Shown piece by piece: positions 1 through 64,000 of a stretch of 64,000 bases of DNA. The notes under the pieces were generated by a model. The model was not told the DNA's origin, did no database searches, and saw only the letters and a list, made by a program, of their open reading frames with translations. Numbering within the stretch: the first letter of the stretch is position 1; each line of letters starts with the position of its first letter. A program made the position numbers and the translations under genes. Source of the stretch: Microbacterium abyssi (lineage in GTDB: Bacteria; Actinomycetota; Actinomycetes; Actinomycetales; Microbacteriaceae); contig NZ_CP063815.1 of the NCBI RefSeq assembly GCF_015277895.1, positions 3,162,001-3,226,000 on the forward strand, in the 5' to 3' direction.

Positions 1-272
1 TCGGCGAACGGGACGATCTCGTCGTCGGCATCCTCAGACGGAGCCCAGGCACTGAACCTCTCCGGGAGACTCGCGACGAGATCGGCGAGATCGGTCGCGA
101 CGACGCTCACGTCGATGTTCGAACGCTCCCGGATCGTCCGGCCCAGCCAGCGATCGAGGGCGGCTCCGCCCGAAAGCCACCAGCGCACGGATGCCGCGGC
201 GAGCAGCTCGGCGACCGCGGACGGCTCGAGCGGCTCCCACGGCGTCGCGGAGGCGGATGCGGATGGTGCCAT
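1..272 (-). CDS. nucleotidyltransferase-like protein, partial (C-terminus outside window)
   Basis: The first ~90 residues of a protein running off the left edge. After a short Ala/Ser-rich leader comes RWWLSGGAALDRWLGR followed by IRERSNIDVSV. This is the layout of the aminoglycoside-2''-adenylyltransferase-like nucleotidyltransferase fold (W-x-x-GG-x-A-x-D, then R-E-x-x-x-x-D-(I/V)-D-(V/I)). The usual His before the first metal-binding position reads Ser-Asn-Ile-Asp here, so activity is uncertain. The ATG at 272 is 10 nt downstream of the stop of the MarR-family gene on the same strand, so the two may share a transcript. Members of this family near antibiotic genes modify drugs, but nothing here shows resistance. 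Confidence 0.6.
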   Translation of the reverse strand, partial: MAPSASASATPWEPLEPSAVAELLAAASVRWWLSGGAALDRWLGRTIRERSNIDVSVVATDLADLVASLPERFSAWAPSEDADDEIVPFA

Positions 273-281
273 GGATCGAGG

Positions 282-722
282 CTACCGCTCGAGCATTCGC
301 CACAGCCCGCGGAACAGGGCCGCGGACTCGGCCGGGTCCAGGTGCGCCGTCAGTTCGCGCTGCACCTCGACGACCCGCGGCACCAGACGTGCATACTCTG
401 CTGCACCGTGCTCGGTGAGGGTCACGACGTTCCGGCGCGCATCGCCTGCCGCGCGCTGCCGCGCGATGAGTCCCGACTTCTCCATGCGGCGGACGAGATC
501 GGCGATCGTGGAACGGTCGAGGTCGACCTCGTCGCCGAGCTCACGCTGGCTCGCCTCGCCGAGTCGTTCGAGCACGGCGAGGATGCTGTACTGCGTGCTG
601 GTGATGTCGGGATCGGCCACCCGCGCCCAGGTCGCCAGATGCAGCTGCTGCGCGCGGCGGATGAGGTTGCCGACGTGGCGCTGCGGCTCGGGGAGCTCGG
701 CCATGGTCATCACGGCATCCAT
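282..722 (-). CDS. MarR-family transcriptional regulator
   Basis: A 146-residue winged-helix repressor from the ATG at 722; an upstream in-frame start at 785 and an internal ATG at 710 are alternatives, and the ribosome-binding signal (GAGAGG) lies very close to 722. The middle holds the MarR wing-helix: TSTQYSILAVLERL, then QRELGDEVDLDRSTIADLVRRM, then the wing with DARRNVV. MarR proteins bind as dimers to palindromes and usually respond to phenolic ligands, which would suit the hydroxybenzoate genes that follow. However, the gene is downstream of, and co-directional with, mobA, so a link is only suggested by position. Confidence 0.85.
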   Translation of the reverse strand: MDAVMTMAELPEPQRHVGNLIRRAQQLHLATWARVADPDITSTQYSILAVLERLGEASQRELGDEVDLDRSTIADLVRRMEKSGLIARQRAAGDARRNVVTLTEHGAAEYARLVPRVVEVQRELTAHLDPAESAALFRGLWRMLER

Positions 723-788
723 CCTCTCAGGCCGTGCAACGGCGGTACGGGCGATGCTGGATGATGTTCGCCGGTAATGGTGCACGTC

Positions 789-799
789 AACCGACGAAA
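789..799. repeat. single arm of a TTTCGTCGGTT/AACCGACGAAA repeat
   Basis: AACCGACGAAA here, within CAACCGACGAAACTCATCC, matches the right arm of the hairpin at 60069-60103 (CAACCGACGAAAGGCATCC). Only one arm is present. It lies between the MarR gene and mobA. It may be a decayed copy of the same dispersed hairpin or a chance match. Confidence 0.35.
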
Positions 800-832
800 C
801 TCATCCGGGCTGGCGTACAGAATCCGCGGCTC

Positions 833-2734
833 TCAGCGTGCGGCGACCGGCGCGCTCGCAGGCAGCAGGAATCCGCCGAAGAAATCTCGCAGCTCGCCCC
901 GCGCCGTCAGCGGCAGCACGTGCGCGATGTACTGGTCGGGCCGCACGACCACTACAGCGCCGTCGGTGGCGATCCCGCGCTCGGCGAAGATGTCGACCTG
1001 GTCGTCCGTCGCCCACGCCTTCTCCCAGTCCTGCAGTCCCAGCGGACCGGATTGCGGGAGAAGCATCGACGGCAGCGCGGTCACGTCGAAGTCATGGTGT
1101 GAGCCGCGGAAGACGCCGTGCACGTCGATCACGCTGTCGATATCGGCATCCTCGGCCGTGAAGCGGCGCACGGGCGAGTCCTCCCCCGCGGCGAGCCACG
1201 TCGCGAACTCGCGCAGTGCGACCCCATCGGCGTCGCCGAAGGCGTAGAGGCGCCACCGTCCGTCGGCGCGGTGGGAGTGGCCGAGCTCCATGCGCTTGGC
1301 ATCGGCCACCCTACGCACCGGCGCGGAGTGGAACCGTGTGCCGATCTCGAACCCGCTCGCGAGCTGCTGGTGCGCGGTCGCACCGGTCAGCGCCCCCGGC
1401 GGGTACTTCGTCGCGACGCCGGCCGTGTAACGGCCCTGCCGCGCGAACTCGGCCTGCATATCGGCGGGCGTGACGCCGCCGAGTTCCGGATGCTCCGGAT
1501 CGAGCGCCGGCTGCGCGATGAACGCCGACCAGTGCTTGTCGAACGCGATGAGGTCCGCGGCGATCGCCTGACGCTCCTCGGAGTAGGTGCGCAGCAGCGC
1601 GGCATCCGATCGTCCCTGCAGGACGGCGGCGAGCTTCCAGCCGAGGTTGAAGGCGTCCTGCATGGAGACATTCATGCCCTGACCGGCCTTGGCGCTGTGG
1701 GTGTGACACGCATCGCCGGTGAGGAACAGGTGCGGGGTGGCATCCGCCGGCGACTCAGGTGTCAGGTCGTCGAAGCGGTCGGCGACCCGCTGACCGACCT
1801 CGTAGACGCTCGACCAGGCGACCTGCTGCACGTCGATCGAGTAAGGGTGCAGGATCGCGTTCGCGACCTCCGCCAGCTGCGCCGCCGTCGTCTTGCGGAT
1901 CTCGGCGTCGCCGGCCTCGACCACACCGAGATCGACGTAGCAGCGCACCATGTTCCCGCCCTCGCGCGGGATCATCAGCAGGCTCCCCTTCCCGGCGGAC
2001 TGGACGACGTTCTTGGTGCGCCAGTCGGGAAAGTCGGTGGTGGCGAGCACGTCCATGACGCCCCAGGCGTGATTCGCGGCGTCACCCTCGAGACGGATGC
2101 CGAGCGCACGGCGCACGTTGCTGCGAGCGCCGTCGCAGCCGATGACGTACTTGGCGCGGACAGTGATCTCGGTGCCGTCGGTGCGGCGCAGCAGAGCGGT
2201 GACCGGGTGGTCGCTGTTGTTCATCTCGTAGCCGACGAACTCGATGCCGTAGTCGGCTTCGAGCCTGCTGGCGGACTTCGCGGCGTGGTCGAGCAGGAAC
2301 TCCTGCATGCGCGCCTGGTTCACGATGACGTGCGGGAACTCGCTCAACCCTGCGGGGGTGTCCTCCACCCAGCCGGTGCGGACGATCTTCGAGCGGTCCT
2401 CTTCGGACGGTCCCCAGAAGCGCACCTCGTTGACCCAGTACGCCTCGCGGACCAGAGCGTCGGCGAGACCGAACGCCTGGAACATCTCGACCGTGCGGCA
2501 CGCGACGCCGTCGGCCTGTCCGACCTCGAGCGGACCGGGGCGGCGCTCGACGATGCGCGTCGTGATGTCGGGGAACGCCGCCAGCTGCGCGGCGAGCACG
2601 GTGCCGGCGGGCCCCGTGCCGACGATGAGCACGTCGACGGCGTCCGGCAGTCCCGGGCTGCGGTCCTGCACCTGCGGCGCGGCCGGCAGGAGATCCGGGT
2701 CGCCGGGGCGATATCCGTCGCGGTGGAACTGCAT
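833..2734 (-). CDS. mobA: FAD-dependent 3-hydroxybenzoate 4-monooxygenase-like hydroxylase
   Basis: A 633-residue flavoprotein aromatic hydroxylase of the phenol-hydroxylase/MobA type. The N-terminal FAD Rossmann motif GTGPAG is at about residues 39-44, the CDG motif at about 200 and the ribityl-binding LTGDACH at about 337-343; a thioredoxin-like C-terminal domain follows, as in this subfamily. Length matches MobA, which converts 3-hydroxybenzoate to protocatechuate with NADPH and O2. Related enzymes attack phenol or resorcinol, so the substrate is not certain. The start at 2734 is chosen for AAGGAG six bases upstream; the ATG at 2752 has no such site. It diverges from the IclR gene across a palindrome, and pobA nearby supports a hydroxybenzoate role. 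Confidence 0.75.
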   Translation of the reverse strand: MQFHRDGYRPGDPDLLPAAPQVQDRSPGLPDAVDVLIVGTGPAGTVLAAQLAAFPDITTRIVERRPGPLEVGQADGVACRTVEMFQAFGLADALVREAYWVNEVRFWGPSEEDRSKIVRTGWVEDTPAGLSEFPHVIVNQARMQEFLLDHAAKSASRLEADYGIEFVGYEMNNSDHPVTALLRRTDGTEITVRAKYVIGCDGARSNVRRALGIRLEGDAANHAWGVMDVLATTDFPDWRTKNVVQSAGKGSLLMIPREGGNMVRCYVDLGVVEAGDAEIRKTTAAQLAEVANAILHPYSIDVQQVAWSSVYEVGQRVADRFDDLTPESPADATPHLFLTGDACHTHSAKAGQGMNVSMQDAFNLGWKLAAVLQGRSDAALLRTYSEERQAIAADLIAFDKHWSAFIAQPALDPEHPELGGVTPADMQAEFARQGRYTAGVATKYPPGALTGATAHQQLASGFEIGTRFHSAPVRRVADAKRMELGHSHRADGRWRLYAFGDADGVALREFATWLAAGEDSPVRRFTAEDADIDSVIDVHGVFRGSHHDFDVTALPSMLLPQSGPLGLQDWEKAWATDDQVDIFAERGIATDGAVVVVRPDQYIAHVLPLTARGELRDFFGGFLLPASAPVAAR

Positions 2735-2782
2735 GGGATCTCCTTCGATCACTCCGGTGCCCTGATGCTTCGCACCAGATTA

Positions 2783-2796
2783 GTTGGGGTGCCAAC
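2783..2796. promoter_or_regulatory. candidate IclR operator between mobA and iclR
   Basis: GTTGG-GGTG-CCAAC is an inverted repeat with 5-bp arms, centred in the ~97-bp divergent gap. IclR regulators of aromatic catabolism commonly bind such palindromes in shared promoter regions. That this site serves the adjacent IclR protein is inferred. Confidence 0.5.
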
Positions 2797-2831
2797 GATA
2801 GTACACGGATGCCGCATGAGAAGGTAACCCC

Positions 2832-3581
2832 ATGGCGAACTCCCGCTCCGGCGACTCGATGACCGAGCGACTCGTGCGCGTGCTCGACACGTTCACCACG
2901 GAGCGGACCATGCAGACCGCGACCGAGATCGCCGAGCGAACGGGGCTTCCCTCTTCGACCGCCCATCGAATCGTCGGAGACCTCATCGCGGCCGGCCTCT
3001 TCGAGCGCGACGACGAGATGCGCGTCCGCCTCGGGATGCGGCTGTGGGAACTGGCTCTGCGCGGATCGAGCGCGCTGCGCCTGCGCCAGGCCGCCCTCCC
3101 TCACATGGAGTACGTGCAGACGACCATCCGCGAGCACACTCAGCTCGCCGTGCTCGAGCATGAGGAGGCGCTCTTCCTCGAGCGTCTCTCGCACCCGGAC
3201 GCCGGCGCCAACATCACCCGCATCGCGGGACGCCTGCCGCTGCACGCGTCCTCGTCCGGGCTCGTCCTGCTCGCGTACGCCGACCCGGCGCTTCGAGAGC
3301 GTGTGCTGAGCCTGCCGCTCCGTACGGTTTCGCGGGAGACGGTGACGGATGCAGGGATGCTGCGGCGCCTGCTCGCCACGATCCGGCGACAGGGGTTCGT
3401 CGTGGCGCCCGGCTCGATCGAATACGTGTCAACCGGTGTCGCGGTTCCGGTGCGCGACCGCGGAGAAGTGGTGGCGGCACTCTCGGTCGTCCTGCCCCGT
3501 GACACCGCAACCGCTCCCGCCGTCGACGCGCTCCTTGCTGCCGCGAAGGCGATAGAGCGAGACCTTCGCACCAGCCGCTGA
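2832..3581 (+). CDS. IclR-family transcriptional regulator
   Basis: A 249-residue regulator. The N-terminal winged helix (about residues 10-70) contains TATEIAERTGLPSSTAHRIVGDL. The C-terminal effector domain carries the family hallmark PLHASSSGLVLLAY and ends in the SIEYVSTGVAVPVRD segment. IclR proteins of this kind (PobR, PcaR, MhbR relatives) sense hydroxybenzoates or protocatechuate. It is divergent from mobA and followed 95 bp later by pobA on the same strand, so it is the obvious local regulator of both. GAGAAGG precedes the ATG at 2832. Confidence 0.9.
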   Translation: MANSRSGDSMTERLVRVLDTFTTERTMQTATEIAERTGLPSSTAHRIVGDLIAAGLFERDDEMRVRLGMRLWELALRGSSALRLRQAALPHMEYVQTTIREHTQLAVLEHEEALFLERLSHPDAGANITRIAGRLPLHASSSGLVLLAYADPALRERVLSLPLRTVSRETVTDAGMLRRLLATIRRQGFVVAPGSIEYVSTGVAVPVRDRGEVVAALSVVLPRDTATAPAVDALLAAAKAIERDLRTSR

Positions 3582-3676
3582 GGTGAGGAAGGGTGCCCAT
3601 TCAATGGGATTCCACGCGGGAGCATCTCCGCCCGCGGCACACTGGTGCGCAGCATCCATCCGTCGAAGGAGACCTC

Positions 3677-4864
3677 ATGAGCACCCGCAACGAGACGATC
3701 AGAACCAGGGTCGCGATCGTCGGCGCCGGCCCCGCCGGCCTCATCCTGTCCCACCTGCTCGCGGATGCAGGGATCGACTCCGTGATCATCGACCAGCGCT
3801 CACGCGAAGAGATCGAATCGACCATCCGCGCCGGCATCCTCGAGCAGGGAACCGTCGACCTGCTCACCGCGATCGATCCGCACACGCGCGTCCACACGGT
3901 CGGCCACCGGCACGACGGCATCGAACTGCGCTTCCAGGGCGAGGGGCACCGCATCGACTTCCCCGGCCTCGTCGGCCGCAGCGTCTGGCTCTACCCGCAA
4001 CATGAAGTGCTGAAGGACATGCTCGCCCTGCGCCTCGCCGCAGGGCAGGACCTGCGCTTCGACGTCACGGCGTCCCGGGTCGAAGGCATCGACACCGAGC
4101 GTCCCCGCGTGATCGCCACGGACGCCGACGGCAGCGAACTCATCATCGACGCCGACTTCGTGGTCGGCGCCGACGGCTCGCGCTCCGTCGTGCGCCCCGC
4201 CATCACCGGCGACTCACGCAGCGGCTACTTCCGCGAGTACCCGTTCGCCTGGTTCGGCATCCTGTGCGAGGCCCCGCCGAGCGCTGACGAACTCATCTAC
4301 AGCAACTCCGAGAACGGGTTCGCGCTGATCAGCCAGCGCAGTCCGGAGGTGCAGCGGATGTACTTCCAGTGCGCTCCCGACGCCGATCCGAACGCCATGT
4401 CGGAGGCGGAGATCTGGGAAACCCTGCAGTCGCGGGTGCCGGGCACGACGCTGCACGAGGGTCGGATCTTCCAGCGCGACGTGCTGCGCTTCCGCAGCTT
4501 CGTCGCGCACGAGCTGCGGCGCGGCCGCGCCGCGCTGGTCGGGGACGCCGCGCACACCGTGCCGCCCACCGGCGCCAAGGGCATGAACCTCGCGATCGCG
4601 GACGTCGTGCTGCTCTCCCGCGCGCTGCGCGCCCTGCTCGGCGAAGGCGACGAACGCCTGATCAACGGATACGCCGAGTTGGCACTCAAGCGCATCTGGA
4701 AGGCGCAGCACTTCTCGTGGTGGATGACGAGCATGCTCCACCGGCTTCCCGAGTCCGGCGAGTTCGACCGGCGCCGCCAGCTCGGCGAGCTGCGCTCGGT
4801 CACGGACTCCGAGGCCGGTCGCACCTACCTCGCCGAGGCCTACACGGGCTGGTCGCTGGACTGA
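3677..4864 (+). CDS. pobA: 4-hydroxybenzoate 3-monooxygenase
   Basis: A 395-residue flavoprotein, essentially the length of Pseudomonas PobA. It hydroxylates 4-hydroxybenzoate to protocatechuate using NAD(P)H and O2. Visible signatures: GAGPAG (residues 16-21), the YPFAWFGIL strand, the substrate-pocket segment GFALISQRS (the Ser and Arg that bind the carboxylate) followed by RMYFQ, the ADGSRS motif and LVGDAAHTVPPTGAKGMN near residue 288. The ATG at 3677 follows AAGGAG at 3666-3671; an upstream in-frame start at 3593 lies outside the conserved protein. No protocatechuate ring-cleavage genes occur in the window, so downstream steps must be elsewhere. Confidence 0.93.
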   Translation: MSTRNETIRTRVAIVGAGPAGLILSHLLADAGIDSVIIDQRSREEIESTIRAGILEQGTVDLLTAIDPHTRVHTVGHRHDGIELRFQGEGHRIDFPGLVGRSVWLYPQHEVLKDMLALRLAAGQDLRFDVTASRVEGIDTERPRVIATDADGSELIIDADFVVGADGSRSVVRPAITGDSRSGYFREYPFAWFGILCEAPPSADELIYSNSENGFALISQRSPEVQRMYFQCAPDADPNAMSEAEIWETLQSRVPGTTLHEGRIFQRDVLRFRSFVAHELRRGRAALVGDAAHTVPPTGAKGMNLAIADVVLLSRALRALLGEGDERLINGYAELALKRIWKAQHFSWWMTSMLHRLPESGEFDRRRQLGELRSVTDSEAGRTYLAEAYTGWSLD

Positions 4865-4934
4865 TCGCCGCGGGCGCCTGCGGCCCGCTGTCAAGGGACT
4901 GACCGCACGACGGTTGCACCATCAGCATGGCTGT

Positions 4935-5735
4935 ATGGAGTCGATCCGCGCGATGACCTGGAACGTATGGTGGCGTTTCGGCGGGAACTGGGATCAGCGC
5001 GAACCCGGCCTCATCGCGGTCGTGCGTGACCAGCGACCCGATGTCCTGGGAGTGCAGGAATGCTGGGGCGACGCCGAGACCACGCAGGCACACGTGCTCG
5101 CTGACGCTCTGGGCGGTCACGCCGCTTTCGTCGACGTCGGCTTGCCACCGACGCCGTCTCCGCTCGAGGATCCGTCACAGGAAGGCGCGGTGATGGGGCT
5201 CGGGCTGGTCAGTCGCTGGCCGATAGCCCGAGCCGAGAAGGTGCCGATGCCCTCGTTCGGACGAGTCAATGCGGCTCTCCTGGCGAGCGTCGATCACCCG
5301 CTCGGGGAACTGCGCCTCGTCGTGGGCGCGACGAGCTGGGAGCCCGAGCGGATGGCCGAGACGACTGCACAGGTGAAGGAGCTGCGAGCTCTCACCCGGG
5401 ACTCCCATGCAACCCGGGCGCTCCCCAGCATCCTGCTCGCCGATCTCAACTACGACCGCGCTCAACCGCCCCTGGCAGACATCGATCTCGAGGACGCCTG
5501 GGACGCCGCGGTCGTCGACGCCGACCCGCGAACGCTCAGCGCGACCAACCGGTTCGCCCCTCGCGAGGCGACCTCTCAGTTCGATCGCCGCATCGACCAC
5601 ATCCTCTACGCGCCCGGGCTCCTGGGCGCCCGGGCGACCGATGCGTGGATCGTCCGCGACGAACCAGGCGGGCTTCCTCCGTCGGACCACTATCCGCTCG
5701 TCGCGGACATCCGCGTCGGAGATCACCCTGACTGA
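4935..5735 (+). CDS. endonuclease/exonuclease/phosphatase family protein
   Basis: A 266-residue protein of the EEP fold, the metal-dependent phosphoesterase family of DNase I and exonuclease III. Motifs in order: MTWNVWWRFG at the N-terminus, VLGVQECWG (metal-binding Glu), LLADLNYDR (Asp/Asn pair) and the C-terminal SDHYPLVADI (catalytic Asp-His). No signal peptide is seen, so it is probably cytoplasmic. The true substrate (nucleic acid, phospholipid or sugar phosphate) cannot be told from sequence. The ATG at 4935 fits the family start; one at 4914 is also in frame and neither has a clear ribosome-binding site. It converges on the DUF72 gene. Confidence 0.85.
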   Translation: MESIRAMTWNVWWRFGGNWDQREPGLIAVVRDQRPDVLGVQECWGDAETTQAHVLADALGGHAAFVDVGLPPTPSPLEDPSQEGAVMGLGLVSRWPIARAEKVPMPSFGRVNAALLASVDHPLGELRLVVGATSWEPERMAETTAQVKELRALTRDSHATRALPSILLADLNYDRAQPPLADIDLEDAWDAAVVDADPRTLSATNRFAPREATSQFDRRIDHILYAPGLLGARATDAWIVRDEPGGLPPSDHYPLVADIRVGDHPD

Positions 5736-5750
5736 GACGGTCGAGTGCGC

Positions 5751-6602
5751 TCATCGCGCGTGCTCGGTTCGTGCGGCAAGCGCGAGTGCATCGTGCGGCG
5801 CATGGCCGCGGGCGTCATTGTCGAAGTACACGTAGACGCCGTGCGAGGATTCGGCGCTCCCGGTCAGCTCGTCGATGAGCCGGGCCCACCCGTCGAGCTC
5901 CTCGGCGGTGTACCCGCTGTGATAGAGCTCCTGCGCACCGTGCAGGCGGATGTAGGCGAAGTCCGCCGTCGTCTCGTCGAAGCGCGGAAAGCGACCGGCG
6001 GTGTCCGCGGTGACCATCGCGACTCCGTGGTGGCGCAGCAGATCGCCTGCCTCGCGGAAGCTCTCGGCCCTCGGTTCCAGGGCGTATCGGATCGGACGGT
6101 CCTCATCGATCTCGAGCCAGGCGCGTCCCTCCAGCCGCTCGTCATGGCGCCGTGCGAGCTCCAGTGCGGCGCCCGTCGAGCGCGGCAGCATCCCGAGGAA
6201 CTCGTCGATGATCTCGGTCTCGAACTCCTGCCGCTCCGGCAGCTGCCAGAGCACCGGACCGAGCGCCTCTCCGAGGGCGAGCACCCCGGATGCGAAGAAG
6301 TTCGCGAGCGCAGTCTCCGCGCCGCGCATCCGGAGCATGTGCGTGACGTAGCGGGAGCCCTTCACGGCGAACACGAATCCGCCCGGCACCGAGTCACGCC
6401 ACCGCTGGTAACTCGACGGTCGCTGCAGCGAGTAGAACGAGCCGTTCAGCTCCACCGTGGAGAACCGTGATCCGATGTACTCGAGCTCCCTGCGCTGGGC
6501 GAGGCCGCGCGGATAGAAGTCACCGCGCCAGCTCGCGTATCTCCACCCCGACGTGCCGACGCGGACGTCGCCCGACGAAGAGGGTGTCAGACTGTGCGCC
6601 AT
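5751..6602 (-). CDS. DUF72 family protein
   Basis: A 283-residue DUF72 (YecE-like) TIM-barrel protein. Typical elements are VRVGTSGWRYASWRGDFYP near the N-terminus, STVELNGSFYSLQ, the LWQLPERQEF segment and a C-terminal VYVYFDNDARGHAPHDAL. The molecular function of the family is not established. The ATG at 6602 overlaps the end of the upstream SDR gene by 16 bases, suggesting co-transcription. Longer in-frame extensions upstream lie inside the SDR gene and are not believed. Confidence 0.88.
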   Translation of the reverse strand: MAHSLTPSSSGDVRVGTSGWRYASWRGDFYPRGLAQRRELEYIGSRFSTVELNGSFYSLQRPSSYQRWRDSVPGGFVFAVKGSRYVTHMLRMRGAETALANFFASGVLALGEALGPVLWQLPERQEFETEIIDEFLGMLPRSTGAALELARRHDERLEGRAWLEIDEDRPIRYALEPRAESFREAGDLLRHHGVAMVTADTAGRFPRFDETTADFAYIRLHGAQELYHSGYTAEELDGWARLIDELTGSAESSHGVYVYFDNDARGHAPHDALALAARTEHAR

Positions 6603-7384
6603 TCGTCGCTCGTGAGATCGGCACCCGCTTGCGGCCCCATCTGCAGCATCCCGCCGTCGATGACGACGGACGCTCCGGAGATGTATGCCGCCTTCGGCGA
6701 CGCAAGGAAGGCGATCAGCGCCGCGACCTCGCGGGCATCGCCCGGGCGCCCCAGAGGGATGCCGGGGCGACGCACGGCGTTCGGGTCGACATCCTCGTTT
6801 CCCGTCATGGGAGTGGCGATCTCCCCGGGCGCCACGCTGACCGCGGAGATGCCGCTGCTGCCGAGCTCGAGGGCGATGTTCTTCATCAGCCCGCTCAGCC
6901 CGTGCTTCGCCGCGTCGTAGGCGCTCGAGCCGACCATCGGCTGATGAGCGTGCACACTCGTGACGGCGATCAGACGACCGCCCCTTCCTGCGGCGACCAT
7001 GTGGCGCGCGGCACGCTGGAGACAGACGAACGCTCCGGTCAGGTCGACATCGAGCACGTGCCGCCACTGGTCGATCTCGACGTCGAGGAACGGCGTCTTG
7101 ATGCCGGTGCCGGCGTTGTTGACGAAGACGTCCAGTCCGCCGAGCTGCTCGATGAGGCCGTCCACGACATCGCCGCAGGCCGGGATGTCCGCGACATCGA
7201 GGCGCGCGACCACAGCCCGCACGCCGTGCTCTCGCACCTCGGCAGCGGTGGCCTCGGCACCCGCCTCATCCGAATGCCAGGTGATTCCGACGTCGAACCC
7301 GTCTGCGGCGAGCGCGACGGCCGCGGCCCGGCCGATGCCGGAGTCCGCGGCCGTGACGATCGCCCTGCGATCGGTGCTGACCAT
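6587..7384 (-). CDS. SDR family oxidoreductase
   Basis: A 265-residue classical short-chain dehydrogenase/reductase. The nucleotide-binding loop reads TAADSGIG, with Ala in place of the first Gly of TGxxxGxG. The NNAG motif, a catalytic Ser in AVTSVHAHQP and the YDAAK pair are present, and the C-terminus has the usual GASVVIDGG. NAD(P)H-dependent oxidation or reduction of a small alcohol or carbonyl is expected; the substrate is unknown. It sits four bases from the dps stop and overlaps the DUF72 start, within a run of co-directional genes (TspO-like, dps, SDR, DUF72) that could be a stress-related operon. Confidence 0.88.
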   Translation of the reverse strand: MVSTDRRAIVTAADSGIGRAAAVALAADGFDVGITWHSDEAGAEATAAEVREHGVRAVVARLDVADIPACGDVVDGLIEQLGGLDVFVNNAGTGIKTPFLDVEIDQWRHVLDVDLTGAFVCLQRAARHMVAAGRGGRLIAVTSVHAHQPMVGSSAYDAAKHGLSGLMKNIALELGSSGISAVSVAPGEIATPMTGNEDVDPNAVRRPGIPLGRPGDAREVAALIAFLASPKAAYISGASVVIDGGMLQMGPQAGADLTSDEWRTV

Positions 7385-7388
7385 CGGC

Positions 7389-7946
7389 TCAGCTGCGCGC
7401 AGCGGGCTTGCGGTTCTCGGCGCTGACCATCCAGGCGAACTGCTCGAGCTTCTCGATGATCGCGTGGAGGATGTCGGCGCTGGTCGGATCCTCGTCGTCG
7501 ACCGCGTCGTGCACTTCGCGCATGGTTCCGACGACAGCCTCGAGACGAACCGTGATCAGGTCGACGGTCTCAGTCGTGTCGATCTCGCCCTGCGGATACT
7601 CCGGGAGCGTCGTCGTGGATGCCACGGTGTCGCTGCGTCCGTCCGGAATGGCGTGCAGCGCCCGCATCCGCTCCGCAACGGTGTCGCTGAACTCGCGCGT
7701 CGCCTCGATGATCTCGTCGAGCTGCTTGTGCGTGTCGCGGAAGTTTCGCCCGATCACATTCCAGTGCGCCTGCTTGCCCTGCATCGCGAGCTCGAGCAGA
7801 TCGACCAGCACGGCCTGCAGGTTCTCACCGAGCTGCTTCGATGCGACGAAGCCCTTCTCGGCATTCTGCCGCCGCGTGCTCTTCTCTCCGGTGCCGCCCC
7901 GTGCCGAGCGGCGGGTCGTCGTGGTTGCCTTAGTCGTTGCCATCAT
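7389..7946 (-). CDS. dps: Dps-type ferritin-like DNA-protection protein
   Basis: A 185-residue member of the Dps/miniferritin family, which stores iron and uses peroxide at a dinuclear ferroxidase site between subunits. The signature helix KQAHWNVIGRNFRDTHKQLDE carries the ferroxidase His and Asp; the four-helix bundle continues to the C-terminus. The first ~30 residues are Lys/Thr/Arg-rich, the usual flexible DNA-binding tail. ATGATG gives two starts (7946, 7943); AGGAGG is five bases from the second, which is probably used. The TspO-like gene upstream stops inside this ATGATG, so translation is likely coupled. Confidence 0.92.
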   Translation of the reverse strand: MMATTKATTTTRRSARGGTGEKSTRRQNAEKGFVASKQLGENLQAVLVDLLELAMQGKQAHWNVIGRNFRDTHKQLDEIIEATREFSDTVAERMRALHAIPDGRSDTVASTTTLPEYPQGEIDTTETVDLITVRLEAVVGTMREVHDAVDDEDPTSADILHAIIEKLEQFAWMVSAENRKPAARS

Positions 7947-8794
7947 GACCTCCTGGCCGCCACGGTATCGGCGTCGCCGCCGTCGGCGGCAAGGGCTTGA
8001 CTATCGCGACTGCGCGTGCGAAACCAGAACCGCCAGGCGGTCAGGACGAGCACCATGGCGGCGAGCACGACGGCCGTCGAGGCGACCGTCGGCGCAGCCG
8101 GATCCTCTGCCCAGCGGCCGATCGCGATCCACACCAGCCCCCAGGATGTCGCGATCGCCGGCGTCCACCGCCCTCCGCGCCAGGCGGTGAACAGGGCGAC
8201 GAGACCGGTACCGATCAGCGTGATCGTGCCGGGCACTCCCGGTGCTTCCGACCACGCTGCGATACCGACGTCGGCCAGCCAGGCGGCGAGGTTCGCGGCT
8301 GCGGCGACGGTCACCCAGCCCAGGTACAGCCCGATCACGCCGTCGATGAGCACGATCTCCGCCACGGTGCCGCGCCGTGGCCGCCGGCAGACGCGGACGA
8401 AGGTCACCAGCAGCACGCCCAGCAGGATCATGATGATGACGAACGATTCGGCGATCCGCCATGCCAGCACGCACATGATCCACACGGCGTTGAGCAGAGC
8501 GGATGCCGCGACCCCGTAGCCGACCGCACGATGCCGCGGCTTCGCCGCCTGCGCCGGCACGAACTGCCAGATCGCGTACCCCACGAGGCCGAGGTAGATG
8601 ACCGACCAGATCGAGAATGCGAAGCCGGCGGGGGCGAGCACTGTGGCATCAGCGGCGAACGCGCCGCCCGCGGCATCCGAGATTCCCGCACCGCCGAACA
8701 GACCGGAGCCGAACACTGCGGCGACGATCGATCCGGCCACCGTGAGCAGGACGACGATCCGGCGGACGCGATCAGACTTCTCCGTCTGGGACAT
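7943..8794 (-). CDS. TspO/MBR-related tryptophan-rich membrane protein
   Basis: A 283-residue integral membrane protein with roughly seven hydrophobic segments. The segment LAPAGFAFSIWSVIYLGL and the Trp-rich later helices (for example SWGLVWIAIGRW) resemble the extended actinobacterial tryptophan-rich sensory protein family distantly related to TspO, which binds porphyrins. The ligand is not shown by sequence. Its TGA overlaps the start of dps, coupling a possible tetrapyrrole/oxidative-stress protein with an iron-storage protein. A -10-like TACTGT lies six bases before the ATG, so the transcript is probably leaderless. Confidence 0.75.
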   Translation of the reverse strand: MSQTEKSDRVRRIVVLLTVAGSIVAAVFGSGLFGGAGISDAAGGAFAADATVLAPAGFAFSIWSVIYLGLVGYAIWQFVPAQAAKPRHRAVGYGVAASALLNAVWIMCVLAWRIAESFVIIMILLGVLLVTFVRVCRRPRRGTVAEIVLIDGVIGLYLGWVTVAAAANLAAWLADVGIAAWSEAPGVPGTITLIGTGLVALFTAWRGGRWTPAIATSWGLVWIAIGRWAEDPAAPTVASTAVVLAAMVLVLTAWRFWFRTRSRDSQALAADGGDADTVAARRS

Positions 8795-8800
8795 GCCCCC

Positions 8801-8806
8801 ACAGTA
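8801..8806 (-). promoter_or_regulatory. leaderless -10 (TACTGT) of the TspO-like gene
   Basis: TACTGT on the minus strand lies six bases before the ATG at 8794, with only a run of Gs between and no purine-rich ribosome site at the normal distance. The same geometry recurs at seven other genes in the window. Confidence 0.5.
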
Positions 8807-8824
8807 GAGGGGCGTCCCGCGGGC

Positions 8825-10108
8825 TCACTCCGCTGCGGGCGGCGTGGCGCAGATGCTGAGCGCCGAGATCTTCTCGTGGTACTGCTCTGCGGTGAAGGGC
8901 AGGCCGAACTCCGGCGCCGTCTGGCCGTCGGCCGCCGGTGCCTTCGAGGCGATGGCCGCGAGTTCCCAGGCGAGGTAGGCGGCCACCCCGGATCCTGCCG
9001 TGGAATTGTTGAGCACCACGGCGACGGTGAAGCCGGTCTCGGGGTCGGAGTATGCGCCCGTCACGTAACCGGGGGTCCAACCGTGCTGACCGATCAGCGG
9101 ACCGACCTGGTATGCGCCACCGGTCGCCTGGTACCAGGACGCCGACGTCGCGGACCTCGGCAGCGGGGCGCCGAACTGGTCGGGTTCTGCGCCTTCTTCG
9201 CGGAGTGCCTGACGCGCGGACGCCTGGACGAACCGGCCGAGATCCTGGATGGTCGAGACGGCGCCCGAGTCGGTGAATCCCGTGCTCGACGACAGCTTGG
9301 TGATGTCGACGGGAGCCGTGCAGTCGTAGCCGCCCTCAGTCCGCTTCAGATAGTTGCCGTTGAGCGGGTCATCGCCGGGCTCGGCGGCGGACGGCCCCGG
9401 CAACGAGGTGTTCTCGAGGTCGAGGGGATTCGATATGTACCTGTCGATGAGGTCGGACGCGCTCATGCCCGAGGCCCGCTCGAGCGCGAGCCCGAGCAGC
9501 AGGTACCCGGCGTCGGAGTCGTGATACGTGGTGCCCGGCTCCGCCGGCGTCTTCCCGAGCCCGAAGGACGCCAGCTCCAGCGGCGCCCACACCCGCTCCG
9601 GGGTGTTCAGCCATGCACTCTTGACAGATGCCTCGGAGGATCCAGCGCCGCTCGTGCCGTTGCAGAGGTCGAGCAGAGTGACCCCGTCCATCTGGGCGAC
9701 GCCGGACGCGTGCTCCGTCACGGGGTCGTCGAGCTCGACGACCCCGTCGTCGGCGAGCGCGTACAGCACGTCACAGGTCATGAGGCGCGTGACATCGGCG
9801 ACCCGGAAGGACATGTCGGTGGTGACGGCGGTCTGGTCCTCGACGGACTGCGTGCCGAGCCCGCTGACCCAAGTGCCGCTCCACGGCACCCACACGGCGG
9901 CGATCGCGCCGGTCGCGCCGGTGTTGGCCATGGCATGCTCGACGGCGGCCTGCAGCTGTGCCGCAGTCTCCTCCGGCAGCGCCTGGTCGACCTGCTCGGG
10001 CGGCGTGTACGAGAACGACTCCTCAGACGAGCATCCGGTCAGGACGAGGGCGAGAGCGGCGGCGCCCGCGGCGACGGCGCGCCAGCGTCGGGGCGAGAGA
10101 AGATGCAT
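8825..10108 (-). CDS. beta-lactamase-fold lipoprotein lacking catalytic residues
   Basis: A 427-residue lipoprotein: signal peptide with lipobox LTGC at about residues 23-26, then a class C beta-lactamase/D,D-peptidase fold. The expected FRxxSVTK motif reads FRVADVTR (Asp105 for the nucleophile, Arg108 for the Lys) and the YxN region reads YHDSDAGYLLLG, with Asp where the catalytic Tyr normally stands. HGWTPGY keeps the third-motif region. So the fold looks intact but hydrolysis is unlikely; a binding, sensing or inhibitory role at the outer membrane face is an inference. The ATG at 10108 has GGAG eight bases upstream. The gene is divergent from DUF2470. Confidence 0.85.
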   Translation of the reverse strand: MHLLSPRRWRAVAAGAAALALVLTGCSSEESFSYTPPEQVDQALPEETAAQLQAAVEHAMANTGATGAIAAVWVPWSGTWVSGLGTQSVEDQTAVTTDMSFRVADVTRLMTCDVLYALADDGVVELDDPVTEHASGVAQMDGVTLLDLCNGTSGAGSSEASVKSAWLNTPERVWAPLELASFGLGKTPAEPGTTYHDSDAGYLLLGLALERASGMSASDLIDRYISNPLDLENTSLPGPSAAEPGDDPLNGNYLKRTEGGYDCTAPVDITKLSSSTGFTDSGAVSTIQDLGRFVQASARQALREEGAEPDQFGAPLPRSATSASWYQATGGAYQVGPLIGQHGWTPGYVTGAYSDPETGFTVAVVLNNSTAGSGVAAYLAWELAAIASKAPAADGQTAPEFGLPFTAEQYHEKISALSICATPPAAE

Positions 10109-10192
10109 GAAGGAAGCTCCAGGTGGTCTGTCAGACGAGTCTATGGTGCGCCATCGCAAACATCGTGCGCTTCGCCCCGCTCCCGGCAGACG

Positions 10193-10198
10193 TACAGT
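10193..10198 (+). promoter_or_regulatory. leaderless -10 (TACAGT) of the DUF2470 gene
   Basis: TACAGT ends exactly six bases before the ATG at 10205, predicting transcription from or next to the start codon. Confidence 0.5.
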
Positions 10199-10204
10199 GA
10201 TGCC

Positions 10205-10519
10205 ATGCCCCACATCTTCGACCCCGAGGTGGTCTCGGCCATCCTCCGCCACATGAACGGCGACCACGCGGACGACAACATCCTCATCGCGCGCGCGTTC
10301 GCGACGGCATCGGCCCTGCCGATCACGGATGCCGTGATGACCGACCTCGACGGCGACGGCGGCGTGTGGCAGATCACCCGCGCGGGCGTCGCGGAGGAGC
10401 TCCGCGTGCCATGGCCCGGCGGCCCCATCGACGAGCGTCCCGCCGTACGGCGTGAGGTCGTGGCCGTCTACGACGCCGCGTGCGAGAAGCTCGGCATCGA
10501 GCCACGCCCGCACGCCTGA
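10205..10519 (+). CDS. DUF2470 domain protein, probable heme-handling
   Basis: A 104-residue stand-alone DUF2470 protein. The family signature is clear: VSAILRHMNGDHADDNILIARAF near the N-terminus and VMTDLDGDGGVWQITR following. In other bacteria the domain is fused to pyridoxamine-5'-phosphate-oxidase-like heme-utilisation proteins. Here it stands immediately upstream of a heme oxygenase, 57 bases away and on the same strand, which supports a role in heme binding or iron release. It has its own leaderless promoter; the intervening iron box probably controls only the heme oxygenase. Confidence 0.8.
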   Translation: MPHIFDPEVVSAILRHMNGDHADDNILIARAFATASALPITDAVMTDLDGDGGVWQITRAGVAEELRVPWPGGPIDERPAVRREVVAVYDAACEKLGIEPRPHA

Positions 10520-10547
10520 GGCTCGACGAGCCGGAGAGGCTTCCGAA

Positions 10548-10570
10548 TTAGGTAAGGATGCCCTTACACT
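10548..10570 (+). promoter_or_regulatory. DtxR/IdeR-type iron box overlapping the hmuO -10
   Basis: TTAGGTAAGGATGCCCTTA (10548-10566) matches the 19-bp DtxR/IdeR consensus TTAGGTTAGGCTAACCTAA at most positions. It overlaps the -10 hexamer TACACT (10565-10570), which sits six bases before the heme oxygenase ATG. A bound iron repressor would occlude the promoter, so iron-starvation induction of heme degradation is expected. Confidence 0.75.
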
Positions 10571-10576
10571 GGGGCC

Positions 10577-11224
10577 ATGGCTGAAATCCTCTCCTTCTCC
10601 GCTGCACTCCGAGAGCGCTCGTCCGGGTCGCACTCGCGCAGTGAGCACGCCGGCTTCATGGCCGACCTGCTCAAGGGCGAGGGCTCCCGCGAGGACTACA
10701 TCGCCCTCGTGTCGCAGCACTACTTCATCTACGAAGCACTCGAGTCCGCCGGCGAGCGGATGCGCCGCGATCCTGTGGCCTCGGTGTTCATCAGCGAAAA
10801 GCTCACCCGGCTGCCGGCGCTGGAGGCCGACCTGGCGTTCCTCCTCGGTCCGGACTGGCGCGAGATCATCACGCCGCTGCCGACGACGCGACGCTACGTC
10901 GAGCGGATCAACGAGGTCGGCGCCACCTGGGCCGGCGGCTTCGTCGCGCACCACTACACGCGCTACCTCGGCGACCTCTCCGGCGGCATCTTCATCGGCC
11001 GCGTCATGCAGCGCCGATTCGGCTTCGAGACCAATGGCGTCGGCTTCTACCTGTTCGACGACATCGCCGACCCGAACGCTTTCAAGGACGTCTACCGCGA
11101 GCAGCTGGATGCCGCCCCCTGGGATGATGCGGAACGAGAGCGCGTGATCGACGAGGTTCTGCTGGCCTACCGCTTCAACACCGAGCTCTTCGAGGACCTC
11201 GACAGGGCCCGCGTCGCGGCCTGA
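10577..11224 (+). CDS. hmuO: biliverdin-producing heme oxygenase
   Basis: A 215-residue heme oxygenase of the corynebacterial HmuO type; it opens heme to biliverdin, CO and ferrous iron. The proximal His is His19 in SGSHSRSEHAGFM, the segment that in HmuO reads AQAHEKAEHSTFM. The distal helix is YTRYLGDLSGG, with the flexible glycines over the heme. Length matches the family. An iron box overlaps its promoter and the gene upstream encodes DUF2470, so this is an iron-acquisition unit. It converges on the helicase gene with a four-base gap. Confidence 0.93.
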   Translation: MAEILSFSAALRERSSGSHSRSEHAGFMADLLKGEGSREDYIALVSQHYFIYEALESAGERMRRDPVASVFISEKLTRLPALEADLAFLLGPDWREIITPLPTTRRYVERINEVGATWAGGFVAHHYTRYLGDLSGGIFIGRVMQRRFGFETNGVGFYLFDDIADPNAFKDVYREQLDAAPWDDAERERVIDEVLLAYRFNTELFEDLDRARVAA

Positions 11225-11227
11225 CCT

Positions 11228-12628
11228 TCAGCCGCCGGACACCTCGGGCGTGGACGAGTGCCGCGTCTCCCACGCCTCGCGCATGAATCGGCGCACGTCC
11301 TGATCGACCCGGATGTCGCTGGGGCGCAACGGCCGTGACAGGTAGAGGCCGTCGAGCGAGGTGAGCCGCGACAGCGCCACATACGTCTGACCGGGGGCGA
11401 ACGCCCCGCCGCCGAGGTCGATGATCGCACGGTCGTAGGTCTTCCCCTGCGACTTGTGGATCGTCACTGCCCACGCGAGCCGCAACGGGAACTGCATGAA
11501 CTCCGCGATCACGTCGCGACTGAGGGTCTTCGAGTTCGCGTCGTACGAGTAGCGGAATCGCTCCCAGACGGCCGGCTCGACGTCGACGTCCTCGCCGTCG
11601 ATCTCGACCTTCACGGATCCGCCGAGGATGCGCTTGACGGTGCCGATCGTGCCGTTCACCCACCGCGACGGCTCCCCGGTCATCGACACGTCGTTGCGGA
11701 GGAACATCACCTGCGCCCCCACCTTGAGCTTCAGCTCGGCATCCGCGGGGTAGTTGCCGTCGCCCCGCCCGAAATCGCCGTTGATCTCGGCCCTGGCGGT
11801 CTGCTCCTTGCCCGCGAGAGCGGCGAGATGACGGCGGTTGATGTTGTTGACGATGTCATTGCGCGTGGCGAGCGTGATCATCGGAATCTCGCCGGGCTCG
11901 TGATCGGGCGGGGTGCGGGTGCCCTGACGATTGAGCACCTCGGCGATCTCGGCCGTGACCCGCCCATACCGCACGGCGTTCAGCATCGACTTGAACCCGT
12001 CGTCGGACTGGCGGTGGATCTGCACGAGCTCGCGCACGTGCAGCGGTGCGCCGTGTCGGCCGAGATCGATCAGGCCGTCGGACGCGCCCATCGTCGCACC
12101 TGCCCAGACCTTCGCGTCGAAGAACCAGAACGACCGGTAGTGGTCCTGCACGTAACGCAGCTCGTCGCCGCGCGGCGGCACCGGCGCCAGCTGGTACGGA
12201 TCGCCGAACATCACGACCTGCACACCGCCGAACGGTTCGGCCCGGCGCCCGCGCGCCTGGCGCAGGGCGCGGTCCATACCGTCCATGAGATCGGCGTTCA
12301 CCATGGACACCTCGTCGATCACGAGCGCGTCGATGGCGTTCAGGATGCGGCGGGTGGCGTCGTTCTGCTCGATCTCGCTCTCGGCGATCAGGCCGATCGG
12401 AAGGCGGAACAGGGAGTGGATCGTCTGTCCCTCGACGTTGAGAGCGGCGACGCCGGTGGGTGCGCAGATCGCGATCTGCTTCTGCGTGTTCCAGGCGAAG
12501 TACTGCAGCAGCGTCGACTTGCCCGTGCCGGCGCGGCCGGTGATGAAGACGTGCTCCCTGGTGTCCTCGATGAGACGGAACAGCTCCTGCTGTTCGTCGG
12601 AGAGGGCGGGAAAAGACACGACACTCAT
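11228..12628 (-). CDS. Pif1/RecD-like ATP-dependent DNA helicase
   Basis: A 466-residue superfamily 1B helicase. Walker A GRAGTGKST at residues 31-39, Walker B LVIDEVSMV, the FGDPYQLAPV motif III, the mid-protein Arg/Gln segment HRQSDDGFKSML and the C-terminal UvrD-like VTIHKSQGKTYDRAIIDLG with TYVALSRLTSLDGLYLSRPL are all visible. Pif1-type enzymes unwind 5'-3' and resolve G-quadruplexes or R-loops. It is compact, with no extra N- or C-terminal domains. The ATG at 12628 is chosen because further upstream sequence has no helicase homology. Confidence 0.9.
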   Translation of the reverse strand: MSVVSFPALSDEQQELFRLIEDTREHVFITGRAGTGKSTLLQYFAWNTQKQIAICAPTGVAALNVEGQTIHSLFRLPIGLIAESEIEQNDATRRILNAIDALVIDEVSMVNADLMDGMDRALRQARGRRAEPFGGVQVVMFGDPYQLAPVPPRGDELRYVQDHYRSFWFFDAKVWAGATMGASDGLIDLGRHGAPLHVRELVQIHRQSDDGFKSMLNAVRYGRVTAEIAEVLNRQGTRTPPDHEPGEIPMITLATRNDIVNNINRRHLAALAGKEQTARAEINGDFGRGDGNYPADAELKLKVGAQVMFLRNDVSMTGEPSRWVNGTIGTVKRILGGSVKVEIDGEDVDVEPAVWERFRYSYDANSKTLSRDVIAEFMQFPLRLAWAVTIHKSQGKTYDRAIIDLGGGAFAPGQTYVALSRLTSLDGLYLSRPLRPSDIRVDQDVRRFMREAWETRHSSTPEVSGG

Positions 12629-12679
12629 GGTACGTCGCCGTCCCGCATCGCGCTCGGCAGTGTCACAGGCCGGCCCTCC

Positions 12680-12685
12680 TAGACT
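12680..12685 (+). promoter_or_regulatory. leaderless -10 (TAGACT) of the membrane-anchored protein gene
   Basis: TAGACT lies six bases before the ATG at 12692, with GGCGCC between and no ribosome-binding site. Confidence 0.5.
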
Positions 12686-12691
12686 GGCGCC

Positions 12692-13750
12692 ATGGATCAG
12701 CCCTCGACGACGCCCAGGCGCCGCCGATTGTGGTTCGATCTGACGGCACTGGCTGTCGTCGGAGTCCTCCTGGTGGCAGCCCTCGGCGCCGGCGTGACGG
12801 TGCTTTACAAGGAGTTCTACGGGCCCTCCGCCTTCGTCGGACGGTACCTCGATCTGCTCTCGACGGGCCGCGCGGCCGACGCGCTGCGGATCCCCGGGGT
12901 ATCGATCGACCACAGCACGCTCGAGGAGTCGGGCATCGCGGCGACGGCATCCGAGGCGCTACTGCGTCAGGCGGCGCTCGCACCGCTCGCCGACGTCGAG
13001 ATCGTCGCTGAGAAGACCGAGGGTGACGTCACATCCGTGACGGTGTCCTACGTCGTGGGCTCCCACCCGGGCACCAGCACCTTCCAGGTGACGCAGGACG
13101 GCTGGGCCGGTGTGACCCCGAACTGGCGTTTCACCCAGTCGCCGCTGGCTGCTGTCTCGCTCACGGTGCTCGGCGCAGACCGGTTCGCCGTGAACGGCTT
13201 CGAGGTCGATCGGCGTCAGGTGTCATCTGCCGGCGTCGAGGCGGCCCCCGCCGACCCTCTTCCGCTGCTGGTGTTCACCCCGGGGCTGTACTCGGTCACG
13301 GTCGACACCGCGATCTCGGAGTCGCCCGGCGTCAGCATCCTCGCCGATTCGCCGCTCACGCAGACGCCGGTCGAGCTGCAGACCCTTCCGACCGAGGAGT
13401 TCGTCGACGTCGTGCAGACGCGGGTCGAAGAGTTCCTCACCGAATGCACGACGCAGCAGGTGCTGCAGCCGACCGCGTGCCCGTTCGGGCTCGAGGTGGA
13501 CAACCGCCTCGTCGAGCCGCCGGTGTGGTCGATCTCCGCTCAGCCCGTCGTGTCCGTCGAGCCCGACGGCACGCAGTGGATGATCCCTCCGACCGACGCG
13601 GTCGCGCACATCGAGGCGGATATCCGGTCATTGTTCGACGGCTCGATCGAGCACGTCTCGGAGGACGTTCCGTTCCGCGTGAACGGCACGATCTCGATCC
13701 TCCCCGACGGGTCGGCGTCGATAAGGGTGGGCTCGCCCGGCGAGAGCTGA
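12692..13750 (+). CDS. membrane-anchored extracellular protein of unknown function
   Basis: A 352-residue protein with a short Arg-rich cytoplasmic start, one transmembrane helix at about residues 15-38 (LTALAVVGVLLVAALGAGVTV) and a long extracellular part. The ectodomain begins with FVGRYLDLLSTGRAADALRIPGV, which resembles the DUF4878/NTF2-like segment of lipoproteins, and later has VFTPGLYSVTV, reminiscent of extracellular Ig-like modules. I do not recognise the family. It diverges from the helicase gene and ends one base from the convergent CopD-CtaG gene. Confidence 0.8.
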   Translation: MDQPSTTPRRRRLWFDLTALAVVGVLLVAALGAGVTVLYKEFYGPSAFVGRYLDLLSTGRAADALRIPGVSIDHSTLEESGIAATASEALLRQAALAPLADVEIVAEKTEGDVTSVTVSYVVGSHPGTSTFQVTQDGWAGVTPNWRFTQSPLAAVSLTVLGADRFAVNGFEVDRRQVSSAGVEAAPADPLPLLVFTPGLYSVTVDTAISESPGVSILADSPLTQTPVELQTLPTEEFVDVVQTRVEEFLTECTTQQVLQPTACPFGLEVDNRLVEPPVWSISAQPVVSVEPDGTQWMIPPTDAVAHIEADIRSLFDGSIEHVSEDVPFRVNGTISILPDGSASIRVGSPGES

Positions 13751-13751
13751 C

Positions 13752-15773
13752 TCAGCGCGCCGAACGCTGATCGCGTTCGGCGATGGCGGCGAGCTTGGCG
13801 TTGTACTCCTCGAGCTCGGCATCCCCCGTGCGATCGGCGTGGCGGTCGCGACGGCGCTGCACCTTCGTGTCGTCACGACTCCACTGGATCGCCACCGTGA
13901 TCGCGAGGATGAGCGTCGGGATCTCACCGACCGACCAGGCGATGCCGCCGCCGATGTACTGGTCGTCCATCGGGGTCGGGCCCCAGGTGCGCCCCATCGA
14001 TCCGAACCACTCGGCGACCATCAACCCCTCCTGCATCATGATCGCCATGCCGAAGAACGCGTGCATCGCCATGACGGCGATGAGAGTGATCAGGCGCCCC
14101 GGGTAGGGCAGCCGGTACGGCACGGGGTCGATGCCGACCAGGCTCATCACGAACAGGTAGCCCGAGATGAGGAAGTGGATGATCATCCACTCGTGGCCGA
14201 GGTGCTCGTACATCGACCAGCGCACCAGGTCGGTGAAGTAGAACGCCCACAGCGATCCGACGAAGATACCGGCCGCGACGAACGGGTGGGTCACGACGCG
14301 GGAGAACGGCGAGTGCACCGCCCACAGGATCCATTCGCGACCGCCGCGCGTGCCGTCGTCACGCTTGTGGATGCCGCGCAGGGCCAGCGTGATCGGCGCC
14401 GCGGAGACCAGCAGCAGCGGGATCGCCATCGACAGGATCATGTGGCCCAGCATGTGGACGCTGAACAGGTATTCCTGGTACAGGTTGATCGGGCCGCAGG
14501 TCACCCAGACCAGCAGCAGGAGACCGAGCATCCAGAACACGGTGCGCTGGATCGGCCAGCGGTCGCCGCGCTTGTGCAGGCGCCAGACTCCGGCGAGGTA
14601 GAAGAACGCGCCGAGGGCTGCGGCCAGAGCCCAGAGGATGTCGTAGTCCCACCCGGTGAACCACTTGTCGAGCGTGAACTCGGGCGGCAGCGGTGAGCGG
14701 GTGAGGATCTCTGCGGGCGTCTGGCGTTCTGCGGCCGCGTCCCCGGTAGGCGGGGGTGTGCGTGCCAGCGCGGCGGCGGCGCCGGATGCCAGTCCCATCA
14801 GTGCGACCTCGCAGAGGATCAGCATCCAGAACCAGCGCGAAGCGCGCTCGCCGCGCATCCGCGGGATCAGGCGCACGCGGTACCAGGCGCCGAGCAGGCC
14901 GATCCCGCAAAGGAGCACGCCCTTCGCGATGATGATGATGCCGTACGGCGACCAGAGCCCGTCCCAGCCGCCGAGGCCGACGGTCGAGCGGACGATGCCG
15001 GACAGCGCTACGACGAAGAATGCGGCGATCGCGATGCTGGAGTACCGGCGGACGAGAGCCTGTTCGTCGAAGCCCTTGGTGAAGTGCAGGACCACGAGCA
15101 GCATGACACCGCCGAGCCAGACGGCCGCTCCGATCGTGTGCAGCAGGATCGAGTTCACCGCGATCACGTGCCCGGAGAGCTCGCCCGAGTGCCCCTGCTG
15201 GGCCATCGGCAGGAGGGCGGCGAGGGCGATGATCGCCGTGATGAGCGTGGGCGTCCAGCTGCGCCAGGCGAAGGCGAGGATGGTGACGACCGCGCCCATG
15301 ATCGTGGTGATGAGCCAGGCCTGGCCGAGCGGGAGTTCGAGCAGGTACCGGCCGAGTTGCTCGCCGAACTGGTCCTCCAGGCTGATCTGCGGGTTGAACG
15401 CGGCGAGGAAGGTCAGGAATGCGGTGGCCGCGGACGAGATCGTGAACAGCGCGGCTCCGATGGATGCCGTGTCCATCGCCGTCTCGAACGGCTTCTCGCC
15501 GGCACGCAGAGCGAACAGGGCGAGCACCATGGGCCCGATCATGAGAGCGGCGCTGAGGTTGTTGATCAGGCGCGCGACCGGAAGGCTCCAGCGGATCACG
15601 TCGCCCGGGTCGCCGATCAGGAGCGGTGCGGCCGCACCGCCGAAGACGAGAGCGGCAACGAGCGCGATCGCCGCGCTCGTGCCCAGAATCAGGATGCCGG
15701 CAGCACGGTACGACGACGAGAGGGCGCCACCTGCGCTCGTCGAATGCGCGGTGCGCGCGCCGGGAGAACTCAC
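13752..15773 (-). CDS. CopD-CtaG fusion: copper import and cytochrome oxidase assembly membrane protein
   Basis: A 673-residue polytopic protein. The N-terminal half is CopD-like (about eight helices; GHSGELSGHVIAVNSILLHT carries His candidates for copper). The C-terminal half is the CtaG/caa3-type assembly family, with VTCGPINLYQEYLFSVHMLGHMILSM, LGHEWMIIHFLISGYLF and MHAFFGMAIMM. The His residues in these helices likely pass copper to the oxidase CuB site. Such fusions are common in actinobacteria. Start is GTG at 15773 with GAGGG just before it. The C-terminal ~40 residues are charged and cytoplasmic. Confidence 0.88.
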   Translation of the reverse strand: MSSPGARTAHSTSAGGALSSSYRAAGILILGTSAAIALVAALVFGGAAAPLLIGDPGDVIRWSLPVARLINNLSAALMIGPMVLALFALRAGEKPFETAMDTASIGAALFTISSAATAFLTFLAAFNPQISLEDQFGEQLGRYLLELPLGQAWLITTIMGAVVTILAFAWRSWTPTLITAIIALAALLPMAQQGHSGELSGHVIAVNSILLHTIGAAVWLGGVMLLVVLHFTKGFDEQALVRRYSSIAIAAFFVVALSGIVRSTVGLGGWDGLWSPYGIIIIAKGVLLCGIGLLGAWYRVRLIPRMRGERASRWFWMLILCEVALMGLASGAAAALARTPPPTGDAAAERQTPAEILTRSPLPPEFTLDKWFTGWDYDILWALAAALGAFFYLAGVWRLHKRGDRWPIQRTVFWMLGLLLLVWVTCGPINLYQEYLFSVHMLGHMILSMAIPLLLVSAAPITLALRGIHKRDDGTRGGREWILWAVHSPFSRVVTHPFVAAGIFVGSLWAFYFTDLVRWSMYEHLGHEWMIIHFLISGYLFVMSLVGIDPVPYRLPYPGRLITLIAVMAMHAFFGMAIMMQEGLMVAEWFGSMGRTWGPTPMDDQYIGGGIAWSVGEIPTLILAITVAIQWSRDDTKVQRRRDRHADRTGDAELEEYNAKLAAIAERDQRSAR

Positions 15774-15813
15774 CCCTCAAGCCTAAGCTCGCATCTGCGG
15801 CGCCAGCGCCACG

Positions 15814-15847
15814 CACGAAGGCCGCCCCGGATGGGACGGCCTTCGTG
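15814..15847 (-). terminator. terminator hairpin after the HU gene
   Basis: Inverted repeat CACGAAGGCCG/CGGCCTTCGTG (11 bp), extended by CCC/GGG after one mismatch, with a small loop. It starts 14 bases past the HU stop and ends 41 bases before the GTG of the CopD-CtaG gene. There is no U tract, as is usual in high-GC actinobacteria. Confidence 0.7.
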
Positions 15848-15860
15848 AAGGGAAGCGGTC

Positions 15861-16148
15861 TTACTTGACGGCAGCCTTGAGCTTGGAGCCAGCGGTGACC
15901 TTGACGCGCTTGCCGGCCGGGATCTTGATCTCGGCGCCGGTCTGCGGGTTGCGGCCGGTGCGGGCAGCGGTGTCGACCTGCTCGAACGAGATCCAGCCCG
16001 GGATCGAGACCTTGCTGCCCTTGGCAACAGCGTCAGAGACCGTGCCGAAGAGCGAGTCGAGGACGCCCGAGACGGTGGCCTGGCTCTGGCCGGTGGCGGA
16101 AGCGATGCTCGCGACGAGCTCGGTCTTGGTGATGGACTTGTCAGCCAT
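15861..16148 (-). CDS. HU-family nucleoid DNA-binding protein
   Basis: A 95-residue HU protein, short form without the Lys/Ala-rich tail found in mycobacterial HupB. It shows the HU core: KTELVASIASATGQSQATVSGVLDSL, then VSIPGWISFEQVDTAARTGRNPQTG (the beta arm with RNPQTG), then IPAGKRVKVTAGSKLKAAV. It bends and compacts DNA as a dimer. GGAGG lies a few bases before the ATG. It is transcribed alone, with a strong hairpin on its 3' side. Confidence 0.95.
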   Translation of the reverse strand: MADKSITKTELVASIASATGQSQATVSGVLDSLFGTVSDAVAKGSKVSIPGWISFEQVDTAARTGRNPQTGAEIKIPAGKRVKVTAGSKLKAAVK

Positions 16149-16458
16149 GTCATCCTCCAGCGACGAAGTTCACGTCGCATCAGTTGTGGTGCGGGTGGCG
16201 GATGCCGCCCGTTGGTCGATCGACCGCCTCGAATGTATCAACCGAAGCCCGTATTTCCGCGTCATTTCGCGGGTTTTGGGGTTTTCCTCCGCGTGTCGAG
16301 TCACATCAGTCACTCCAGTCACAGATTTCAGGCCGTGCCGGATGCCGACGCCGCCGTTCGTACGTCCGCGCCAGGCTGGATGATTTGTGCCGGCTCTGCG
16401 CGCGCGAGACCGGCATAAGTCATACGCCATGGGCGCCGACGGGATGCCGCGGGAACGC
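16149..16458. other. 310-bp non-coding gap upstream of HU
   Basis: This should hold the HU promoter. I see a perfect 12-bp palindrome GGTCGATCGACC at 16214-16225 and G/T-rich tracts around 16268-16290, but no convincing -35/-10 pair. An open frame on the minus strand (16170-16430) has no recognisable protein features and is not called. Confidence 0.5.
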
Positions 16459-16494
16459 GAAAGGGGCGAGGATCCGAAGATCCTCGCCCCTTTC
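16459..16494 (-). terminator. terminator hairpin of the rpmB-rpmG-rpsN operon
   Basis: A perfect 16-bp stem, GAAAGGGGCGAGGATC pairing with GATCCTCGCCCCTTTC, closed by a CGAA tetraloop, ten bases past the rpsN stop. It is the most stable simple hairpin I noticed in the window. Confidence 0.85.
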
Positions 16495-16504
16495 CAAGCG
16501 ATGC

Positions 16505-16810
16505 TTACCAGCTCGACTTGGTCACACCGGGCAGCTCGCCACGGTGGGCCATGTCGCGGAAGCGCACGCGCGAGATGCCGAACTTCGTCAGCATTCCGCG
16601 GGGGCGTCCGTCGATGGCGTCGCGCGAACGCACGCGCACCGGCGATGCGTTGCGCGGCAGCTTCTGCAGGCCGACGCGAGCGGCCTCGCGGGCCTCGTCG
16701 GTGGCGTTCGGGTCGACGAGCGTCTTCTTCAGCTCGGCGCGACGCTCGGCGTAGCGCTCGACGATGACCTTGCGCTGCTCGTTGCGAGCGATCTTGCTCT
16801 TCTTAGCCAT
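16505..16810 (-). CDS. rpsN: 30S ribosomal protein S14, zinc-independent form
   Basis: A 101-residue S14 of the long, cysteine-free (C-) class: [14 protein letters not shown] at the start and [20 protein letters not shown] near the end, with no CxxC pairs. It binds 16S rRNA in the head of the small subunit. It is the third gene of rpmB-rpmG-rpsN, three bases after rpmG. Such C- sets often replace zinc-binding paralogues under zinc starvation. Here the operon lies just beyond a Zur-controlled operon, though no Zur box is evident in front of it. Confidence 0.95.
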
Positions 16811-16813
16811 GGA

Positions 16814-16984
16814 TCAACGCTCCTCTCGGAATTCGACGTGCTTGCGGACGACCGGGTCGTACTTCTTCAGCACGAGACGGTCGGGGGTGTTGCGACGGTT
16901 CTTCTTGGTCACGTAGGTGTAACCGGTGCCCGCCGTCGAACGGAGCTTGATGATCGGACGGACGTCCTGAGCCTTCTTGGCCAT
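16814..16984 (-). CDS. rpmG: 50S ribosomal protein L33
   Basis: A 56-residue L33: [19 protein letters not shown], then [24 protein letters not shown], then a basic/acidic tail. No cysteines, so zinc-independent. Its ATG overlaps the rpmB stop by one base (TAATG), giving tight coupling, and rpsN follows after three bases. Confidence 0.95.
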
Positions 16985-17220
16985 TAGAGCTTCACACCCT
17001 TCGCCTTGAGGTCTGCGACGACCTTCTCGATGCCGCGCGCGTCGATCACCTTGATGCCCTTGGCGGACACGTTCAGGGTGACCTTACGACCGAGCGAGGG
17101 CACGTAGTAGGTCTTCTTCTGCACGTTCGGGTCGAAGCGGCGCTTCGTCCGGCGGTGTGAGTGCGAGATGTTGTGACCGAAGCCGGGAACAGCTCCTGTC
17201 ACCTGGCACACTGCTGCCAT
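16984..17220 (-). CDS. rpmB: 50S ribosomal protein L28
   Basis: A 78-residue L28: [34 protein letters not shown] at the N-terminus, then [21 protein letters not shown]. Only one Cys remains, so it is not the four-Cys zinc form. It is first in the rpmB-rpmG-rpsN operon, with AAGGAG about six bases before the ATG and a small hairpin at 17241-17260 in its leader. Confidence 0.95.
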
Positions 17221-17283
17221 GTGATTACTCCTTCATTACCGTGAGACCGGACGGCCTCACCCAAGATCCCTTGTCTGCGCGCC

Positions 17284-17308
17284 TGATCCGGAGACGAACT
17301 CTGGATCA
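17284..17308. terminator. hairpin after mpg / before rpmB
   Basis: TGATCCGGAG...CTCTGGATCA is an inverted repeat with one mismatch and a five-base loop, in the 129-bp gap between the mpg stop and the rpmB start. It probably terminates the znu-mpg transcript. The shorter repeat GTGAGACCGG/ACGGCCTCAC at 17241-17260 lies between it and rpmB. Confidence 0.5.
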
Positions 17309-17349
17309 CAGCACACGAACTGCGCACAGGAGTGTGCACAGACAAGGAG

Positions 17350-18012
17350 TCAGTCTAGCATGGCCTGCGCTTCTGCAGCGCCGCGACCCCAGCGGAACGG
17401 TGAGACGGTCCGCTCCCCCTCTATCCAGAAGCGCCACGGGAAGGCATCCGTCCCGGCGATGCCCGCGACGCCGACGCGCGGGCCTGACACGATGCCGGCA
17501 GGTTCGGACCCCCACCACAGCTCGGCACGGGCGCCGTTCAGCTCCGATCCGGTGACGGCGTCGACCCCGTCGTGCAGCGCATGCCGAAGACCTGACACCT
17601 GCCCCAATCGACCGGGGCCTCGCGCGAGGTCGCGGCCGGCGCGACCCGAGCGCAGTGCCGCGGCATCCGCCCCTCCGATCACCGAACCGGCGCGCAGCAG
17701 CACACCGCCGGCGGTGCCCTCCGGCCCGCAGACGACGTTCACGCACGAGTGGATTCCGTGGCTCAGGTACACGTAGAGGTGACCCGGCTCGCCCCACATC
17801 GTGGCGTTGCGCGCCGTGCGGCCCATGCGCGCGTGCGACCCGGGATCGGGCACGTCGCCCGTCCCCTGGCCGTGATACGCCTCGACCTCGGTGATGCGCA
17901 GCCGCACCCGGACGTCGTCGACGACGGTGCGCAGCTCAGCGCCGAGCAGGCGCGGAGCGACCTCGAGCGGCAGCCCCTCGAGCTCGCTCCTGGTGGCACG
18001 GCGCAGCATCAT
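17350..18012 (-). CDS. mpg: DNA-3-methyladenine glycosylase (AAG/MPG family)
   Basis: A 220-residue base-excision repair glycosylase that removes alkylated and deaminated purines. The family signature is complete: ITEVEAY (catalytic Glu), then DPGSHARMGRTARNATMW and GHLYVYLSHGIHSCVNVVCG, the beta-hairpin with the base-flipping Tyr. The ATG at 18012 overlaps the TGA of the preceding gene (TGATG), so I prefer it to the upstream ATG at 18039. It is the last gene of the znu operon read-through, an unusual partner for metal transport. Confidence 0.92.
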   Translation of the reverse strand: MMLRRATRSELEGLPLEVAPRLLGAELRTVVDDVRVRLRITEVEAYHGQGTGDVPDPGSHARMGRTARNATMWGEPGHLYVYLSHGIHSCVNVVCGPEGTAGGVLLRAGSVIGGADAAALRSGRAGRDLARGPGRLGQVSGLRHALHDGVDAVTGSELNGARAELWWGSEPAGIVSGPRVGVAGIAGTDAFPWRFWIEGERTVSPFRWGRGAAEAQAMLD

Positions 18013-19721
18013 CAGAACGACGGAGCCATCTGGCACCACGACACGTCGAAGCCGGTCAGGGCGACGAGCTCCTCGCCGCTTCTCAGGTCGAACAGGTGCG
18101 TCTCGAGGGTCTTCGGCAGCGGAACGAGCATGTCGTCGTAGGTGTTCTCGGTCAGGTTCGGGGCCACCGTCACAGCGGCGTACTGCCCGCTCGGCGACGC
18201 GCAGGCCTGGAGGATCGCGTTGCCGGACTCGACTTCCATCAGCGGCTCGGCTTTGCCCTCGTCGTCGACGCGGATGATCGCCTGCCCGGTCGGCAGCCCG
18301 TCCGCATCGCGGGCGACGACGTGGCGCAGCGTGCCGCCGGGGAACGGCGTGATCTCGGTCGCGCCACCGTAGTCGGGATCGGATGCCGCGAGCGGCGTCT
18401 CCGAGCCGTCGGCGAGATTCAGTTCCACGATGCTCTGATCGACGCGCTCGACGACGGCGGTGTACGTGCCGCGTGAGACACCGAGCAGGCGCATCGCGAG
18501 CCCCATGTTCTGCGCACCGGCCTCGCCGGAGCGGTCATCGAGCGAGAGCGTGCCGGCGAAGTCGATGAAGAGCACGGCCGCCGAGTCCGGCACGAACTGC
18601 CACTCGGCGATGCTCGCCTCTTCATCGCCGACCGTGACGATCTGCGGCTCGCCTTCGCCGCTGAGCGGCTGCGTCACGAGCACGCTGGCCCGACCGCTGT
18701 CCTCGGTGAGGTCCTTGTCGGAGTAGGTGTACCCGACCAGTCCCCCGCGCTCGGACACCTGTACCGAGCTCACGAAGCCGTCGCCTGGAAGCGGCATTTC
18801 GCGCATGTTGTCGCCGTCGTGATCCATGACGAGGATGCGGGAGCTGTCACCGTCCTCGACCGCGACGATCAGGGAGGTGGACGTCGCACGGTAGTCGTTG
18901 ATGCGTGCGTGGGTGAAGACCGGCACGGCCTTCTCGCCGGTGAGGTCGGTGCGGAAGATCGAATCGTCCTCGTCGGATCGATTCAGCAGGAAGATCTCGG
19001 ATGCCGGCGTCGTGAAAGTGGTCGTGAGGTCGGACGTCGGCCCGCCGCCGTTGCCGGCGACACCGGCGACTTTCACCGTGTAATCGGTCGCGTCGTCGAG
19101 TGGGACGGTGAAGCGGATGCCGATGCTGCGCCCCGCGGCGTCGATGGTGAACGGCGCCGCAGGCTCGACCGTGACCTGGGACTCGTCGATCTCCTGCAGC
19201 GACTGGTTCGCGGTGAGGATGACGCGACTGCCGGAGACCTGGATCGCCTCGGCGGGGTCGACCTGCACCTCGCTGATCCGCGGCCCCTGGAACAGGCTGA
19301 CGGCGCCGAGCCCCACGACCACGACGGTGAGCACGCCCACGACGGCGAGGATCGTGTACAGGAACCGGCGGTCCTTGGCCTTCGACCGGTCGTTGAGCGG
19401 AGGCTGCGAGGACGGCTCCTGCTGCGGCGCGTTGAGCGGAGGCTGCGCAGCAGCCGGAGACGAAACGGGCTGAGCGACCGCAGGGAGTCGAAGCCGCTCG
19501 CCCTCAGGGGCACGCGGGATCTCAGGAGGTTTCGACTCGCCTTCGGCTCGCTCAACCCGTTTCGTCTCGCTCCGCTCGCTCAACGACCCGCGTAAAGATC
19601 CTCCCGCCCTACTCTCCCCCCACGGGGCCTCCGCAGCCTCACGCTCCGCGGCCTCGCGCGCAGCGCGCGCCTCGGCGCGGGTCCGCGGCGGCTCCGCCCC
19701 GGACTGATCCTCAGTACTCAT
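18012..19721 (-). CDS. membrane-anchored protein with Ig-like and beta-propeller-like domains
   Basis: A 569-residue protein. About 115 N-terminal residues are disordered and charged (TRAEARAAREAAEREAAEA), then one transmembrane helix at about 120-142 (FLYTILAVVGVLTVVVVGLG). An Ig-like domain follows (EVQVDPAEAIQVSGSRVIL to TDYTVKVAGVAG). The rest is repeats resembling a TolB/WD-like propeller, e.g. RILVMDHDGDNMREMPLPG. The function is unknown; presumably it is extracytoplasmic. It overlaps the upstream TIGR03943 gene by 11 bases. Residues ~42-65 are encoded by a copy of the dispersed 'GTTTCGACTCGC' repeat, so part of its tail is repeat-derived. Confidence 0.75.
   Translation of the reverse strand: MSTEDQSGAEPPRTRAEARAAREAAEREAAEAPWGESRAGGSLRGSLSERSETKRVERAEGESKPPEIPRAPEGERLRLPAVAQPVSSPAAAQPPLNAPQQEPSSQPPLNDRSKAKDRRFLYTILAVVGVLTVVVVGLGAVSLFQGPRISEVQVDPAEAIQVSGSRVILTANQSLQEIDESQVTVEPAAPFTIDAAGRSIGIRFTVPLDDATDYTVKVAGVAGNGGGPTSDLTTTFTTPASEIFLLNRSDEDDSIFRTDLTGEKAVPVFTHARINDYRATSTSLIVAVEDGDSSRILVMDHDGDNMREMPLPGDGFVSSVQVSERGGLVGYTYSDKDLTEDSGRASVLVTQPLSGEGEPQIVTVGDEEASIAEWQFVPDSAAVLFIDFAGTLSLDDRSGEAGAQNMGLAMRLLGVSRGTYTAVVERVDQSIVELNLADGSETPLAASDPDYGGATEITPFPGGTLRHVVARDADGLPTGQAIIRVDDEGKAEPLMEVESGNAILQACASPSGQYAAVTVAPNLTENTYDDMLVPLPKTLETHLFDLRSGEELVALTGFDVSWCQMAPSF
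19529..19592. repeat. dispersed repeat, copy A (inside coding sequence)
   Basis: Begins GTTTCGACTCGCCTTCGGCT and continues through CCCGTTTCGTCTCGC to GCTCAACGACCCG. It matches the copy at 26248-26310 almost base for base but lies in frame within a protein-coding gene. Confidence 0.8.
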
Positions 19722-20493
19722 ACGGATCCCCGGGCTCATCGATCTGGACGACCGAGGTCGGAAGCACGCGCAGCGACCCGTCGGCATCCGCCTTGACCGT
19801 GCCGGTGACCTCGATCCACTGGCCCGTCCCGTACTCCGCGGCATCCATCGTCACCGGAACCGCGGCGGGCTGCGCGTCGATCACGCAGTGCGTGATGATC
19901 ATGCGGGTGAGGTTGACGGCATCCGCTTCGCCCGGCGTGACGAACCCGACCAGCGTGACCGGCGACCCGTCGTACGCCTCGGGACGCGACGCGGTCGCGA
20001 ACACGCTCGACCACTCCCCGACCCCGAAGGTCGTGGTGTCGGCGACGCCGAGCGTGGGAGTGTCTGCGCCGGCGAACAGGGTCGGGTCGGCGTCCGCGCG
20101 TGACATCGCGAGTTCCACCGACAGCGACGCGGGCGGCAGCACGAGCGCTGCGGCCACGACTCCGGTCGCGACGACGCCGGCCGAGACGGTGCCGACGGCG
20201 GTGAGCGTGCGACGGCGGGATGCCGCGGCATCCGCATCTTCATCGTGCGCGTCCCCGTGATCGTGCCCGTGATCGGTTTCCGCACCCAGCGGCAGCGTGA
20301 ACGACCAGATCGCTCCGAGGAGCACGACGACCGCTCCCGCGCAGGCGAACCAGATGGATTCGGGACTGATGTACAGCGTGAGCTGGCCGGAGAAGCCCAG
20401 GCCGAGCGTGACGACCGCGATGACCGCGGCGAGGCCGATGCCCAGCCAGCGCGTGCCGACGGCGGACCAGCGGGGGGTGCGCGACTCAGCCAA
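19711..20493 (-). CDS. TIGR03943-type membrane protein with His-rich loop
   Basis: A 260-residue protein: two hydrophobic N-terminal helices, a metal-binding-looking loop DHGHDHGDAHDED at about residues 74-86, another helix, then an extracytoplasmic domain containing TLVGFVTPGEADAVNLTRMIITHCVIDAQP. This is the family typically encoded next to the DUF318-type permease; together they are thought to handle a metal ion. It overlaps that permease gene by eight bases and lies in the Zur-linked operon, so zinc is the natural guess. Its biochemical role is not established. Confidence 0.8.
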   Translation of the reverse strand: MAESRTPRWSAVGTRWLGIGLAAVIAVVTLGLGFSGQLTLYISPESIWFACAGAVVVLLGAIWSFTLPLGAETDHGHDHGDAHDEDADAAASRRRTLTAVGTVSAGVVATGVVAAALVLPPASLSVELAMSRADADPTLFAGADTPTLGVADTTTFGVGEWSSVFATASRPEAYDGSPVTLVGFVTPGEADAVNLTRMIITHCVIDAQPAAVPVTMDAAEYGTGQWIEVTGTVKADADGSLRVLPTSVVQIDEPGDPYEY

Positions 20494-21523
20494 AGACGTT
20501 CACCCCGATCCCGATCGCGAACGCGCTCATCAGTACGACGGCGACGACGCCCGCCAGGGTGCGCGCGGTGAAGGTGGTGCGCAGCAGCGCGAGCATCTTG
20601 ATGTCGACGAGCGGCCCGACGAGCAGGAACGCGATCAGCGCCCCGGACGAGAACGTCGAGGCGAACGACAGCGCGAAGAACGCGTCGACGTTCGAGCAGA
20701 TCGCGACGGTCATCGCCAGCGCCATCATCGCGACGATCGACAGCACGGGGTTCGACCCGATCGCCAGCAGCATGTCGCGCGGGACGAGCACCTGCACGGC
20801 TCCGGCGAGCGCCGAGCCGATCACGAGCGCCGGCATCACCGCGCGCAGCTCGATGACGAACTGGCTCAGGCTCCGGCGGGTCGGGGTGCCGTGCTCGTGC
20901 GTGACCCGCTCGCAGGTCTCGGTGAACCGCCGGGTGAGCATGGCGTCCGGGTCGGGGTGACGACTGTAGATCCAGCCGATGAGGTTCGCGATCAGGTAGC
21001 CGCCGATGAGGCGGATGACGAGGATGCCGCCATCGAACCCGAACGCGGCGTGAGTGGTGATGATCACGATCGGGTTCACGATCGGGGCGGCGATGAGGAA
21101 CGTCATCGCCTCGGCCGGCGCGAGGCCGCGCATCATCAGGCCGCGCGCGAAGGGGACGTTTCCGCACTCGCAGACCGGGATCAGCATCCCGAGCAGCGAC
21201 AGCACCGCACGTCGTGCCCATCCGGCCTTCGGCAGCCAGCGCTGAATGAGATCCGGCGGCAGCCACACCTGCACGACGATCGAGAGCACGACGCCGAGCA
21301 CCACGAACGGCAGCGCCTCGATGAGGACGCTCAGCGCGAGCGTGAGACCGTCCTGCATCCGCGTCGGCAGCGAATCGTGGAAGAGAGCGGGCGCGAACCG
21401 GTCGATGAGGAACAGCACGGCGATGGCGGCGACGCCGACCGCCACGCCGATCCACGGCGAGCGCTTCTGCGGTGCGCGACTCGTCTGCGGACGGGAGCTG
21501 CGCGCCGAGGTCGCAGTGCTCAC
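20486..21523 (-). CDS. DUF318/YraQ-type permease
   Basis: A 345-residue integral membrane protein with about eight helices. The family motif PVCECGNVPFARGLMMRGL and the second-half AICSNVDAFFAL, plus LLVGPLVDIKMLALL, identify the two-repeat DUF318 permease family. The GTG at 21523 overlaps the zur stop (GTGA), giving translational coupling; longer versions run into zur and are not believed. Paired with the His-rich TIGR03943 protein downstream, it probably moves a divalent metal or metal complex. Direction and substrate are unproven. Confidence 0.85.
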   Translation of the reverse strand: MSTATSARSSRPQTSRAPQKRSPWIGVAVGVAAIAVLFLIDRFAPALFHDSLPTRMQDGLTLALSVLIEALPFVVLGVVLSIVVQVWLPPDLIQRWLPKAGWARRAVLSLLGMLIPVCECGNVPFARGLMMRGLAPAEAMTFLIAAPIVNPIVIITTHAAFGFDGGILVIRLIGGYLIANLIGWIYSRHPDPDAMLTRRFTETCERVTHEHGTPTRRSLSQFVIELRAVMPALVIGSALAGAVQVLVPRDMLLAIGSNPVLSIVAMMALAMTVAICSNVDAFFALSFASTFSSGALIAFLLVGPLVDIKMLALLRTTFTARTLAGVVAVVLMSAFAIGIGVNVFG

Positions 21524-21933
21524 GCGGACCCTTCGGTGGCCGCCCGCAGCTTGGCGCACGGGGTGCACAGCCCGAAGATGTCGACGACGTGCTCTGCCTC
21601 GCTGAATCCGTGCAGGGCGGCGGTCCGCTGCGCCCAGGCCTCGACGTCCTTCGCCTCGATCTCCACGGTGAGCCCGCACGAGCGGCAGATCAGGTGGTGA
21701 TGGTGGCCTTCGGTCGAGCACGCGCGGTAGAGCGCCTCGCCCTCGGGGCTCTGCAGCGAGTCGGCATCGCCGGATGCCGCAAGACCGGACAGCGCGCGAT
21801 AGACCGTGGCGAGCCCGATGCCGGTGTTCTCCTCACGGAGAGTGGCGTGCAGGCTCTGCGCGCTGACGAATCCGCGCGCGTCGGCGAGCGCTTCGCGCAC
21901 GCGTTCGCGCTGCCAGGTGTTCCGCTGAGCCAT
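21520..21933 (-). CDS. zur: Fur-family zinc-responsive repressor
   Basis: A 137-residue Fur-family protein. The winged helix (TWQRERVREAL to GLATVYRALSGLA) is followed by the metal site HHHHLICRSCG and the structural CxxC pair GLCTPC near the C-terminus. Its place between znuB (nine bases upstream) and the permease gene makes it Zur rather than Fur or PerR. It should bind the TGATAA-N3-TTCTCA box before znuA and so repress its own operon when zinc is plentiful. Confidence 0.9.
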   Translation of the reverse strand: MAQRNTWQRERVREALADARGFVSAQSLHATLREENTGIGLATVYRALSGLAASGDADSLQSPEGEALYRACSTEGHHHHLICRSCGLTVEIEAKDVEAWAQRTAALHGFSEAEHVVDIFGLCTPCAKLRAATEGSA

Positions 21934-21942
21934 GCCCTGATT

Positions 21943-22833
21943 CTAGGCCGGAAGCGTTGTGCCCGGCCTGGAAGCAGCGGTCCGTCGCACGCGATTCCTG
22001 ATTCGCTGTGCGATCCAGCATCCGACATAGATCAGGAACGAGATCGTGGTGATGTACGGACTCACCGGAAGGGTGCCGGCGAGCGCGAGCAGGATGCCGC
22101 CGACGGCGGAGACGAAGCCGAACAGTGCCGCCAGCAGTGGCACGGCAAGCGGCCCTGCGCTGACGCGCATCGCGGCCGCCGCCGGCGTCACCAGCAGCGC
22201 CATCACGAGCAGCGCGCCGATGATGTGCACGCTGACGGCGACGATGAGGCCGAGCAGCACCATGAACGCCAGGCTCACGAAGCGGGTGGGGATGCCACGG
22301 GCGGATGCCGCGACCGGGTCGAGCGAGTCGAACCGCAGCGGATTCCACATCAGCAGGAGTCCGACGAGCACGAACGCGCTGATGCCGATGAGCCAGCCGA
22401 GATCCGGACTGGACACCGACACGATCTGACCGGTGAGCAGACTGAACCTGTTCGCACTGCGGCCGTCGTAGAGCGAGAGGAACAGGATGCCGAGACCGAG
22501 GCCGAACGGCATGAGCACGCCGACGATCGAGTTGCGGTCGCGTGCCTTCGAGCCGAGGATGCCGATGAGGATGGCCGCGACCAGCGCGCCGCCGATCGAG
22601 CCGGCCACCACGCTGCCGCCGAACAGCAGCGCCGCGGCTGCGCCCGCGAAGGACAGCTCGCTCACACCGTGCACGGCGAACGCGAGGTCGCGTTGCATGA
22701 CGAACACGCCGATGAGTCCGCCGACGATACCGAGCACGGCGCCGGCGACGATCGAGTTGGCGAGCAGCGCGACGAGCGCGCCGTAGTCCTGGAACGAGAA
22801 GACGTCGCCCCAGTCGAGCAGCGGTGCCATCAT
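21943..22833 (-). CDS. znuB: zinc ABC transporter permease
   Basis: A 296-residue ABC-3 family permease with about eight transmembrane helices (for example LLANSIVAGAVLGIVGGLIG, FAGAAAALLFGGSVVAG). ZnuB homologues form the channel for zinc delivered by ZnuA. The ATG at 22833 lies in the znuC stop (ATGATGG), so the two are coupled. Zur is encoded nine bases downstream. Confidence 0.92.
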   Translation of the reverse strand: MMAPLLDWGDVFSFQDYGALVALLANSIVAGAVLGIVGGLIGVFVMQRDLAFAVHGVSELSFAGAAAALLFGGSVVAGSIGGALVAAILIGILGSKARDRNSIVGVLMPFGLGLGILFLSLYDGRSANRFSLLTGQIVSVSSPDLGWLIGISAFVLVGLLLMWNPLRFDSLDPVAASARGIPTRFVSLAFMVLLGLIVAVSVHIIGALLVMALLVTPAAAAMRVSAGPLAVPLLAALFGFVSAVGGILLALAGTLPVSPYITTISFLIYVGCWIAQRIRNRVRRTAASRPGTTLPA

Positions 22834-23675
22834 CCGTTGTCCTCATGGTCGTCGTCGTGCTCGTGATGCGCTTCGGCATCCGGGGCGCCGACCACCACCA
22901 GCCGGTCACCGGCGCGCAGCACGAACACGGGCGTGCCGTAGAGATCGGTGAGCACGCGGCTCTGCAGCACCTCGTCCGGAGTTCCCAGCACGAAGCGGCC
23001 GCCGGCGATGTAGAGGATGCGGTCGACGCGGCCGAGGATCGGGTTGATGTCGTGCGTGACGAACAGCACGGCGGCGTCGCGTTCACGGCGCTGCCGGTCG
23101 ATGATCTCGGTGATCCCGACCTGGTTCGCGAGGTCGAGGTTCGACAGCGGTTCATCGCACAGCAGGAGGGTCGGCTCGTCGGCGAGCGCCTGCCCCACCC
23201 GCAGCCGTTGCTGCTCTCCGCCCGACAGCAGGCCCACGCGTCGGTCGGCGAAGTGCGATGCGCCCACTCCTTCGAGCAGGGCGTCGACGCGCTCCCGGTC
23301 GCCGCGACGTGGGATCGGCAAGCCGAAACGGGTGCCGCTCACGCCGAGTGCGACGACGTCACGGGCGCGCATGCTCGTGTCGGGCGGCAGGGGCCGCTGC
23401 TGCGGGATGTACCCGATCCGCGGATTCCCGCGCTGCACGGCGTGACCGGCGACCCGGATGCTGCCCGCGCTCAGCGGCTGCAGTCCGAGGATCGCGCGCA
23501 GCAGAGTGGTCTTGCCGGAACCGGACGGCCCGAGCACCGCGATGAACTCACCTGGTTCGACGGTCAGGTCAAGCCCGGACCACAGCTCGCGATCGCCGCG
23601 CTGAAGTGCCGCGCCCTCGATCTCGAGGACAACGGCCTCCGCCGGTTCCTGAGCCTGTGGAAGGGCCGCACTCAC
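22830..23675 (-). CDS. znuC: zinc ABC transporter ATP-binding protein
   Basis: A 281-residue ABC ATPase. Walker A GPSGSGKTT, the Q-loop IPQQRPLPPD, the signature LSGGEQQRLRVGQAL, Walker B LLLCDEPLSNLDL and H-loop VTHD are all present. The C-terminus is His/Asp-rich (HHEHDDDHED), a likely zinc-binding tail. GTG at 23675 overlaps the znuA stop by four bases (GTGA), so I choose it over the ATG at 23720, which would overlap znuA by 49 bases. Confidence 0.9.
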   Translation of the reverse strand: MSAALPQAQEPAEAVVLEIEGAALQRGDRELWSGLDLTVEPGEFIAVLGPSGSGKTTLLRAILGLQPLSAGSIRVAGHAVQRGNPRIGYIPQQRPLPPDTSMRARDVVALGVSGTRFGLPIPRRGDRERVDALLEGVGASHFADRRVGLLSGGEQQRLRVGQALADEPTLLLCDEPLSNLDLANQVGITEIIDRQRRERDAAVLFVTHDINPILGRVDRILYIAGGRFVLGTPDEVLQSRVLTDLYGTPVFVLRAGDRLVVVGAPDAEAHHEHDDDHEDNG

Positions 23676-24661
23676 GAACGGAGTGCGTCGGCGAGGCTCT
23701 GAATCGCGTCGTGCATCCACTCAGAGTACGACGATCCGTCCTCGAGCAGCTCGGTGAATGCCACGACCGGGATGCCGGCGGCCTCGGCGGCGGCCTCGAC
23801 GCGCTCCGTCTCGGCGCCGCCCGTCTGCGCATTGGTGAGCAGCACCTCCACATCACCGCTCTCGATGACCTCGAGCGCCTCGAGGAGGGTGGCCGGTGCG
23901 ACGTCGCTGCCCTCTTCGACGGATTCGGCGAAGCCCTCGGGGGTGAGGTCGGTGAGCCCCGCGGCCGCGGCGATGTACCCGGGGAGCGGCTCGGTCATGA
24001 ACACTCCCGCGCCGTCCGCCTCCGTCTTGATGGTCTCGAGCTCGGCCTCTGCGCTCTCGAGGTCGGCCACGATCTCGTCCGCGGCGGCCGTGAAGTCGGC
24101 GGCGCCGTCGGGGTCGAGCTCGCCGAGCTCCCCAGCGAGGCCTTCGACTACGTGGATCATCGTGTGCGGGTCGAACCACACGTGCTCGTTGAATCCCTCG
24201 ATGTGGTCGTGGCCCTCGTGGCCTTCCTCTTCGGCGTGGTCGCCTTCTTCGGCGTGGTCGTGGGCATCGGCATCCTCGGCCGCTTCCTCGTCGTGGCCGG
24301 CATTGCCGGGGTAGTCGTGCGAGAACTCGGCCGCGGTGAAGATGTGCGCGCCGGAGCCGTCTAGCAGTGTGTCGATGAAGGCGTCGTAGCCTCCGCCGTT
24401 CCCCACGATCAGGTCGGAGTCCTGTACGGCGAGGCGGTCGCGGGCCGTGGCCTCGTACGAGTGCGGGTCCTGCGTGGCTGAGGTGATGATCGTGGTCACG
24501 TCGACCCGGTCGCCGCCGATCTGCTCGACCAGCGATCCGTAGACATTCGTGCTCGCGGTGACGTGGACGAGACCGTCGTCGGCATTGCCGCTCGACGTCG
24601 AGCATCCGGCCAGGACGAGAGCGGATGCGGCGAGGAGTGCGACGGCATGGATCTTCTGCAT
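23672..24661 (-). CDS. znuA: zinc-binding lipoprotein of ABC transporter
   Basis: A 329-residue cluster 9 metal-binding protein. Lipobox LAGC at about residues 17-20, then STNVYGSLVEQIGGD and the first metal-ligand segment QDPHSYEATARD. A His/Asp/Glu-rich loop follows at about 127-160 (DAHDHAEEGDHAEEEGHEGH), the zinc-catching loop of ZnuA-type proteins, then FNEHVWFDPHTM with the next His ligands. It heads the operon. TAGTAT lies six bases before the ATG, so the mRNA is probably leaderless, and the Zur box sits just upstream. Confidence 0.93.
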   Translation of the reverse strand: MQKIHAVALLAASALVLAGCSTSSGNADDGLVHVTASTNVYGSLVEQIGGDRVDVTTIITSATQDPHSYEATARDRLAVQDSDLIVGNGGGYDAFIDTLLDGSGAHIFTAAEFSHDYPGNAGHDEEAAEDADAHDHAEEGDHAEEEGHEGHDHIEGFNEHVWFDPHTMIHVVEGLAGELGELDPDGAADFTAAADEIVADLESAEAELETIKTEADGAGVFMTEPLPGYIAAAAGLTDLTPEGFAESVEEGSDVAPATLLEALEVIESGDVEVLLTNAQTGGAETERVEAAAEAAGIPVVAFTELLEDGSSYSEWMHDAIQSLADALRS

Positions 24662-24667
24662 GCATCG

Positions 24668-24696
24668 ATACTACACGCTAATGATAACCATTCTCA
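24668..24696 (-). promoter_or_regulatory. Zur box and leaderless -10 of the znu operon
   Basis: TGATAACCATTCTCA at 24682-24696 is an inverted repeat (TGATAA-CCA-TTCTCA, one mismatch) of the actinobacterial Zur-box type; on the coding strand the extended site reads TGAGAATGGTTATCATT. The -10 TAGTAT (24668-24673) follows eight bases later and ends six bases before the znuA ATG. Repressor binding would cover the -35 to -10 region. Confidence 0.8.
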
Positions 24697-24718
24697 ACAC
24701 GAGGGGGCAGGGCTTCGC

Positions 24719-24875
24719 GACTTCGACTCGCTCTGCTCGCTCAGCCCGTTTCGTCTGCGGGCTTCGCCCTCCGCTCAACGACCCGCAACCCCAGCTCGTC
24801 GGGGGCGTTGGGCGAGCGCAGCGAGACGAAACGGCTTGAGCGAGAAGCGAAGCGTCGAGTCGAGTCGAGTCGAAA
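24719..24875. repeat. dispersed repeat, copies B1 and B2 in opposite orientation
   Basis: B1 (24719-24786) reads ACTTCGACTCGCTCTGCTCG through CCCGTTTCGTCTGCGG to CGCTCAACGACCCG. B2 (24805-24875) is the same element inverted (GGGCGAGCGCAGCGAGACGA to GAGTCGAGTCGAGTCGAA). Together they fill most of the gap between znuA and the E2 gene and could fold into one large hairpin. Confidence 0.75.
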
Positions 24876-24884
24876 GCTATGACA

Positions 24885-26219
24885 TCAGTCGACGAGCAGT
24901 GCGGGCTCCTCGAGGATCGCGGCGACGTCCGCGATGAATCGGCTCATGCCGTCGCCATCGACGACGCGGTGGTCGAACGACCCGGCGACCGTGGTGACGT
25001 AACGAGGACGCACCTCGCCGTCGACCACCCACGGCTTCTGGCTGATCGTGCCCATCGCGAGGATGCCGGCCTCGCCGGGGTTGATGATCGGGGTTCCGGC
25101 ATCCATCCCGAAGACGCCGATGTTGGTGATCGTGAACGTGCCGCCCTGCTGGTCGGCCGGTGGCGTCTTGCCATCACGGGCCGTGATGGTGAGGCGGTTC
25201 AGGGCGCGGGCGAGTTCCTTCATGCTGAGCTCATGCGCATCCTTGATGTTCGGCACGAGCAGTCCGCGCGGCGTCGCCGCGGCGATGCCGAGGTTGACGT
25301 AGTGGCGGACGGCGATCTCGGCGCCCCCGTCGGTCTCGACCCAGGCGGCGTTGACCATGGGGTTGCGGCGCACTGCCCAGATCACGGCGCGCGCGACGAT
25401 CAGCAGCGGCGACACCTTGATGTCCGCGTAGTCCGGCGAGGCCTTGAGACGCTTGACGAGCTCCATCGTGCGCGTCGCGTCGACCTCCTTCCACACCGTG
25501 ACGTGCGGCGCTGTATAGGCGCTGCGCACCATCCCCGCCGCCGTCACCTTGCGCACGCCCTTGACGGGGATGGACTCGGTGCGCTCAGGGTCGGCGCCAG
25601 GCTGGCTGGGAGCAGAGCCTCGCGACAGGCCGATCGGTGCGAGCGAGGCGGGCACCGTCTCGTCGCGCACGTCGCCCCACTCGGGCGTCTCGATGTTGCG
25701 GAACACGCTCGCCTGCGAGGCGTGCTTCACGACGTCGTCGCGAGTGACCTCACCGTCCGCGCCCGTCGGCGTGACCGATGACAGATCGACCCCGAGGTCG
25801 CGGGCGAGCTTGCGGATCGGGGGCTTCGCGATCACGCCGACCGAGGAACGGACCGGGCGCACAGCGGGGCGGCTGCGTCGCGACGTCGCGCCGGCGCCGG
25901 TTCCGTAGCCGACGAGGACCGATCCTCCGGTCTCCTCGCCTGCCGGCGCGGGGTTCGGCGGAGTGGCAGCGGGCCCGGCATCCGACACGAAGCTGATGAT
26001 GGGCGAGCCGACCTCGACGGTCGTCCCCTCGCTGACCAGCAGCTCGCCGACAACACCGGCGTGCGGCGAGGGGAGCTCGACGAGTGACTTGGCCGTCTCG
26101 ATCTCGACGAGCACATCGTTGATCGCGACGGTGTCGCCGGGGGCGACCTTCCACGCCACGATCTCGGCCTCGGTCAGCCCTTCGCCGACATCGGGGAGGT
26201 TGAAGTTCTGCGTTGTCAT
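24885..26219 (-). CDS. 2-oxoacid dehydrogenase E2 (dihydrolipoyl acyltransferase)
   Basis: A 444-residue E2 with one N-terminal lipoyl domain ([13 protein letters not shown]; lipoylated Lys44 in EIETAKS), a Pro-rich linker, a peripheral subunit-binding domain ([21 protein letters not shown], about 133-165) and the catalytic domain ending [11 protein letters not shown], with the HxxxD catalytic His and Asp. It takes acyl groups from E1 to CoA. With E1alpha and E1beta as separate subunits, this is more like branched-chain oxoacid dehydrogenase than the actinobacterial AceE-type pyruvate complex. No E3 gene is nearby. Confidence 0.9.
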
Positions 26220-26247
26220 TGCGGTGTGCCCTTCGATCAGACGAGTC

Positions 26248-26310
26248 GTTTCGACTCGCTTCGCTCGCTCAATGCGTTTCGTCTCGCCTTCGGCTCGCTC
26301 AACGACCCGC
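26248..26310. repeat. dispersed repeat, copy C
   Basis: GTTTCGACTCGCTTCGCTCG followed by CTCAATGCGTTTCGTCTCGC and GCTCAACGACCCGC, filling the 94-bp gap between the E1beta stop and the E2 start. Transcription of E2 from E1 must cross it. Confidence 0.8.
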
Positions 26311-26313
26311 GCG

Positions 26314-27294
26314 TCAGTAGGCCATGGATCGGTCGACGGCTTCGAGGATGCGGTCGGCATCCGGGAGGAAGGTTCCCTCGAGCTTCGCAGGCGGGAACGG
26401 GGTGTCGTACCCCGACACCCGGAGCACGGGAGCCTCCAGCGCGTAGAACGCGCGTTCCATGACAGTCGCGGCGATCTCGCTGCCGACGCTGGCATGACCG
26501 GAGGCCTCCTGCGCGTAGACCATCCGGCCGGTCTTGCGCACCGAGTCGAGAATCGGACCGTAGTCGACGGGCGACAGCGACCGCACGTCGACGACCTCGC
26601 AGCTCGTCCCCTCGCCCTCCGCGATCGCCGCGGCCTGCAGCAGCACCGTGACCATCGCGCCGTGGCCGACCAGGGTGATGTCGGTGCCGGTGCGCACCAC
26701 CCGTGACGCGTGCAGCGGTACGGCGGACTGCGCGACGTCGACTTCGCCCTTCTGCCAGTAACGGCTCTTGGGCTCCATGAAGATCACGGGGTCGTTGGAG
26801 GCGATCGCCTCCTGGATCATCCAGTACGCGTCGTTCGGCGTCGACGGGGCCACGACCCGCAGACCGGGCGTGTGCGCGAAGTACGCCTCCGGGCTCTCCT
26901 GGTGGTGCTCGACGGCGCCGATGTGCCCGCCGTAGGGGATGCGGATCACGATCGGCATCGACACGGTGCCCTCGTGGCGGTTCGTGAGCTTCGCCAGCTG
27001 CGTCGTGATCTGGTCGAACGCGGGGAAGACGAAGCCGTCGAACTGGATCTCGATCACCGGCCGGAAGCCGGCCATCGCCAGTCCGATCGCGGTGCCGACG
27101 ATGCCGGACTCGGCGAGAGGGGTGTCGAGCACCCGTTGCTCGCCGAAGTCGCGCTGCAGGTGCTCGGTGATGCGGAACACTCCCCCGAGGCGGCCGATGT
27201 CCTCGCCCATGAGCAGGACCTTCGCGTCATCCTCCATGGCCTTGCGCAGCCCGGCGTTCAGGGCCTTCGCGAAGGGCATTGTCTCGAGAGTCAC
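26314..27294 (-). CDS. 2-oxoacid dehydrogenase E1 beta subunit
   Basis: A 326-residue E1beta. It shows the transketolase-like pyrimidine-binding part ([22 protein letters not shown]), the conserved [20 protein letters not shown] with the Glu that activates thiamine diphosphate, and the C-terminal domain [13 protein letters not shown]. It pairs with the E1alpha encoded immediately upstream, which it overlaps by four bases. Confidence 0.92.
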
Positions 27295-28418
27295 TGCGGG
27301 CCTCCTTCGTACGATGCCTCATACCGCTCGCGCCAGGCGCGCTGCTCGTCCATCAGCGGATGCGACTCGCTGTAGACATGGTCGAAGATCCTGGTCGCGG
27401 GCGGAGGACCGAGCTCGAGGGTGCGCACGCGCAGGTCGTCCGCGGCGGCCGCGGCCTCGGCATCCACGTCTTCGAAGAGGGATGCCGCGGCGCCCCTGCC
27501 CTCGAGGAACGCCCGCATGCGGGCGATCGGGTCGCGCTGCTCCCAGGACTGCTCCTCGTCGCTGGTGCGGTACTTCGTCGGGTCGTCGCTGGTCGTGTGC
27601 GCGCCCAGCCGGTACGTCTCCGCCTCGATCGCGCGCGGGCCCTTGCCTGCACGCGCCTCTTCGAGCGCGACGCGCGAGACCGCGTAGCTGGCGAGGACGT
27701 CGTTGCCGTCGACTCGGACGCTCGGGATGCCGTAGCCACTGCTGCGCTGCGCAAAAGGCACCCGGGTCTGGGTCGAGACGGGCACCGAGATCGCCCACTG
27801 GTTGTTCTGCAGGAAGAACACCGTCGGCGCCTGATAGCTCGCCGCGAAGACCATCGCCTCGTGCACGTCGCCCTGGCTGGAGGCGCCGTCGCCGTAGTAG
27901 ACGATCACGGCCTCATCGCGCTCAGGGTCGCCGGTGCCGGAGCGGCCGTCGAAGTTCAGACCCATGGCGTAGCCGGTGGCGTGCAGCGTCTGCGAGCCGA
28001 GCACCAGCGTGTACAGACGGGTGTTGCCGTTGACCGGATCGGTCGGGTTCCAGCCGCCGTGCGAGACGCCGCGCATCAGCTTGATGATCCCCAGCGTGTC
28101 GACACCGCGGATGCGGGTGACGGCGTGCTCGCGATACGACGGGAAGAGCGTGTCCTGTGCGCGGGCGGCTCTGGCCGACCCGACCTGCGCGGCCTCCTGA
28201 CCGCGGCTCGGCGGCCACAGTGCGAGCTGGCCCTGACGCTGCAGGTTGGTCGCCTGGTTGTCGATGGCGCGGATCACCACCATGTCGCGGTAGAACTGCT
28301 CGAGCTCCGCATCGCTGATCGCTTCGATCAGCGGCAGGTACTGCTCGGCGGCGGCATTCGGCGCATAGCGGCCGTCCGCCTCCAGGACGCGGACGAATTC
28401 GGTCTCTGACGAGGTCAC
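27291..28418 (-). CDS. 2-oxoacid dehydrogenase E1 alpha subunit
   Basis: A 375-residue E1alpha that binds thiamine diphosphate through YYGDGASSQGDVHEAMVFAA to NNQWAIS (the GDG...NN motif). Other family segments are PSRGQEAAQVGSA and FPSYREHAVTRIRG. The start is GTG at 28418 with TAGCGT six bases upstream and no ribosome site, so probably leaderless. The aminotransferase gene lies upstream on the same strand after an 84-bp gap. Substrate is inferred as branched-chain 2-oxoacids; pyruvate cannot be excluded. Confidence 0.9.
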   Translation of the reverse strand: MTSSETEFVRVLEADGRYAPNAAAEQYLPLIEAISDAELEQFYRDMVVIRAIDNQATNLQRQGQLALWPPSRGQEAAQVGSARAARAQDTLFPSYREHAVTRIRGVDTLGIIKLMRGVSHGGWNPTDPVNGNTRLYTLVLGSQTLHATGYAMGLNFDGRSGTGDPERDEAVIVYYGDGASSQGDVHEAMVFAASYQAPTVFFLQNNQWAISVPVSTQTRVPFAQRSSGYGIPSVRVDGNDVLASYAVSRVALEEARAGKGPRAIEAETYRLGAHTTSDDPTKYRTSDEEQSWEQRDPIARMRAFLEGRGAAASLFEDVDAEAAAAADDLRVRTLELGPPPATRIFDHVYSESHPLMDEQRAWRERYEASYEGGPQ

Positions 28419-28424
28419 CGTTCT

Positions 28425-28430
28425 ACGCTA
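28425..28430 (-). promoter_or_regulatory. leaderless -10 (TAGCGT) of the E1 alpha gene
   Basis: TAGCGT on the minus strand, then AGAACG, then the GTG start: the same six-base spacing seen at other genes in this window. Confidence 0.5.
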
Positions 28431-28502
28431 GCCGCCTTCGCATGCCCGGTCACGTATAGCTAGGACGCCCTCGCAAGTGCCAGGAATGCGGAGATGTGGG
28501 GT

Positions 28503-29591
28503 TCAGGGGCGCGCTGCCGAGGCGACGCGCAGGACCTTCTCGATCGATGCCTCCTCGCCGACGGAGATGCGGATGCCGTCTCCCGAGAACGGCCTGACCA
28601 CGATGTCCGCGGCGCGGAAGGCGTCGGCGATCTCGTCCGTGCGCTCACCGGCGGGCAGCCACACGAAGTTGGACTGGCTGTCCGGCACGGTCCAGCCCTG
28701 AGTGCGAAGACCGCCGAGCAGCGCCGTGCGTCGTTCGACGAGCACGGCGACGCGCTCGAGCAATTCTGCTTCGGCGTCGAGGCTCGCGATCGCCGCGACC
28801 TCGGCGGCCGACGTCACCGAGAGCGGGATGCCGGTGGACCGGGCGGCATCGAGCACCTTCGCGTGCCCGATCGCATAGCCGACCCGGAGTCCTGCGAGAC
28901 CGTAGGCCTTGGAGAAGGTGCGCAGCACCACGACGTTCGGGTGCTTCTCGAACACGCGTTCGCCCAGGCCGTCGACGGCACCCCCGGCGGTCACGAACTC
29001 GGCGTAGGCCTCATCGAGGACGATGAGCACATCGGAGGGGACGCGGGTCGCGAACGCCGCGAACTCCGCGCTCGTCACGATCGGGCCGGTGGGGTTGTTC
29101 GGCGTGCAGACGATGATCGCACGGGTGCGGTCGGTGACGGCATCCGCCATCGCGTCGAGGTCGTGACGGCCGGTGCTGGCGAGGTCATCGGATTCGATGA
29201 GCGGCACCTGCACACCGGTCGCGCCGGAGACGAGCACGAGCCCCGGGTAGGCCTCGAAGGATCGCCACGCGTAGATCACCTCGTCGCCGACGGATGCCGC
29301 GGCCTGCACGAGCTGGTACAGGATCGCGACGCTGCCGCTGGCGACGTGCACCTCGTCGAGGTCGACGCCGTAGCGCGCGGCGAGGCGCTCGCGCAGGCGT
29401 GTGGCCGTCGCATCCGGGTAGCGGTTGATCGGCGTCGTGCCCTGCAGCGCCTCGAGCACCGAGGGAAGAGGCTCGAACGGGTTCTCGTTGCTGGAGAGCT
29501 TGAACGCGTCGGGACCGGCCTGCTTGCCCTGCCGGTACGGCGCGAGGGCGGCGATCTCGGGGCGGATGCGGGGAAGGATCGGCTCGGTCAC
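28503..29591 (-). CDS. HisC/Pat-type aminotransferase
   Basis: A 362-residue fold-type I PLP aminotransferase. Signature segments: [46 protein letters not shown] and the PLP-Lys site [16 protein letters not shown]. These fit histidinol-phosphate aminotransferase and the closely related actinobacterial aromatic aminotransferase Pat. No his genes are adjacent, which favours Pat. The start is GTG at 29591. It is divergent from the holin-like gene and upstream of the E1alpha gene, so aromatic or branched-chain amino-acid turnover is a plausible theme. Confidence 0.88.
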
Positions 29592-29656
29592 GAGTCCGAG
29601 TCTACGAGCGCCGAGCCTGGTGTCGACGATGCTGGTCGTGCCAGACTGAGTGCACC

Positions 29657-30058
29657 ATGCGCTTCATCATCCGAGTCGTCGTCAACGCCTTCGCCATCTG
29701 GGTGGTCACGCTCATCCCTGCCCTGCAGGTGGAGATCCGGCCGTTCGCCCCTGGCGAGACGTTGCAGCTCGTGCTGACGCTGCTCGCGGTCGCGGCGATC
29801 TTCGCCCTGGTGAACACGATCATCGGAACCGTCATCAAGATCGTCGCGTTCCCGCTGTACATCCTCACGCTCGGCCTCATCGGCTTGATCATCAACGGGT
29901 TCCTGCTGTGGCTGACCGCGTGGATCACCTCCGGGTTCGGCTGGGGCCTGACCGTCGAGTCGTTCTGGTGGGGCGTGCTCGCGGCGATCATCATCACGAT
30001 CATCAACGCCGTGTTCGGAGCCATCCTGCGCCCTCAGAAGCGCAAGCGTCGCGACTGA
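29657..30058 (+). CDS. phage-holin-4-like small membrane protein
   Basis: A 133-residue protein with four transmembrane helices: [53 protein letters not shown] and [16 protein letters not shown], then a basic tail. It belongs to the widespread PF04020 'mycobacterial 4 TMS phage holin' family. Despite the name, chromosomal members are not phage genes and their function is unclear. No phage genes surround it. Confidence 0.85.
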
Positions 30059-30064
30059 CATCGG

Positions 30065-31333
30065 TCACTCCCGCTTCGCGACGTACTCCGTCGACTCGAT
30101 CGACACCGCCTCATTGAGCTCCCTCGCCTTGTCCCGCCACGCCTCGAGCCGGACGTCGCCCGACGCGTCGAGCATCTCGGCCGTCTCGATGTAGTTGCCG
30201 AGCATGTGGGCCGGAAGCCCGAGATCGATCGCGCTCCCGTCGCGCGTGGCGACGATGCTGTCCGGTGAGCTGGAACCGCCAGGCAGACCACCGCCGGCGA
30301 GCGTGTTGACGATGTCGTCCGGGTGCCGCAGTTCGATCAACAGCTGATCTCCATCGAGCGTCGGGTGAAGCGGGCTTCCGGCGGTCACCTGGACCGAGAC
30401 GTCGAACTCGCTCTGCGTCGACAGATAAGCGGCGTTCATCGCACCCTGCGAGTGGGCGTACACCTGGACCTCGTCGCCCGGTTCTGCACCTGACTGCTCC
30501 AGCGCTTCGATGGTGGCCGCGTACGACGCCGACTCCTTCCCGAAGTACGCGTCGACGTTTGAGGCCATGTCGAACGGCTCGTTCGATCCGAGGATCTGCG
30601 TGCCTTTCGAATACAGCACGAACCGACGGGATCCATCGGACATCGAGTACTTCTCGACTCTGAGCTGCCCCGCCGATGCATCCAGACGCCGCAGTCCCTC
30701 AGCCAGGCTCGTCGGGGGTGCGATCGGGACCGTTGTCCTGACCGGACTCACCGAAACCGGCCCCGAGCGTCCGGACAGCGCCGCGTTCGGCGGGAGCCTG
30801 CCGAACCCCTTGGCGCCCGCGAAAGCGGCAGCCGCGAAGAACGCAGCGATGCCCGGGCCGGATTGCATCCCTTCCAGATCGAACTGTTGATCCAGGCCCT
30901 CGAACCGATTCGCCTCCCACTCGGCGATCAGCCACTTCTCCATCTCGACGACGCGAGGGTCGGATGCCTCGAGCTCGGTGATCCGATCGACGAGAGCATC
31001 CGACGGCGTCAGTCCCTGAATCTGGAGCGCGTCGAGCTCCACCCGGCGTTCGACCAGCTCGTACACGTCGGCCATCAGCCGCGTGTTCTCCCCGGCCACG
31101 CGGCACTCCGCATGCAGCGCGTCTGCGCGCTCGGCGCTGCCCCACATCGCGACCGTGTCGATCCCAGCCGAGGTCGTGGAGATGGCTGCGAGGTGCCCGT
31201 GCGCAAGACGCGCAGCGGCGGCGGCATCCGCGAATCGCGGGGCGAGTGCGACCAGCGCGTCCGCCACGGCACGCAGCGCCGCGGGATCGACGGCGATCGC
31301 GCCGCCGTGCGTGACCTCGAGTCCGTCGCTCAT
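30065..31333 (-). CDS. alpha/beta-hydrolase with N-terminal helical export-like domain
   Basis: A 422-residue two-part protein. The N-terminal ~150 residues are helical, Ala-rich and resemble WXG/LXG-type N-termini (ALRAVADALVALAPRFADAA; MWGSAERADALHAEC). After a Pro-rich linker comes a hydrolase domain with nucleophile elbow VYAHSQGAMNAAYL (Ser295) and a C-terminal His in LPAHMLGNYIETAEML. There is no signal peptide. The gene overlaps by four bases an 87-residue small helical protein gene, the classic arrangement of a type VII-secreted effector and its partner. Lipase/esterase activity is plausible; secretion is inference, and no ESX genes lie in the window. Confidence 0.7.
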   Translation of the reverse strand: MSDGLEVTHGGAIAVDPAALRAVADALVALAPRFADAAAAARLAHGHLAAISTTSAGIDTVAMWGSAERADALHAECRVAGENTRLMADVYELVERRVELDALQIQGLTPSDALVDRITELEASDPRVVEMEKWLIAEWEANRFEGLDQQFDLEGMQSGPGIAAFFAAAAFAGAKGFGRLPPNAALSGRSGPVSVSPVRTTVPIAPPTSLAEGLRRLDASAGQLRVEKYSMSDGSRRFVLYSKGTQILGSNEPFDMASNVDAYFGKESASYAATIEALEQSGAEPGDEVQVYAHSQGAMNAAYLSTQSEFDVSVQVTAGSPLHPTLDGDQLLIELRHPDDIVNTLAGGGLPGGSSSPDSIVATRDGSAIDLGLPAHMLGNYIETAEMLDASGDVRLEAWRDKARELNEAVSIESTEYVAKRE

Positions 31334-31593
31334 GACGCCACCAGCGCGTCGATCTCCCAGAGCCGGTTTTCCAGCTCACCGACCTCCGAGGCCGTCCGCG
31401 CCCTCAATTCGACGATGAGCTCGTGCAGGGCCATGACGCCCTTGGCGTGCCACTCGCTGTCAGCGACCAGCGGCAACAGTGCGGCGCCGGCGTCCTCCAG
31501 CGCGGCGAGCGCGTCCTGCAGCGCACGGCGGCCGGCGTACCAGGACCAGAGGGCGTCGGAGCTCCATGCCTCGGCGGCGACAAAGTTCAGCAT
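31330..31593 (-). CDS. small WXG100-like helical protein
   Basis: An 87-residue all-helical protein, with AEAWSSDALWSWYAGRRALQ in the first third and a long amphipathic second helix (MALHELIVELRARTASEVGELENRLWEIDALV). Size and helix-turn-helix hairpin layout suit a WXG100-type partner, although a strict WxG is absent; WSWYAG sits where the turn would be. Its stop overlaps the ATG of the hydrolase gene (ATGA), so the two are co-translated. The start at 31593 is the only ATG that gives a compact protein. Confidence 0.65.
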   Translation of the reverse strand: MLNFVAAEAWSSDALWSWYAGRRALQDALAALEDAGAALLPLVADSEWHAKGVMALHELIVELRARTASEVGELENRLWEIDALVAS

Positions 31594-31741
31594 GCGCCCA
31601 GAATGCTCCGTCGCGGATGCGTCCGATCGCGGCAGAACCGCGAACCGTGCAGAGCCGCCGCCGGGCCCGAGATGTGCAGAACAAGACGTGACCGCGCACT
31701 CGGAGGTGTGCACCGGCGGCCGTGAGCGGCAGAATGGACGA

Positions 31742-32269
31742 GTGTCCCCGACAGATCCCTTCCGTGTCATCTTCGTGTGCACGGGGAACATCTGCCGCTC
31801 CCCGATGGCCGCGGCGATTTTCCGTGATCTGGCCGAGCACCAGGGGCTGGGGCCGCTCATCACCTCGAGCAGTGCGGGCACGGGTGAGTGGCATGTCGGC
31901 GAGCGTGCCGACGAGCGCACGCTCGAGGCGCTGAGCCGCCGGGGCTACGACGGTTCGAAGCATCGTGCGAGGCAGTTCACCGCGGCATCGTTCGAGGAGA
32001 ACGATCTCGTCGTCGCCCTCGACCGCACCCACGAGCGGATCCTCCGCCAGTGGGCGCGCGACGAGGATCAGGAGGGCAAGGTCACGCTGCTGCTCGCCTA
32101 CGATCGCGACGCCGACGGGCTGGACGTCCCCGACCCGTACTACGCCGACACCGCGATGTTCGACGCGGTGCTGGCTATGATTGAGACCGCGACCCGAGGC
32201 CTGTTCCGCCAGCTCGAACCCGCGCTTCGTCAGAGCCGTACGACGCCCCGCACGACGCCCCAGAACTGA
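31742..32269 (+). CDS. low-molecular-weight protein tyrosine phosphatase
   Basis: A 175-residue LMW-PTP. The P-loop VCTGNICRS (Cys13 to Arg19) lies at the N-terminus; the general-acid loop is DVPDPYYAD. These enzymes dephosphorylate phosphotyrosine, often on polysaccharide export kinases or host targets. The start is GTG at 31742; no other start keeps the P-loop at its normal distance. The last 15 residues are extra and unstructured. purB follows 24 bases later and may be co-transcribed. Confidence 0.9.
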   Translation: MSPTDPFRVIFVCTGNICRSPMAAAIFRDLAEHQGLGPLITSSSAGTGEWHVGERADERTLEALSRRGYDGSKHRARQFTAASFEENDLVVALDRTHERILRQWARDEDQEGKVTLLLAYDRDADGLDVPDPYYADTAMFDAVLAMIETATRGLFRQLEPALRQSRTTPRTTPQN

Positions 32270-32293
32270 CGGGGCCCGATCAGGAGGATTCCC

Positions 32294-33676
32294 CTGACTT
32301 CCCCGAACGTCTTCCCCGTCCAGCCGCTCAGCCCCCTCGACGGACGCTACCGCCCCGCCGTCGCTCCGCTCGGCGACTACCTCTCCGAGTCGGGTTTGAA
32401 CCGCGCTCGCGTCGAGGTCGAGGTCGAATGGCTCATCGCGCTGACCGACCGGTCGCTGTTCGGCACCGCGCCGCTCGCCGACGCTGACAAGGGCCGTCTG
32501 CGCGACCTGTATCGCGATTTCGGTCAATCCGAGATCGACTGGCTGGCTGAGAGGGAAGCCGTCACCCGTCACGACGTCAAAGCCGTCGAGTACCTCGTAC
32601 GAGACCGTCTCTCCGCGCTGGGGCTGGATGCCATCGCCGAGCTCACCCACTTCGCCTGCACGAGCGAGGACATCAACTCGGTGTCCTACGCGCTGACCGT
32701 CAAGCGAGCGGTGGAGAACGTCTGGCTGCCGGCGCTGGACGCCGTGATCGCGAAGCTGCGCGAACTCGGCCTGGAGCATGCGGATGCCGCGATGCTCTCC
32801 CGCACGCACGGTCAGCCCGCGACCCCATCGACCATGGGCAAGGAGATCGCGGTGTTCGCGTGGCGCCTGGAGCGCGTGCGTGCGCAGATCGCGGCATCCG
32901 ACTATCTCGCGAAGTTCTCCGGCGCGACCGGAACCTGGTCGGCGCACCTCGCGGCCGACCCCGACGCGGACTGGCCCACCATCGCGCGCGAGTACGTCGA
33001 GGGTCTGGGCCTGGGCTTCAACGTGCTCACGACGCAGATCGAGTCGCACGACTGGCAGGTCGAGCTCTACGACCGGGTGCGTCATGCCGGCGGCATCCTG
33101 CACAACCTCGCGACCGACATCTGGACGTACATCTCGATCGGCTACTTCACGCAGATCCCGGTGGCGGGCGCGACCGGGTCGTCGACGATGCCGCACAAGA
33201 TCAATCCGATCCGGTTCGAGAATGCCGAGGCGAACCTCGAGCTTTCCGCCGCCCTGCTCGGGTCACTGTCGCAGACGCTCGTCACCTCGCGGATGCAGCG
33301 CGACCTCACGGACTCGACCACGCAGCGCAACATCGGCGTCGCGTTCGGGCACTCGCTGCTCGCGCTGGACAACCTGCGCCGCGGACTGAACGAGATCTCC
33401 CTCGCCCGCGACGTGCTGCTCGCCGATCTCGACGTGAACTGGGAAGTTCTCGCCGAGGCGATCCAGACCGTCATCCGCGCCGAGGTCGTCGCCGGCCGTT
33501 CGACGATCAGCGACCCGTACGCCCTGCTGAAGGAGCTCACGCGCGGACACCGCGTCGGGGCTGCGGAACTGGCCGAGTTCGTCGAGGGCCTCGAGATCGG
33601 GGATGCCGCGAAACAGCGCCTGCTCTCCCTGACCCCCGCGAGCTACACGGGTCTCGCCGAGCGCCTCGCGCGCTAG
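32294..33676 (+). CDS. purB: adenylosuccinate lyase, probable CTG start
   Basis: A 460-residue fumarase-superfamily lyase acting twice in purine synthesis (SAICAR to AICAR, adenylosuccinate to AMP). The N-terminus VFPVQPLSPLDGRY, the active-site HTHGQPATP-type segment SRTHGQPATPSTMGKE and the signature GSSTMPHKINPIRFENAE are present. The conserved N-terminus lies upstream of the first NTG codon of the usual kind (TTG at 32396). It is covered only if translation starts at CTG 32294, reading L/M-T-S-P-N, with a perfect AGGAGG six bases before. CTG starts are rare. Confidence 0.93.
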   Translation: MTSPNVFPVQPLSPLDGRYRPAVAPLGDYLSESGLNRARVEVEVEWLIALTDRSLFGTAPLADADKGRLRDLYRDFGQSEIDWLAEREAVTRHDVKAVEYLVRDRLSALGLDAIAELTHFACTSEDINSVSYALTVKRAVENVWLPALDAVIAKLRELGLEHADAAMLSRTHGQPATPSTMGKEIAVFAWRLERVRAQIAASDYLAKFSGATGTWSAHLAADPDADWPTIAREYVEGLGLGFNVLTTQIESHDWQVELYDRVRHAGGILHNLATDIWTYISIGYFTQIPVAGATGSSTMPHKINPIRFENAEANLELSAALLGSLSQTLVTSRMQRDLTDSTTQRNIGVAFGHSLLALDNLRRGLNEISLARDVLLADLDVNWEVLAEAIQTVIRAEVVAGRSTISDPYALLKELTRGHRVGAAELAEFVEGLEIGDAAKQRLLSLTPASYTGLAERLAR

Positions 33677-33683
33677 CGGCCGG

Positions 33684-34058
33684 TCAGGACGCCGAAGACC
33701 CGGTCCCTGCGGAACCCTGGCGCTTGGCCTCGAAGGACGGCGCGTCGCCCGGCTCCTCGTCGAACAGGACGGGGCGCTCGAGCGTCTTCTGCTCGTATTC
33801 GCGCGGGTCGACGGCGAGGATCAGCATCGACATGATGAGCAGCGTCACGATGAACGCGCCTCCGCCGACGACGAGGCCCAGGCCGACCGGCGTCAGCCCC
33901 TGATACGTGCCGCTGGCGATCGCGTTGTTGACGCGCGCCGTGAACGCGCCCGTCGAGACGAGAGTCACGACCGCGGCGAAGACGCCAGCGGCCAGGGCGA
34001 TGCCGAGCAGGTGCAGCGGACGCAGCAGCTCCCGGCGGGTGGACTTCTTCTCGCTCAC
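33684..34058 (-). CDS. small two-helix membrane protein
   Basis: A 124-residue protein with two transmembrane helices, LLGIALAAGVFAAVVTLVSTG and VGLGLVVGGGAFIVTLLIMSMLI, a basic N-terminus and an acidic/polar C-terminal tail. I do not recognise its function. It overlaps the upstream DUF308-like gene by four bases (ATGA), so the two membrane proteins are probably made together. It converges on purB with a seven-base gap. Confidence 0.75.
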   Translation of the reverse strand: MSEKKSTRRELLRPLHLLGIALAAGVFAAVVTLVSTGAFTARVNNAIASGTYQGLTPVGLGLVVGGGAFIVTLLIMSMLILAVDPREYEQKTLERPVLFDEEPGDAPSFEAKRQGSAGTGSSAS

Positions 34059-34699
34059 GCAGCGCCTCCCGTGTCGACCGATTCGCTCGCAGCGTCGGCG
34101 GCCTCAGCATCCCTCACCGACGCGGTGCGGCGCGGTGAGAATCCCGCGATCGCGAGGAAGACCGCGACGATCGCCGAGTATCCGCCGAACATGCCGACGG
34201 CGAGGATGATCCCGGAAAGCGTCAGTGCTTCCGGACCGACCGAGTACTGCAGCGCGTAATCGGCCGGGATGAGCAGGAGGACGACGGCCAGCAGCAGACC
34301 CAGAGCACCGACCGTGATGGCATCCTTCGCGGCCTGATCGGTGCGTCGTGCGCGAAGGCCCGCGATGAGCTCTACCAGGCCGGTCGCGGCGGCCCAGACG
34401 ATCACGACGATGAAGAAGGCGCCGTCCGTACGCCAGGTCGGGATGCCGCTCACGATCGCCGCGGCGAGGTCGACGGCGGCCAGGAGGATGAAGGGCCAGC
34501 GATTGCCGGCGGATGCCACGACCCAGGCTGCCAGGATCAGGATGAACCCGCTCGCGGCAGTGAATCCGCCGAAGACGGAGAATCCGATGGCGGCGGAGTG
34601 ATCCGGCGAGAACGTGATCATGAGCGCCGCCGCCGCCGCGAAGAGCGCGCGCAGCAATTGGACGTGGCGCACGGTGAACGCGCGAGCTGGGGCAGACAT
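34055..34699 (-). CDS. polytopic membrane protein, DUF308/HdeD-like
   Basis: A 214-residue protein with about six transmembrane helices (LLRALFAAAAALMITFS, FGGFTAASGFILILAAWVVA, WPFILLAAVDLAAAIVSGI, IVVIVWAAATGLVELIAGL, GALGLLLAVVLLLI, TLSGIILAVGMFGGYSAIVAVFLAIAGF). The pairwise helix pattern and ATGLVELIAGLRARR resemble DUF308/HdeD-type proteins; function unknown. ATG at 34699; upstream extensions have no membrane character. A -10-like TAGACT is at 34731-34736. Confidence 0.7.
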   Translation of the reverse strand: MSAPARAFTVRHVQLLRALFAAAAALMITFSPDHSAAIGFSVFGGFTAASGFILILAAWVVASAGNRWPFILLAAVDLAAAIVSGIPTWRTDGAFFIVVIVWAAATGLVELIAGLRARRTDQAAKDAITVGALGLLLAVVLLLIPADYALQYSVGPEALTLSGIILAVGMFGGYSAIVAVFLAIAGFSPRRTASVRDAEAADAASESVDTGGAA

Positions 34700-34768
34700 G
34701 ACGATTCCTCGGTCCTGGGTGTCCCTCCAGTCTACGCGGGGCGCGAGCACGGGAGCACCGGGGCGCCC

Positions 34769-34832
34769 GCGCGCACATGCGGGGCTCAGCGGATGCGTCC
34801 CCAGAACGATCCGCGAACCCCGCATTGCGCGC
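34769..34832. repeat. large imperfect inverted repeat in a divergent gap
   Basis: GCGCGCACATGCGGGG (from 34769) pairs with CCCCGCATTGCGCGC (to 34832) with one bulge; the inner parts (TCAGCGGAT / ATCCGCGA) also pair, giving a stem of roughly 23 bp. It lies in the 294-bp gap between the DUF308-like gene and the HTH gene. Confidence 0.6.
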
Positions 34833-34906
34833 AGGAGGGCACTGCGTCGGTCGAGGCGTATGCAGAAGCGGGCCCCAGCTGCCACGATCCGACCACTCGA
34901 CCGGCG

Positions 34907-34934
34907 CAGGACGCCTCGGGCCCGAGGCGTCCTG
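34907..34934. repeat. 28-bp perfect palindrome
   Basis: CAGGACGCCTCGGG (34907-34920) is followed directly by its exact reverse complement (34921-34934), with no loop. It lies 59 bp before the HTH gene start. A zero-spacer palindrome is more like a protein-binding or cruciform site than a terminator. Confidence 0.75.
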
Positions 34935-34993
34935 GTCTGGTCGTATGCTCGAAGATACTTCGTTGTCCGTCACATACCCGGGGAGGGGCTGTG

Positions 34994-35905
34994 ATGCAGG
35001 CTGAGCACACCGCGTCGACCGCGGCTCGTCCGGATTTCTCGGCGACCCTGCGTGCGGCGATCGACGCGCGCCGTGTCACGCTGACCTGGTTGCGCGAACG
35101 TCTCGCGGCGAGCGGCAACCCGGTGTCTGCCGCCACGCTCAGCTATTGGCGATCCGGTGCCCGCCGTCCTGAGGGCCCGCAGTCCCTTGCCGCGGTCGAG
35201 CATCTTGAGATGCTGCTCGAGCTCGACTCCGGCATCCTGCTCTCGCAGATCGGTCCGAACCAGCGCGTCGGGCCGATCGGAACGCCGCAGTACCCGCTCG
35301 AGCAGGCCCGCCTCGAACAGGCGACGACGGAGACCTTCATCGCACTCGGCGCTCCTGCTATGGATCCCGGCCGGGACGTGTCGACGACAGCGGTGACCGA
35401 GGTCGCCGCCGACGGCAGCGTGACCTCGCGCACTACCCGCACCCTGCTGCAATGCACCTCGGGCACCATAACGAACGTGCCCTACCTGGACCTCACACCC
35501 GGCATCCGCACGCCCGCTCCGATCTTCAGCGTGGTGTCGGGCGGGCAGATCTCGCGCCGCCATTCACATCCGAGCGGCGAGGTGCACGGCGCGATGTTCG
35601 AGCTCGAGCGCCCGCTGGGCCCGGCGCAGACGACCATGCTGGAGTGGAAGCTCGAGTTTCCGCCTGACTACCCGCCCACCAGAGAAACCGGGCACGGTGT
35701 CGCACGTCGGGCACGTGAACTGGTGCTGTGGACCCGGTTCCACCCCGACGCGCTGCCCGCATGGATGGACGAGGTCGAGGAGACGCCTTCCGGCACGACC
35801 GTGACGCCGATCGAACTCGACGGGGCGACGTCGATCCACCAGGTGCGCCAGAACTGGGGTCCTGGAATGCTCGTGCTGCGCTGGGGGTTCGGCGAGCGCG
35901 AGTGA
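34994..35905 (+). CDS. HTH-domain protein of unknown role
   Basis: A 303-residue protein. Residues ~15-75 form a helix-turn-helix-like region (LTWLRERLAASGNPVSAATLSYWRSGARRPEG, then LEMLLELDSGILL), of the kind found in DNA-binding proteins that read a 'schedule' of Arg-rich recognition helices. The remaining ~220 residues are beta-rich without a recognised fold (for example ISRRHSHPSGEVHGAMFELERPLGP). Start at ATG 34994 after GGGAGGGG; GTG at 34991 is also possible. Likely a transcription factor with an unknown sensor domain. Confidence 0.6.
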   Translation: MQAEHTASTAARPDFSATLRAAIDARRVTLTWLRERLAASGNPVSAATLSYWRSGARRPEGPQSLAAVEHLEMLLELDSGILLSQIGPNQRVGPIGTPQYPLEQARLEQATTETFIALGAPAMDPGRDVSTTAVTEVAADGSVTSRTTRTLLQCTSGTITNVPYLDLTPGIRTPAPIFSVVSGGQISRRHSHPSGEVHGAMFELERPLGPAQTTMLEWKLEFPPDYPPTRETGHGVARRARELVLWTRFHPDALPAWMDEVEETPSGTTVTPIELDGATSIHQVRQNWGPGMLVLRWGFGERE

Positions 35906-35935
35906 GGCGCCGCCCGCTCCGCCGCGGTGACCGCG

Positions 35936-35993
35936 GTGAAAGGAGGAAAGTGTCGGCCTCGCGCGCCGAGAACCGGCACTTTCCTCCTTTCAC
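35936..35993. terminator. long hairpin between convergent genes
   Basis: GTGAAAGGAGGAAAGTG (35936-35952) and CACTTTCCTCCTTTCAC (35977-35993) are perfect complements over 17 bp and extend by four further pairs including one wobble. It stands 30 bases after the HTH gene and its right edge overlaps the last four bases of the sulfurtransferase pseudogene, so it can end both transcripts. Confidence 0.75.
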
Positions 35994-36827
35994 GTCCTGG
36001 CGACGGGGCGGCCGGGGGTGTTCGACCACTGGCTCCAGGAGCCGTGGAAGATCTTCGCGTGGATGCCCGCCTCGGCCAGGACCAGCGCGGTGTGGGCGGC
36101 GGTGATCCCCGACCCGCAGTACGCGGCGACCGGGGTGCCGTCGCCGATGCCGGCATCCGCGATGTTCGTCTGGAGCGTCTCGAGATCGAGCAGGGTGCCG
36201 TCGTCCGCGACGTGTCTGGTGGTCGGCAGATTCACCGCTCCTGGAATGTGCCCTGCGATCGGATCGAGCGGCTCGGTCTCGCCGCGGAAGCGCTCCGGTG
36301 CCCGCACATCCAGCAGCACACCGGATGCCGGGAAAGCCGCCGCCTCATCGATGCTGAGGCTGTCGCCCGAGACATCGGCCAGCGTCACCGTGCCCGGGAC
36401 CGGCGTCACCTCGCCCGTCTCGATCTCACCGCCGGCATCGATCCAGGCGCGCCATCCTCCGTCGAGCACCCGCACGTCGACGCCGCCCTGGCGCAGCAGC
36501 CACCAGGCGCGCGCCGCGGGGAGCCCGCCCGCATCGTCGTAGGCGACGACCACGTCGCCGTCGTTCAGCCCCCACCGGCGCGGCGTCCTGCACCTGCGAG
36601 GTCGACGGCAGCGGGTGTCTTCCCTCATCGGGCCGGCCGTGCCGGGTCAGCTCGCGCTCGAGATCGACGAACACCGCACCGGGCACGTGTCCCCGAAGGT
36701 ATTCCTCGCGACCATCCGGCTGCGTGCGGCCACCCGGGACGCTCAGACGCCAGCGCACATCGACGACGCGCACGGCACCGTCGCGCACCAGATCGGCCAG
36801 GTCGTTCGCGCTCACCAGATGGGACAT
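35990..36827 (-). pseudogene. sseA: two-domain rhodanese/sulfurtransferase, frameshifted
   Basis: Together two overlapping frames make a complete thiosulfate/3-mercaptopyruvate sulfurtransferase. The first (from ATG 36827) gives LVSANDLADLVRDGAVRVVDVRW to HPLPSTSQVQDAA. The second resumes with RRWGLNDGDVVVAYDDAGG and runs to the active-site loop AAYCGSGITAAH (catalytic Cys). The break lies at about 36578-36583, where the coding strand reads GCCGCGCCGG; restoring one GC dinucleotide (GCCGCGCGCCGG) rejoins the frames into 279 codons. So this is a two-base loss in a short GC run: a recent pseudogene, or a sequencing error. Confidence 0.85.
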
Positions 36828-36855
36828 GGTCTCAGGCTACGACCTCGTTCCGGCG

Positions 36856-38310
36856 TCAGCCCTTGGCAGCGTCCTCGTCGGCGTCGTCCTCGTCGGCGTC
36901 GTCGATGTCTTCGTCGAGTACATCCTCGTCGCTCTCGGGCGCGAGCTCGATGACCTCATCGCCCTCCTCGAGCACGTCGACGTCATCCGCGTCCTCTGAG
37001 TCTGCGGCATCCGTGCCGATGACGCCCTCGGGACGGATCAGCTCTCGCACCTCGGCCATGAAGCTGTTCAGCTGCTGCTGCTGCCAGCGCAGCTGACGGG
37101 TGCGGTCCTCGGCGTCGCGGAGCACGTCGGTGGTATGACCCGTTACGCTGCTGACGATCTTCTGCGCCTTCTGGCGTGCGCGATCAAGGGTCTCGCGGGC
37201 GCGCACCTGCGCGTCGGCCTCGATGGCCTGCGCCTGCGAGCGCATGAGCCGCTCGTAATCATCGGCCTTCGCCGAGATGCGCTTGGAGTGCTCCAGCGAC
37301 GAGGTGACCTGCTCGTTCGCGTCGGCCGTGATGCGCTCGGCGTGGGCGACGGCCTGATTGTGCAGCAGCAGGAACTCCTGCTGCGCGTCGTCCTGCCGGC
37401 GGGTGAGGGTCTCTTCGAACTCGAGCACGCGCGCGTTCATCTCACGGACCTCGCGTTCGGCATCCGCGCGCTGCTGCGTCGTCTCGCGGGTGACCATCGA
37501 GCGGAGCGCGGCCGCGCCCTTCTCGGCCTCGGTCCGGATGGTCGCGGCCTCCTGCTCGGCCTGGTTGACCTTCTCGGCGGCGTGCGCGCCCTCGCGCTGT
37601 ATCCGCGCCTCGTGCGCGGTGTACTCGGTGTCGATGCGCAGGCGCACCTGGTCGGCATCGTGCTGGGCCTGGGCGGTGACCCGATCGACCTCGGCGGCGA
37701 GCTCGGCGCGACGACCGTCGGCCTCTTCGCGCGCGGCCTCCAGCAGACGCTCGGCCTGGACGGCGGCGTTCTGGATCAGGACGGAGGCCTGCTCCTCGGC
37801 GACCCGAAGAACGGCCTCGAACTGCAGTCGGGACCCCTCGGTGTCCTCTTCGCTGCGCGGGGCGTCGACGAGCTCGTTCGACAGAGCGGTGACCTGCTGC
37901 TCCGCCTCATCGACCTGTGCACGGGCGGCGGCGAGATCCGCCTCGAGGGCCGCGATGCGCTTCTCGTCCTCGGCACGGGCCTCGTCGATGCGCTCCTGCT
38001 GCTGCTTCTCGATCTCGGCGATCCGTGCCTCGCTCTCGGCGATCCGCTCCTCGCCCTCCGAGCGGACGGCTTCGACCTCCGACCGCACGGCCTCGACGTC
38101 GCGGTTGACGCCGGCGCGGGCCTCGGCGAGTTCGGCGTCGGCCCGCTGCACCTGCATGCGCAGGCCCGCGATCGCGGCATCCACCTCTCCGCGGTCGTAC
38201 CCGCGGAAGCCGATCGTGAAGCTGCCCTGCTCGCGGGGCTGCCCCTGGGCGAGCTGGTCGAAGAAGTCCGCGCCCTGCTCGTCGGTGCGGTTCTCGCCGG
38301 AATCGTTCAC
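36856..38310 (-). CDS. DivIVA-like N-terminal, long coiled-coil protein
   Basis: A 484-residue protein. Near the N-terminus, FTIGFRGYDRGEVDAAIAGL resembles the membrane/pole-binding RGY...EVD motif of DivIVA/Wag31. Residues ~45-420 are almost continuous coiled coil (Ala/Glu/Arg/Gln-rich). The last ~60 residues are extremely acidic (EDADDVDVLEEGDEVIELAPE). Streptomyces Scy/FilP-type and mycobacterial Wag31-related proteins share this architecture and organise polar growth. A cytoskeletal role in growth or division is therefore likely; the exact homologue is uncertain. Confidence 0.75.
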   Translation of the reverse strand: MNDSGENRTDEQGADFFDQLAQGQPREQGSFTIGFRGYDRGEVDAAIAGLRMQVQRADAELAEARAGVNRDVEAVRSEVEAVRSEGEERIAESEARIAEIEKQQQERIDEARAEDEKRIAALEADLAAARAQVDEAEQQVTALSNELVDAPRSEEDTEGSRLQFEAVLRVAEEQASVLIQNAAVQAERLLEAAREEADGRRAELAAEVDRVTAQAQHDADQVRLRIDTEYTAHEARIQREGAHAAEKVNQAEQEAATIRTEAEKGAAALRSMVTRETTQQRADAEREVREMNARVLEFEETLTRRQDDAQQEFLLLHNQAVAHAERITADANEQVTSSLEHSKRISAKADDYERLMRSQAQAIEADAQVRARETLDRARQKAQKIVSSVTGHTTDVLRDAEDRTRQLRWQQQQLNSFMAEVRELIRPEGVIGTDAADSEDADDVDVLEEGDEVIELAPESDEDVLDEDIDDADEDDADEDAAKG

Positions 38311-38394
38311 TGGAACACCTTTCGGAGCGCTGCTCGCCGCACGACCCCCGCAACACCGGGTATCGGTGCAGGAGGACGGGTCCGCAGGGAAATG

Positions 38395-38423
38395 GGAAGA
38401 CGAGGGTGCGAATCTCGTCTTCC
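38395..38423 (-). terminator. hairpin after the alcohol dehydrogenase gene
   Basis: GGAAGACGAG (38395-38404) and CTCGTCTTCC (38414-38423) form a perfect 10-bp stem with a nine-base loop, 63 bases beyond the dehydrogenase stop and 84 bases before the coiled-coil gene. Confidence 0.6.
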
Positions 38424-38486
38424 AGCCTAACCAGTCCGGCCATCCGCCGGAACCTGTTCGGGTGGATGGACCGATCCGGCGGTCAG

Positions 38487-39506
38487 TCAGACGGTCAGCA
38501 GCACCTTGGTGGCACGTCGCTCGTCCATCGCCTTGTAGCCCTCTGCTGCGTCCTCGAGCGGGAGTGTCAGGTCGAACACCGCTCCGGCATCGATCTTGCG
38601 GTCCCAGATGAGCTGGATGAGCTCGGGGAGGAAGCGGCGCACCGGAGCGGGTCCGCCGTGCAGGTGCACGCCGGAGAAGAACAGCTCATCGCCGGGCAGT
38701 GCGACGTCGTGCGAGACGCCGACGTAGCCGACGTGACCGCCGGCACGCGTCGAGCGGATAGCCTGCATCATCGACTCCTGGGTGCCGACGGCCTCGATCA
38801 CGGAATGGGCGCCGAGTCCGTCGGTGAGCTCCTTGATCCTCGCCACGCCCTCATCGCCGCGCTCCTCGACGATGTCGGTCGCGCCGAACCTCCGCGCCAG
38901 CTCCTGGCGGTCGGCGTGCCGGCTCATCGCGATGATCCGCTCTGCGCCGAGTTCCCTGGATGCGAGGATGCCGAGGAGTCCGACTGCCCCGTCGCCGACG
39001 ACCGCGACGGTCTTGCCCGGACCGACCTCGGCGGCGACGGCGGCGAACCAGCCGGTGCCGAGCACGTCGGATGCGGCCAGCAGTGCAGGTACCAGATCGG
39101 CGTCCGGCTGACCGGGGGTCGCCACGAGCGTGCCGTCGGCGTGCGGGACGAGGGTGTATTCGGCCTGCGTGCCGTACCGCCCCATCGGCACGACGTGCAC
39201 GCAGCGCGACTGGTACCCAGCCCGGCAGATCTCGCAGGTGTTGTCGGATGCCATGAACGATCCCACGACGAAGTCGCCGACCTCGATGTTCTTGACCTCG
39301 GCGCCGATCTCCTCGACCACGCCGACGTATTCGTGGCCCATCGGCGCCTCGTGCACAGTGTCGGTGCCGCGGTAGGGCCACAGATCCGAACCGCAGATGC
39401 AGGTCGCGGCGATCTTGATGACGGCATCCGTCGGACGGGTGATGGTCGGCTTCTCGCGCTCCTCGACCCGGACATCGCCGGGCCCGTGCATGACTACTCC
39501 GCGCAT
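38487..39506 (-). CDS. zinc-dependent alcohol dehydrogenase family protein
   Basis: A 339-residue medium-chain dehydrogenase. The catalytic zinc ligands are in ATCICGSDLW and GHEYVGVVEEIG; the structural-zinc loop is TCEICRAGYQSRC with three Cys; the Rossmann motif is VVGDGAVGLLG. The ATG at 39506 follows AAGGAGAACATCAC. Substrate unknown; sugar/polyol or formaldehyde-type dehydrogenases share this layout. It is divergent from the popR-like gene and ends with a clear hairpin. Confidence 0.88.
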   Translation of the reverse strand: MRGVVMHGPGDVRVEEREKPTITRPTDAVIKIAATCICGSDLWPYRGTDTVHEAPMGHEYVGVVEEIGAEVKNIEVGDFVVGSFMASDNTCEICRAGYQSRCVHVVPMGRYGTQAEYTLVPHADGTLVATPGQPDADLVPALLAASDVLGTGWFAAVAAEVGPGKTVAVVGDGAVGLLGILASRELGAERIIAMSRHADRQELARRFGATDIVEERGDEGVARIKELTDGLGAHSVIEAVGTQESMMQAIRSTRAGGHVGYVGVSHDVALPGDELFFSGVHLHGGPAPVRRFLPELIQLIWDRKIDAGAVFDLTLPLEDAAEGYKAMDERRATKVLLTV

Positions 39507-39599
39507 GTGATGTTCTCCTTCTCTGTGAGTGATTACAGTCAACGCCCTCGCACCGCCGCGAGGGAAGGCACGTGATCGGCAGCGCGGCGAGCGGACCGC

Positions 39600-39638
39600 C
39601 GACACTCTGGGGGTCCGGGGCCGGCCCCCGAAGTGTCG
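39600..39638. repeat. hairpin with CGACACT/AGTGTCG arms
   Basis: CGACACT (39600-39606) and AGTGTCG (39632-39638) flank a GGGGG/CCCCC stem with a small internal loop. Related strings (CGACACTT at 40097-40103 and 40120-40127; CCCCCAGAATGTCGAC at 40190-40205) recur on the other side of the regulator gene. Confidence 0.55.
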
Positions 39639-39652
39639 ACCGCGCAGGCCAT

Positions 39653-39667
39653 TCTGCTCTGAGCAGA
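39653..39667. promoter_or_regulatory. PopR-type box before the popR-like gene
   Basis: TCTGCT-CTG-AGCAGA is a perfect palindrome matching TCTGCY-N3-RGCAGA. The Streptomyces PopR box, as I recall it from the clpP3/clpP4 literature, is TCTGCC-N3-GGCAGA. It lies 40 bases before the ATG. A -10-like TAGCGT (39697-39702) stands 29 bases downstream, so the box covers the -35 to -60 region, suiting an activator. Confidence 0.7.
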
Positions 39668-39707
39668 ACGGCTGTCGCGGCAACCGATCAGGGGGTTAGC
39701 GTGAGGC

Positions 39708-40061
39708 ATGGCCGAGATCGTCCGATTCCCCCGCCCGCAGCATCCGCGGCTCCGTCCGCAGAACGGGCCCGAGCCGCTTTGGCGCCACCTGCTCGGGGAT
39801 CAGCTCCGACGCCGTCGGCACGAGCGCGCGGAGACGCTCACCGAGACGGCCGAGCAGGCCGGCGTCTCTCCCCAGTACCTCTCCGAGGTCGAGCGCGGGC
39901 TGAAGGAGCCGTCCAGCGAGATGATCGCCGCGATCGCGGGTGCGCTCGACACCTCGCTCATCGAGCTCACGAGCGACGTGGCCGACGAGCTGCGCACGGC
40001 CGCGGCTCCCGCATCCGCCATGGTCTCGGCCGGCCGCGGGGCGCTCGCTCTCGCGGCTTGA
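39708..40061 (+). CDS. PopR/ClgR-like XRE-family regulator of clp genes
   Basis: A 117-residue regulator with one XRE helix-turn-helix (about residues 30-72): LLGDQLRRRRHERAETLTETAEQAGVSPQYLSEVERGLKEPSSEMIAAIAGAL. The SPQYLSEVERGLKEPSSE string is the hallmark of the ClgR/PopR group, which activates clpP operons in actinobacteria. The protein ends LALAA; C-terminal Ala-Ala is the degron by which ClpP destroys PopR in Streptomyces. It faces the clpP pair tail-to-tail, and the same palindrome occurs before both units. TAGCGT lies five bases before the ATG, so it is probably leaderless. Confidence 0.85.
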   Translation: MAEIVRFPRPQHPRLRPQNGPEPLWRHLLGDQLRRRRHERAETLTETAEQAGVSPQYLSEVERGLKEPSSEMIAAIAGALDTSLIELTSDVADELRTAAAPASAMVSAGRGALALAA

Positions 40062-40080
40062 TCCGATCCCGAACCGGCCT

Positions 40081-40127
40081 CGCGCGTGACCGCGCCGACA
40101 CTTTCGCGCGTGACCGCGCCGACACTT
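40081..40127. repeat. tandem repeat, two 24-bp units
   Basis: CGCGCGTGACCGCGCCGACA followed by CTT occurs at 40081-40103 and again at 40105-40127, in the gap between the popR-like gene and clpP. No ribosome site or open frame accompanies it. Confidence 0.8.
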
Positions 40128-40138
40128 CGGGGCCTCGA

Positions 40139-40183
40139 GCACGGACGTCGGACGGAGGCCGTGAATAGGTCCGACGTCCGTGC
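40139..40183. terminator. bidirectional terminator between popR-like gene and clpP
   Basis: GCACGGACGTCGGAC (40139-40153) and GTCCGACGTCCGTGC (40169-40183) are perfect 15-bp complements with a 15-base loop, midway between convergent stops at 40061 and 40208. Confidence 0.8.
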
Positions 40184-40207
40184 ATCCGGCCCCCAGAATG
40201 TCGACTA

Positions 40208-40801
40208 TCAGGCCGCCCGCTCCCCCAGCACGGTGTCGATCAGGCCATAGTCCAGGGCAGCGGAGGCCGTGAACACCCGATCCCGGTCGGTGTCGGCGCG
40301 CAGAGTCTCGACTGTGCGACCGGTGTGCCGGGCCAGGATCGACTCCAGATCGGAGCGCACCCGCACGACTTCGTCGGCGGCGATGATCAGGTCGGGGATC
40401 GCGCCGCGCGACTGTCCGGCCGGCTGGTGCAGCACGATTCGCGCGTGCGTGAGCGCCGCTCGCTGCCCCGTCGTCCCGGCCGCCACGAGAAGCGCTGCCG
40501 GCCCGATCGCCTGGCCGACGACGGTCGTCGCGACCGCCGGGCGGATGTGCTGCATCGTGTCGTAGATCGCCAGCGCTGCGCCGGGATCGCCACCCTCGCT
40601 GTTGATGTAGAACTGGATGCCGGTGTCCGGGCTGTCGGCATCCAGATGCAGCAGCTGCGCGATCAGCGCGTTCGCGACTCCCGCGTCGATGCCGGTGCCG
40701 AGGTAGATCACGCGTTCGGCGAGCAGGTGCGAGTAGACGTCCATGACGCGCTCGCCCCTGGGATGCTGCGCGATGACGTTCGGGATCGTGTAGCTGCTCA
40801 C
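40208..40801 (-). CDS. ClpP-family subunit lacking the catalytic serine
   Basis: A 197-residue ClpP paralogue, second in its operon. Where active ClpP reads GQAASMGA, this reads GQAIGPAA: residue 100 is Gly (codon GGG), not Ser, while His125 (VLHQP) and the Asp of TDRDRVF (174) remain. It also keeps INSEGGDPGAALAIYDTM and the C-terminal LDYGLIDTV. It probably forms mixed rings with the adjacent active subunit, comparable with plant and cyanobacterial ClpR. It overlaps the upstream clpP by four bases (ATGA). It might alternatively bind adaptors or ATPases. Confidence 0.88.
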   Translation of the reverse strand: MSSYTIPNVIAQHPRGERVMDVYSHLLAERVIYLGTGIDAGVANALIAQLLHLDADSPDTGIQFYINSEGGDPGAALAIYDTMQHIRPAVATTVVGQAIGPAALLVAAGTTGQRAALTHARIVLHQPAGQSRGAIPDLIIAADEVVRVRSDLESILARHTGRTVETLRADTDRDRVFTASAALDYGLIDTVLGERAA

Positions 40802-41442
40802 GACTTCGCTCCTTCCTGCGCGGATGCCCCGGCATCCGCCCCCAATCCGACCCGCGCGCGGCGGCGGGGCATGACGTCGGCGATCGATGTGACGATCTCG
40901 TCGATGAATCCGTACTGCTTCGCCTCATCGGCCGTGTACCAGCGGTCGTGCAGCGAGTCCTCGAAGATGCGCTCCACCGGCTGACCGGTGTCATCGGAGA
41001 TGAGTCCGAGGACGGTGTCGCGCATCTGTCGCAGGTCGTCGGCCTGCACCTCGATCTCGACGGCGGAGCCGCCGATGCCCGCCGATCCCTGATGCATGAG
41101 TATGCGCGCGTGAGGCAGCGCGCGGCGCTTGCCCTTCGTGCCTCCGGAGAGCAGGAACTGCCCTGCGCTGGCGGCGACTCCCAGTGCGAGGGTGGCGACA
41201 TCGTTGGGGACCAGGTTCATGATGTCGCGGATCGCCAGCATCGACGGCACAGAGCCGCCCGGGGAGTGGATCCACAGGGCGATATCGGCGATGGGGTCTT
41301 CGGCCGACAGCGTCAGCAGCTGGGTCATCAGCAGCGTTCCGTTGTCGTCGTCGAGGGCGCCGTCGAGCACCAGGATGCGGTCGTGGAACAGGGCGCGTCT
41401 GGCCTCGGGGCCGAACTGCGGGATGGGGTTCTCTTCATTCAT
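40798..41442 (-). CDS. clpP: ATP-dependent Clp protease proteolytic subunit
   Basis: A 214-residue ClpP with a complete triad: Ser92 in GVAASAGQFLL, His117 in RILMHQG, Asp166 in LHDRWYTADEA. HSPGGSVPSMLAIRDIM provides the oxyanion-hole strand. It lacks the long propeptide of housekeeping ClpP1, and the C-terminal ~30 residues (VMPRRRARVGLGADAGASAQ) are an unusual basic-to-polar tail. Translation is coupled to the inactive paralogue. A perfect PopR-type box lies 56 bases upstream, so this is an inducible accessory ClpP pair rather than the housekeeping one. Confidence 0.92.
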   Translation of the reverse strand: MNEENPIPQFGPEARRALFHDRILVLDGALDDDNGTLLMTQLLTLSAEDPIADIALWIHSPGGSVPSMLAIRDIMNLVPNDVATLALGVAASAGQFLLSGGTKGKRRALPHARILMHQGSAGIGGSAVEIEVQADDLRQMRDTVLGLISDDTGQPVERIFEDSLHDRWYTADEAKQYGFIDEIVTSIADVMPRRRARVGLGADAGASAQEGAKS

Positions 41443-41497
41443 GCGTTCAGCCTGCGCCTACCCGCACGCCCCCGCGTCGGAATCTGCTCAGAGCCGT

Positions 41498-41512
41498 TCT
41501 GCCGTGGGCAGA
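41498..41512. promoter_or_regulatory. PopR-type box before the clpP operon
   Basis: TCTGCC-GTG-GGCAGA is a perfect inverted repeat and an exact match to TCTGCC-N3-GGCAGA. Next to it, TCTGCTCAGAGC (41483-41494) looks like a half-degenerate second site. The whole stretch resembles the promoter region of the popR-like gene (shared CAGAACGGC and GAGCAGA strings). Confidence 0.8.
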
Positions 41513-41575
41513 GCGGCAGAAGCGAACGGTCCGCAGGCCGGGCGGTGCACCCCGTCCTGCGGACCGCTGGTTCAA

Positions 41576-43129
41576 CTATGCGAGCGCGAGAGCCCTCCGG
41601 TGGCTGATGCGGTGACCGATCCAGAAGCCGATGGCGATCAGACCGGCCAGCGCGGTGCCCAGCATCCAGGGAAGCATCGACGGTGCGGCGCCCGCGGTCG
41701 CCGTCGCCAGCGTGCCCGACCCGTCGGCGATGAGACCGTTGCCGGCCGCGAGGTCTGCGGCGCCCGCGGCGAGCGTCCCGCCTCCCTCGGCGAGTGCGCC
41801 CGATCCTTCGGATACCGTCGCCGCCCCCTCGGCCAGCGTGCCGATGCCGGTGTCGAGATCGGCGGCTCCGCGCTGCAGAGTGGCGGTCCCTTCGGCGAGC
41901 CTCGCCGCACCGTCGTCGAGGCTCGCGGCGCCCGAGTTCAGTCGTGCGGAACCTGCGTGCAGCGTCGACGCGCCCTCGGAGAGATCCGACAGTCCGCCCG
42001 TGAGCGTGGCTGCCCCAGATGCGAGCTCGGCCGTCCCTGTCTTCAGCGGCTGCAGGCCCGTGGCGAGCTGTTCGGCGCCTGAGGACAGCTTGGCCGTGCC
42101 CGCCTTCAGCGTCTTGGCGCCCTTGAGCAGCGCCGGTGCCCCCTTCTCGGTGTCGACCAGTGCGACGGTGCCCGGCCAGCCCTTCGAGGCATCGCCGGTC
42201 ACGATCGCGTTCACCGCTCCCGCGACCTGCTGTGCGCCACCCGCCGCAGCGATCGTGCCTTTCGCGAGCTGCGGTGCAGTCTTGGCCGCCCCTGCGATGC
42301 CGTCCACTTGAGCATCGACTTCGGCGGCGAGCGTGGCGAGTCGCTGCAGCTGCGCATCTGCGGGGTTCGCAGCGGCGAGGTCGGCGAGATCGGCGGCCAG
42401 CTGCTGTGAGTTCGCCGGGGCGCCGGTCGCCGCTGCTGTGATCGCCGCAGCTGCACCGTCGCTGGCGAGGGTCTGCAGCTCAGGGGTAACGGCGTCCGAG
42501 AGCTGCGCGCTGAATCCGCTTGCCGCCCCGAGCACAGCGCTGGCGTACTGGTGTGCTCCGGCAACTCCTGCCGAGAGGCCCGTGACACCATCGAGAACCT
42601 GCTCGGCACCGGCATCCACGTCCTGCGCGCCGCCGGAGACCTTCTGCGCGCCATCGATCGCCGACCGGGCGCCAACATCAGCCTGCAACAGGCCCGAGGT
42701 CAGCCGCTGCGCCCCGGCCGCTACGGACCGCGCCCCCTCGCTCACCCGGCTCGCCCCCGATTCAGCACTGGATGCACCGACGGCGAGAGTGTCTGCCCCC
42801 GCCGCAAGAGACGCCGCGCCGGTCGAAGCGCTGAGCGCACCGTCGGCGACTTTCTGCGAACCGTCATGGGCACTCGCTGCACCTTCGGCGAGCTCCTCCG
42901 TGCCGGCGGCGAGCTTGTCGGCACCCGTCGTGAGGTCCGCCGCACCGGCGGCCAGATCGGACGAGCCGTCCTTCGCCGCGACGGTGCCATCGGACAGTTC
43001 AGCCGCACCCGCGGCGATCTTGCCTGTGGTCACGAAGAAGAGGATGACCATCGCCGCAAGCAGGATGCTGAGGACGATTGCGGTGATGCGCATGCCGTTT
43101 CCGTGCGCGTGGGATGTAGAACTCGTCAT
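41576..43129 (-). CDS. membrane protein with extended heptad (L-x-x-G-A) repeats
   Basis: A 517-residue protein with one N-terminal helix (TAIVLSILLAAMVILFFV, ~16-33), about 440 residues of seven-residue repeats such as LAAGAADLTTGADKLAAGTEEL, and a C-terminal helix (MLGTALAGLIAIGFWIG, ~488-504) with a basic tail. The repeat matches the YhgE/Pip and MmpL-type 'heptad' ectodomain, but here no ABC-2 or RND domain is attached. It should form a long helical rod spanning wall or periplasm. Function unknown. TGGAG precedes the ATG at 43129. It is divergent from the manganese-type transporter across two operator-like elements. Confidence 0.8.
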   Translation of the reverse strand: MTSSTSHAHGNGMRITAIVLSILLAAMVILFFVTTGKIAAGAAELSDGTVAAKDGSSDLAAGAADLTTGADKLAAGTEELAEGAASAHDGSQKVADGALSASTGAASLAAGADTLAVGASSAESGASRVSEGARSVAAGAQRLTSGLLQADVGARSAIDGAQKVSGGAQDVDAGAEQVLDGVTGLSAGVAGAHQYASAVLGAASGFSAQLSDAVTPELQTLASDGAAAAITAAATGAPANSQQLAADLADLAAANPADAQLQRLATLAAEVDAQVDGIAGAAKTAPQLAKGTIAAAGGAQQVAGAVNAIVTGDASKGWPGTVALVDTEKGAPALLKGAKTLKAGTAKLSSGAEQLATGLQPLKTGTAELASGAATLTGGLSDLSEGASTLHAGSARLNSGAASLDDGAARLAEGTATLQRGAADLDTGIGTLAEGAATVSEGSGALAEGGGTLAAGAADLAAGNGLIADGSGTLATATAGAAPSMLPWMLGTALAGLIAIGFWIGHRISHRRALALA

Positions 43130-43268
43130 TGAGGACTCCAAGGGTCGGTGGCGTCGTCGCCATCGGTGAGCGTATGGCCGTCCTGCTCGCACGCCCCGGA
43201 CTTTGCGCATGGAAACCAGGTTTCTCTTCAGGTGGTACTCAGTTTTATGTCGCTAGTCCACAAACGTG

Positions 43269-43285
43269 GTTGACCTGCGGTCAAC
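43269..43285. promoter_or_regulatory. perfect 7-3-7 palindrome
   Basis: GTTGACC-TGC-GGTCAAC, with no mismatch, lies between two divergent genes, 140 bases before the repeat-rich membrane gene and 65 bases before the metal transporter. It contains TTGACC on both strands and could be an operator for a regulator encoded elsewhere, or part of a -35 region. Confidence 0.55.
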
Positions 43286-43314
43286 AGCGCATGACCGCCG
43301 CGCGCGGCGTCGCC

Positions 43315-43360
43315 TTGTTTTCGGCACGCCTAAAAGCTAGATTTTCGGTGTGCCTAAAAG
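43315..43360 (+). promoter_or_regulatory. two tandem metal-repressor palindromes with leaderless promoter
   Basis: TTTTCGGCACGCCTAAAAG (43318-43336) and TTTTCGGTGTGCCTAAAAG (43342-43360) differ at three bases, are each nearly palindromic (TTTT-N-GGC...GCC-N-AAAA) and are spaced 24 bp apart. They resemble DtxR/MntR-family sites. The second covers the GTG start (43350). Between and over them lie -35-like TTGTTT (43315-43320) and -10 TAGATT (43338-43343), 17 bp apart, with the start codon six bases past the -10. Confidence 0.8.
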
Positions 43361-44282
43361 TGTTCCTCGGGGGCTCGCGCTCGTCGCGGTGGCAGCCGCC
43401 GCTCTCACCGGGTGCACGGGCCCGGATCCCGCGTCGCCCGACGACCGTCCTGTCGTTCTGACGACCTTCACGGTGCTCGCCGACATCGCGCAGAACGTCG
43501 CCGGCGATCACCTGCGCGTGGAGTCGATCACCAAGGCCGGCGCCGAGATCCACGGGTATGAGCCGACCCCCGGCGACGTGCGCCAGGCCACCGACGCCGA
43601 ACTGATCCTGGACAACGGCCTGAATCTGGAGGCCTGGTTCGCGCAGTTCGTCGACTCGGTGCACGTGCCGCACGTCGTCGTCTCGGACGGCGTCGAGGTG
43701 ATGGACATCACGGAGGACGCGTACGCCGGCACGCCCAACCCGCACGCCTGGATGAGTCCACTGAACGTGCAGCTATACGTCGACAACATCGCCACCGCGT
43801 TCGCCGAGCTCGACCCATCGCACGCCGAGGAGTTCGCCGCGAACGCCGACGCGTACAAGAGCGAACTACAGCAGGTGCAGGACGATCTGGTCGCCGAACT
43901 GGCCGTGCTGCCGCAGAGCCAGCGAGCACTGGTGACGTGCGAGGGTGCGTTCTCGTACCTCGCACGCGACGCCGATCTCGCAGAGGCGTACATCTGGCCC
44001 GTGAACGCCGAGCAGCAGGCGACGCCGCGGCAGATCGCCGCGACCATCGAGTTCGTGAACGACAACGACGTGCCGGCGGTGTTCTGCGAGTCGACCGTGT
44101 CGGATCGTGCCATGCAGCAGGTGGTCGAGGCAACCGGCGCCGACTTCGGCGGCATCCTCTACGTCGACTCGCTGTCGACGCCCGACGGCCCGGTGCCCAC
44201 TTACCTCGACCTGCTCCGGCACGACGCCGACGCGATCGTCGCCGGCCTCACCGCGCGAGCGGACGGGGCAAGCGGATCATGA
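43350..44282 (+). CDS. manganese/iron-type ABC transporter substrate-binding lipoprotein
   Basis: A 310-residue cluster 9 binding protein of the PsaA/MntA/SitA kind. Lipobox LTGC at about residues 19-22. Metal-ligand segments: TTFTVLADIAQNVAGD, EIHGYEPTPGDVRQ (first His), NPHAWMSPLNVQLYV (second His), CEGAFSYLARD and the Glu/Asp ligands in VFCESTVSDRAM and LYVDSLS. It lacks the His-rich loop of ZnuA, favouring Mn2+ or Fe2+ over zinc. The start is GTG at 43350; the mRNA appears leaderless and under a double operator. Confidence 0.9.
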   Translation: MPKSVPRGLALVAVAAAALTGCTGPDPASPDDRPVVLTTFTVLADIAQNVAGDHLRVESITKAGAEIHGYEPTPGDVRQATDAELILDNGLNLEAWFAQFVDSVHVPHVVVSDGVEVMDITEDAYAGTPNPHAWMSPLNVQLYVDNIATAFAELDPSHAEEFAANADAYKSELQQVQDDLVAELAVLPQSQRALVTCEGAFSYLARDADLAEAYIWPVNAEQQATPRQIAATIEFVNDNDVPAVFCESTVSDRAMQQVVEATGADFGGILYVDSLSTPDGPVPTYLDLLRHDADAIVAGLTARADGASGS

Positions 44283-44998
44283 GCAGCATCGAGGTCGCGG
44301 GCGCGACCGTCCGGTACGGCGACGTCCTCGCGCTCGAGGATGTGTCCCTGACGGTCGAGCCCGGTCGCGTCACCGGGCTGATCGGCATGAACGGCTCCGG
44401 AAAGTCGACGCTGTTCAAGACGATTCTGGGGCTGGTGCATCCGGCATCCGGAACCGTCTCGATCGACGGCGGCGACCCGGCATCCGCTCGCAGGCGCGGC
44501 CGCATCGGGTACGTGCCGCAGAGCGAGGATGTCGACTGGGCGTTCCCCGTCTCGGTCCGCGACGTCGTCATGATGGGCCGGTACGGGCGGCAGGGTTTCC
44601 TGCGACGCGCGCGACCAGCGGATCGGGATGCCGTCGCCGACGCCCTCGAGCGCGTCGAGCTCACGGATCTCGCCGACCGGCAGATCGGGCAGCTGTCCGG
44701 CGGACAGCGCAAACGCGCGTTCGTCGCGCGCGGCATCGCCCAGGGTGCCGGCATCCTGCTGCTCGACGAGCCGTTCGCGGGCGTCGACAAGCGCAGTGAG
44801 GCGACGATCGTCCGGCTGCTCCGCGAGCTCGCCGCGGCGGGCAGCACCGTGCTGGTGTCGACGCATGATCTGCACGCGCTGCCCTCGCTCGCCGACGAGG
44901 CCGTGCTGCTGCTGCGGCGGGTGCTGTTCCACGGATCGGTGGATGAGGCGCTGGAGCCTTCGCAGCTCGCGCGGGCCTTCGGGTTGGAGGCGCCATGA
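44279..44998 (+). CDS. manganese/iron-type ABC transporter ATP-binding protein
   Basis: A 239-residue ABC ATPase with Walker A GMNGSGKST, Q-loop VPQSEDVDW (the family-typical PQ..DVDW), signature LSGGQRKRAFVARG, Walker B ILLLDEPFAGVD and H-loop VSTHD. VDW after the Q-loop is usual for Mn/Fe/Zn importers. The ATG at 44279 overlaps the binding-protein stop (ATGA). It energises uptake by the permease encoded next. Confidence 0.93.
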   Translation: MSSIEVAGATVRYGDVLALEDVSLTVEPGRVTGLIGMNGSGKSTLFKTILGLVHPASGTVSIDGGDPASARRRGRIGYVPQSEDVDWAFPVSVRDVVMMGRYGRQGFLRRARPADRDAVADALERVELTDLADRQIGQLSGGQRKRAFVARGIAQGAGILLLDEPFAGVDKRSEATIVRLLRELAAAGSTVLVSTHDLHALPSLADEAVLLLRRVLFHGSVDEALEPSQLARAFGLEAP

Positions 44999-45867
44999 TC
45001 CTCGACTGGATTCTCGAACCGCTGCAGTACGACTTCATGGTGCGGGCGCTGGTGACGACGGTGATCGCGGCGATCGTCTGCGCGCTGCTGTCATGCTGGC
45101 TGGTGCTGGTCGGCTGGTCGCTGATGGGCGACGCCGTCTCGCACGCGGTGCTGCCGGGCGTCGTTCTCGCCTACGTGCTCGGGGCGCCGTTCGCGATCGG
45201 CGCACTCGTGTTCGGGCTGCTGGCGGTCGCGCTGATCGGGCTGATCCGCGGCACGAGCCGGGTGAAGGAGGATGCCGCGATCGGCATCGTGTTCAGCACC
45301 CTGTTCGCCCTCGGACTGGTGATGATCTCGATGACGCCCAGTCAGACCGATCTGAATCACATCATCTTCGGGAACATCCTCGGCGTATCGGATGCCGACC
45401 TCGTGCAGATCGGCATCCTCGCGGCGGTCGCGTTCACCGTGCTCATCGTCAAGCGCCGCGACCTCACGCTGTACGCGTTCGATCCGACGCACGCGTTCGC
45501 GATCGGCCTGTCGCCGCGAATGCTGGGCGCGCTGCTGCTCGGAGTGCTGGCGCTGACCGCGGTCGTCGCGCTGCAGGTGGTCGGCGTCGTGCTCGTGGTG
45601 GCGATGCTCATCATCCCCGGTGCGACGGCGTATCTGCTGACGGATCGGTTCGGGCGGATGCTGGTGATCGCACCCGTCCTCTCGGCGGTGTGCAGCGTCG
45701 TGGGGATCTATCTCAGCTACTGGATCGACGCGGCATCCGGCGGACTCGTCGTCGTCGTGCAGGGGTGCGTGTTCGCGCTCGTGTACCTGTTCTCGCCGCG
45801 GCAGGGAGTGATCGGGAAGCGCTGGCGCGCGCGGCGGGCTGCGGCTTCAGTGGCTTCGACTCGCTGA
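44995..45867 (+). CDS. manganese/iron-type ABC transporter permease
   Basis: A 290-residue ABC-3 permease with about eight helices; LVGWSLMGDAVSHAVLPGVVLAY is the family's characteristic DAVSHAVLPG motif, and LLVVAMLIIPGATAYLLTDR-like sequence near the end matches MntB/SitC. The ATG overlaps the upstream stop by four bases. The last residues and stop codon lie inside a copy of the dispersed repeat (45851-45922), so the C-terminus may have been altered by it. Confidence 0.92.
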   Translation: MILDWILEPLQYDFMVRALVTTVIAAIVCALLSCWLVLVGWSLMGDAVSHAVLPGVVLAYVLGAPFAIGALVFGLLAVALIGLIRGTSRVKEDAAIGIVFSTLFALGLVMISMTPSQTDLNHIIFGNILGVSDADLVQIGILAAVAFTVLIVKRRDLTLYAFDPTHAFAIGLSPRMLGALLLGVLALTAVVALQVVGVVLVVAMLIIPGATAYLLTDRFGRMLVIAPVLSAVCSVVGIYLSYWIDAASGGLVVVVQGCVFALVYLFSPRQGVIGKRWRARRAAASVASTR

Positions 45868-45922
45868 CGTTCACTCACCCTGTTTCGTCTGCGGCGGCTG
45901 CCCACCTCCGCTCAACGACCCG
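45851..45922. repeat. dispersed repeat, copy D
   Basis: TGGCTTCGACTCGCTGACG through CACCCTGTTTCGTCTGCGG to CCGCTCAACGACCCGC. It resembles copy B1 (24719-24786). It supplies the stop codon of the permease gene and fills the gap to the convergent PLP-lyase gene. Confidence 0.75.
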
Positions 45923-45927
45923 CTGTT

Positions 45928-47118
45928 TCAGCCCTGCCGGACGGTTTCGACGTCCACGCGGGCGAAGGCCTGGGCGAGATCGGCGATGAGATCCGCCGGA
46001 TTCTCCAGACCGATCGAGAGACGCAGCACGTCGGCATCCGGTCGTGCATCCGCGGGCACCGGACGATGCGTGAGCGCCGCTGGGTGCTGGATGAGCGAGT
46101 CCACGCCGCCCAGCGAGACCGCGTGGGTGAACAGCTCCACCGCGGACGCCACCGCACTCGCCGACGCGTACCCTCCCCGCATCCGCATGGCGATCATCGC
46201 TCCCGTCCCGCGCATCTGCCGATCGAGGATCCCGAGCGGGTCACCGTCGAGCCCGGGGAAGAACACCTCGTCGATCTCGGGCCGATCGATCAGCCACTGC
46301 ACGAGCTGCCGCGCGTTCTCCTGCTGCTGACGCATCCGCACCGGCAACGTCGTGAGACCGCGGTGCAGCAGGTACGCGCCGAGCGGGTGCAGCAGGCCGC
46401 CGGTCACGGCACGCACCCTGCGCAGCGCCTCGGCGATCTCCTCGCTGCAGGCGACGACGCCGGCGATCACGTCACCGTGCCCGCCGAGGTACTTCGTCGC
46501 ACTGTGCAGCGACATCGCCGCGCCGTGGTCGAGCGGGTTCTGCAGGACCGGCGTCGCGAACGTGTTGTCGACGACGACCGGCACGCCTCCCGCCGCCGTG
46601 ACGACAGCGGCGATGTCGACGAGGTCGAGCGTCGGGTTCGCGGGGGTCTCCATGACGACGAGACCGGTGTCGTGGCGGATGCTGACGCCCACCTCCGACG
46701 GGTGGCAGAAGGTCGTCTCGGTGCCGAGCAGCCCCGTGCCCAGCAGATGATCGGTGCCGCCGTAGAGCGGTCGCACCGCGACGACGTGTCGCCTGCCGGT
46801 CGCGGATGTCATCGCAAGGATCACCGCGGTCATCGCGGCCATGCCCGACGAGAACGCGACTGCGGCCTCGGCATGCTCCATCTCGGCGAGCGCGTCCTCG
46901 AACCGCGCGACGGTGGGATTCCACAGCCGCGCATAGACCAGGCTGCCGTCCTCGATCGGACGGCCGCCGCCCGCCATCGCCTCGTACGAATCACCGCCGC
47001 GCTCGACATCTGGCAGCGGATTCGTGGTGGACAGATCTATCGGCAGGGCGTGCACGCCGAGTGCGGCGAGGTCGCCGCGTCCGCTGTGCACGGCGACGGT
47101 GTCGGGATGCAGACTCAT
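45928..47118 (-). CDS. trans-sulfuration-type PLP lyase
   Basis: A 396-residue Cys/Met-metabolism PLP enzyme (cystathionine gamma-synthase / methionine gamma-lyase family). Segments: VYARLWNPTVARFEDALAEMEHAE, AFSSGMAAMTAVI, VVVDNTFATPVLQNPLDHGA, PLP-Lys in SLHSATKYLGGHGDVIAGV, and SLGGVDSLIQHPAALTHR near the C-terminus. It may cleave methionine, homocysteine or cystathionine; sequence alone does not decide. ATG at 47118. The divergent Lrp-type gene is probably its regulator. Confidence 0.88.
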   Translation of the reverse strand: MSLHPDTVAVHSGRGDLAALGVHALPIDLSTTNPLPDVERGGDSYEAMAGGGRPIEDGSLVYARLWNPTVARFEDALAEMEHAEAAVAFSSGMAAMTAVILAMTSATGRRHVVAVRPLYGGTDHLLGTGLLGTETTFCHPSEVGVSIRHDTGLVVMETPANPTLDLVDIAAVVTAAGGVPVVVDNTFATPVLQNPLDHGAAMSLHSATKYLGGHGDVIAGVVACSEEIAEALRRVRAVTGGLLHPLGAYLLHRGLTTLPVRMRQQQENARQLVQWLIDRPEIDEVFFPGLDGDPLGILDRQMRGTGAMIAMRMRGGYASASAVASAVELFTHAVSLGGVDSLIQHPAALTHRPVPADARPDADVLRLSIGLENPADLIADLAQAFARVDVETVRQG

Positions 47119-47136
47119 ACCCCCACGTTGCCGGAA

Positions 47137-47153
47137 TCCCAATGACGATGGGA
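47137..47153. promoter_or_regulatory. candidate Lrp operator
   Basis: TCCCA-N7-TGGGA within the 88-bp gap between the PLP-lyase gene and the divergent lrp-type gene. Five-base arms only; tentative. Confidence 0.35.
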
Positions 47154-47206
47154 GAATTCGACAGCATCCGCCGCTAACGCGGCCTGAATGGCGTTCTTCA
47201 GCAAAG

Positions 47207-47698
47207 ATGCGCACCATGGAGGCGATGAGGTTGGCGAAAGCACAACTCGACGAGCTCGACCTGGAGATCCTCGCCGCGCTCAGCGCGCGCGCCGACCTCA
47301 CCAACAAGGCGCTCGCGCAGCAGCTCGGGCTCGCGGAATCCACCTGCGCGCACCGCGTGCGGGGTCTGCGCGATCGTGGCATCATCCGCGACAGCCGCAT
47401 CCGGCTCGATGCGACGGCGCTCGGCTACCCGCTGGAGGCGATCATCAAGGTGCGGCTTGCCAACCACACCGGCGAGAAGGTCAACGCGCTGTTCGACGCG
47501 CTCGTCGCGACGCCGAGGGTGCTGCAGGTGTTCCACGTCGCCGGGGTCGACGATTTCCTCGTGCACGTCGCCGTGCAGGATGCCGCGGCCCTCCGCGACA
47601 TCGTCCTGGAGCACATCACGGTGCATCCGGTGGTCCGCGGCACCGAGACCCAGCTGGTGTTCGAACTGCGCGACGGCCGCGGGATGCTGAACAGCTGA
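47207..47698 (+). CDS. Lrp/AsnC-family transcriptional regulator
   Basis: A 163-residue Lrp-type protein. The N-terminal winged HTH is LDELDLEILAALSARADLTNKALAQQLGLAESTCAHRVRGLRDRGII. The C-terminal RAM (amino-acid binding) domain runs from PLEAIIKVRLA to VFHVAGVDDFLVHVAVQD. In-frame ATGs at 47207, 47216 and 47225 are all possible; the last has GGAGG nearby. It is divergent from a methionine/cystathionine-type lyase, so it probably senses an amino acid and controls that enzyme. Confidence 0.88.
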   Translation: MRTMEAMRLAKAQLDELDLEILAALSARADLTNKALAQQLGLAESTCAHRVRGLRDRGIIRDSRIRLDATALGYPLEAIIKVRLANHTGEKVNALFDALVATPRVLQVFHVAGVDDFLVHVAVQDAAALRDIVLEHITVHPVVRGTETQLVFELRDGRGMLNS

Positions 47699-47725
47699 GG
47701 CGGCTTCGACTCCCTGAAACGACCC

Positions 47726-49198
47726 TCAGCGACGGAGCAGCTTCTTCCACCTCCGCTGCACGACCACCGGCACGGCCTGCGTGACCACGGCATCCACGTT
47801 CAGCGAGCTGTTGTCAGGGCCCACGAGGGCGATCGGCGTAGTGAGGGTCGGCTCGAGCGGATCGACCGGCATCTTCGCCAGCGCCCGATGCGCGCGCACG
47901 TACGCCGGGATGAGGATCACGACAGCGCCGACCCAGGCCAGCGGGTTGCTCATCGCGACGCCGGCGAAGCTGAGCACTGCGCCGAGCACGACGGCTGCAC
48001 CCACGCGCATGAACAGTTCGACGACGCCGGTGATGGTCGGGATCATCGCCTGCCCGAGGCCCTGCAGCGCACCGCGAAGCACGAACAGCACGCCGAGCAG
48101 CGCGTAGGTCGATCCGTTGATGATGAGCATCAGGTGCGCGAGCTCGACGACCTCGTCCGAGCCTTCGCCCACGAACAGCCGCACCAGGTGCGTGCCGAAC
48201 GCGATGAGCACGACGCCGAGCAGGAGCGAGGCGATGATGGCCATCACGGTGGCCTGCTTCACTCCGGTGCGGATGCGGTCAGGACGCCTGCCGCCGAAGT
48301 TCTGCGCCACGTACATCGAGACGGCGAGGCCGAGGGACGCGAGGAGCGCCGTGGCAAGGCTGTCCACGCGTGACGCGGTCGTGTACGCCGCGACGGCTTC
48401 CGCGCCGAGGACGTTGAGCGCCACCTGCACGACGAGTGTTCCGATCGCGATGATGGAGGCCTGGAATCCCATCGGCAGTCCGAGTCGCAGATGGTCGGCG
48501 ATGTCGTTCTTGGTGACCTTCCAGTCGGCGCGCCGCACGTGCAGAACCGGCATCCGGCGCCTGACGAACTCGAGGCACAGCAGCACCGACACCGCCTGCG
48601 CGACCACCGTCGCCAGGGCTGCCCCCGCGACTCCCCAGCCGACGGGCCCGACCAGCACGATGACGAGCACGACGTTCAGCGCGCAGGCGATCGTCAGGAA
48701 GATCAGCGGCGTCTTCGAGTCGCCGATAGCGCGGATGATCGCGGACAGATAGTTGAAGAACATGGTCGCGCCGCCTCCGAGGAAGCTCACCTGCGTGAAC
48801 AGGGTCGCCTCGGCGAGCAGCTCAGGGGGTGTGCGCATGAGCACGAGGACCGGTTCGGCGAGCAGCGGGCCGCCGACCGTGATGAGGATGCTGGCGACCG
48901 CCGAGAGCAGCGTGCCGGTGGCGACCGAGCGGCGGACTGCCGCGGCATCCTTCGCACCGAACGCCTGCGCAGTCGGAATGGCGAAACCGCTCGTCATGCC
49001 CCACGCGAAGCCGAGCAGCAGGAACAGCAGGCTGCCGGTGGCACCGACGGCGGCGAGAGAGTTCACGCCGAGCTCACGCCCGACCACGATCGTGTCGACG
49101 ACCTGGTAGAGCTGCTGCACGACGTTGCCGATGAGCAGCGGCACGGAGAATGCGAGGATGACGCGCCAGGGGCGGCCCGTGGTGAGGGAGGTGGCCAT
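47726..49198 (-). CDS. MATE family efflux transporter
   Basis: A 490-residue MATE exporter with twelve predicted helices in two halves. Characteristic segments: NVVQQLYQVVDTIVVGRELGVNSLAAVGATG, AIIRAIGDSKTPLIFL, and in the second half LGAEAVAAYTTASRVDSLA and FVLRGALQGLGQAMIPTI. The C-terminal ~45 residues are cytoplasmic and end KKLLRR. These proteins extrude cationic drugs or metabolites in exchange for Na+ or H+. The gene stands alone; no regulator is adjacent. Confidence 0.9.
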   Translation of the reverse strand: MATSLTTGRPWRVILAFSVPLLIGNVVQQLYQVVDTIVVGRELGVNSLAAVGATGSLLFLLLGFAWGMTSGFAIPTAQAFGAKDAAAVRRSVATGTLLSAVASILITVGGPLLAEPVLVLMRTPPELLAEATLFTQVSFLGGGATMFFNYLSAIIRAIGDSKTPLIFLTIACALNVVLVIVLVGPVGWGVAGAALATVVAQAVSVLLCLEFVRRRMPVLHVRRADWKVTKNDIADHLRLGLPMGFQASIIAIGTLVVQVALNVLGAEAVAAYTTASRVDSLATALLASLGLAVSMYVAQNFGGRRPDRIRTGVKQATVMAIIASLLLGVVLIAFGTHLVRLFVGEGSDEVVELAHLMLIINGSTYALLGVLFVLRGALQGLGQAMIPTITGVVELFMRVGAAVVLGAVLSFAGVAMSNPLAWVGAVVILIPAYVRAHRALAKMPVDPLEPTLTTPIALVGPDNSSLNVDAVVTQAVPVVVQRRWKKLLRR

Positions 49199-49263
49199 AC
49201 GGGGAAAGGGCTTCCGGAACGAAGATCGGGGGATCGGACGCCGGCGACCGGCGGGCGATCAGT

Positions 49264-49656
49264 CTATCGAATCGATTCGGGGCCAACAGTGCGGACGCCG
49301 CCGATTCGCCGGGGCGCCGTGGGTGCCGCAGGAGCCGCTGCGGCGGCCACCGGTTCGGACTTGGGGCGCGCCTCGAATCTGCGGACCACGGGGCGCGCGA
49401 AGGCTCCCAGCAGAAGCGCCGCAACGAGACCGCCGGCTGCGACGAGCGCCGGAATCCACTGTCCGGAGAAGCCGGACGTCAGGCTCAGCATCGCTGCCCC
49501 GATCCACACCGCCGCCGCTCCGCCGGCCACGCCCGGGGCTCCGACTGCGAGCGCGACGACCACGACGATCGCGCACATCAGGGCGAGTCCTGCTCCCGCG
49601 AGTCCGATCCACAGGAAGACCTCTGCAAGGTCGCGCACCACACCGATCGTTGACAT
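49264..49656 (-). CDS. small membrane protein of unknown function
   Basis: A 130-residue protein with three hydrophobic helices (AEVFLWIGLAGAGLALMCAIVVVVALAVGA, GAAAVWIGAAMLSLTSGF, WIPALVAAGGLVAALLLGAF) and an Ala/Pro-rich cytoplasmic tail ending GGVRTVGPESIR. A G-rich ribosome site precedes the ATG at 49656. No family recognised; not clearly linked to its neighbours. Confidence 0.7.
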   Translation of the reverse strand: MSTIGVVRDLAEVFLWIGLAGAGLALMCAIVVVVALAVGAPGVAGGAAAVWIGAAMLSLTSGFSGQWIPALVAAGGLVAALLLGAFARPVVRRFEARPKSEPVAAAAAPAAPTAPRRIGGVRTVGPESIR

Positions 49657-49789
49657 TCTGACCCCCCGGTCGCCTCCGTCACTCTCAAGGTACGTACTTC
49701 GCGACGCCCCCGCATCAGCCGAAAGGATGATGTTACGGAAACGGGTCCGAGAAGCCGCCGCAGCGCGCGCAGGAGGCCATGATGGAGGG

Positions 49790-50596
49790 GTGGCCGCACC
49801 TCTCTCCGAACTGTCGCGGATGCCGGATCCGCAGCTCGTCTACGCCGCCGACGGAACGCGCCTGGCGACCTACACCTGGGGCGCGTTCGATGCGCCCGTG
49901 GTCGTCATCGTGCACGGCTTCGCCTCGAACGTGCGCGACAACTGGGTGCTCACCGGCTGGGTGCGCGAGCTGACCAAGGCCGGCTACCGCGTGCTCGCGC
50001 TCGACCAGCGCGGCCACGGCGCCAGTGACAAGCCGCACGAGCCGGGCGCCTATGCGATCCGCACGCTCGTGGGCGATGTCGAGACCGTGATGGACACGTA
50101 TCTCGTCGAGGAGGCGTTCTACGTCGGGTACTCGCTCGGGTCGCGGGTTGGCTGGGAGGTCGTGCGCGACCTTCCGCAGCGCATCGAGCGAGCCGTGCTG
50201 GGCGGAGTGCCCGACGGCATCCCGCTCGAAAGACTCGATCTCGACCAGGTGCGCGCGTACGTCGCGGACGGCACGCCGGTCACCGACCGGACCACTCAGA
50301 ACTACATCACGCTCACGGAGCGCGTGCCCGGCAACGACCTGCGCTCTCTGCTCGCCCTCGCAGAGGGCATGCGGACGACGCGCACCGTCGACCCCGACCC
50401 GGCGAACGCCCCGACCCGGCCGATCCTGTTCGCGACGGGATCCGAGGATGCCATCATCGAGGGCTCGCGAACCCTCTCGAGCGCCGCACCTAACGGGCAG
50501 TTCTTCGAGATCCCCGGCCGTCACCACTTCAACGCTCCGGGTTCGCGGGCGTTCAAGGAGGCCGCACTGGAGTTCCTCGGCACCACCGAGGCCTGA
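49790..50596 (+). CDS. alpha/beta hydrolase
   Basis: A 268-residue hydrolase (GTG at 49790; ATG at 49820 is the alternative, and neither has an ideally spaced ribosome site). Oxyanion-hole motif VIVHGFASN, then [14 protein letters not shown], nucleophile elbow [13 protein letters not shown] (Ser), acid in [13 protein letters not shown] and catalytic His in [12 protein letters not shown]. Typical of small-ester or C-C-bond hydrolases; substrate unknown. The alcohol dehydrogenase gene follows after 40 bases but has its own promoter. Confidence 0.88.
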
Positions 50597-50624
50597 CGGA
50601 CGTGCCGGGTGCCGGCATCCGGTC

Positions 50625-50630
50625 TACGCT
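50625..50630 (+). promoter_or_regulatory. leaderless -10 (TACGCT) of the alcohol dehydrogenase gene
   Basis: TACGCT, then CGGAAC, then the ATG at 50637: exactly six bases between. Confidence 0.5.
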
Positions 50631-50636
50631 CGGAAC

Positions 50637-51686
50637 ATGCCCACCGAGATTCCCGCCATCGTCGCGCCCTCCGCCACCGAGCCGCTGTTCACCGGCACCG
50701 TCGAGCGCCGCGATATCGGCACGAAGGACGTGCGGATCGACATCCGCTGGGCGGGCATCTGCCATTCCGACATCCACACCGTGCAAGGCGACTGGGGTCC
50801 GCAGCCGTATCCGCTGACCGTCGGGCACGAGATCGTCGGCACCGTCGCCGAGGTGGGCGCCGAGGTCACGAGATTCGCCGTGGGCGACCGCGTCGGCGTC
50901 GGATGCCTGGTGAACTCGTGCGGCGAGTGCGCCAGCTGCGCAGCGGGCGAGGAGCAGTACTGCGAGAACGGCGCGACCGGCACATATGCCGCGAAGGATG
51001 TCGACGGCACGATCACGCAGGGCGGGTATGCCACCTCCGTGGTCGTCACCGAAGGTTTCGTGCTGCGTGTGCCGGACGAGATCCCGTTCGAGAAGGCGGC
51101 GCCCCTGCTGTGCGCCGGCATCACCACGTACTCGCCTCTGCGGCACTGGAACGCAGGACCGGGCAAGAAGGTCGCGGTGATCGGTCTGGGCGGGCTCGGC
51201 CACATGGCCGTCAAGATCGCTCACGCGATGGGGGCAGAGGTCACGGTGCTGTCGCGCTCGGAGGCGAAGCGGGATGACGCGCTCAACCTCGGCGCCGACC
51301 ACTACTTCGCGACGGAGGATCCCGACACGCTCCGCACCCTCCGCAACGAGTTCGACCTCATCATCAACTCGGTGTCCGCCGCGATCGACATCAATGCCCA
51401 CCTGAAGCTGCTGGCCCTGGACGGCACGCTGGTCAACGTCGGCGCACCGTCCGAGCCGATGCCGGTCAGCGCCGGCACGCTGATCGGCCGTCGCCGCTCG
51501 TTCGCGGGTTCCAACATCGGCGGCATCGCCGAGACCCAGGAGATGCTCGACTTCTGCGCCGAGCACGGCATCGCGCCCGAGGTCGAGATCACCTCGGCCG
51601 ACCAGGTCAACGAGGCCTGGGCTCGAGTGCTGGCATCCGACGTCCGCTACCGCTTCGTCATCGACATCGAGACGCTGAAGGGCTGA
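50637..51686 (+). CDS. NAD(P)-dependent alcohol dehydrogenase, cinnamyl-alcohol type
   Basis: A 349-residue zinc-dependent medium-chain dehydrogenase of the CAD/YahK-AdhC group. Catalytic zinc: [10 protein letters not shown] and VGHEIVGTV; structural zinc: four Cys in [15 protein letters not shown]; cofactor site [37 protein letters not shown] with Ser-Arg-Ser is typical of NADP(H) use. These enzymes reduce aldehydes broadly. A likely leaderless mRNA; a hairpin repeat at 51708-51762 may terminate it. Confidence 0.92.
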
Positions 51687-51707
51687 CGCCCTCGCTCGGC
51701 CGGGGTT

Positions 51708-51762
51708 CAGGTCGCGATCGATGCCGTTCTGAGCGGCTCGCAACGGCGATTTCTGCGACCTG
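51708..51762. repeat. GGTCGCAGAA-type hairpin repeat, copy 1
   Basis: CAGGTCGC...GATGCCGTT on the left and AACGGCGATTTCTGCGACCT on the right. The right arm is a full match to the copy at 58984-59034; the left arm is partly decayed. It lies 22 bases after the dehydrogenase stop. Confidence 0.65.
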
Positions 51763-51801
51763 AGCGCCCCGAGCCTCGGGGCATCGGAAAGCCGGAACCC
51801 G

Positions 51802-51849
51802 TTGACACCCTGAGTCAAACCGGTTTACAGTTCCGTCAAACCGGTTCAC
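51802..51849 (+). promoter_or_regulatory. promoter with two LacI-type operators
   Basis: TTGACA (51802-51807) and TTACAG (51825-51830) are 17 bp apart. GTCAAACCGGTTTAC (51814-51828) and GTCAAACCGGTTCAC (51835-51849) are palindromic LacI-family sites with the central CG typical of the family, spaced 21 bp (two helical turns). The first covers the -10, so the adjacent LacI protein should repress its own operon. Confidence 0.88.
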
Positions 51850-51897
51850 ACGTGACAGTTCGTCGCGTGCGCTCGGCAGCAGCTACGAGGAGGTGGC

Positions 51898-52920
51898 ATG
51901 ACTCGCACGACGATCGCCGATGTGGCCCGCGAGGCCGGCGTCACGAAAGCGACGGTCTCGCACGCCCTCAGCGGCAACCGGCCGATCTCCGATGAGACCC
52001 GCAGCAAGGTGCTCGCGGCGGCGGAGCGGCTGAACTGGGTGCCGAGTCAGAGCGCGCGAGCATTGGCGACCAGTCGCGCGAACGCGATCGCGGTGGTGCT
52101 CGCCCGCAACCCCGACGTCATCGCCAACGACTCGTTCTTCCCGGCGTTCATCGCCGGAGTCGAATCCGTGCTCGCTCCGACTGAGACGGCGCTGGTTCTC
52201 CAGGTCGTCCCGGACCGCGCCGCCGAGGAACGCGCGTACCGCACCCTCCGGCACGGCCGCGCGGACGGCGCGCTGCTTCTCGACCTGCGCACCGACGATT
52301 GGCGCATCCCGTTCCTCGACGATCTCGGCCTGCCCGCAGTGCTCGTCGGCGCATACGATCAGGCCACCAGATTCTCGTGCGTCCGCACCGACGATGCCGC
52401 GCCGGTCCGCGAGATCATTGCACGCCTCCGCGCCGACGGGCACGAGCGCATCGCCCACGTCTCCGGCCCGCTCGACTACGTGCACTCGAACGCGCGCGCG
52501 AAGGCGTACATCGATGCCATCGGCAGTGACGAACTGCTTCGCGAGGGTGACTTCACGGCCGCGAGCGGCCGCACGCGCACTGCCGAGCTGCTCGGCCTTC
52601 GCGACCGCCCGACAGCCGTCCTGTACTCGAACGACACCATGGCGATCGCCGGTCTCTCTTACGCACGCTCGCAGGGCCTGGTGATCCCGAGAGACCTCGC
52701 CATCTCGGGTTTCGACGACGATCACCTGTCCGCCCACCTCTCGCCGGCGCTGACGAGCGTCTCGTCCGATCCCGCTGCGCGTGGTCGCGCGGCAGCCCGC
52801 CTTCTGCGGGCAGACATCCTCGGCGCGCAGCCGCGAACCGAGGTCGTCGACTGCAACGTCGTGCACTTCCGCGAGAGCACGGCATCCCCATCACCAACAG
52901 TGTCAAGGAGGACATCATGA
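51898..52920 (+). CDS. LacI-family transcriptional repressor
   Basis: A 340-residue LacI/GalR regulator: HTH and hinge TTIADVAREAGVTKATVSHALSGNRPISDETRSKV and LNWVPSQSARALAT, then a periplasmic-binding-like core with LLDLRTDDW, VSGPLDYVHSNARAKAY and ISGFDDDHLSAHLSPALTSV. GAGGAGG precedes the ATG at 51898. It is the first gene of a sugar-uptake operon and overlaps the binding-protein gene by four bases. Two operators lie in its promoter, so it probably represses the operon until a glycan-derived sugar is present. Confidence 0.93.
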   Translation: MTRTTIADVAREAGVTKATVSHALSGNRPISDETRSKVLAAAERLNWVPSQSARALATSRANAIAVVLARNPDVIANDSFFPAFIAGVESVLAPTETALVLQVVPDRAAEERAYRTLRHGRADGALLLDLRTDDWRIPFLDDLGLPAVLVGAYDQATRFSCVRTDDAAPVREIIARLRADGHERIAHVSGPLDYVHSNARAKAYIDAIGSDELLREGDFTAASGRTRTAELLGLRDRPTAVLYSNDTMAIAGLSYARSQGLVIPRDLAISGFDDDHLSAHLSPALTSVSSDPAARGRAAARLLRADILGAQPRTEVVDCNVVHFRESTASPSPTVSRRTS

Positions 52921-54188
52921 AGAAGATCCGTGCAGCAGCGCTCATCGGCGCCGTCGCGCTCGTCGCCACCGGATGCTCAGCGGGCGGTGGCGGAGGCGGC
53001 GGCGAGGGCTCCGCCGAGGGCACCGGCGCCATCGACGTCTGGCTCTCGAACAACGAGCAGGAGGTCGCCTGGGGCACCGCCGTCGTCGACGCCTGGAACG
53101 CCGAGCACCCCGACGAACAGGTGAACGCGCAGGAGATCCCCGCCGGTTCGTCCTCGGAAGAGGCCATCACGGCCGCCATCACAGCAGGCACAGCTCCCTG
53201 CCTCGTTTACAACGTGGCCCCCGCGGCGGTGTCGGGCTGGGTGAAGCAGGGCGGGCTCGTCGACCTCGGCTCGATCGAGGGCGGCAGCGATTACATCGCC
53301 GAGCGCGGCGGCGATGTCGACGCTTACGCGACCGACGGCAGCTTCTACCAGCTGCCGTGGAAGTCGAACCCCGTCATGGTGATGTACAACAAGGCGCTGT
53401 TCGAGGCCGCGGGAATCGACCCTGAGGACCCGCAGATGAACACCCACGAGGCGTTCCTCGAGGGCTCCCGCGCGATCGTCGACTCGGGTGTGCAGAGCGC
53501 CATCTGGCCATCGCCCACGAGCGAGTTCTTCCAGCCGTGGTTCGACTTCTACCCGCTCTACCTCGCCGAGACCGACGGCACCATGCTCGTCGAGGACGGC
53601 AAGTCCACCTTCGACTCGGATGCCGGTCGCACCGTCGCCGAGTTCTGGGCCACGTTCTACGAGGAGAAGCTCTCCCCGAACGAGGCGGCCACCGACGACG
53701 CGATGTCGGCGGGCACCACCGCGATGCAGCTCGCGGGTCCGTGGGCGATCCCGTCGTACGCCGACACCGTCGACGTCGGCTTCATGCCGGTCCCGACCAG
53801 CGACGGCCGCGACAACCCGACGACCTTCGCCGACTCCAAGAGCGTGTCGATGTTCACCGCCTGCGAGAACCAGGGCACCGCATGGGAGTTCCTCAAGTTC
53901 TCGACGAGCGTCGACAGTGACGGACAGCTCCTGGAGCTGACCGGACAGATGCCGATGCGCACCGGGCTCACCGACACCTACGGCGATTATTTCGCCGAGA
54001 ACCCGAACTACGTGGCGTTCGCCGAGCAGGCGGAGGCCACCGCCGATGTCCCCAGCATCCCGAACTCGGTGGAGGCATGGCAGGCGTTCCGCGACGAGTA
54101 TTCCGCGGCCGTGATCTTCGGCAAGGAGTCGATCGACGACTTCCTCGGAAACGCGGCATCGAAGATCGATGACCTCGTCGCCGAGTGA
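52917..54188 (+). CDS. ABC transporter sugar-binding lipoprotein
   Basis: A 423-residue family 1 extracellular solute-binding protein. Lipobox VATGC at about residues 16-20, then a Gly-rich linker. Sugar-binding-protein features: IDVWLSNNEQEVAWGTAVVDAWNAEHP, YQLPWKSNPVMVMYNKALFEAAGIDP and TFADSKSVSMFTACENQGTAWEFLKF. The ligand is presumably an oligosaccharide handled by the GH130-type enzyme downstream. Translationally coupled to the LacI gene. Confidence 0.93.
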   Translation: MKKIRAAALIGAVALVATGCSAGGGGGGGEGSAEGTGAIDVWLSNNEQEVAWGTAVVDAWNAEHPDEQVNAQEIPAGSSSEEAITAAITAGTAPCLVYNVAPAAVSGWVKQGGLVDLGSIEGGSDYIAERGGDVDAYATDGSFYQLPWKSNPVMVMYNKALFEAAGIDPEDPQMNTHEAFLEGSRAIVDSGVQSAIWPSPTSEFFQPWFDFYPLYLAETDGTMLVEDGKSTFDSDAGRTVAEFWATFYEEKLSPNEAATDDAMSAGTTAMQLAGPWAIPSYADTVDVGFMPVPTSDGRDNPTTFADSKSVSMFTACENQGTAWEFLKFSTSVDSDGQLLELTGQMPMRTGLTDTYGDYFAENPNYVAFAEQAEATADVPSIPNSVEAWQAFRDEYSAAVIFGKESIDDFLGNAASKIDDLVAE

Positions 54189-54192
54189 GGCC

Positions 54193-55089
54193 ATGACCGA
54201 GAAGCGGCGGCTGCGCACCAGGTGGTTCGGTGCGCAGCCCGTCGGTGGCCTGTTCGCGCTGCCGTACTTCGTGTTCGTGATCGCGATCTTCGCGTATCCG
54301 CTCGCGTTCGCCGTCTACATCGCTTTCCACGATTACTTCTTCACGGCACCCGGCATCGATGTCGAACGTCCCTTCGTGGGCTTCGACAACTTCGTAGCGG
54401 TGCTCACCGATCCACGCGTGCTGGGCTCATTCCGCAACACCCTGATCTTCCTGGTCATCAATGTGCCGCTCACGGCCGTACTGGCGCTGGTGCTCGCTGC
54501 GGCGCTGAACACCGGCATCCGGTGGGTCGCGGCGTACCGCGTCGCGTTCTACGTACCGTACCTGACGGCGAGCGTCTCGCTCGTCGGCGTCTGGATGCTG
54601 CTGTTCTCCGGAAACGGTCTCGTCAACACCATTCTCGGCCCGCTCGCCCCCGACCCGTCCTGGCTCGTGAACAGCGGGCTCGCGATGCCGATGATCGCGT
54701 TGTACGTCACGTGGAAGCAGCTCGGGTTCTACATCCTGCTGTACCTGGCGGCGCTGCAGAACGTACCGAAGGAGCTCTACGAGTCGGCAGAGACCGACGG
54801 GGCCGGCACCTTCTCGCGGTTCTGGAACGTCACGATCCCCGGCGTGCGCAGCGCCACGACTCTCGTGCTGATCCTCTCGATCATCACCGGCGCGAACCTC
54901 TTCACCGAACCGTACCTGCTGACCAACGGCGGCGGCCCGGACGGCGCATCGACCACTCCGGTGCTCCTGATCTATCAGCTTGGTATCCAGCAGCAGAATC
55001 CCGACACCGCCGCGGCGATCGGCATGATCCTCGTGGTCCTCGTCGGTCTGCTGTCCCTCGCCGCAGGCCGAGCCAACAGGGAGCGATGA
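54193..55089 (+). CDS. sugar ABC transporter permease (MalF-like)
   Basis: A 298-residue permease with six helices and the EAA loop ELYESAETDGAGTFSRFWNVTIPGVR. It starts at ATG 54193, four bases after the binding-protein stop; the upstream ATG at 54169 would overlap that gene. Together with the next gene it forms the membrane channel. No ATPase gene follows in the operon; a shared MsmK/UgpC-type ATPase elsewhere is expected. Confidence 0.93.
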   Translation: MTEKRRLRTRWFGAQPVGGLFALPYFVFVIAIFAYPLAFAVYIAFHDYFFTAPGIDVERPFVGFDNFVAVLTDPRVLGSFRNTLIFLVINVPLTAVLALVLAAALNTGIRWVAAYRVAFYVPYLTASVSLVGVWMLLFSGNGLVNTILGPLAPDPSWLVNSGLAMPMIALYVTWKQLGFYILLYLAALQNVPKELYESAETDGAGTFSRFWNVTIPGVRSATTLVLILSIITGANLFTEPYLLTNGGGPDGASTTPVLLIYQLGIQQQNPDTAAAIGMILVVLVGLLSLAAGRANRER

Positions 55090-55928
55090 TGACTCGAAAG
55101 CGTTCACTGCCCCGCATCCTGAGCATCATCCTGCTCACGGTCGCAGCCATCGGCTTCGCCTTCCCGTTCTATTTCATGCTTGTCGGAGCGTTCCAGGAGA
55201 GCCCGACGAACTCTCCCAGTCAGCTCTTCCCCACCAGCGGGTGGACCGTCGACAACTTCATCGCGATCGACTCGCGGATCGACCTGGTCGGCTCTCTGCT
55301 GAACTCGCTCATCTTCACGGCGGGCGTGCTGCTGGGGACCGTCGTGTTCGGCCTGCTCGCCGGGTACGCGATCGCCCGCCTCGACTTCCGCGGTCGCGGC
55401 GTCATCTGGGTGCTCATGCTGCTCGTGCAGATGGTGCCGTTCCAGCTGCTGATGATCCCGCTCTACGTGCAGATCACACGCAACTACGGCCTTGGCGACT
55501 CGTACATGGGGATGATCCTGCCGTTCCTCATCAACACCACGGCGGTGTTCATATTCGTGCAGTTCTTCAAGGCGCTGCCGGTGGAGATCTTCGAGGCGGC
55601 GCGGATCGACGGCGCAGGCGAGATCCGTCTGCTGACGTCGGTCGCCATCCCGCTCATCCGGCCGGTGCTGGTGACCGTGATCCTGGTCACCTTCATCGGC
55701 CCGTGGAACGAGTTCCTCTGGCCGTTCCTCATCACGAAGGACGCCTCGCTGCAGCCGCTCGCGGTGTCACTGGCGAACTACATCAGCAACGTCGCACAGT
55801 CCACCGCCAACCCGAACGGCGCGATCCTGGCCGGCGCCACAGCGCTCGCCTTCCCCGTCGTGATCCTGTTCGTCGTCTTCCAGCGCTTCTTCAAAGCCAC
55901 CGACCTCGGCGCAGCCGTCAAGGGCTAG
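55086..55928 (+). CDS. sugar ABC transporter permease (MalG-like)
   Basis: A 280-residue permease with six helices and EAA loop EIFEAARIDGAGEIRLLTSVAIPLIRP. The start ATGATG overlaps the upstream TGA. It has the MalG-type C-terminal helix (TALAFPVVILFVVFQRFF) and ATDLGAAVKG tail. Partner of the MalF-like permease. Confidence 0.93.
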   Translation: MMTRKRSLPRILSIILLTVAAIGFAFPFYFMLVGAFQESPTNSPSQLFPTSGWTVDNFIAIDSRIDLVGSLLNSLIFTAGVLLGTVVFGLLAGYAIARLDFRGRGVIWVLMLLVQMVPFQLLMIPLYVQITRNYGLGDSYMGMILPFLINTTAVFIFVQFFKALPVEIFEAARIDGAGEIRLLTSVAIPLIRPVLVTVILVTFIGPWNEFLWPFLITKDASLQPLAVSLANYISNVAQSTANPNGAILAGATALAFPVVILFVVFQRFFKATDLGAAVKG

Positions 55929-55943
55929 CCAGAAAGGGCATCC

Positions 55944-56927
55944 ATGTTCACCGAAGCCACCTTCCCCCTCGGACCGTTCACCCCGTACGAGCGCAACCCC
56001 ATCCTTCGCCCTCGTGGCGACAGCTGGGAATCGTCGAATCTCTACAACCCGGCTGCGCTCATCGACGGCGATGAAGTCGTTCTCCTGTACCGTGCACACG
56101 CCGACGACATCGTGTCGCACATCGGCATGGCGCGCTCCCGCGACGGCGTGAACTTCACCCGCGAGGATGCCCCGATCCTCTCTCCGTCAGAGGACTACGA
56201 GCGCTTCGGCTGCGAAGATCCTCGGATCGCGCTGATCGACGGCACGTACTACCTGACCTACACCGGCTGGGACCGCCACAGCGCCCAGCTGTGCCTCGCC
56301 ACGTCGACGGACCTGCGCACGTGGACGAAGCACGGCCCTCTGTTCGACGACTTCGACACCTTCAAGACCATGGACCCGCGCGGGTTCAACTGGTCCAAGG
56401 CCGGGGTGATCGTGCCGCAGCAGATGCACGGAAAGTGGTGGATGTACTTCGGCGAGGGAGCGATCTACTGGGCGACCAGCGATGACCTGATCCACTGGAC
56501 GCCCGGCGCGCCGGACACCGAACCGATGTACTCCCCGACGCCGGGAACCTGGGACGAGGCGCTCGTCGAGATCGGCACCTCGCCCGTGCTCTCGGACAAC
56601 GGCCTGCTCGTGTTCCTCACGAACGGCGCGACGCGCCTCGTCCACGAGGACGGCTCGGTCGACGTCGACTACCGCTGCGGTCAGATCGCGATCGACCCCG
56701 ATGAGCCGACGAAGGTGATCGCTCGCCTGCAGGAACCCTGGCTGCGCCCGCAGACGTTCGAGGACATGAACGGGCTCGTCTCGAACGTCACGTTCGTCGA
56801 GGGACTCGTGAAGTTCCACGGCAGGTGGTTCGCGTACTACGGGCAGTCCGACACCACCCTCGCCGTCGCCATCCACGACCCCGCTGAGCCGTGGGGTCGC
56901 GCGCTGCGCGCGGAGCGGGAAGCGTGA
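55944..56927 (+). CDS. glycoside hydrolase family 130-like enzyme
   Basis: A 327-residue five-bladed beta-propeller glycosidase-type protein. YNPAALIDGDEVVLLYRAH, SHIGMARSRDGVNF and the catalytic-acid segment YERFGCEDPRIALIDGTYYLTYTGW fit GH130, whose members are beta-mannoside phosphorylases or beta-1,2-mannosidases; GH43/32-like enzymes are an alternative. No signal peptide, so it acts in the cytoplasm on imported oligosaccharide. It follows the permease genes by 15 bases with AGAAAGG as ribosome site. Confidence 0.8.
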   Translation: MFTEATFPLGPFTPYERNPILRPRGDSWESSNLYNPAALIDGDEVVLLYRAHADDIVSHIGMARSRDGVNFTREDAPILSPSEDYERFGCEDPRIALIDGTYYLTYTGWDRHSAQLCLATSTDLRTWTKHGPLFDDFDTFKTMDPRGFNWSKAGVIVPQQMHGKWWMYFGEGAIYWATSDDLIHWTPGAPDTEPMYSPTPGTWDEALVEIGTSPVLSDNGLLVFLTNGATRLVHEDGSVDVDYRCGQIAIDPDEPTKVIARLQEPWLRPQTFEDMNGLVSNVTFVEGLVKFHGRWFAYYGQSDTTLAVAIHDPAEPWGRALRAEREA

Positions 56928-56933
56928 GCTGAC

Positions 56934-58970
56934 ATGGATGCCTCACGGAGAGTGTTCCTGACGCTGTGCGCGGCCGCACCGGCACTGGCGCTGCTGCCGG
57001 CCGACGTCGCCTTCGGAGGGACCCCCGGGTCTGCTTCGACCGGGCGGGGCGGCGGTCACGGCAGTGGGCGCCGGCTGACCAACCTCGCCCATCTCCGGTT
57101 CCTGCTGGCTGAGGTCCCGGTCGCGGCGAGCGCTGCGCACACGACGTTCGGCATCGAAACGCAGCCGACGGTACTGGCACCGTGGACCTATGCCGACGCC
57201 GACGGTGCGGGCGGGTTCCGTCGCATCGGGGGCGGGACTCTCGATCCGGCGACGGGTCACTGGAGTCAGGGGGCGTACAACGCCGATGACATCGCCCGTG
57301 CCGCGGTCGTCTTCCTTCGCGACTGGAAGGCGACCGGCGACAGGCAGAGCCGCGATGAGGCCAGGGGCCTGCTCCGCTCACTCGCTTTCCTGCAGACGGC
57401 GAGCGGACCGAATGCCGGTCGCGTGGTGCTGTGGCAGCAGGACGACGGCGCGCTCAACCCCAGCGCGATCCCGGTGGAGCTCCCCGACCCGTCCGACTCG
57501 GCCGAGTCGTACTGGCTGGCCCGCACCGTGTGGGCGCTCGGCGAGGGGTACGCGGCGTTCCGCGGCGTGGATCGCGCTCTCGCCGCGTTCCTCCTCGAGC
57601 GGCTGCACCTGTGCCTGGACGCACTGGAGCAGGACTCGCTCTCACGGGTCGGACAGTTCGTCACGAGCGACGGGGTCCCGCTGCCGGACTGGTTGATCGT
57701 GGGAGGTGCGGATGCCACGGCCGAGGCGATGCTCGGGCTCAGCGCCGCACTGACCGCGGCGCCCCGCGACTCCCGCATCCGTCGCGCGCTTCAGGCGTAC
57801 GGCAACGCCGTGGCGGCGATGGCGACAGATGCCGATAAGGGATGGCCGTTCGGTGCGGTGCTCCCGTGGACCGGATCGCTGGGATTCTGGCATGCGTGGG
57901 GCGCGGCAGCGCCCGAGGCGCTCGGGAGAGCCGGGGCGCTGCTCGGAGAGCGTACGTGGACCGATGCGGCGATTACGGATGCAGGCCGGTTCACGCCGCT
58001 CGTCCTCGCGAACGGCGGGCCGCACAACGCGTGGGCGCCGCTGCCGGCGGAGGCGCAGATCGCGTACGGAGCGCACGGCAGGGTGGCCGGCGCGCTGCAG
58101 GCGTCGGAGTCGGGTGGTACCGGGCTGCGGGTGCTGGCCGGTCTCGCAGCCGGTTGGTTCTTCGGCGCGAACGCCGCGGGCGAGCCCGCCTACGACCCGG
58201 CGACGGGCGTCACGTTCGACGGCATCGAGACCGACGGCCGCGTGAACCGCAACTCCGGGGCGGAGTCCACGATCCACGGCCTTCTCACGATGCTGCTCCT
58301 GGACGCGCATCGTGACATCGCGAGGATCGCGACATCCGTCACCGGGTTGCGCTCGCACCATGGTCTGCGAGCGATCGACGCGGAATCCGCGCGGATGTCG
58401 CCGGGCTGCACGATCGAGAAGCCCGAGGGCGGATCGTGGACCGGCGAGGGAAATCTCTCCGGCGGCAGGTTTGTGCGCGTTCCGGACGGCGAGTGGGTGG
58501 AGTTCGACATCACCGAGCCCGGCGGCATCCTGCATGCGCTGATCTGGCGTCGCGCCGAGGATGCCGGCGATGCCGAGTGGAGCTTCCTGGCCGAGGATCG
58601 CAGCTGGACGACGATCACGCCGGCGGGAGGCAGCGGGGCGGCGGGTCTCACCGAGGCCGAGGGGATGCTGGTCCCGCAGCGACTGGACGGCGCGCTGGGC
58701 GACGGCGCGACCGTCGTGCGGTGCACGAGCCGCGGAGATGTGCGCCTGGACGCGCTCCTGATCCAGCCGCAGGTGGCCAGCGCGGTCTACGAGACGACAG
58801 CGGGGGCGGCCGTCCTGTACGCCAACGGCACCCGGGAGGATCTGCGGGTGCCGCCCCTCGCGTCCGGCGACGGCCGCACCTACGACGCTGCGGGCGCCCC
58901 GCGCGGGCAGGCCACCCGCAGCGGCAGAGTCCGCCTGCGGGGATCGCGGTTCACGGTCACCGGGGTGTAG
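56934..58970 (+). CDS. Tat-exported glycosidase-like protein
   Basis: A 678-residue secreted protein. N-terminus SRRVFLTLCAAAPALALLP is a twin-arginine signal (SRRxFL) with cleavage near residue 25-30. Residues ~50-450 look like an alpha/alpha-barrel (WLARTVWALGEGYAAFRGVD, TAEAMLGLSAALTA, LRVLAGLAAGWFFGANAAG, GAESTIHGLLTMLLL), as in GH9/GH88/GH127-like enzymes. The last ~200 residues are beta-rich, probably carbohydrate-binding (NLSGGRFVRVPDGEWVEFDI). I do not recognise the exact family. Last gene of the LacI operon, so it may release the oligosaccharide imported by the ABC system. It starts six bases after the GH130-type gene. Confidence 0.75.
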   Translation: MDASRRVFLTLCAAAPALALLPADVAFGGTPGSASTGRGGGHGSGRRLTNLAHLRFLLAEVPVAASAAHTTFGIETQPTVLAPWTYADADGAGGFRRIGGGTLDPATGHWSQGAYNADDIARAAVVFLRDWKATGDRQSRDEARGLLRSLAFLQTASGPNAGRVVLWQQDDGALNPSAIPVELPDPSDSAESYWLARTVWALGEGYAAFRGVDRALAAFLLERLHLCLDALEQDSLSRVGQFVTSDGVPLPDWLIVGGADATAEAMLGLSAALTAAPRDSRIRRALQAYGNAVAAMATDADKGWPFGAVLPWTGSLGFWHAWGAAAPEALGRAGALLGERTWTDAAITDAGRFTPLVLANGGPHNAWAPLPAEAQIAYGAHGRVAGALQASESGGTGLRVLAGLAAGWFFGANAAGEPAYDPATGVTFDGIETDGRVNRNSGAESTIHGLLTMLLLDAHRDIARIATSVTGLRSHHGLRAIDAESARMSPGCTIEKPEGGSWTGEGNLSGGRFVRVPDGEWVEFDITEPGGILHALIWRRAEDAGDAEWSFLAEDRSWTTITPAGGSGAAGLTEAEGMLVPQRLDGALGDGATVVRCTSRGDVRLDALLIQPQVASAVYETTAGAAVLYANGTREDLRVPPLASGDGRTYDAAGAPRGQATRSGRVRLRGSRFTVTGV

Positions 58971-58983
58971 CCGCTGCGGTTCG

Positions 58984-59034
58984 GGTCGCAGAAGTCGCCG
59001 CTAACAGCGTGCCGCAACGGCAGATTCTGCGACC
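58984..59034. repeat. GGTCGCAGAA-type hairpin repeat, copy 2
   Basis: GGTCGCAGAA (58984-58993) and TTCTGCGACC (59025-59034) pair perfectly; GCCG and CGGC extend the stem. It lies between the convergent glycosidase-like and msrA genes and shares its arms with 51708-51762. Confidence 0.7.
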
Positions 59035-59039
59035 TGGGC

Positions 59040-59573
59040 TCAGGCCTTGCGCTTCGGCAGCACCCAGCCCGCACGCGGAAAGTGACAGGTGTAGCCGTTC
59101 GGGATCCGCAGCAGGTAGTCCTGGTGCTCGGGCTCGGCCTCCCAGAACGGGCCTTCGGGCTCGATCGCGGTGACGGCCTTGGCAGGCCAAAGGCCTGAGG
59201 CGTCGACGTCGGCGATCGTGTCGCGGGCGATCTGCTCCTGCTCGGAGCTGAGCGGGAAGATCGCCGAGCGGTAGCTGGAGCCGACGTCGTTGCCCTGGCG
59301 GTTCAGGGTCGACGGGTCGTGGATCTGGAAGAAGAACGCCAGGATGTCGCGGTACGTCGTCTTCGTCGGGTCGAACACGATCTCCACGGCCTCGGCGTGG
59401 CCGGGATGGTTGCGGTAGGTCGCGTCGGCGTTGTCACCGCCGGTGTAGCCGACACGGGTGTCGAGCACGCCGGGCTGGCGGCGGATGAGATCCTCCATGC
59501 CCCAGAAGCAGCCGCCGGCGAGGACGGCGGTCTCGGTGCCGGGTGTGCGGGTGATGGTGCCGGGCTCGGTCAT
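59040..59573 (-). CDS. msrA: peptide methionine sulfoxide reductase A
   Basis: A 177-residue Msr[21 protein letters not shown] contains the catalytic Cys in GCFW, followed by [25 protein letters not shown] and [26 protein letters not shown]. It repairs methionine-S-sulfoxide in proteins. ATG at 59573 with AAGGAG six bases upstream; the longer frame from 59738 has no MsrA homology. Confidence 0.95.
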
Positions 59574-59671
59574 ATGCACTCCTTTTCGCCCTTCAAGTCT
59601 GACGCACGATCCGGGCGCGGGTGCCATTCTTGAGGAACACTCAGGAAGTGCGTGCCGACGGGAGACGATCG

Positions 59672-60049
59672 ATGGATGCCGACAAAGCAGGCGCTGCGAA
59701 CCTCCTGCCCCGGATCGTGGGTGATGCCCTGACCGCATCCGCCGCGGAGGCCGGATCGGCCTGGCGGCTCGAGCCCGCCGAGCGTGGCCTCGACGCGAAC
59801 GTGATCGTGCTGCCGGCCGGCGATGAGATCCGGACGCACACAGGACCCGAGCTGGACGTGGTGATCGTGGTGCTGACGGGTTCGGGCACGCTCGAGACCG
59901 AGGCGGATGCGATCGCCCTCGAACCCGGCGGAATCGTCTGGCTGCCCGCCCGCTCGCAGCGCCGGTTCATCGCGGGCGACGACGGCCTGCGCTATTTCTC
60001 GGTGCACCAGCGCAAGCCCGGTCTCGGCATCCGATCGCGGGTCGGGTGA
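59672..60049 (+). CDS. cupin-domain protein
   Basis: A 125-residue single cupin barrel: [70 protein letters not shown]. Only some of the metal-binding His/Glu positions are recognisable, so a binding or isomerase role is unclear. ATG at 59672 follows GGGAG; an upstream in-frame ATG at 59621 lies next to the msrA promoter and is less likely. The family is very diverse. Confidence 0.8.
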
Positions 60050-60068
60050 CGCTCGGATGCGAGAGGGG

Positions 60069-60103
60069 TTTCGTCGGTTTCGACCCGTTCTCAACCGACG
60101 AAA
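60069..60103. terminator. TTTCGTCGGTT/AACCGACGAAA hairpin
   Basis: 11-bp perfect arms with a 13-base loop, flanked by GGATGC (60055-60060) and GCATCC (60105-60110), which also pair. It begins 20 bases after the cupin stop, so it probably ends that transcript. A single arm recurs at 789-799. Confidence 0.65.
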
Positions 60104-60172
60104 GGCATCCCGCGTGGTCGGTGCGTCACAAAGTTCCGTGTCGGGATGCCGTGACCGCATAGCGTTTCACGC

Positions 60173-61003
60173 ATGAATGCGAACCCGATCACTGACGCTC
60201 TCGTCCTCATCACCGGCGCCGCGCGCGGCATGGGCGAGCTCTACGCCCGCCGCGCCGTCGCCGCGCGCGCTCGCGCGGTCGCGCTGTGGGACATCGATGA
60301 GGATGCCGCGAACGCACTCGCCGCCGAACTCTCCCGCTCCGGCGTCGACGTGCGCGGATACCGGATCGACGTCTCGGAGCGTGAGCAGATCGTCGCCGGC
60401 CTCGAAGGGGTGCGCGCCGACTTCGGCACTCCGGACGTCGTGATCAACAACGCCGGCATCGTGCGCGGCGCCGCGTTCTGGGAGCACGACCCGGTGCGTG
60501 ACATCGAGGCGACGATGCGTATCAACTCGCTCGCGGCGATGTGGCTGACTCGCGAGGTCCTGCCGGAAATGATCGCGGACACGTCTCGGCCGAAGCGCAT
60601 CCTCAACATCGCCTCGGCCGCGGGAACACTGGCGAATCCGAACATGAGCGTCTACGCGGCATCCAAATGGGCGATGATCGGCTGGAGCGAATCGATGCGC
60701 CTGGAGCTCGCCGCCCACGGTCATCGGCACATCAAGGTGACGACGTTCTGCCCGAGCTACATCTCCACCGGCATGTTCGCCGGAGCACGAGGGCCGCTGC
60801 TCACGCCGATCATGACGCCCCGGCATGCGACCGCCGCCGCGTGGAACGGGATGCTGCGCGGAACTCCCATGGTGCTGCGCCCGTGGACCGTGAAGCTGTC
60901 GATGGCGCTGCGCGGAGTCCTGCCGACGGCGGCCTGGGATCTCCTGGCCCGCCACGTGTTCAAGGTCTACTCGTCGATGGACCAGTTCACGGGACGCTCC
61001 TGA
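60173..61003 (+). CDS. SDR family oxidoreductase
   Basis: A 276-residue classical SDR. TGAARGMGELYARRA (nucleotide loop), WDIDEDAANALA, VVINNAGIVRG, active-site Ser in NIASAAGTLANPNM and YAASKWAMIGWSESM are present. The long C-terminal part (FCPSYISTGMF to SSMDQFTGRS) fits membrane-associated lipid or sterol dehydrogenases of the family. TAGCGT lies seven bases before the ATG. Substrate unknown. DUF808 follows in the same direction. Confidence 0.88.
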   Translation: MNANPITDALVLITGAARGMGELYARRAVAARARAVALWDIDEDAANALAAELSRSGVDVRGYRIDVSEREQIVAGLEGVRADFGTPDVVINNAGIVRGAAFWEHDPVRDIEATMRINSLAAMWLTREVLPEMIADTSRPKRILNIASAAGTLANPNMSVYAASKWAMIGWSESMRLELAAHGHRHIKVTTFCPSYISTGMFAGARGPLLTPIMTPRHATAAAWNGMLRGTPMVLRPWTVKLSMALRGVLPTAAWDLLARHVFKVYSSMDQFTGRS

Positions 61004-61056
61004 GGTGGCAGTAGTGTTGCTTTCCTGAAGTTTCGCGAGGTCTCACAGGGGGACGC

Positions 61057-61974
61057 ATGTCGGTTGGTCTGCTCGCTGTCGTCGACGACATCCTGAGCGC
61101 GGCGCTCAAGGCGTCCGCGAAATCCGCCGGCGTGGTGATCGACGACGCCGCCGTGACCCCGCAGTACGTGCAGGGGATCACGCCGGCACGCGAGCTCCCG
61201 GTCGTCGCGAAGATCACCATCGGGTCGCTGGTGAACAAGTTCGTCATCATCATCCCTATCGCGCTGCTGCTGACGGCGTTCGCGCCGTGGGTGCTGCCGT
61301 TCCTGCTGATCATCGGCGGCACCTATCTCTGCTTCGAGGGCGCCGAGAAGGTGCTGGAGTGGTTCGGGTTCCATCACGAACATGCGGACGAAGGCGCCCG
61401 CAACGAGAACAAGCTCGTGTGGGGCGCTATCCGCACCGACCTGATCCTCTCGACCGAGATCATGCTCATCTCACTGTCGAATCTCGACGCTGGACTGAGT
61501 ATCTGGATGACGCTCGCCATCCTCGCCGTGATCGCCCTGGCCATGACCGGACTCGTGTACGGCGCGGTCGCACTCCTCGTGAAGATCGACGACATCGGGC
61601 TGAAGATGGCCAAGAACCCGTCTCGCCGGGTGCGGCACACCGGTGCCCGGATCGTTCGATCGATGCCGGCGGTGTTCCGGGTCATCAGCGTGGTCGGCAC
61701 CGTCGCGATGCTCTGGGTCGGCGGGCACCTGCTGCTGGCGAACCTCGGTGAGGTCGGGATCGTGTTCTTCAGCGACATGCTGCACGGCATCCACGACTTC
61801 CTCGCCCCGGCCGGAGCGGTGATCGCGTGGATCGGCGAGACGATCGTGTCGGCAGTGGCCGGTCTGATCGTCGGACTCATCGTCGTCGGTGTGGTGCTCC
61901 TGATCGCGCGGATGCTGGGCAGGCGGCCCTCGTTCAACGAGGGCGGCGAGTCGCCGGTGCAGGTCGCGGCGTAG
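61057..61974 (+). CDS. DUF808 (YedI-type) membrane protein
   Basis: A 305-residue DUF808 protein with about six transmembrane helices. The N-terminal block is typical: LLAVVDDILSAALKASAKSAGVVIDDAAVTPQYVQG, then TIGSLVNKFVIIIPIALLL and LLIIGGTYLCFEGAEKV. Function unknown. GGGGG-type ribosome site (AGGGGGAC) precedes ATG 61057. Confidence 0.9.
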   Translation: MSVGLLAVVDDILSAALKASAKSAGVVIDDAAVTPQYVQGITPARELPVVAKITIGSLVNKFVIIIPIALLLTAFAPWVLPFLLIIGGTYLCFEGAEKVLEWFGFHHEHADEGARNENKLVWGAIRTDLILSTEIMLISLSNLDAGLSIWMTLAILAVIALAMTGLVYGAVALLVKIDDIGLKMAKNPSRRVRHTGARIVRSMPAVFRVISVVGTVAMLWVGGHLLLANLGEVGIVFFSDMLHGIHDFLAPAGAVIAWIGETIVSAVAGLIVGLIVVGVVLLIARMLGRRPSFNEGGESPVQVAA

Positions 61975-62002
61975 GACGCCGCCGACGACACGCGCGACGA
62001 AG

Positions 62003-62716
62003 ATGGAATTTCTGCGCTGGCTGGTCGACGCCTTCAACTCGCAGTGGATGCTGCCCGGTGGACAGACGCTCCTCATCCGCGAAGTCGTCGGCAACGTCTT
62101 CGGACTCGCCAGCGCGCTCGGCGGGATGCGCCGCAGGGTCTGGGCGTGGCCTGTCGGCATCATCGGCAACCTGCTGTTGCTCACCGTCTTCCTCGGCAGC
62201 ATCCTGAGCCCCGAGCACGACCTGCCGAACCTGCTCGGGCAGGCCGGGCGTCAGGTCATGTTCATCACGGTCGCGATCTACGGCTGGATCCGCTGGCGGC
62301 AGGCTGCATCCGGAACCGGCCAGGTGGCTCCGCGCTGGGCCTCCAACGGCGCGCGCGTCGGCCTGGTCGTCACCCTGGTCATCGGCACCGTCGCCGTCAC
62401 TCCGCTGTTTCGCGTTCTCGGGTCGTACGAACCGGTCTGGGCGGACGCCTGGACGTTCGTCGGCTCACTGCTCGCGACCTACGGCATGGCCAAGGGCTGG
62501 ACGGAGTTCTGGCTCATCTGGATCGCCGTCGACGTGGTCGGCGTGCCGCTGCTGTTCAGCGCGGGCTACTACGCCACCGGATTCATGTACGTCTTCTATG
62601 GCGCTTTCACCGCCATCGGCTTCGTCGTCTGGTGGCGAGCGCAGGCGAACGCCAAGCCGCACATCGACACCATCATGCCCGACCCTCGCGTGAGCAGCGA
62701 CGAGAATAGGGACTGA
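62003..62716 (+). CDS. pnuC: nicotinamide riboside-type transporter
   Basis: A 237-residue PnuC-family permease (seven helices): VVGNVFGLASALGGMRRRVWAWPVGIIGNLLLL near the N-terminus and FWLIWIAVDVVGVPLLFSAGYYATGFMYVFYGAF near the C-terminus, the region of substrate-binding aromatic residues. PnuC proteins admit nicotinamide riboside for NAD synthesis; paralogues carry other vitamins, and none of the partner kinases is present. Its stop overlaps the start of the J-domain gene (TGATG). Confidence 0.88.
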   Translation: MEFLRWLVDAFNSQWMLPGGQTLLIREVVGNVFGLASALGGMRRRVWAWPVGIIGNLLLLTVFLGSILSPEHDLPNLLGQAGRQVMFITVAIYGWIRWRQAASGTGQVAPRWASNGARVGLVVTLVIGTVAVTPLFRVLGSYEPVWADAWTFVGSLLATYGMAKGWTEFWLIWIAVDVVGVPLLFSAGYYATGFMYVFYGAFTAIGFVVWWRAQANAKPHIDTIMPDPRVSSDENRD

Positions 62717-63651
62717 TGTTCGACAGCCCGCTCTCCGCCTCCGCCTATGAGGTGCTCGATGTCGCGCCCGACGCCACCGCGGAAGAGATCAAGCGCGCGT
62801 TCCGCCTCCGCCTGCGTCAGACACACCCGGATGCCGGCGGTGACGCCTCGGCGTTCATCCAGGTGCAGCGGGCCTGGGAGCTGATCGGAACCCCGGAGGG
62901 GCGCGCCGCCTACGATCGCGGCCACGGATTCGCGACAGCATCCAGCACCACCACCGGCGAACAGGACTGGAGCGGATGGCGCGCGCCGGCGCCGCGCACC
63001 GACACCCGCCCGAAAGCACGCGCGTACGGGCATCCCGGCGGCTGGCGCCGCGAGCGCTATCTGACACTCATCCGCGAGTGGGCGGGTCGCGGCGTCGACC
63101 TGCCCGACCCCTACGACCCGGCGCTGGTGCGAACCGCCCCGCTCGAGATCCGGCGGCTCCTGGCCGACGCCCTCGCCGAAGAGGCGACCGCGAGCACCGT
63201 CTCCGATCTCGGCATGGGATTCACGGTCTGGCACGATGTCGCGACCGGTGCCGATCCTGCCGACAAGCTCGACCACGTCGTCCTGAGCCCGTCCGGCCTG
63301 TACGGCGTGATGTCGGAGGACTTCGCCGAGGTCGTGCGCTTCCGCCGCGGCGAGATCATCGGCCGCGGCGTCGACGGCCGCGCGCCGGTCGCCACCCTCC
63401 TCGCCCGCATGCGCGCCATCGCCCGCGCCGCGAAGGTGCGCTTCGGCGGCGCGATCATCGTCCTCCCCGACGACGACCTCGATCAGGCGGTGACGGCGCT
63501 CGGCAAGGTGCGCGGCGTACCCGTCGTCGTCGTGCGCCGCAGTGCGCTGAGCATGGTCCTGCGGCAGGGCGTGCCGGGCGCCCGCGACATCGGCGGCAAC
63601 GAACTGTTCGACGTACGCACCCGCCTGCAGCACACCGTCCGCTTCGTCTGA
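62716..63651 (+). CDS. J-domain protein with NERD-like C-terminal domain
   Basis: A 311-residue protein. Residues 7-65 form a DnaJ domain: ASAYEVLDVAPDATAEEIKRAFRLRLRQTHPDAGGD with the Hsp70-activating HPD at 37-39. A basic, disordered linker follows. The C-terminal part (about 175-300), with LDHVVLSPSGLYGVMSEDFAEVV and RFGGAIIVLPDDDLDQA, resembles NERD-type nuclease folds (xHVVxxPxGvyvi...), but the usual catalytic Asp/Glu-Lys is not evident. The combination is unusual for a housekeeping J protein. Translationally coupled to pnuC. Confidence 0.78.
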   Translation: MFDSPLSASAYEVLDVAPDATAEEIKRAFRLRLRQTHPDAGGDASAFIQVQRAWELIGTPEGRAAYDRGHGFATASSTTTGEQDWSGWRAPAPRTDTRPKARAYGHPGGWRRERYLTLIREWAGRGVDLPDPYDPALVRTAPLEIRRLLADALAEEATASTVSDLGMGFTVWHDVATGADPADKLDHVVLSPSGLYGVMSEDFAEVVRFRRGEIIGRGVDGRAPVATLLARMRAIARAAKVRFGGAIIVLPDDDLDQAVTALGKVRGVPVVVVRRSALSMVLRQGVPGARDIGGNELFDVRTRLQHTVRFV

Positions 63652-63687
63652 CCTCGACGCCGGTCGCGGCTCACCCTGAACGCGGCA

Positions 63688-64000
63688 TCACAGCCGCTGA
63701 CCGCCGATCACCGACAGCAGCTGCAGCTTCTCGTGGCTCTCCGAGCCGGGCACCGCGGTGTAGACCAGCAGCGAGTGCGACTGGTCGGGGTCGATCAGCG
63801 TCTGGCATGCGAGTTCGAGCAGGCCGACCTCGGGGTGGATGAAGTGCTTGACCGCGCTCGGCCGTACGCCGACCTCCTGGCGCTCCCAGAGGGTGCGGAA
63901 CTCCGCGCTCTGCGCCAGCAGCGACTCGGAGAGCTCGACCCCGCGCGAGGAGGGGCCGCGCAATGCGATCGTCTCGCGCAGCCCGGAGACCCACAGGCGC
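63688..64000 (-). CDS. HTH regulator with MmyB-like C-terminal domain, partial
   Basis: The C-terminal ~103 residues of a protein running off the right edge. SEFRTLWERQEVGVRPSAVKHFIHPEVGLLELACQTL followed by QSHSLLVYTAVPGSESHEKLQLL is the MmyB-like ligand-binding domain common in actinobacterial XRE regulators. It ends with GGQRL. The DNA-binding N-terminus lies outside the window. Confidence 0.8.
   Translation of the reverse strand, partial: RLWVSGLRETIALRGPSSRGVELSESLLAQSAEFRTLWERQEVGVRPSAVKHFIHPEVGLLELACQTLIDPDQSHSLLVYTAVPGSESHEKLQLLSVIGGQRL

Follow-up and report, generated by a model that had tools for sequence, protein, structure and literature searches.

A small regulator gene facing a second pair of clpP genes, with boxes of one pattern before both transcription units, raises the question of whether this locus encodes a spare Clp protease under its own feedback control. 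The preliminary description, by analogy with Streptomyces, had proposed such a loop, with the regulator also binding its own promoter. We addressed this question in the window (the whole 64,000-nucleotide stretch of Microbacterium abyssi DNA analysed here), in the complete genome to which it belongs (3.27 Mb, one contig), and in related loci. By protein comparison, the closest named relatives are Microbacterium. Judged by its genes and boxes, the locus is an actinobacterial popR-clpP3-clpP4 module, which is known in kind; as a variant it merits testing for its self-box, for a tail resembling the tmRNA tag and, most of all, for a second subunit that was disarmed repeatedly. We assign a probability of roughly 70% to the reading that it is a PopR-ClpP3-ClpP4 backup protease in a self-activating form, i.e., a latch driving a spare core.

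Gene organization and regulator

The module comprises the following genes and associated elements.

39708..40061, + strand: popR-like regulator gene, 117 aa, ClgR-family HTH (ORF list; Pfam HTH_31/HTH_3)
40044..40058, + strand: codons for the C-terminal LALAA, presumed Clp degron (translation; tail conservation)
40129..40193, no strand: inverted repeat between the convergent genes, 25-nt arms, 84% complementary (repeat search)
40208..40801, − strand: second clpP (clpP4-like), with Gly at the catalytic Ser position (GQAIGPAA) and retained His and Asp (alignment)
40798..41442, − strand: first clpP (clpP3-like), Ser-His-Asp triad intact (Pfam PF00574; triad alignment)

The two clpP genes (41442-40798 and 40801-40208) overlap by 4 bases, and the regulator gene is convergent to them, in agreement with the earlier account of a coupled pair on the opposite strand. 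The inverted repeat is likely a terminator shared by the regulator gene and the clpP pair. The genome contains four clpP genes, arranged as the module pair and a housekeeping pair; thus, a second clpP operon is present.

The proposed ClgR/PopR-type identity of the regulator was borne out by Pfam, by the NCBIfam ClgR model NF041677 and by the best match among known structures, which was ClgR (PDB 3f51, E 1.9e-15). The score against NF041677 (68.9 bits) was under the cut-off of 170, so that the ClgR equivalog score was not reached. The regulator resembles the ClgR proteins (PDB 3f51 and 5woq; NF041677) in HTH fold family and, according to the literature, in having Clp genes as targets, whereas the genome's own ClgR-like protein is encoded separately (C1:1450897), is 43% identical to the regulator and lacks an Ala-Ala end.

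The C-terminal LALAA was present in the ORF translation, as first read. The tmRNA tag of the same genome, AETKRNDFALAA, ends in FALAA, and by this comparison the tail mimics the end of the tag. Among 172 relatives, the regulator ended in AA in 167 and in LAA in 162, following a linker of variable length. According to passages of two papers (PMC9765437, PMC9775585), PopR and ClgR are in vitro substrates of ClpXP1P2, and two terminal alanines are the mark of such Clp substrates.

Boxes at the two promoters

The putative promoter elements on the two sides of the module were as follows.

39653..39667, + strand: self-box TCTGCTCTGAGCAGA, exact match, 55 bp upstream of the regulator ATG
39697..39702, + strand: -10-like TAGCGT, 5 nt before the regulator ATG
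41449..41454, − strand: putative, weak -10-like CAGGCT, 6 nt before the clpP ATG
41483..41497, − strand: proximal clpP operator box, ACGGCTCTGAGCAGA on the − strand, 8 of 10 fixed bases, abutting the distal box, 55 bp to the ATG
41498..41512, − strand: distal clpP operator box, TCTGCCGTGGGCAGA (− strand TCTGCCCACGGCAGA), exact match, 70 bp upstream of the ATG

Both boxes of the preliminary description were thus recovered as exact matches. Its single box before the clpP operon stood at 41498-41512, but the operator is composed of two abutting boxes, the second of which (41483-41497) is degenerate in its left half only. In most same-genus loci, TATCGT or TAGCGT/TACCGT occupied the -10 position of the regulator, and GATGCT that of clpP. 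The location of the proximal boxes (-55 to -41), together with -10-like elements 5 or 6 nt before the ATG, suggests leaderless messages and an activator placed just upstream of the polymerase site.

A scan of the whole 3.27 Mb genome for TCTGCY-N3-RGCAGA returned exactly two sites, namely, the regulator and clpP promoters, and 100 shuffles of the window contained no exact box. The earlier description had looked to such a scan to set the boxes apart from chance occurrence; the count itself does not do so, since a reversed-pattern control occurred three times, whereas the placement at 55 and 70 bp before both starts would arise by chance with a probability of about 1e-9 (rough arithmetic for two random sites and two 100-bp targets). 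One-mismatch sites were likewise not enriched genome-wide (36 additional sites, compared with 92 for the control pattern), and over-representation of the box was rejected on these two counts. Counting boxes is thus uninformative because of the three control occurrences, and position and conservation carry the weight.

Comparison with the Streptomyces module

According to a review (PMC9775585), the PopR target of S. lividans is TCTGCC-3N-GGCGAATCTGCC-3N-GGCAGA. Plasmid p1 of S. fungicidicus carries two clpP genes and a convergent HTH gene, with TCTGCCCGTGGCGAA followed directly by TCTGCCACGGGCAGA before the first clpP, and the product of the HTH gene is 59% identical to the window regulator across 49 aa. 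Since the S. fungicidicus locus combines the published operator with the same gene order, the module in the window is of the same kind as the studied Streptomyces module. Relative to PopR-clpP3-clpP4 of S. lividans, as described in passages of PMC9775585, PMC9765437 and PMC12607617, it shares the regulator family, the Ala-Ala tail and a separate housekeeping clpP1P2; the convergent order (as in S. fungicidicus) and the two abutting TCTGCC-N3-GGCRRA boxes before clpP3 are also common to both. The window module differs in its strong self-box, which is at background level in the Streptomyces-type loci, and in the triad residue lost from the second ClpP, Ser in the window and His in those loci.

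A tandem clpP operator, counted when both abutting boxes scored at least 7 of 10, was found at 27 of 1600 random places. All 19 Microbacterium loci holding the pair had it, at 70 and 55 bp, as did 20 of 22 additional loci of the genus read by eye. Among other genera, it occurred in 70 of the 76 named loci and in all 17 Streptomyces-type loci (the S. fungicidicus locus and 16 loci assigned to this type by 81–91% identity in the second ClpP). The tandem is not universal: two sets of other class loci had it in 3 of 13 and 20 of 34, respectively. Most of the remainder (10 of 13 and 14 of 34) retained one strong box, and at least one box of 9 or 10 was found in 29 of the 34. The distance from the proximal box to the clpP start, 55 bp in the window module, ranged from 48 to 157 bp in the Streptomyces-type loci. 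In Nocardioides-type loci (L091, L094, L097, L105, L115 and L119), the clpP boxes were not abutting and stood 20 bp apart, start to start (-56 and -76).

Within the genus, 41 genomes gave a strong match (E < 1e-18, a cut-off set by us), and the regulator loci of 30 of them were fetched; the clpP pair lay outside the fetched stretch in 11 of these 30. In all 30, a self-box with zero or one of the 10 fixed bases off lay 55–56 bp before the regulator start, matching the proximal clpP box in its spacing. Of the 75 named loci of other genera, 70 had a self-box scoring at least 8 of 10 between -110 and -46, against a background of 459 in 4000 random 150-bp windows. In the Streptomyces-type loci, the best regulator-promoter score was 6–8 of 10 in 17 of 17, i.e., at background level, and a score of at least 8 was reached in only 18 of the 48 other class loci with a regulator (3 of 14, L158-L171, and 15 of 34). 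On these scores, a strong self-box characterizes the Microbacterium-like branch, is patchy in the other loci, and was rejected as a general feature of the module. Self-activation is thus not general and cannot be borrowed from S. lividans, and the Microbacterium module is probably a self-activating variant.

Self-regulation is the least secure step of this reading, and it is not known from Streptomyces in the parts of the literature searched. The passages found there on PopR and ClpP4 mention neither popR self-regulation nor a broken ClpP4 triad. The same search yielded no account of popR in Microbacterium, a result that says little about the printed literature as a whole. At many Streptosporangiales popR promoters (L056-L068 and others), sites are mixed, with one half PopR-like and the other ClgR-like, as in TCTGCTCTGCGCGAA.

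Co-occurrence of the regulator and the spare pair

In a same-genus set of 89 genomes, including the present one and several incomplete drafts (e.g., G039, 44%), we recorded the regulator (E < 1e-18) and the presence of at least four clpP genes. Forty genomes had both and 47 had neither; one (G067) had the regulator only and one (G079) had the genes only. The spare pair therefore accompanied 40 of 41 regulators and occurred in 1 of 48 genomes lacking one (Fisher p 5e-23, uncorrected for kinship).

The locus of G067 (C1:1865500-1869500) carries a regulator with a perfect self-box and an ALAA tail, and only two clpP genes were found in that genome. A second perfect box in that genome seems to lie inside coding sequence. 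The locus of G079 (C22:53500-57500) has a clpP pair with a poor distal box, and its genome gave no strong regulator match; the first ORF extends to 381 aa, perhaps through a frameshift. In L242, one of the 11 same-genus loci whose clpP pair lay outside the fetched stretch, a gene named LigD-like by eye lies on the other strand between the clpP pair and the regulator.

The proposed switch

In the proposed switch, the housekeeping ClpP1P2 would remove the regulator via its tmRNA-tag-like Leu-Ala-Ala end, and failure of ClpP1P2 would allow the regulator to build up. The accumulated regulator would bind its own single box and the paired clpP boxes, each just upstream of a promoter, and the resulting positive-feedback latch would cause the spare ClpP core to be made. 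Within this core, the first subunit would cut, while the second, without a nucleophile, would serve structure or unfoldase docking. Latching would follow from a regulator switching on its own gene while being cleared by the very protease for which it provides the backup, and the tail is consistent with this. The genes, the boxes with their spacing, the tail, the co-occurrence and the lost Ser are seen in the sequence; that the regulator binds the boxes, acts as an activator and not a repressor and is degraded, and that a latch and distinct subunit roles result, is inferred. The earlier reading of a feedback loop as in Streptomyces is supported at each step that can be tested in sequence, i.e., by the regulator family, the two-promoter box, the conservation of box, spacing and tail, the co-occurrence, and the matching Streptomyces operator. 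The patchiness of the self-box outside the Microbacterium-like branch slightly reduces our confidence in the self-activating explanation.

The self-box might instead be a repressor site, in which case the regulator would activate the clpP operon and damp its own gene, giving a graded response and not a latch. Many small HTH regulators repress their own genes, and the regulator promoter has a single box instead of two. In the genus, however, this box keeps the 55–56 bp spacing of the proximal clpP box and precedes the -10-like element without covering it, and we consider self-repression unlikely.

Self-activation is the step that would turn the circuit into a switch, and the module extends the classic Streptomyces circuit to a smaller-genome genus with four, not five or more, clpP genes. 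The module is also relevant to how cells may escape antibiotics aimed at Clp, ADEP among them; ClpP3P4 is reported to be insensitive to ADEP in a passage of PMC12607617.

Catalytic triads of the spare core

The second ClpP reads GQAIGPAA where the housekeeping ClpPs read GQAAS or GMAAS, and alignment with the housekeeping pair gave Ser-His-Asp for the first ClpP and Gly-His-Asp for the second. With Gly at the Ser position, the second ClpP is ClpR-like in the sense of a ClpP family protein without the full Ser-His-Asp triad. Like the cyanobacterial ClpP3-ClpR mixed core (PMC4673316), the module would combine active and catalytically dead ClpP subunits in one protease; it differs in being an actinobacterial, regulated backup in which the triad was lost through different residues by lineage.

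Across 183 loci, the first subunit was found in 171 and was Ser-His-Asp in all of them. The second subunit was found in 172, with 138 broken and 34 intact triads, proportions that are biased by the selection of loci, since the 80 named ones were picked for similarity to a query lacking Ser and the class loci for similarity to a Streptomyces protein; 28 of the 34 intact ones adjoin a regulator. At the Ser position, 80 named loci had 77 Ala, 2 Gly and 1 Ser. Gly was present in 19 of 19 aligned Microbacterium loci, and 22 more, read by motif, had 18 Gly, 2 Ala and 2 Ser, so that 2 of 41 Microbacterium second subunits keep Ser. In the Streptomyces-type loci, His was replaced by Gly in 17 of 17, one of which also had Asp replaced by Glu, and in one family Ser had become Glu and Asp had become Asn or His. 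Elsewhere, Ser was changed to Trp, His to Asp or Gln, and Asp to Gln, Thr or Ser. The disarming changes thus cover Ser to Ala, Gly, Glu or Trp, His to Gly, Asp or Gln, and Asp to Asn, His, Ser, Gln or Thr.

A quick tree of 97 rows (triad masked, no cyanobacterial rows) placed the PopR-linked second subunits in one group of 89 rows with a support of 100; within Actinomycetes, the second ClpP of the window belongs with these. Two rows in this group had no regulator in reach, and six intact, regulator-less rows fell outside it. The intact or broken state required at least six changes on this tree, which we read as five losses and one regain (Frigoribacterium), although 39 of its 94 inner branches are weak. 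Three Ser-bearing second ClpPs, namely, L109 (Frigoribacterium) and L230 and L232 (Microbacterium), may represent regain, transfer or a retained state; L109, the only one of them included in the tree, falls within the Ser-less group.

The first subunit is nearer to the upstream housekeeping ClpP (159 vs 120 bits), whereas for the second subunit the downstream housekeeping ClpP is the nearer one (152 vs 128 bits). In Streptomyces ClpP1P2, as stated in PMC9765437, ClpP1 cuts and ClpP2 docks the unfoldase, and a Ser-to-Ala change is tolerated in ClpP2 and not in ClpP1. Given these roles and the subunit-wise resemblance, such a split of tasks may have become fixed in the spare core. The triads and the tree point to a spare core that is probably half dead through repeated evolution.

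Mere decay of the second ClpP, leaving a spare core that is a homomer of the first subunit, would account for the loss of different triad residues in different lineages, as expected under relaxed constraint. This explanation is quite unlikely, given that the rest of the protein is well kept (mean column identity 74% in 15 divergent members), that the gene stays in the operon with its 4-base overlap, and that the 19 Microbacterium and 80 named rows keep His and Asp, with Ser alone changed. Under the preferred reading of a half-dead backup core, the repeated loss of catalysis in one spare subunit makes the question of why mixed ClpP cores exist directly testable.

A candidate third target and the ClgR question

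The strict box is confined to the two promoters, but a looser one is conserved upstream of an epimerase gene at another place in the genome. This degenerate one-mismatch box (C1:2171617-2171631; L264, G000:C1:2170617-2172617) stands 55 bp upstream of a gene of the NAD-dependent epimerase family, whose start is at C1:2171576. The gene was found in 56 of the 89 same-genus genomes. Of these, 32 carry popR, and 24 of the 32 had a box of at least 8 of 10 between -58 and -54; among the 24 genomes lacking popR, 4 had such a box (p 3e-5, uncorrected for kinship; background 25 of 6000). The epimerase gene is thus a candidate third target, and the regulon may exceed two promoters. A few other one-mismatch sites had a possible start codon at 55–56 bp, and the two of these that were viewed in detail (L025 and L260) were unconvincing. 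Beyond the epimerase site, a wider regulon drawn from the 36 one-mismatch sites, all of which were examined, was not upheld.

The degenerate boxes in 4 of 24 popR-less genomes suggest that another regulator may read such sites. GCGAA half sites were present at the epimerase promoter in 6 of these 24 genomes and resemble the ClgR motif GTTCGC-5N-GCG (given in PMC9775585), so that the two regulators may have such sites in common or one may have taken them over from the other. That the housekeeping regulator ClgR, and not the linked regulator, reads one or both module promoters is favoured by this closeness of half sites and by the TCTGC-N5-GCGAA type of site at many Streptosporangiales popR promoters, but is very unlikely, since the housekeeping clpP operon has a different sequence as its best candidate site (TATGCCGACGGCGAA), a ClgR-like second match occurs in popR-bearing and popR-less genomes alike while the spare pair tracks popR, and the Streptomyces operator is assigned to PopR (PMC9775585). 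Given the same TATGCCGACGGCGAA, the view that the window boxes derive from a ClgR-type site was not favoured either.

Returning to the self-activating backup protease, we tentatively propose, with less than even confidence, that the backup core of Actinomycetes is half dead, its second subunit having been disarmed several times independently since its catalysis would be useless or harmful, and that the Microbacterium-like activator would be a self-activating latch through which a brief Clp failure would lead to a different protease and a wider regulon, with the epimerase gene as third target.

Other features of the window

Just 3' of the regulator gene, positions 40080-40127 form a perfect 24-bp tandem duplication, and related GACACT...GGGG sequences occur near 39597 and 40117. 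The gene ahead of the clpP operon (41576-43135) encodes a long X-X-X-Leu-X-X-Gly heptad repeat protein, and a gene for a ZnuA-type zinc-uptake periplasmic component is located at 43350-44282.
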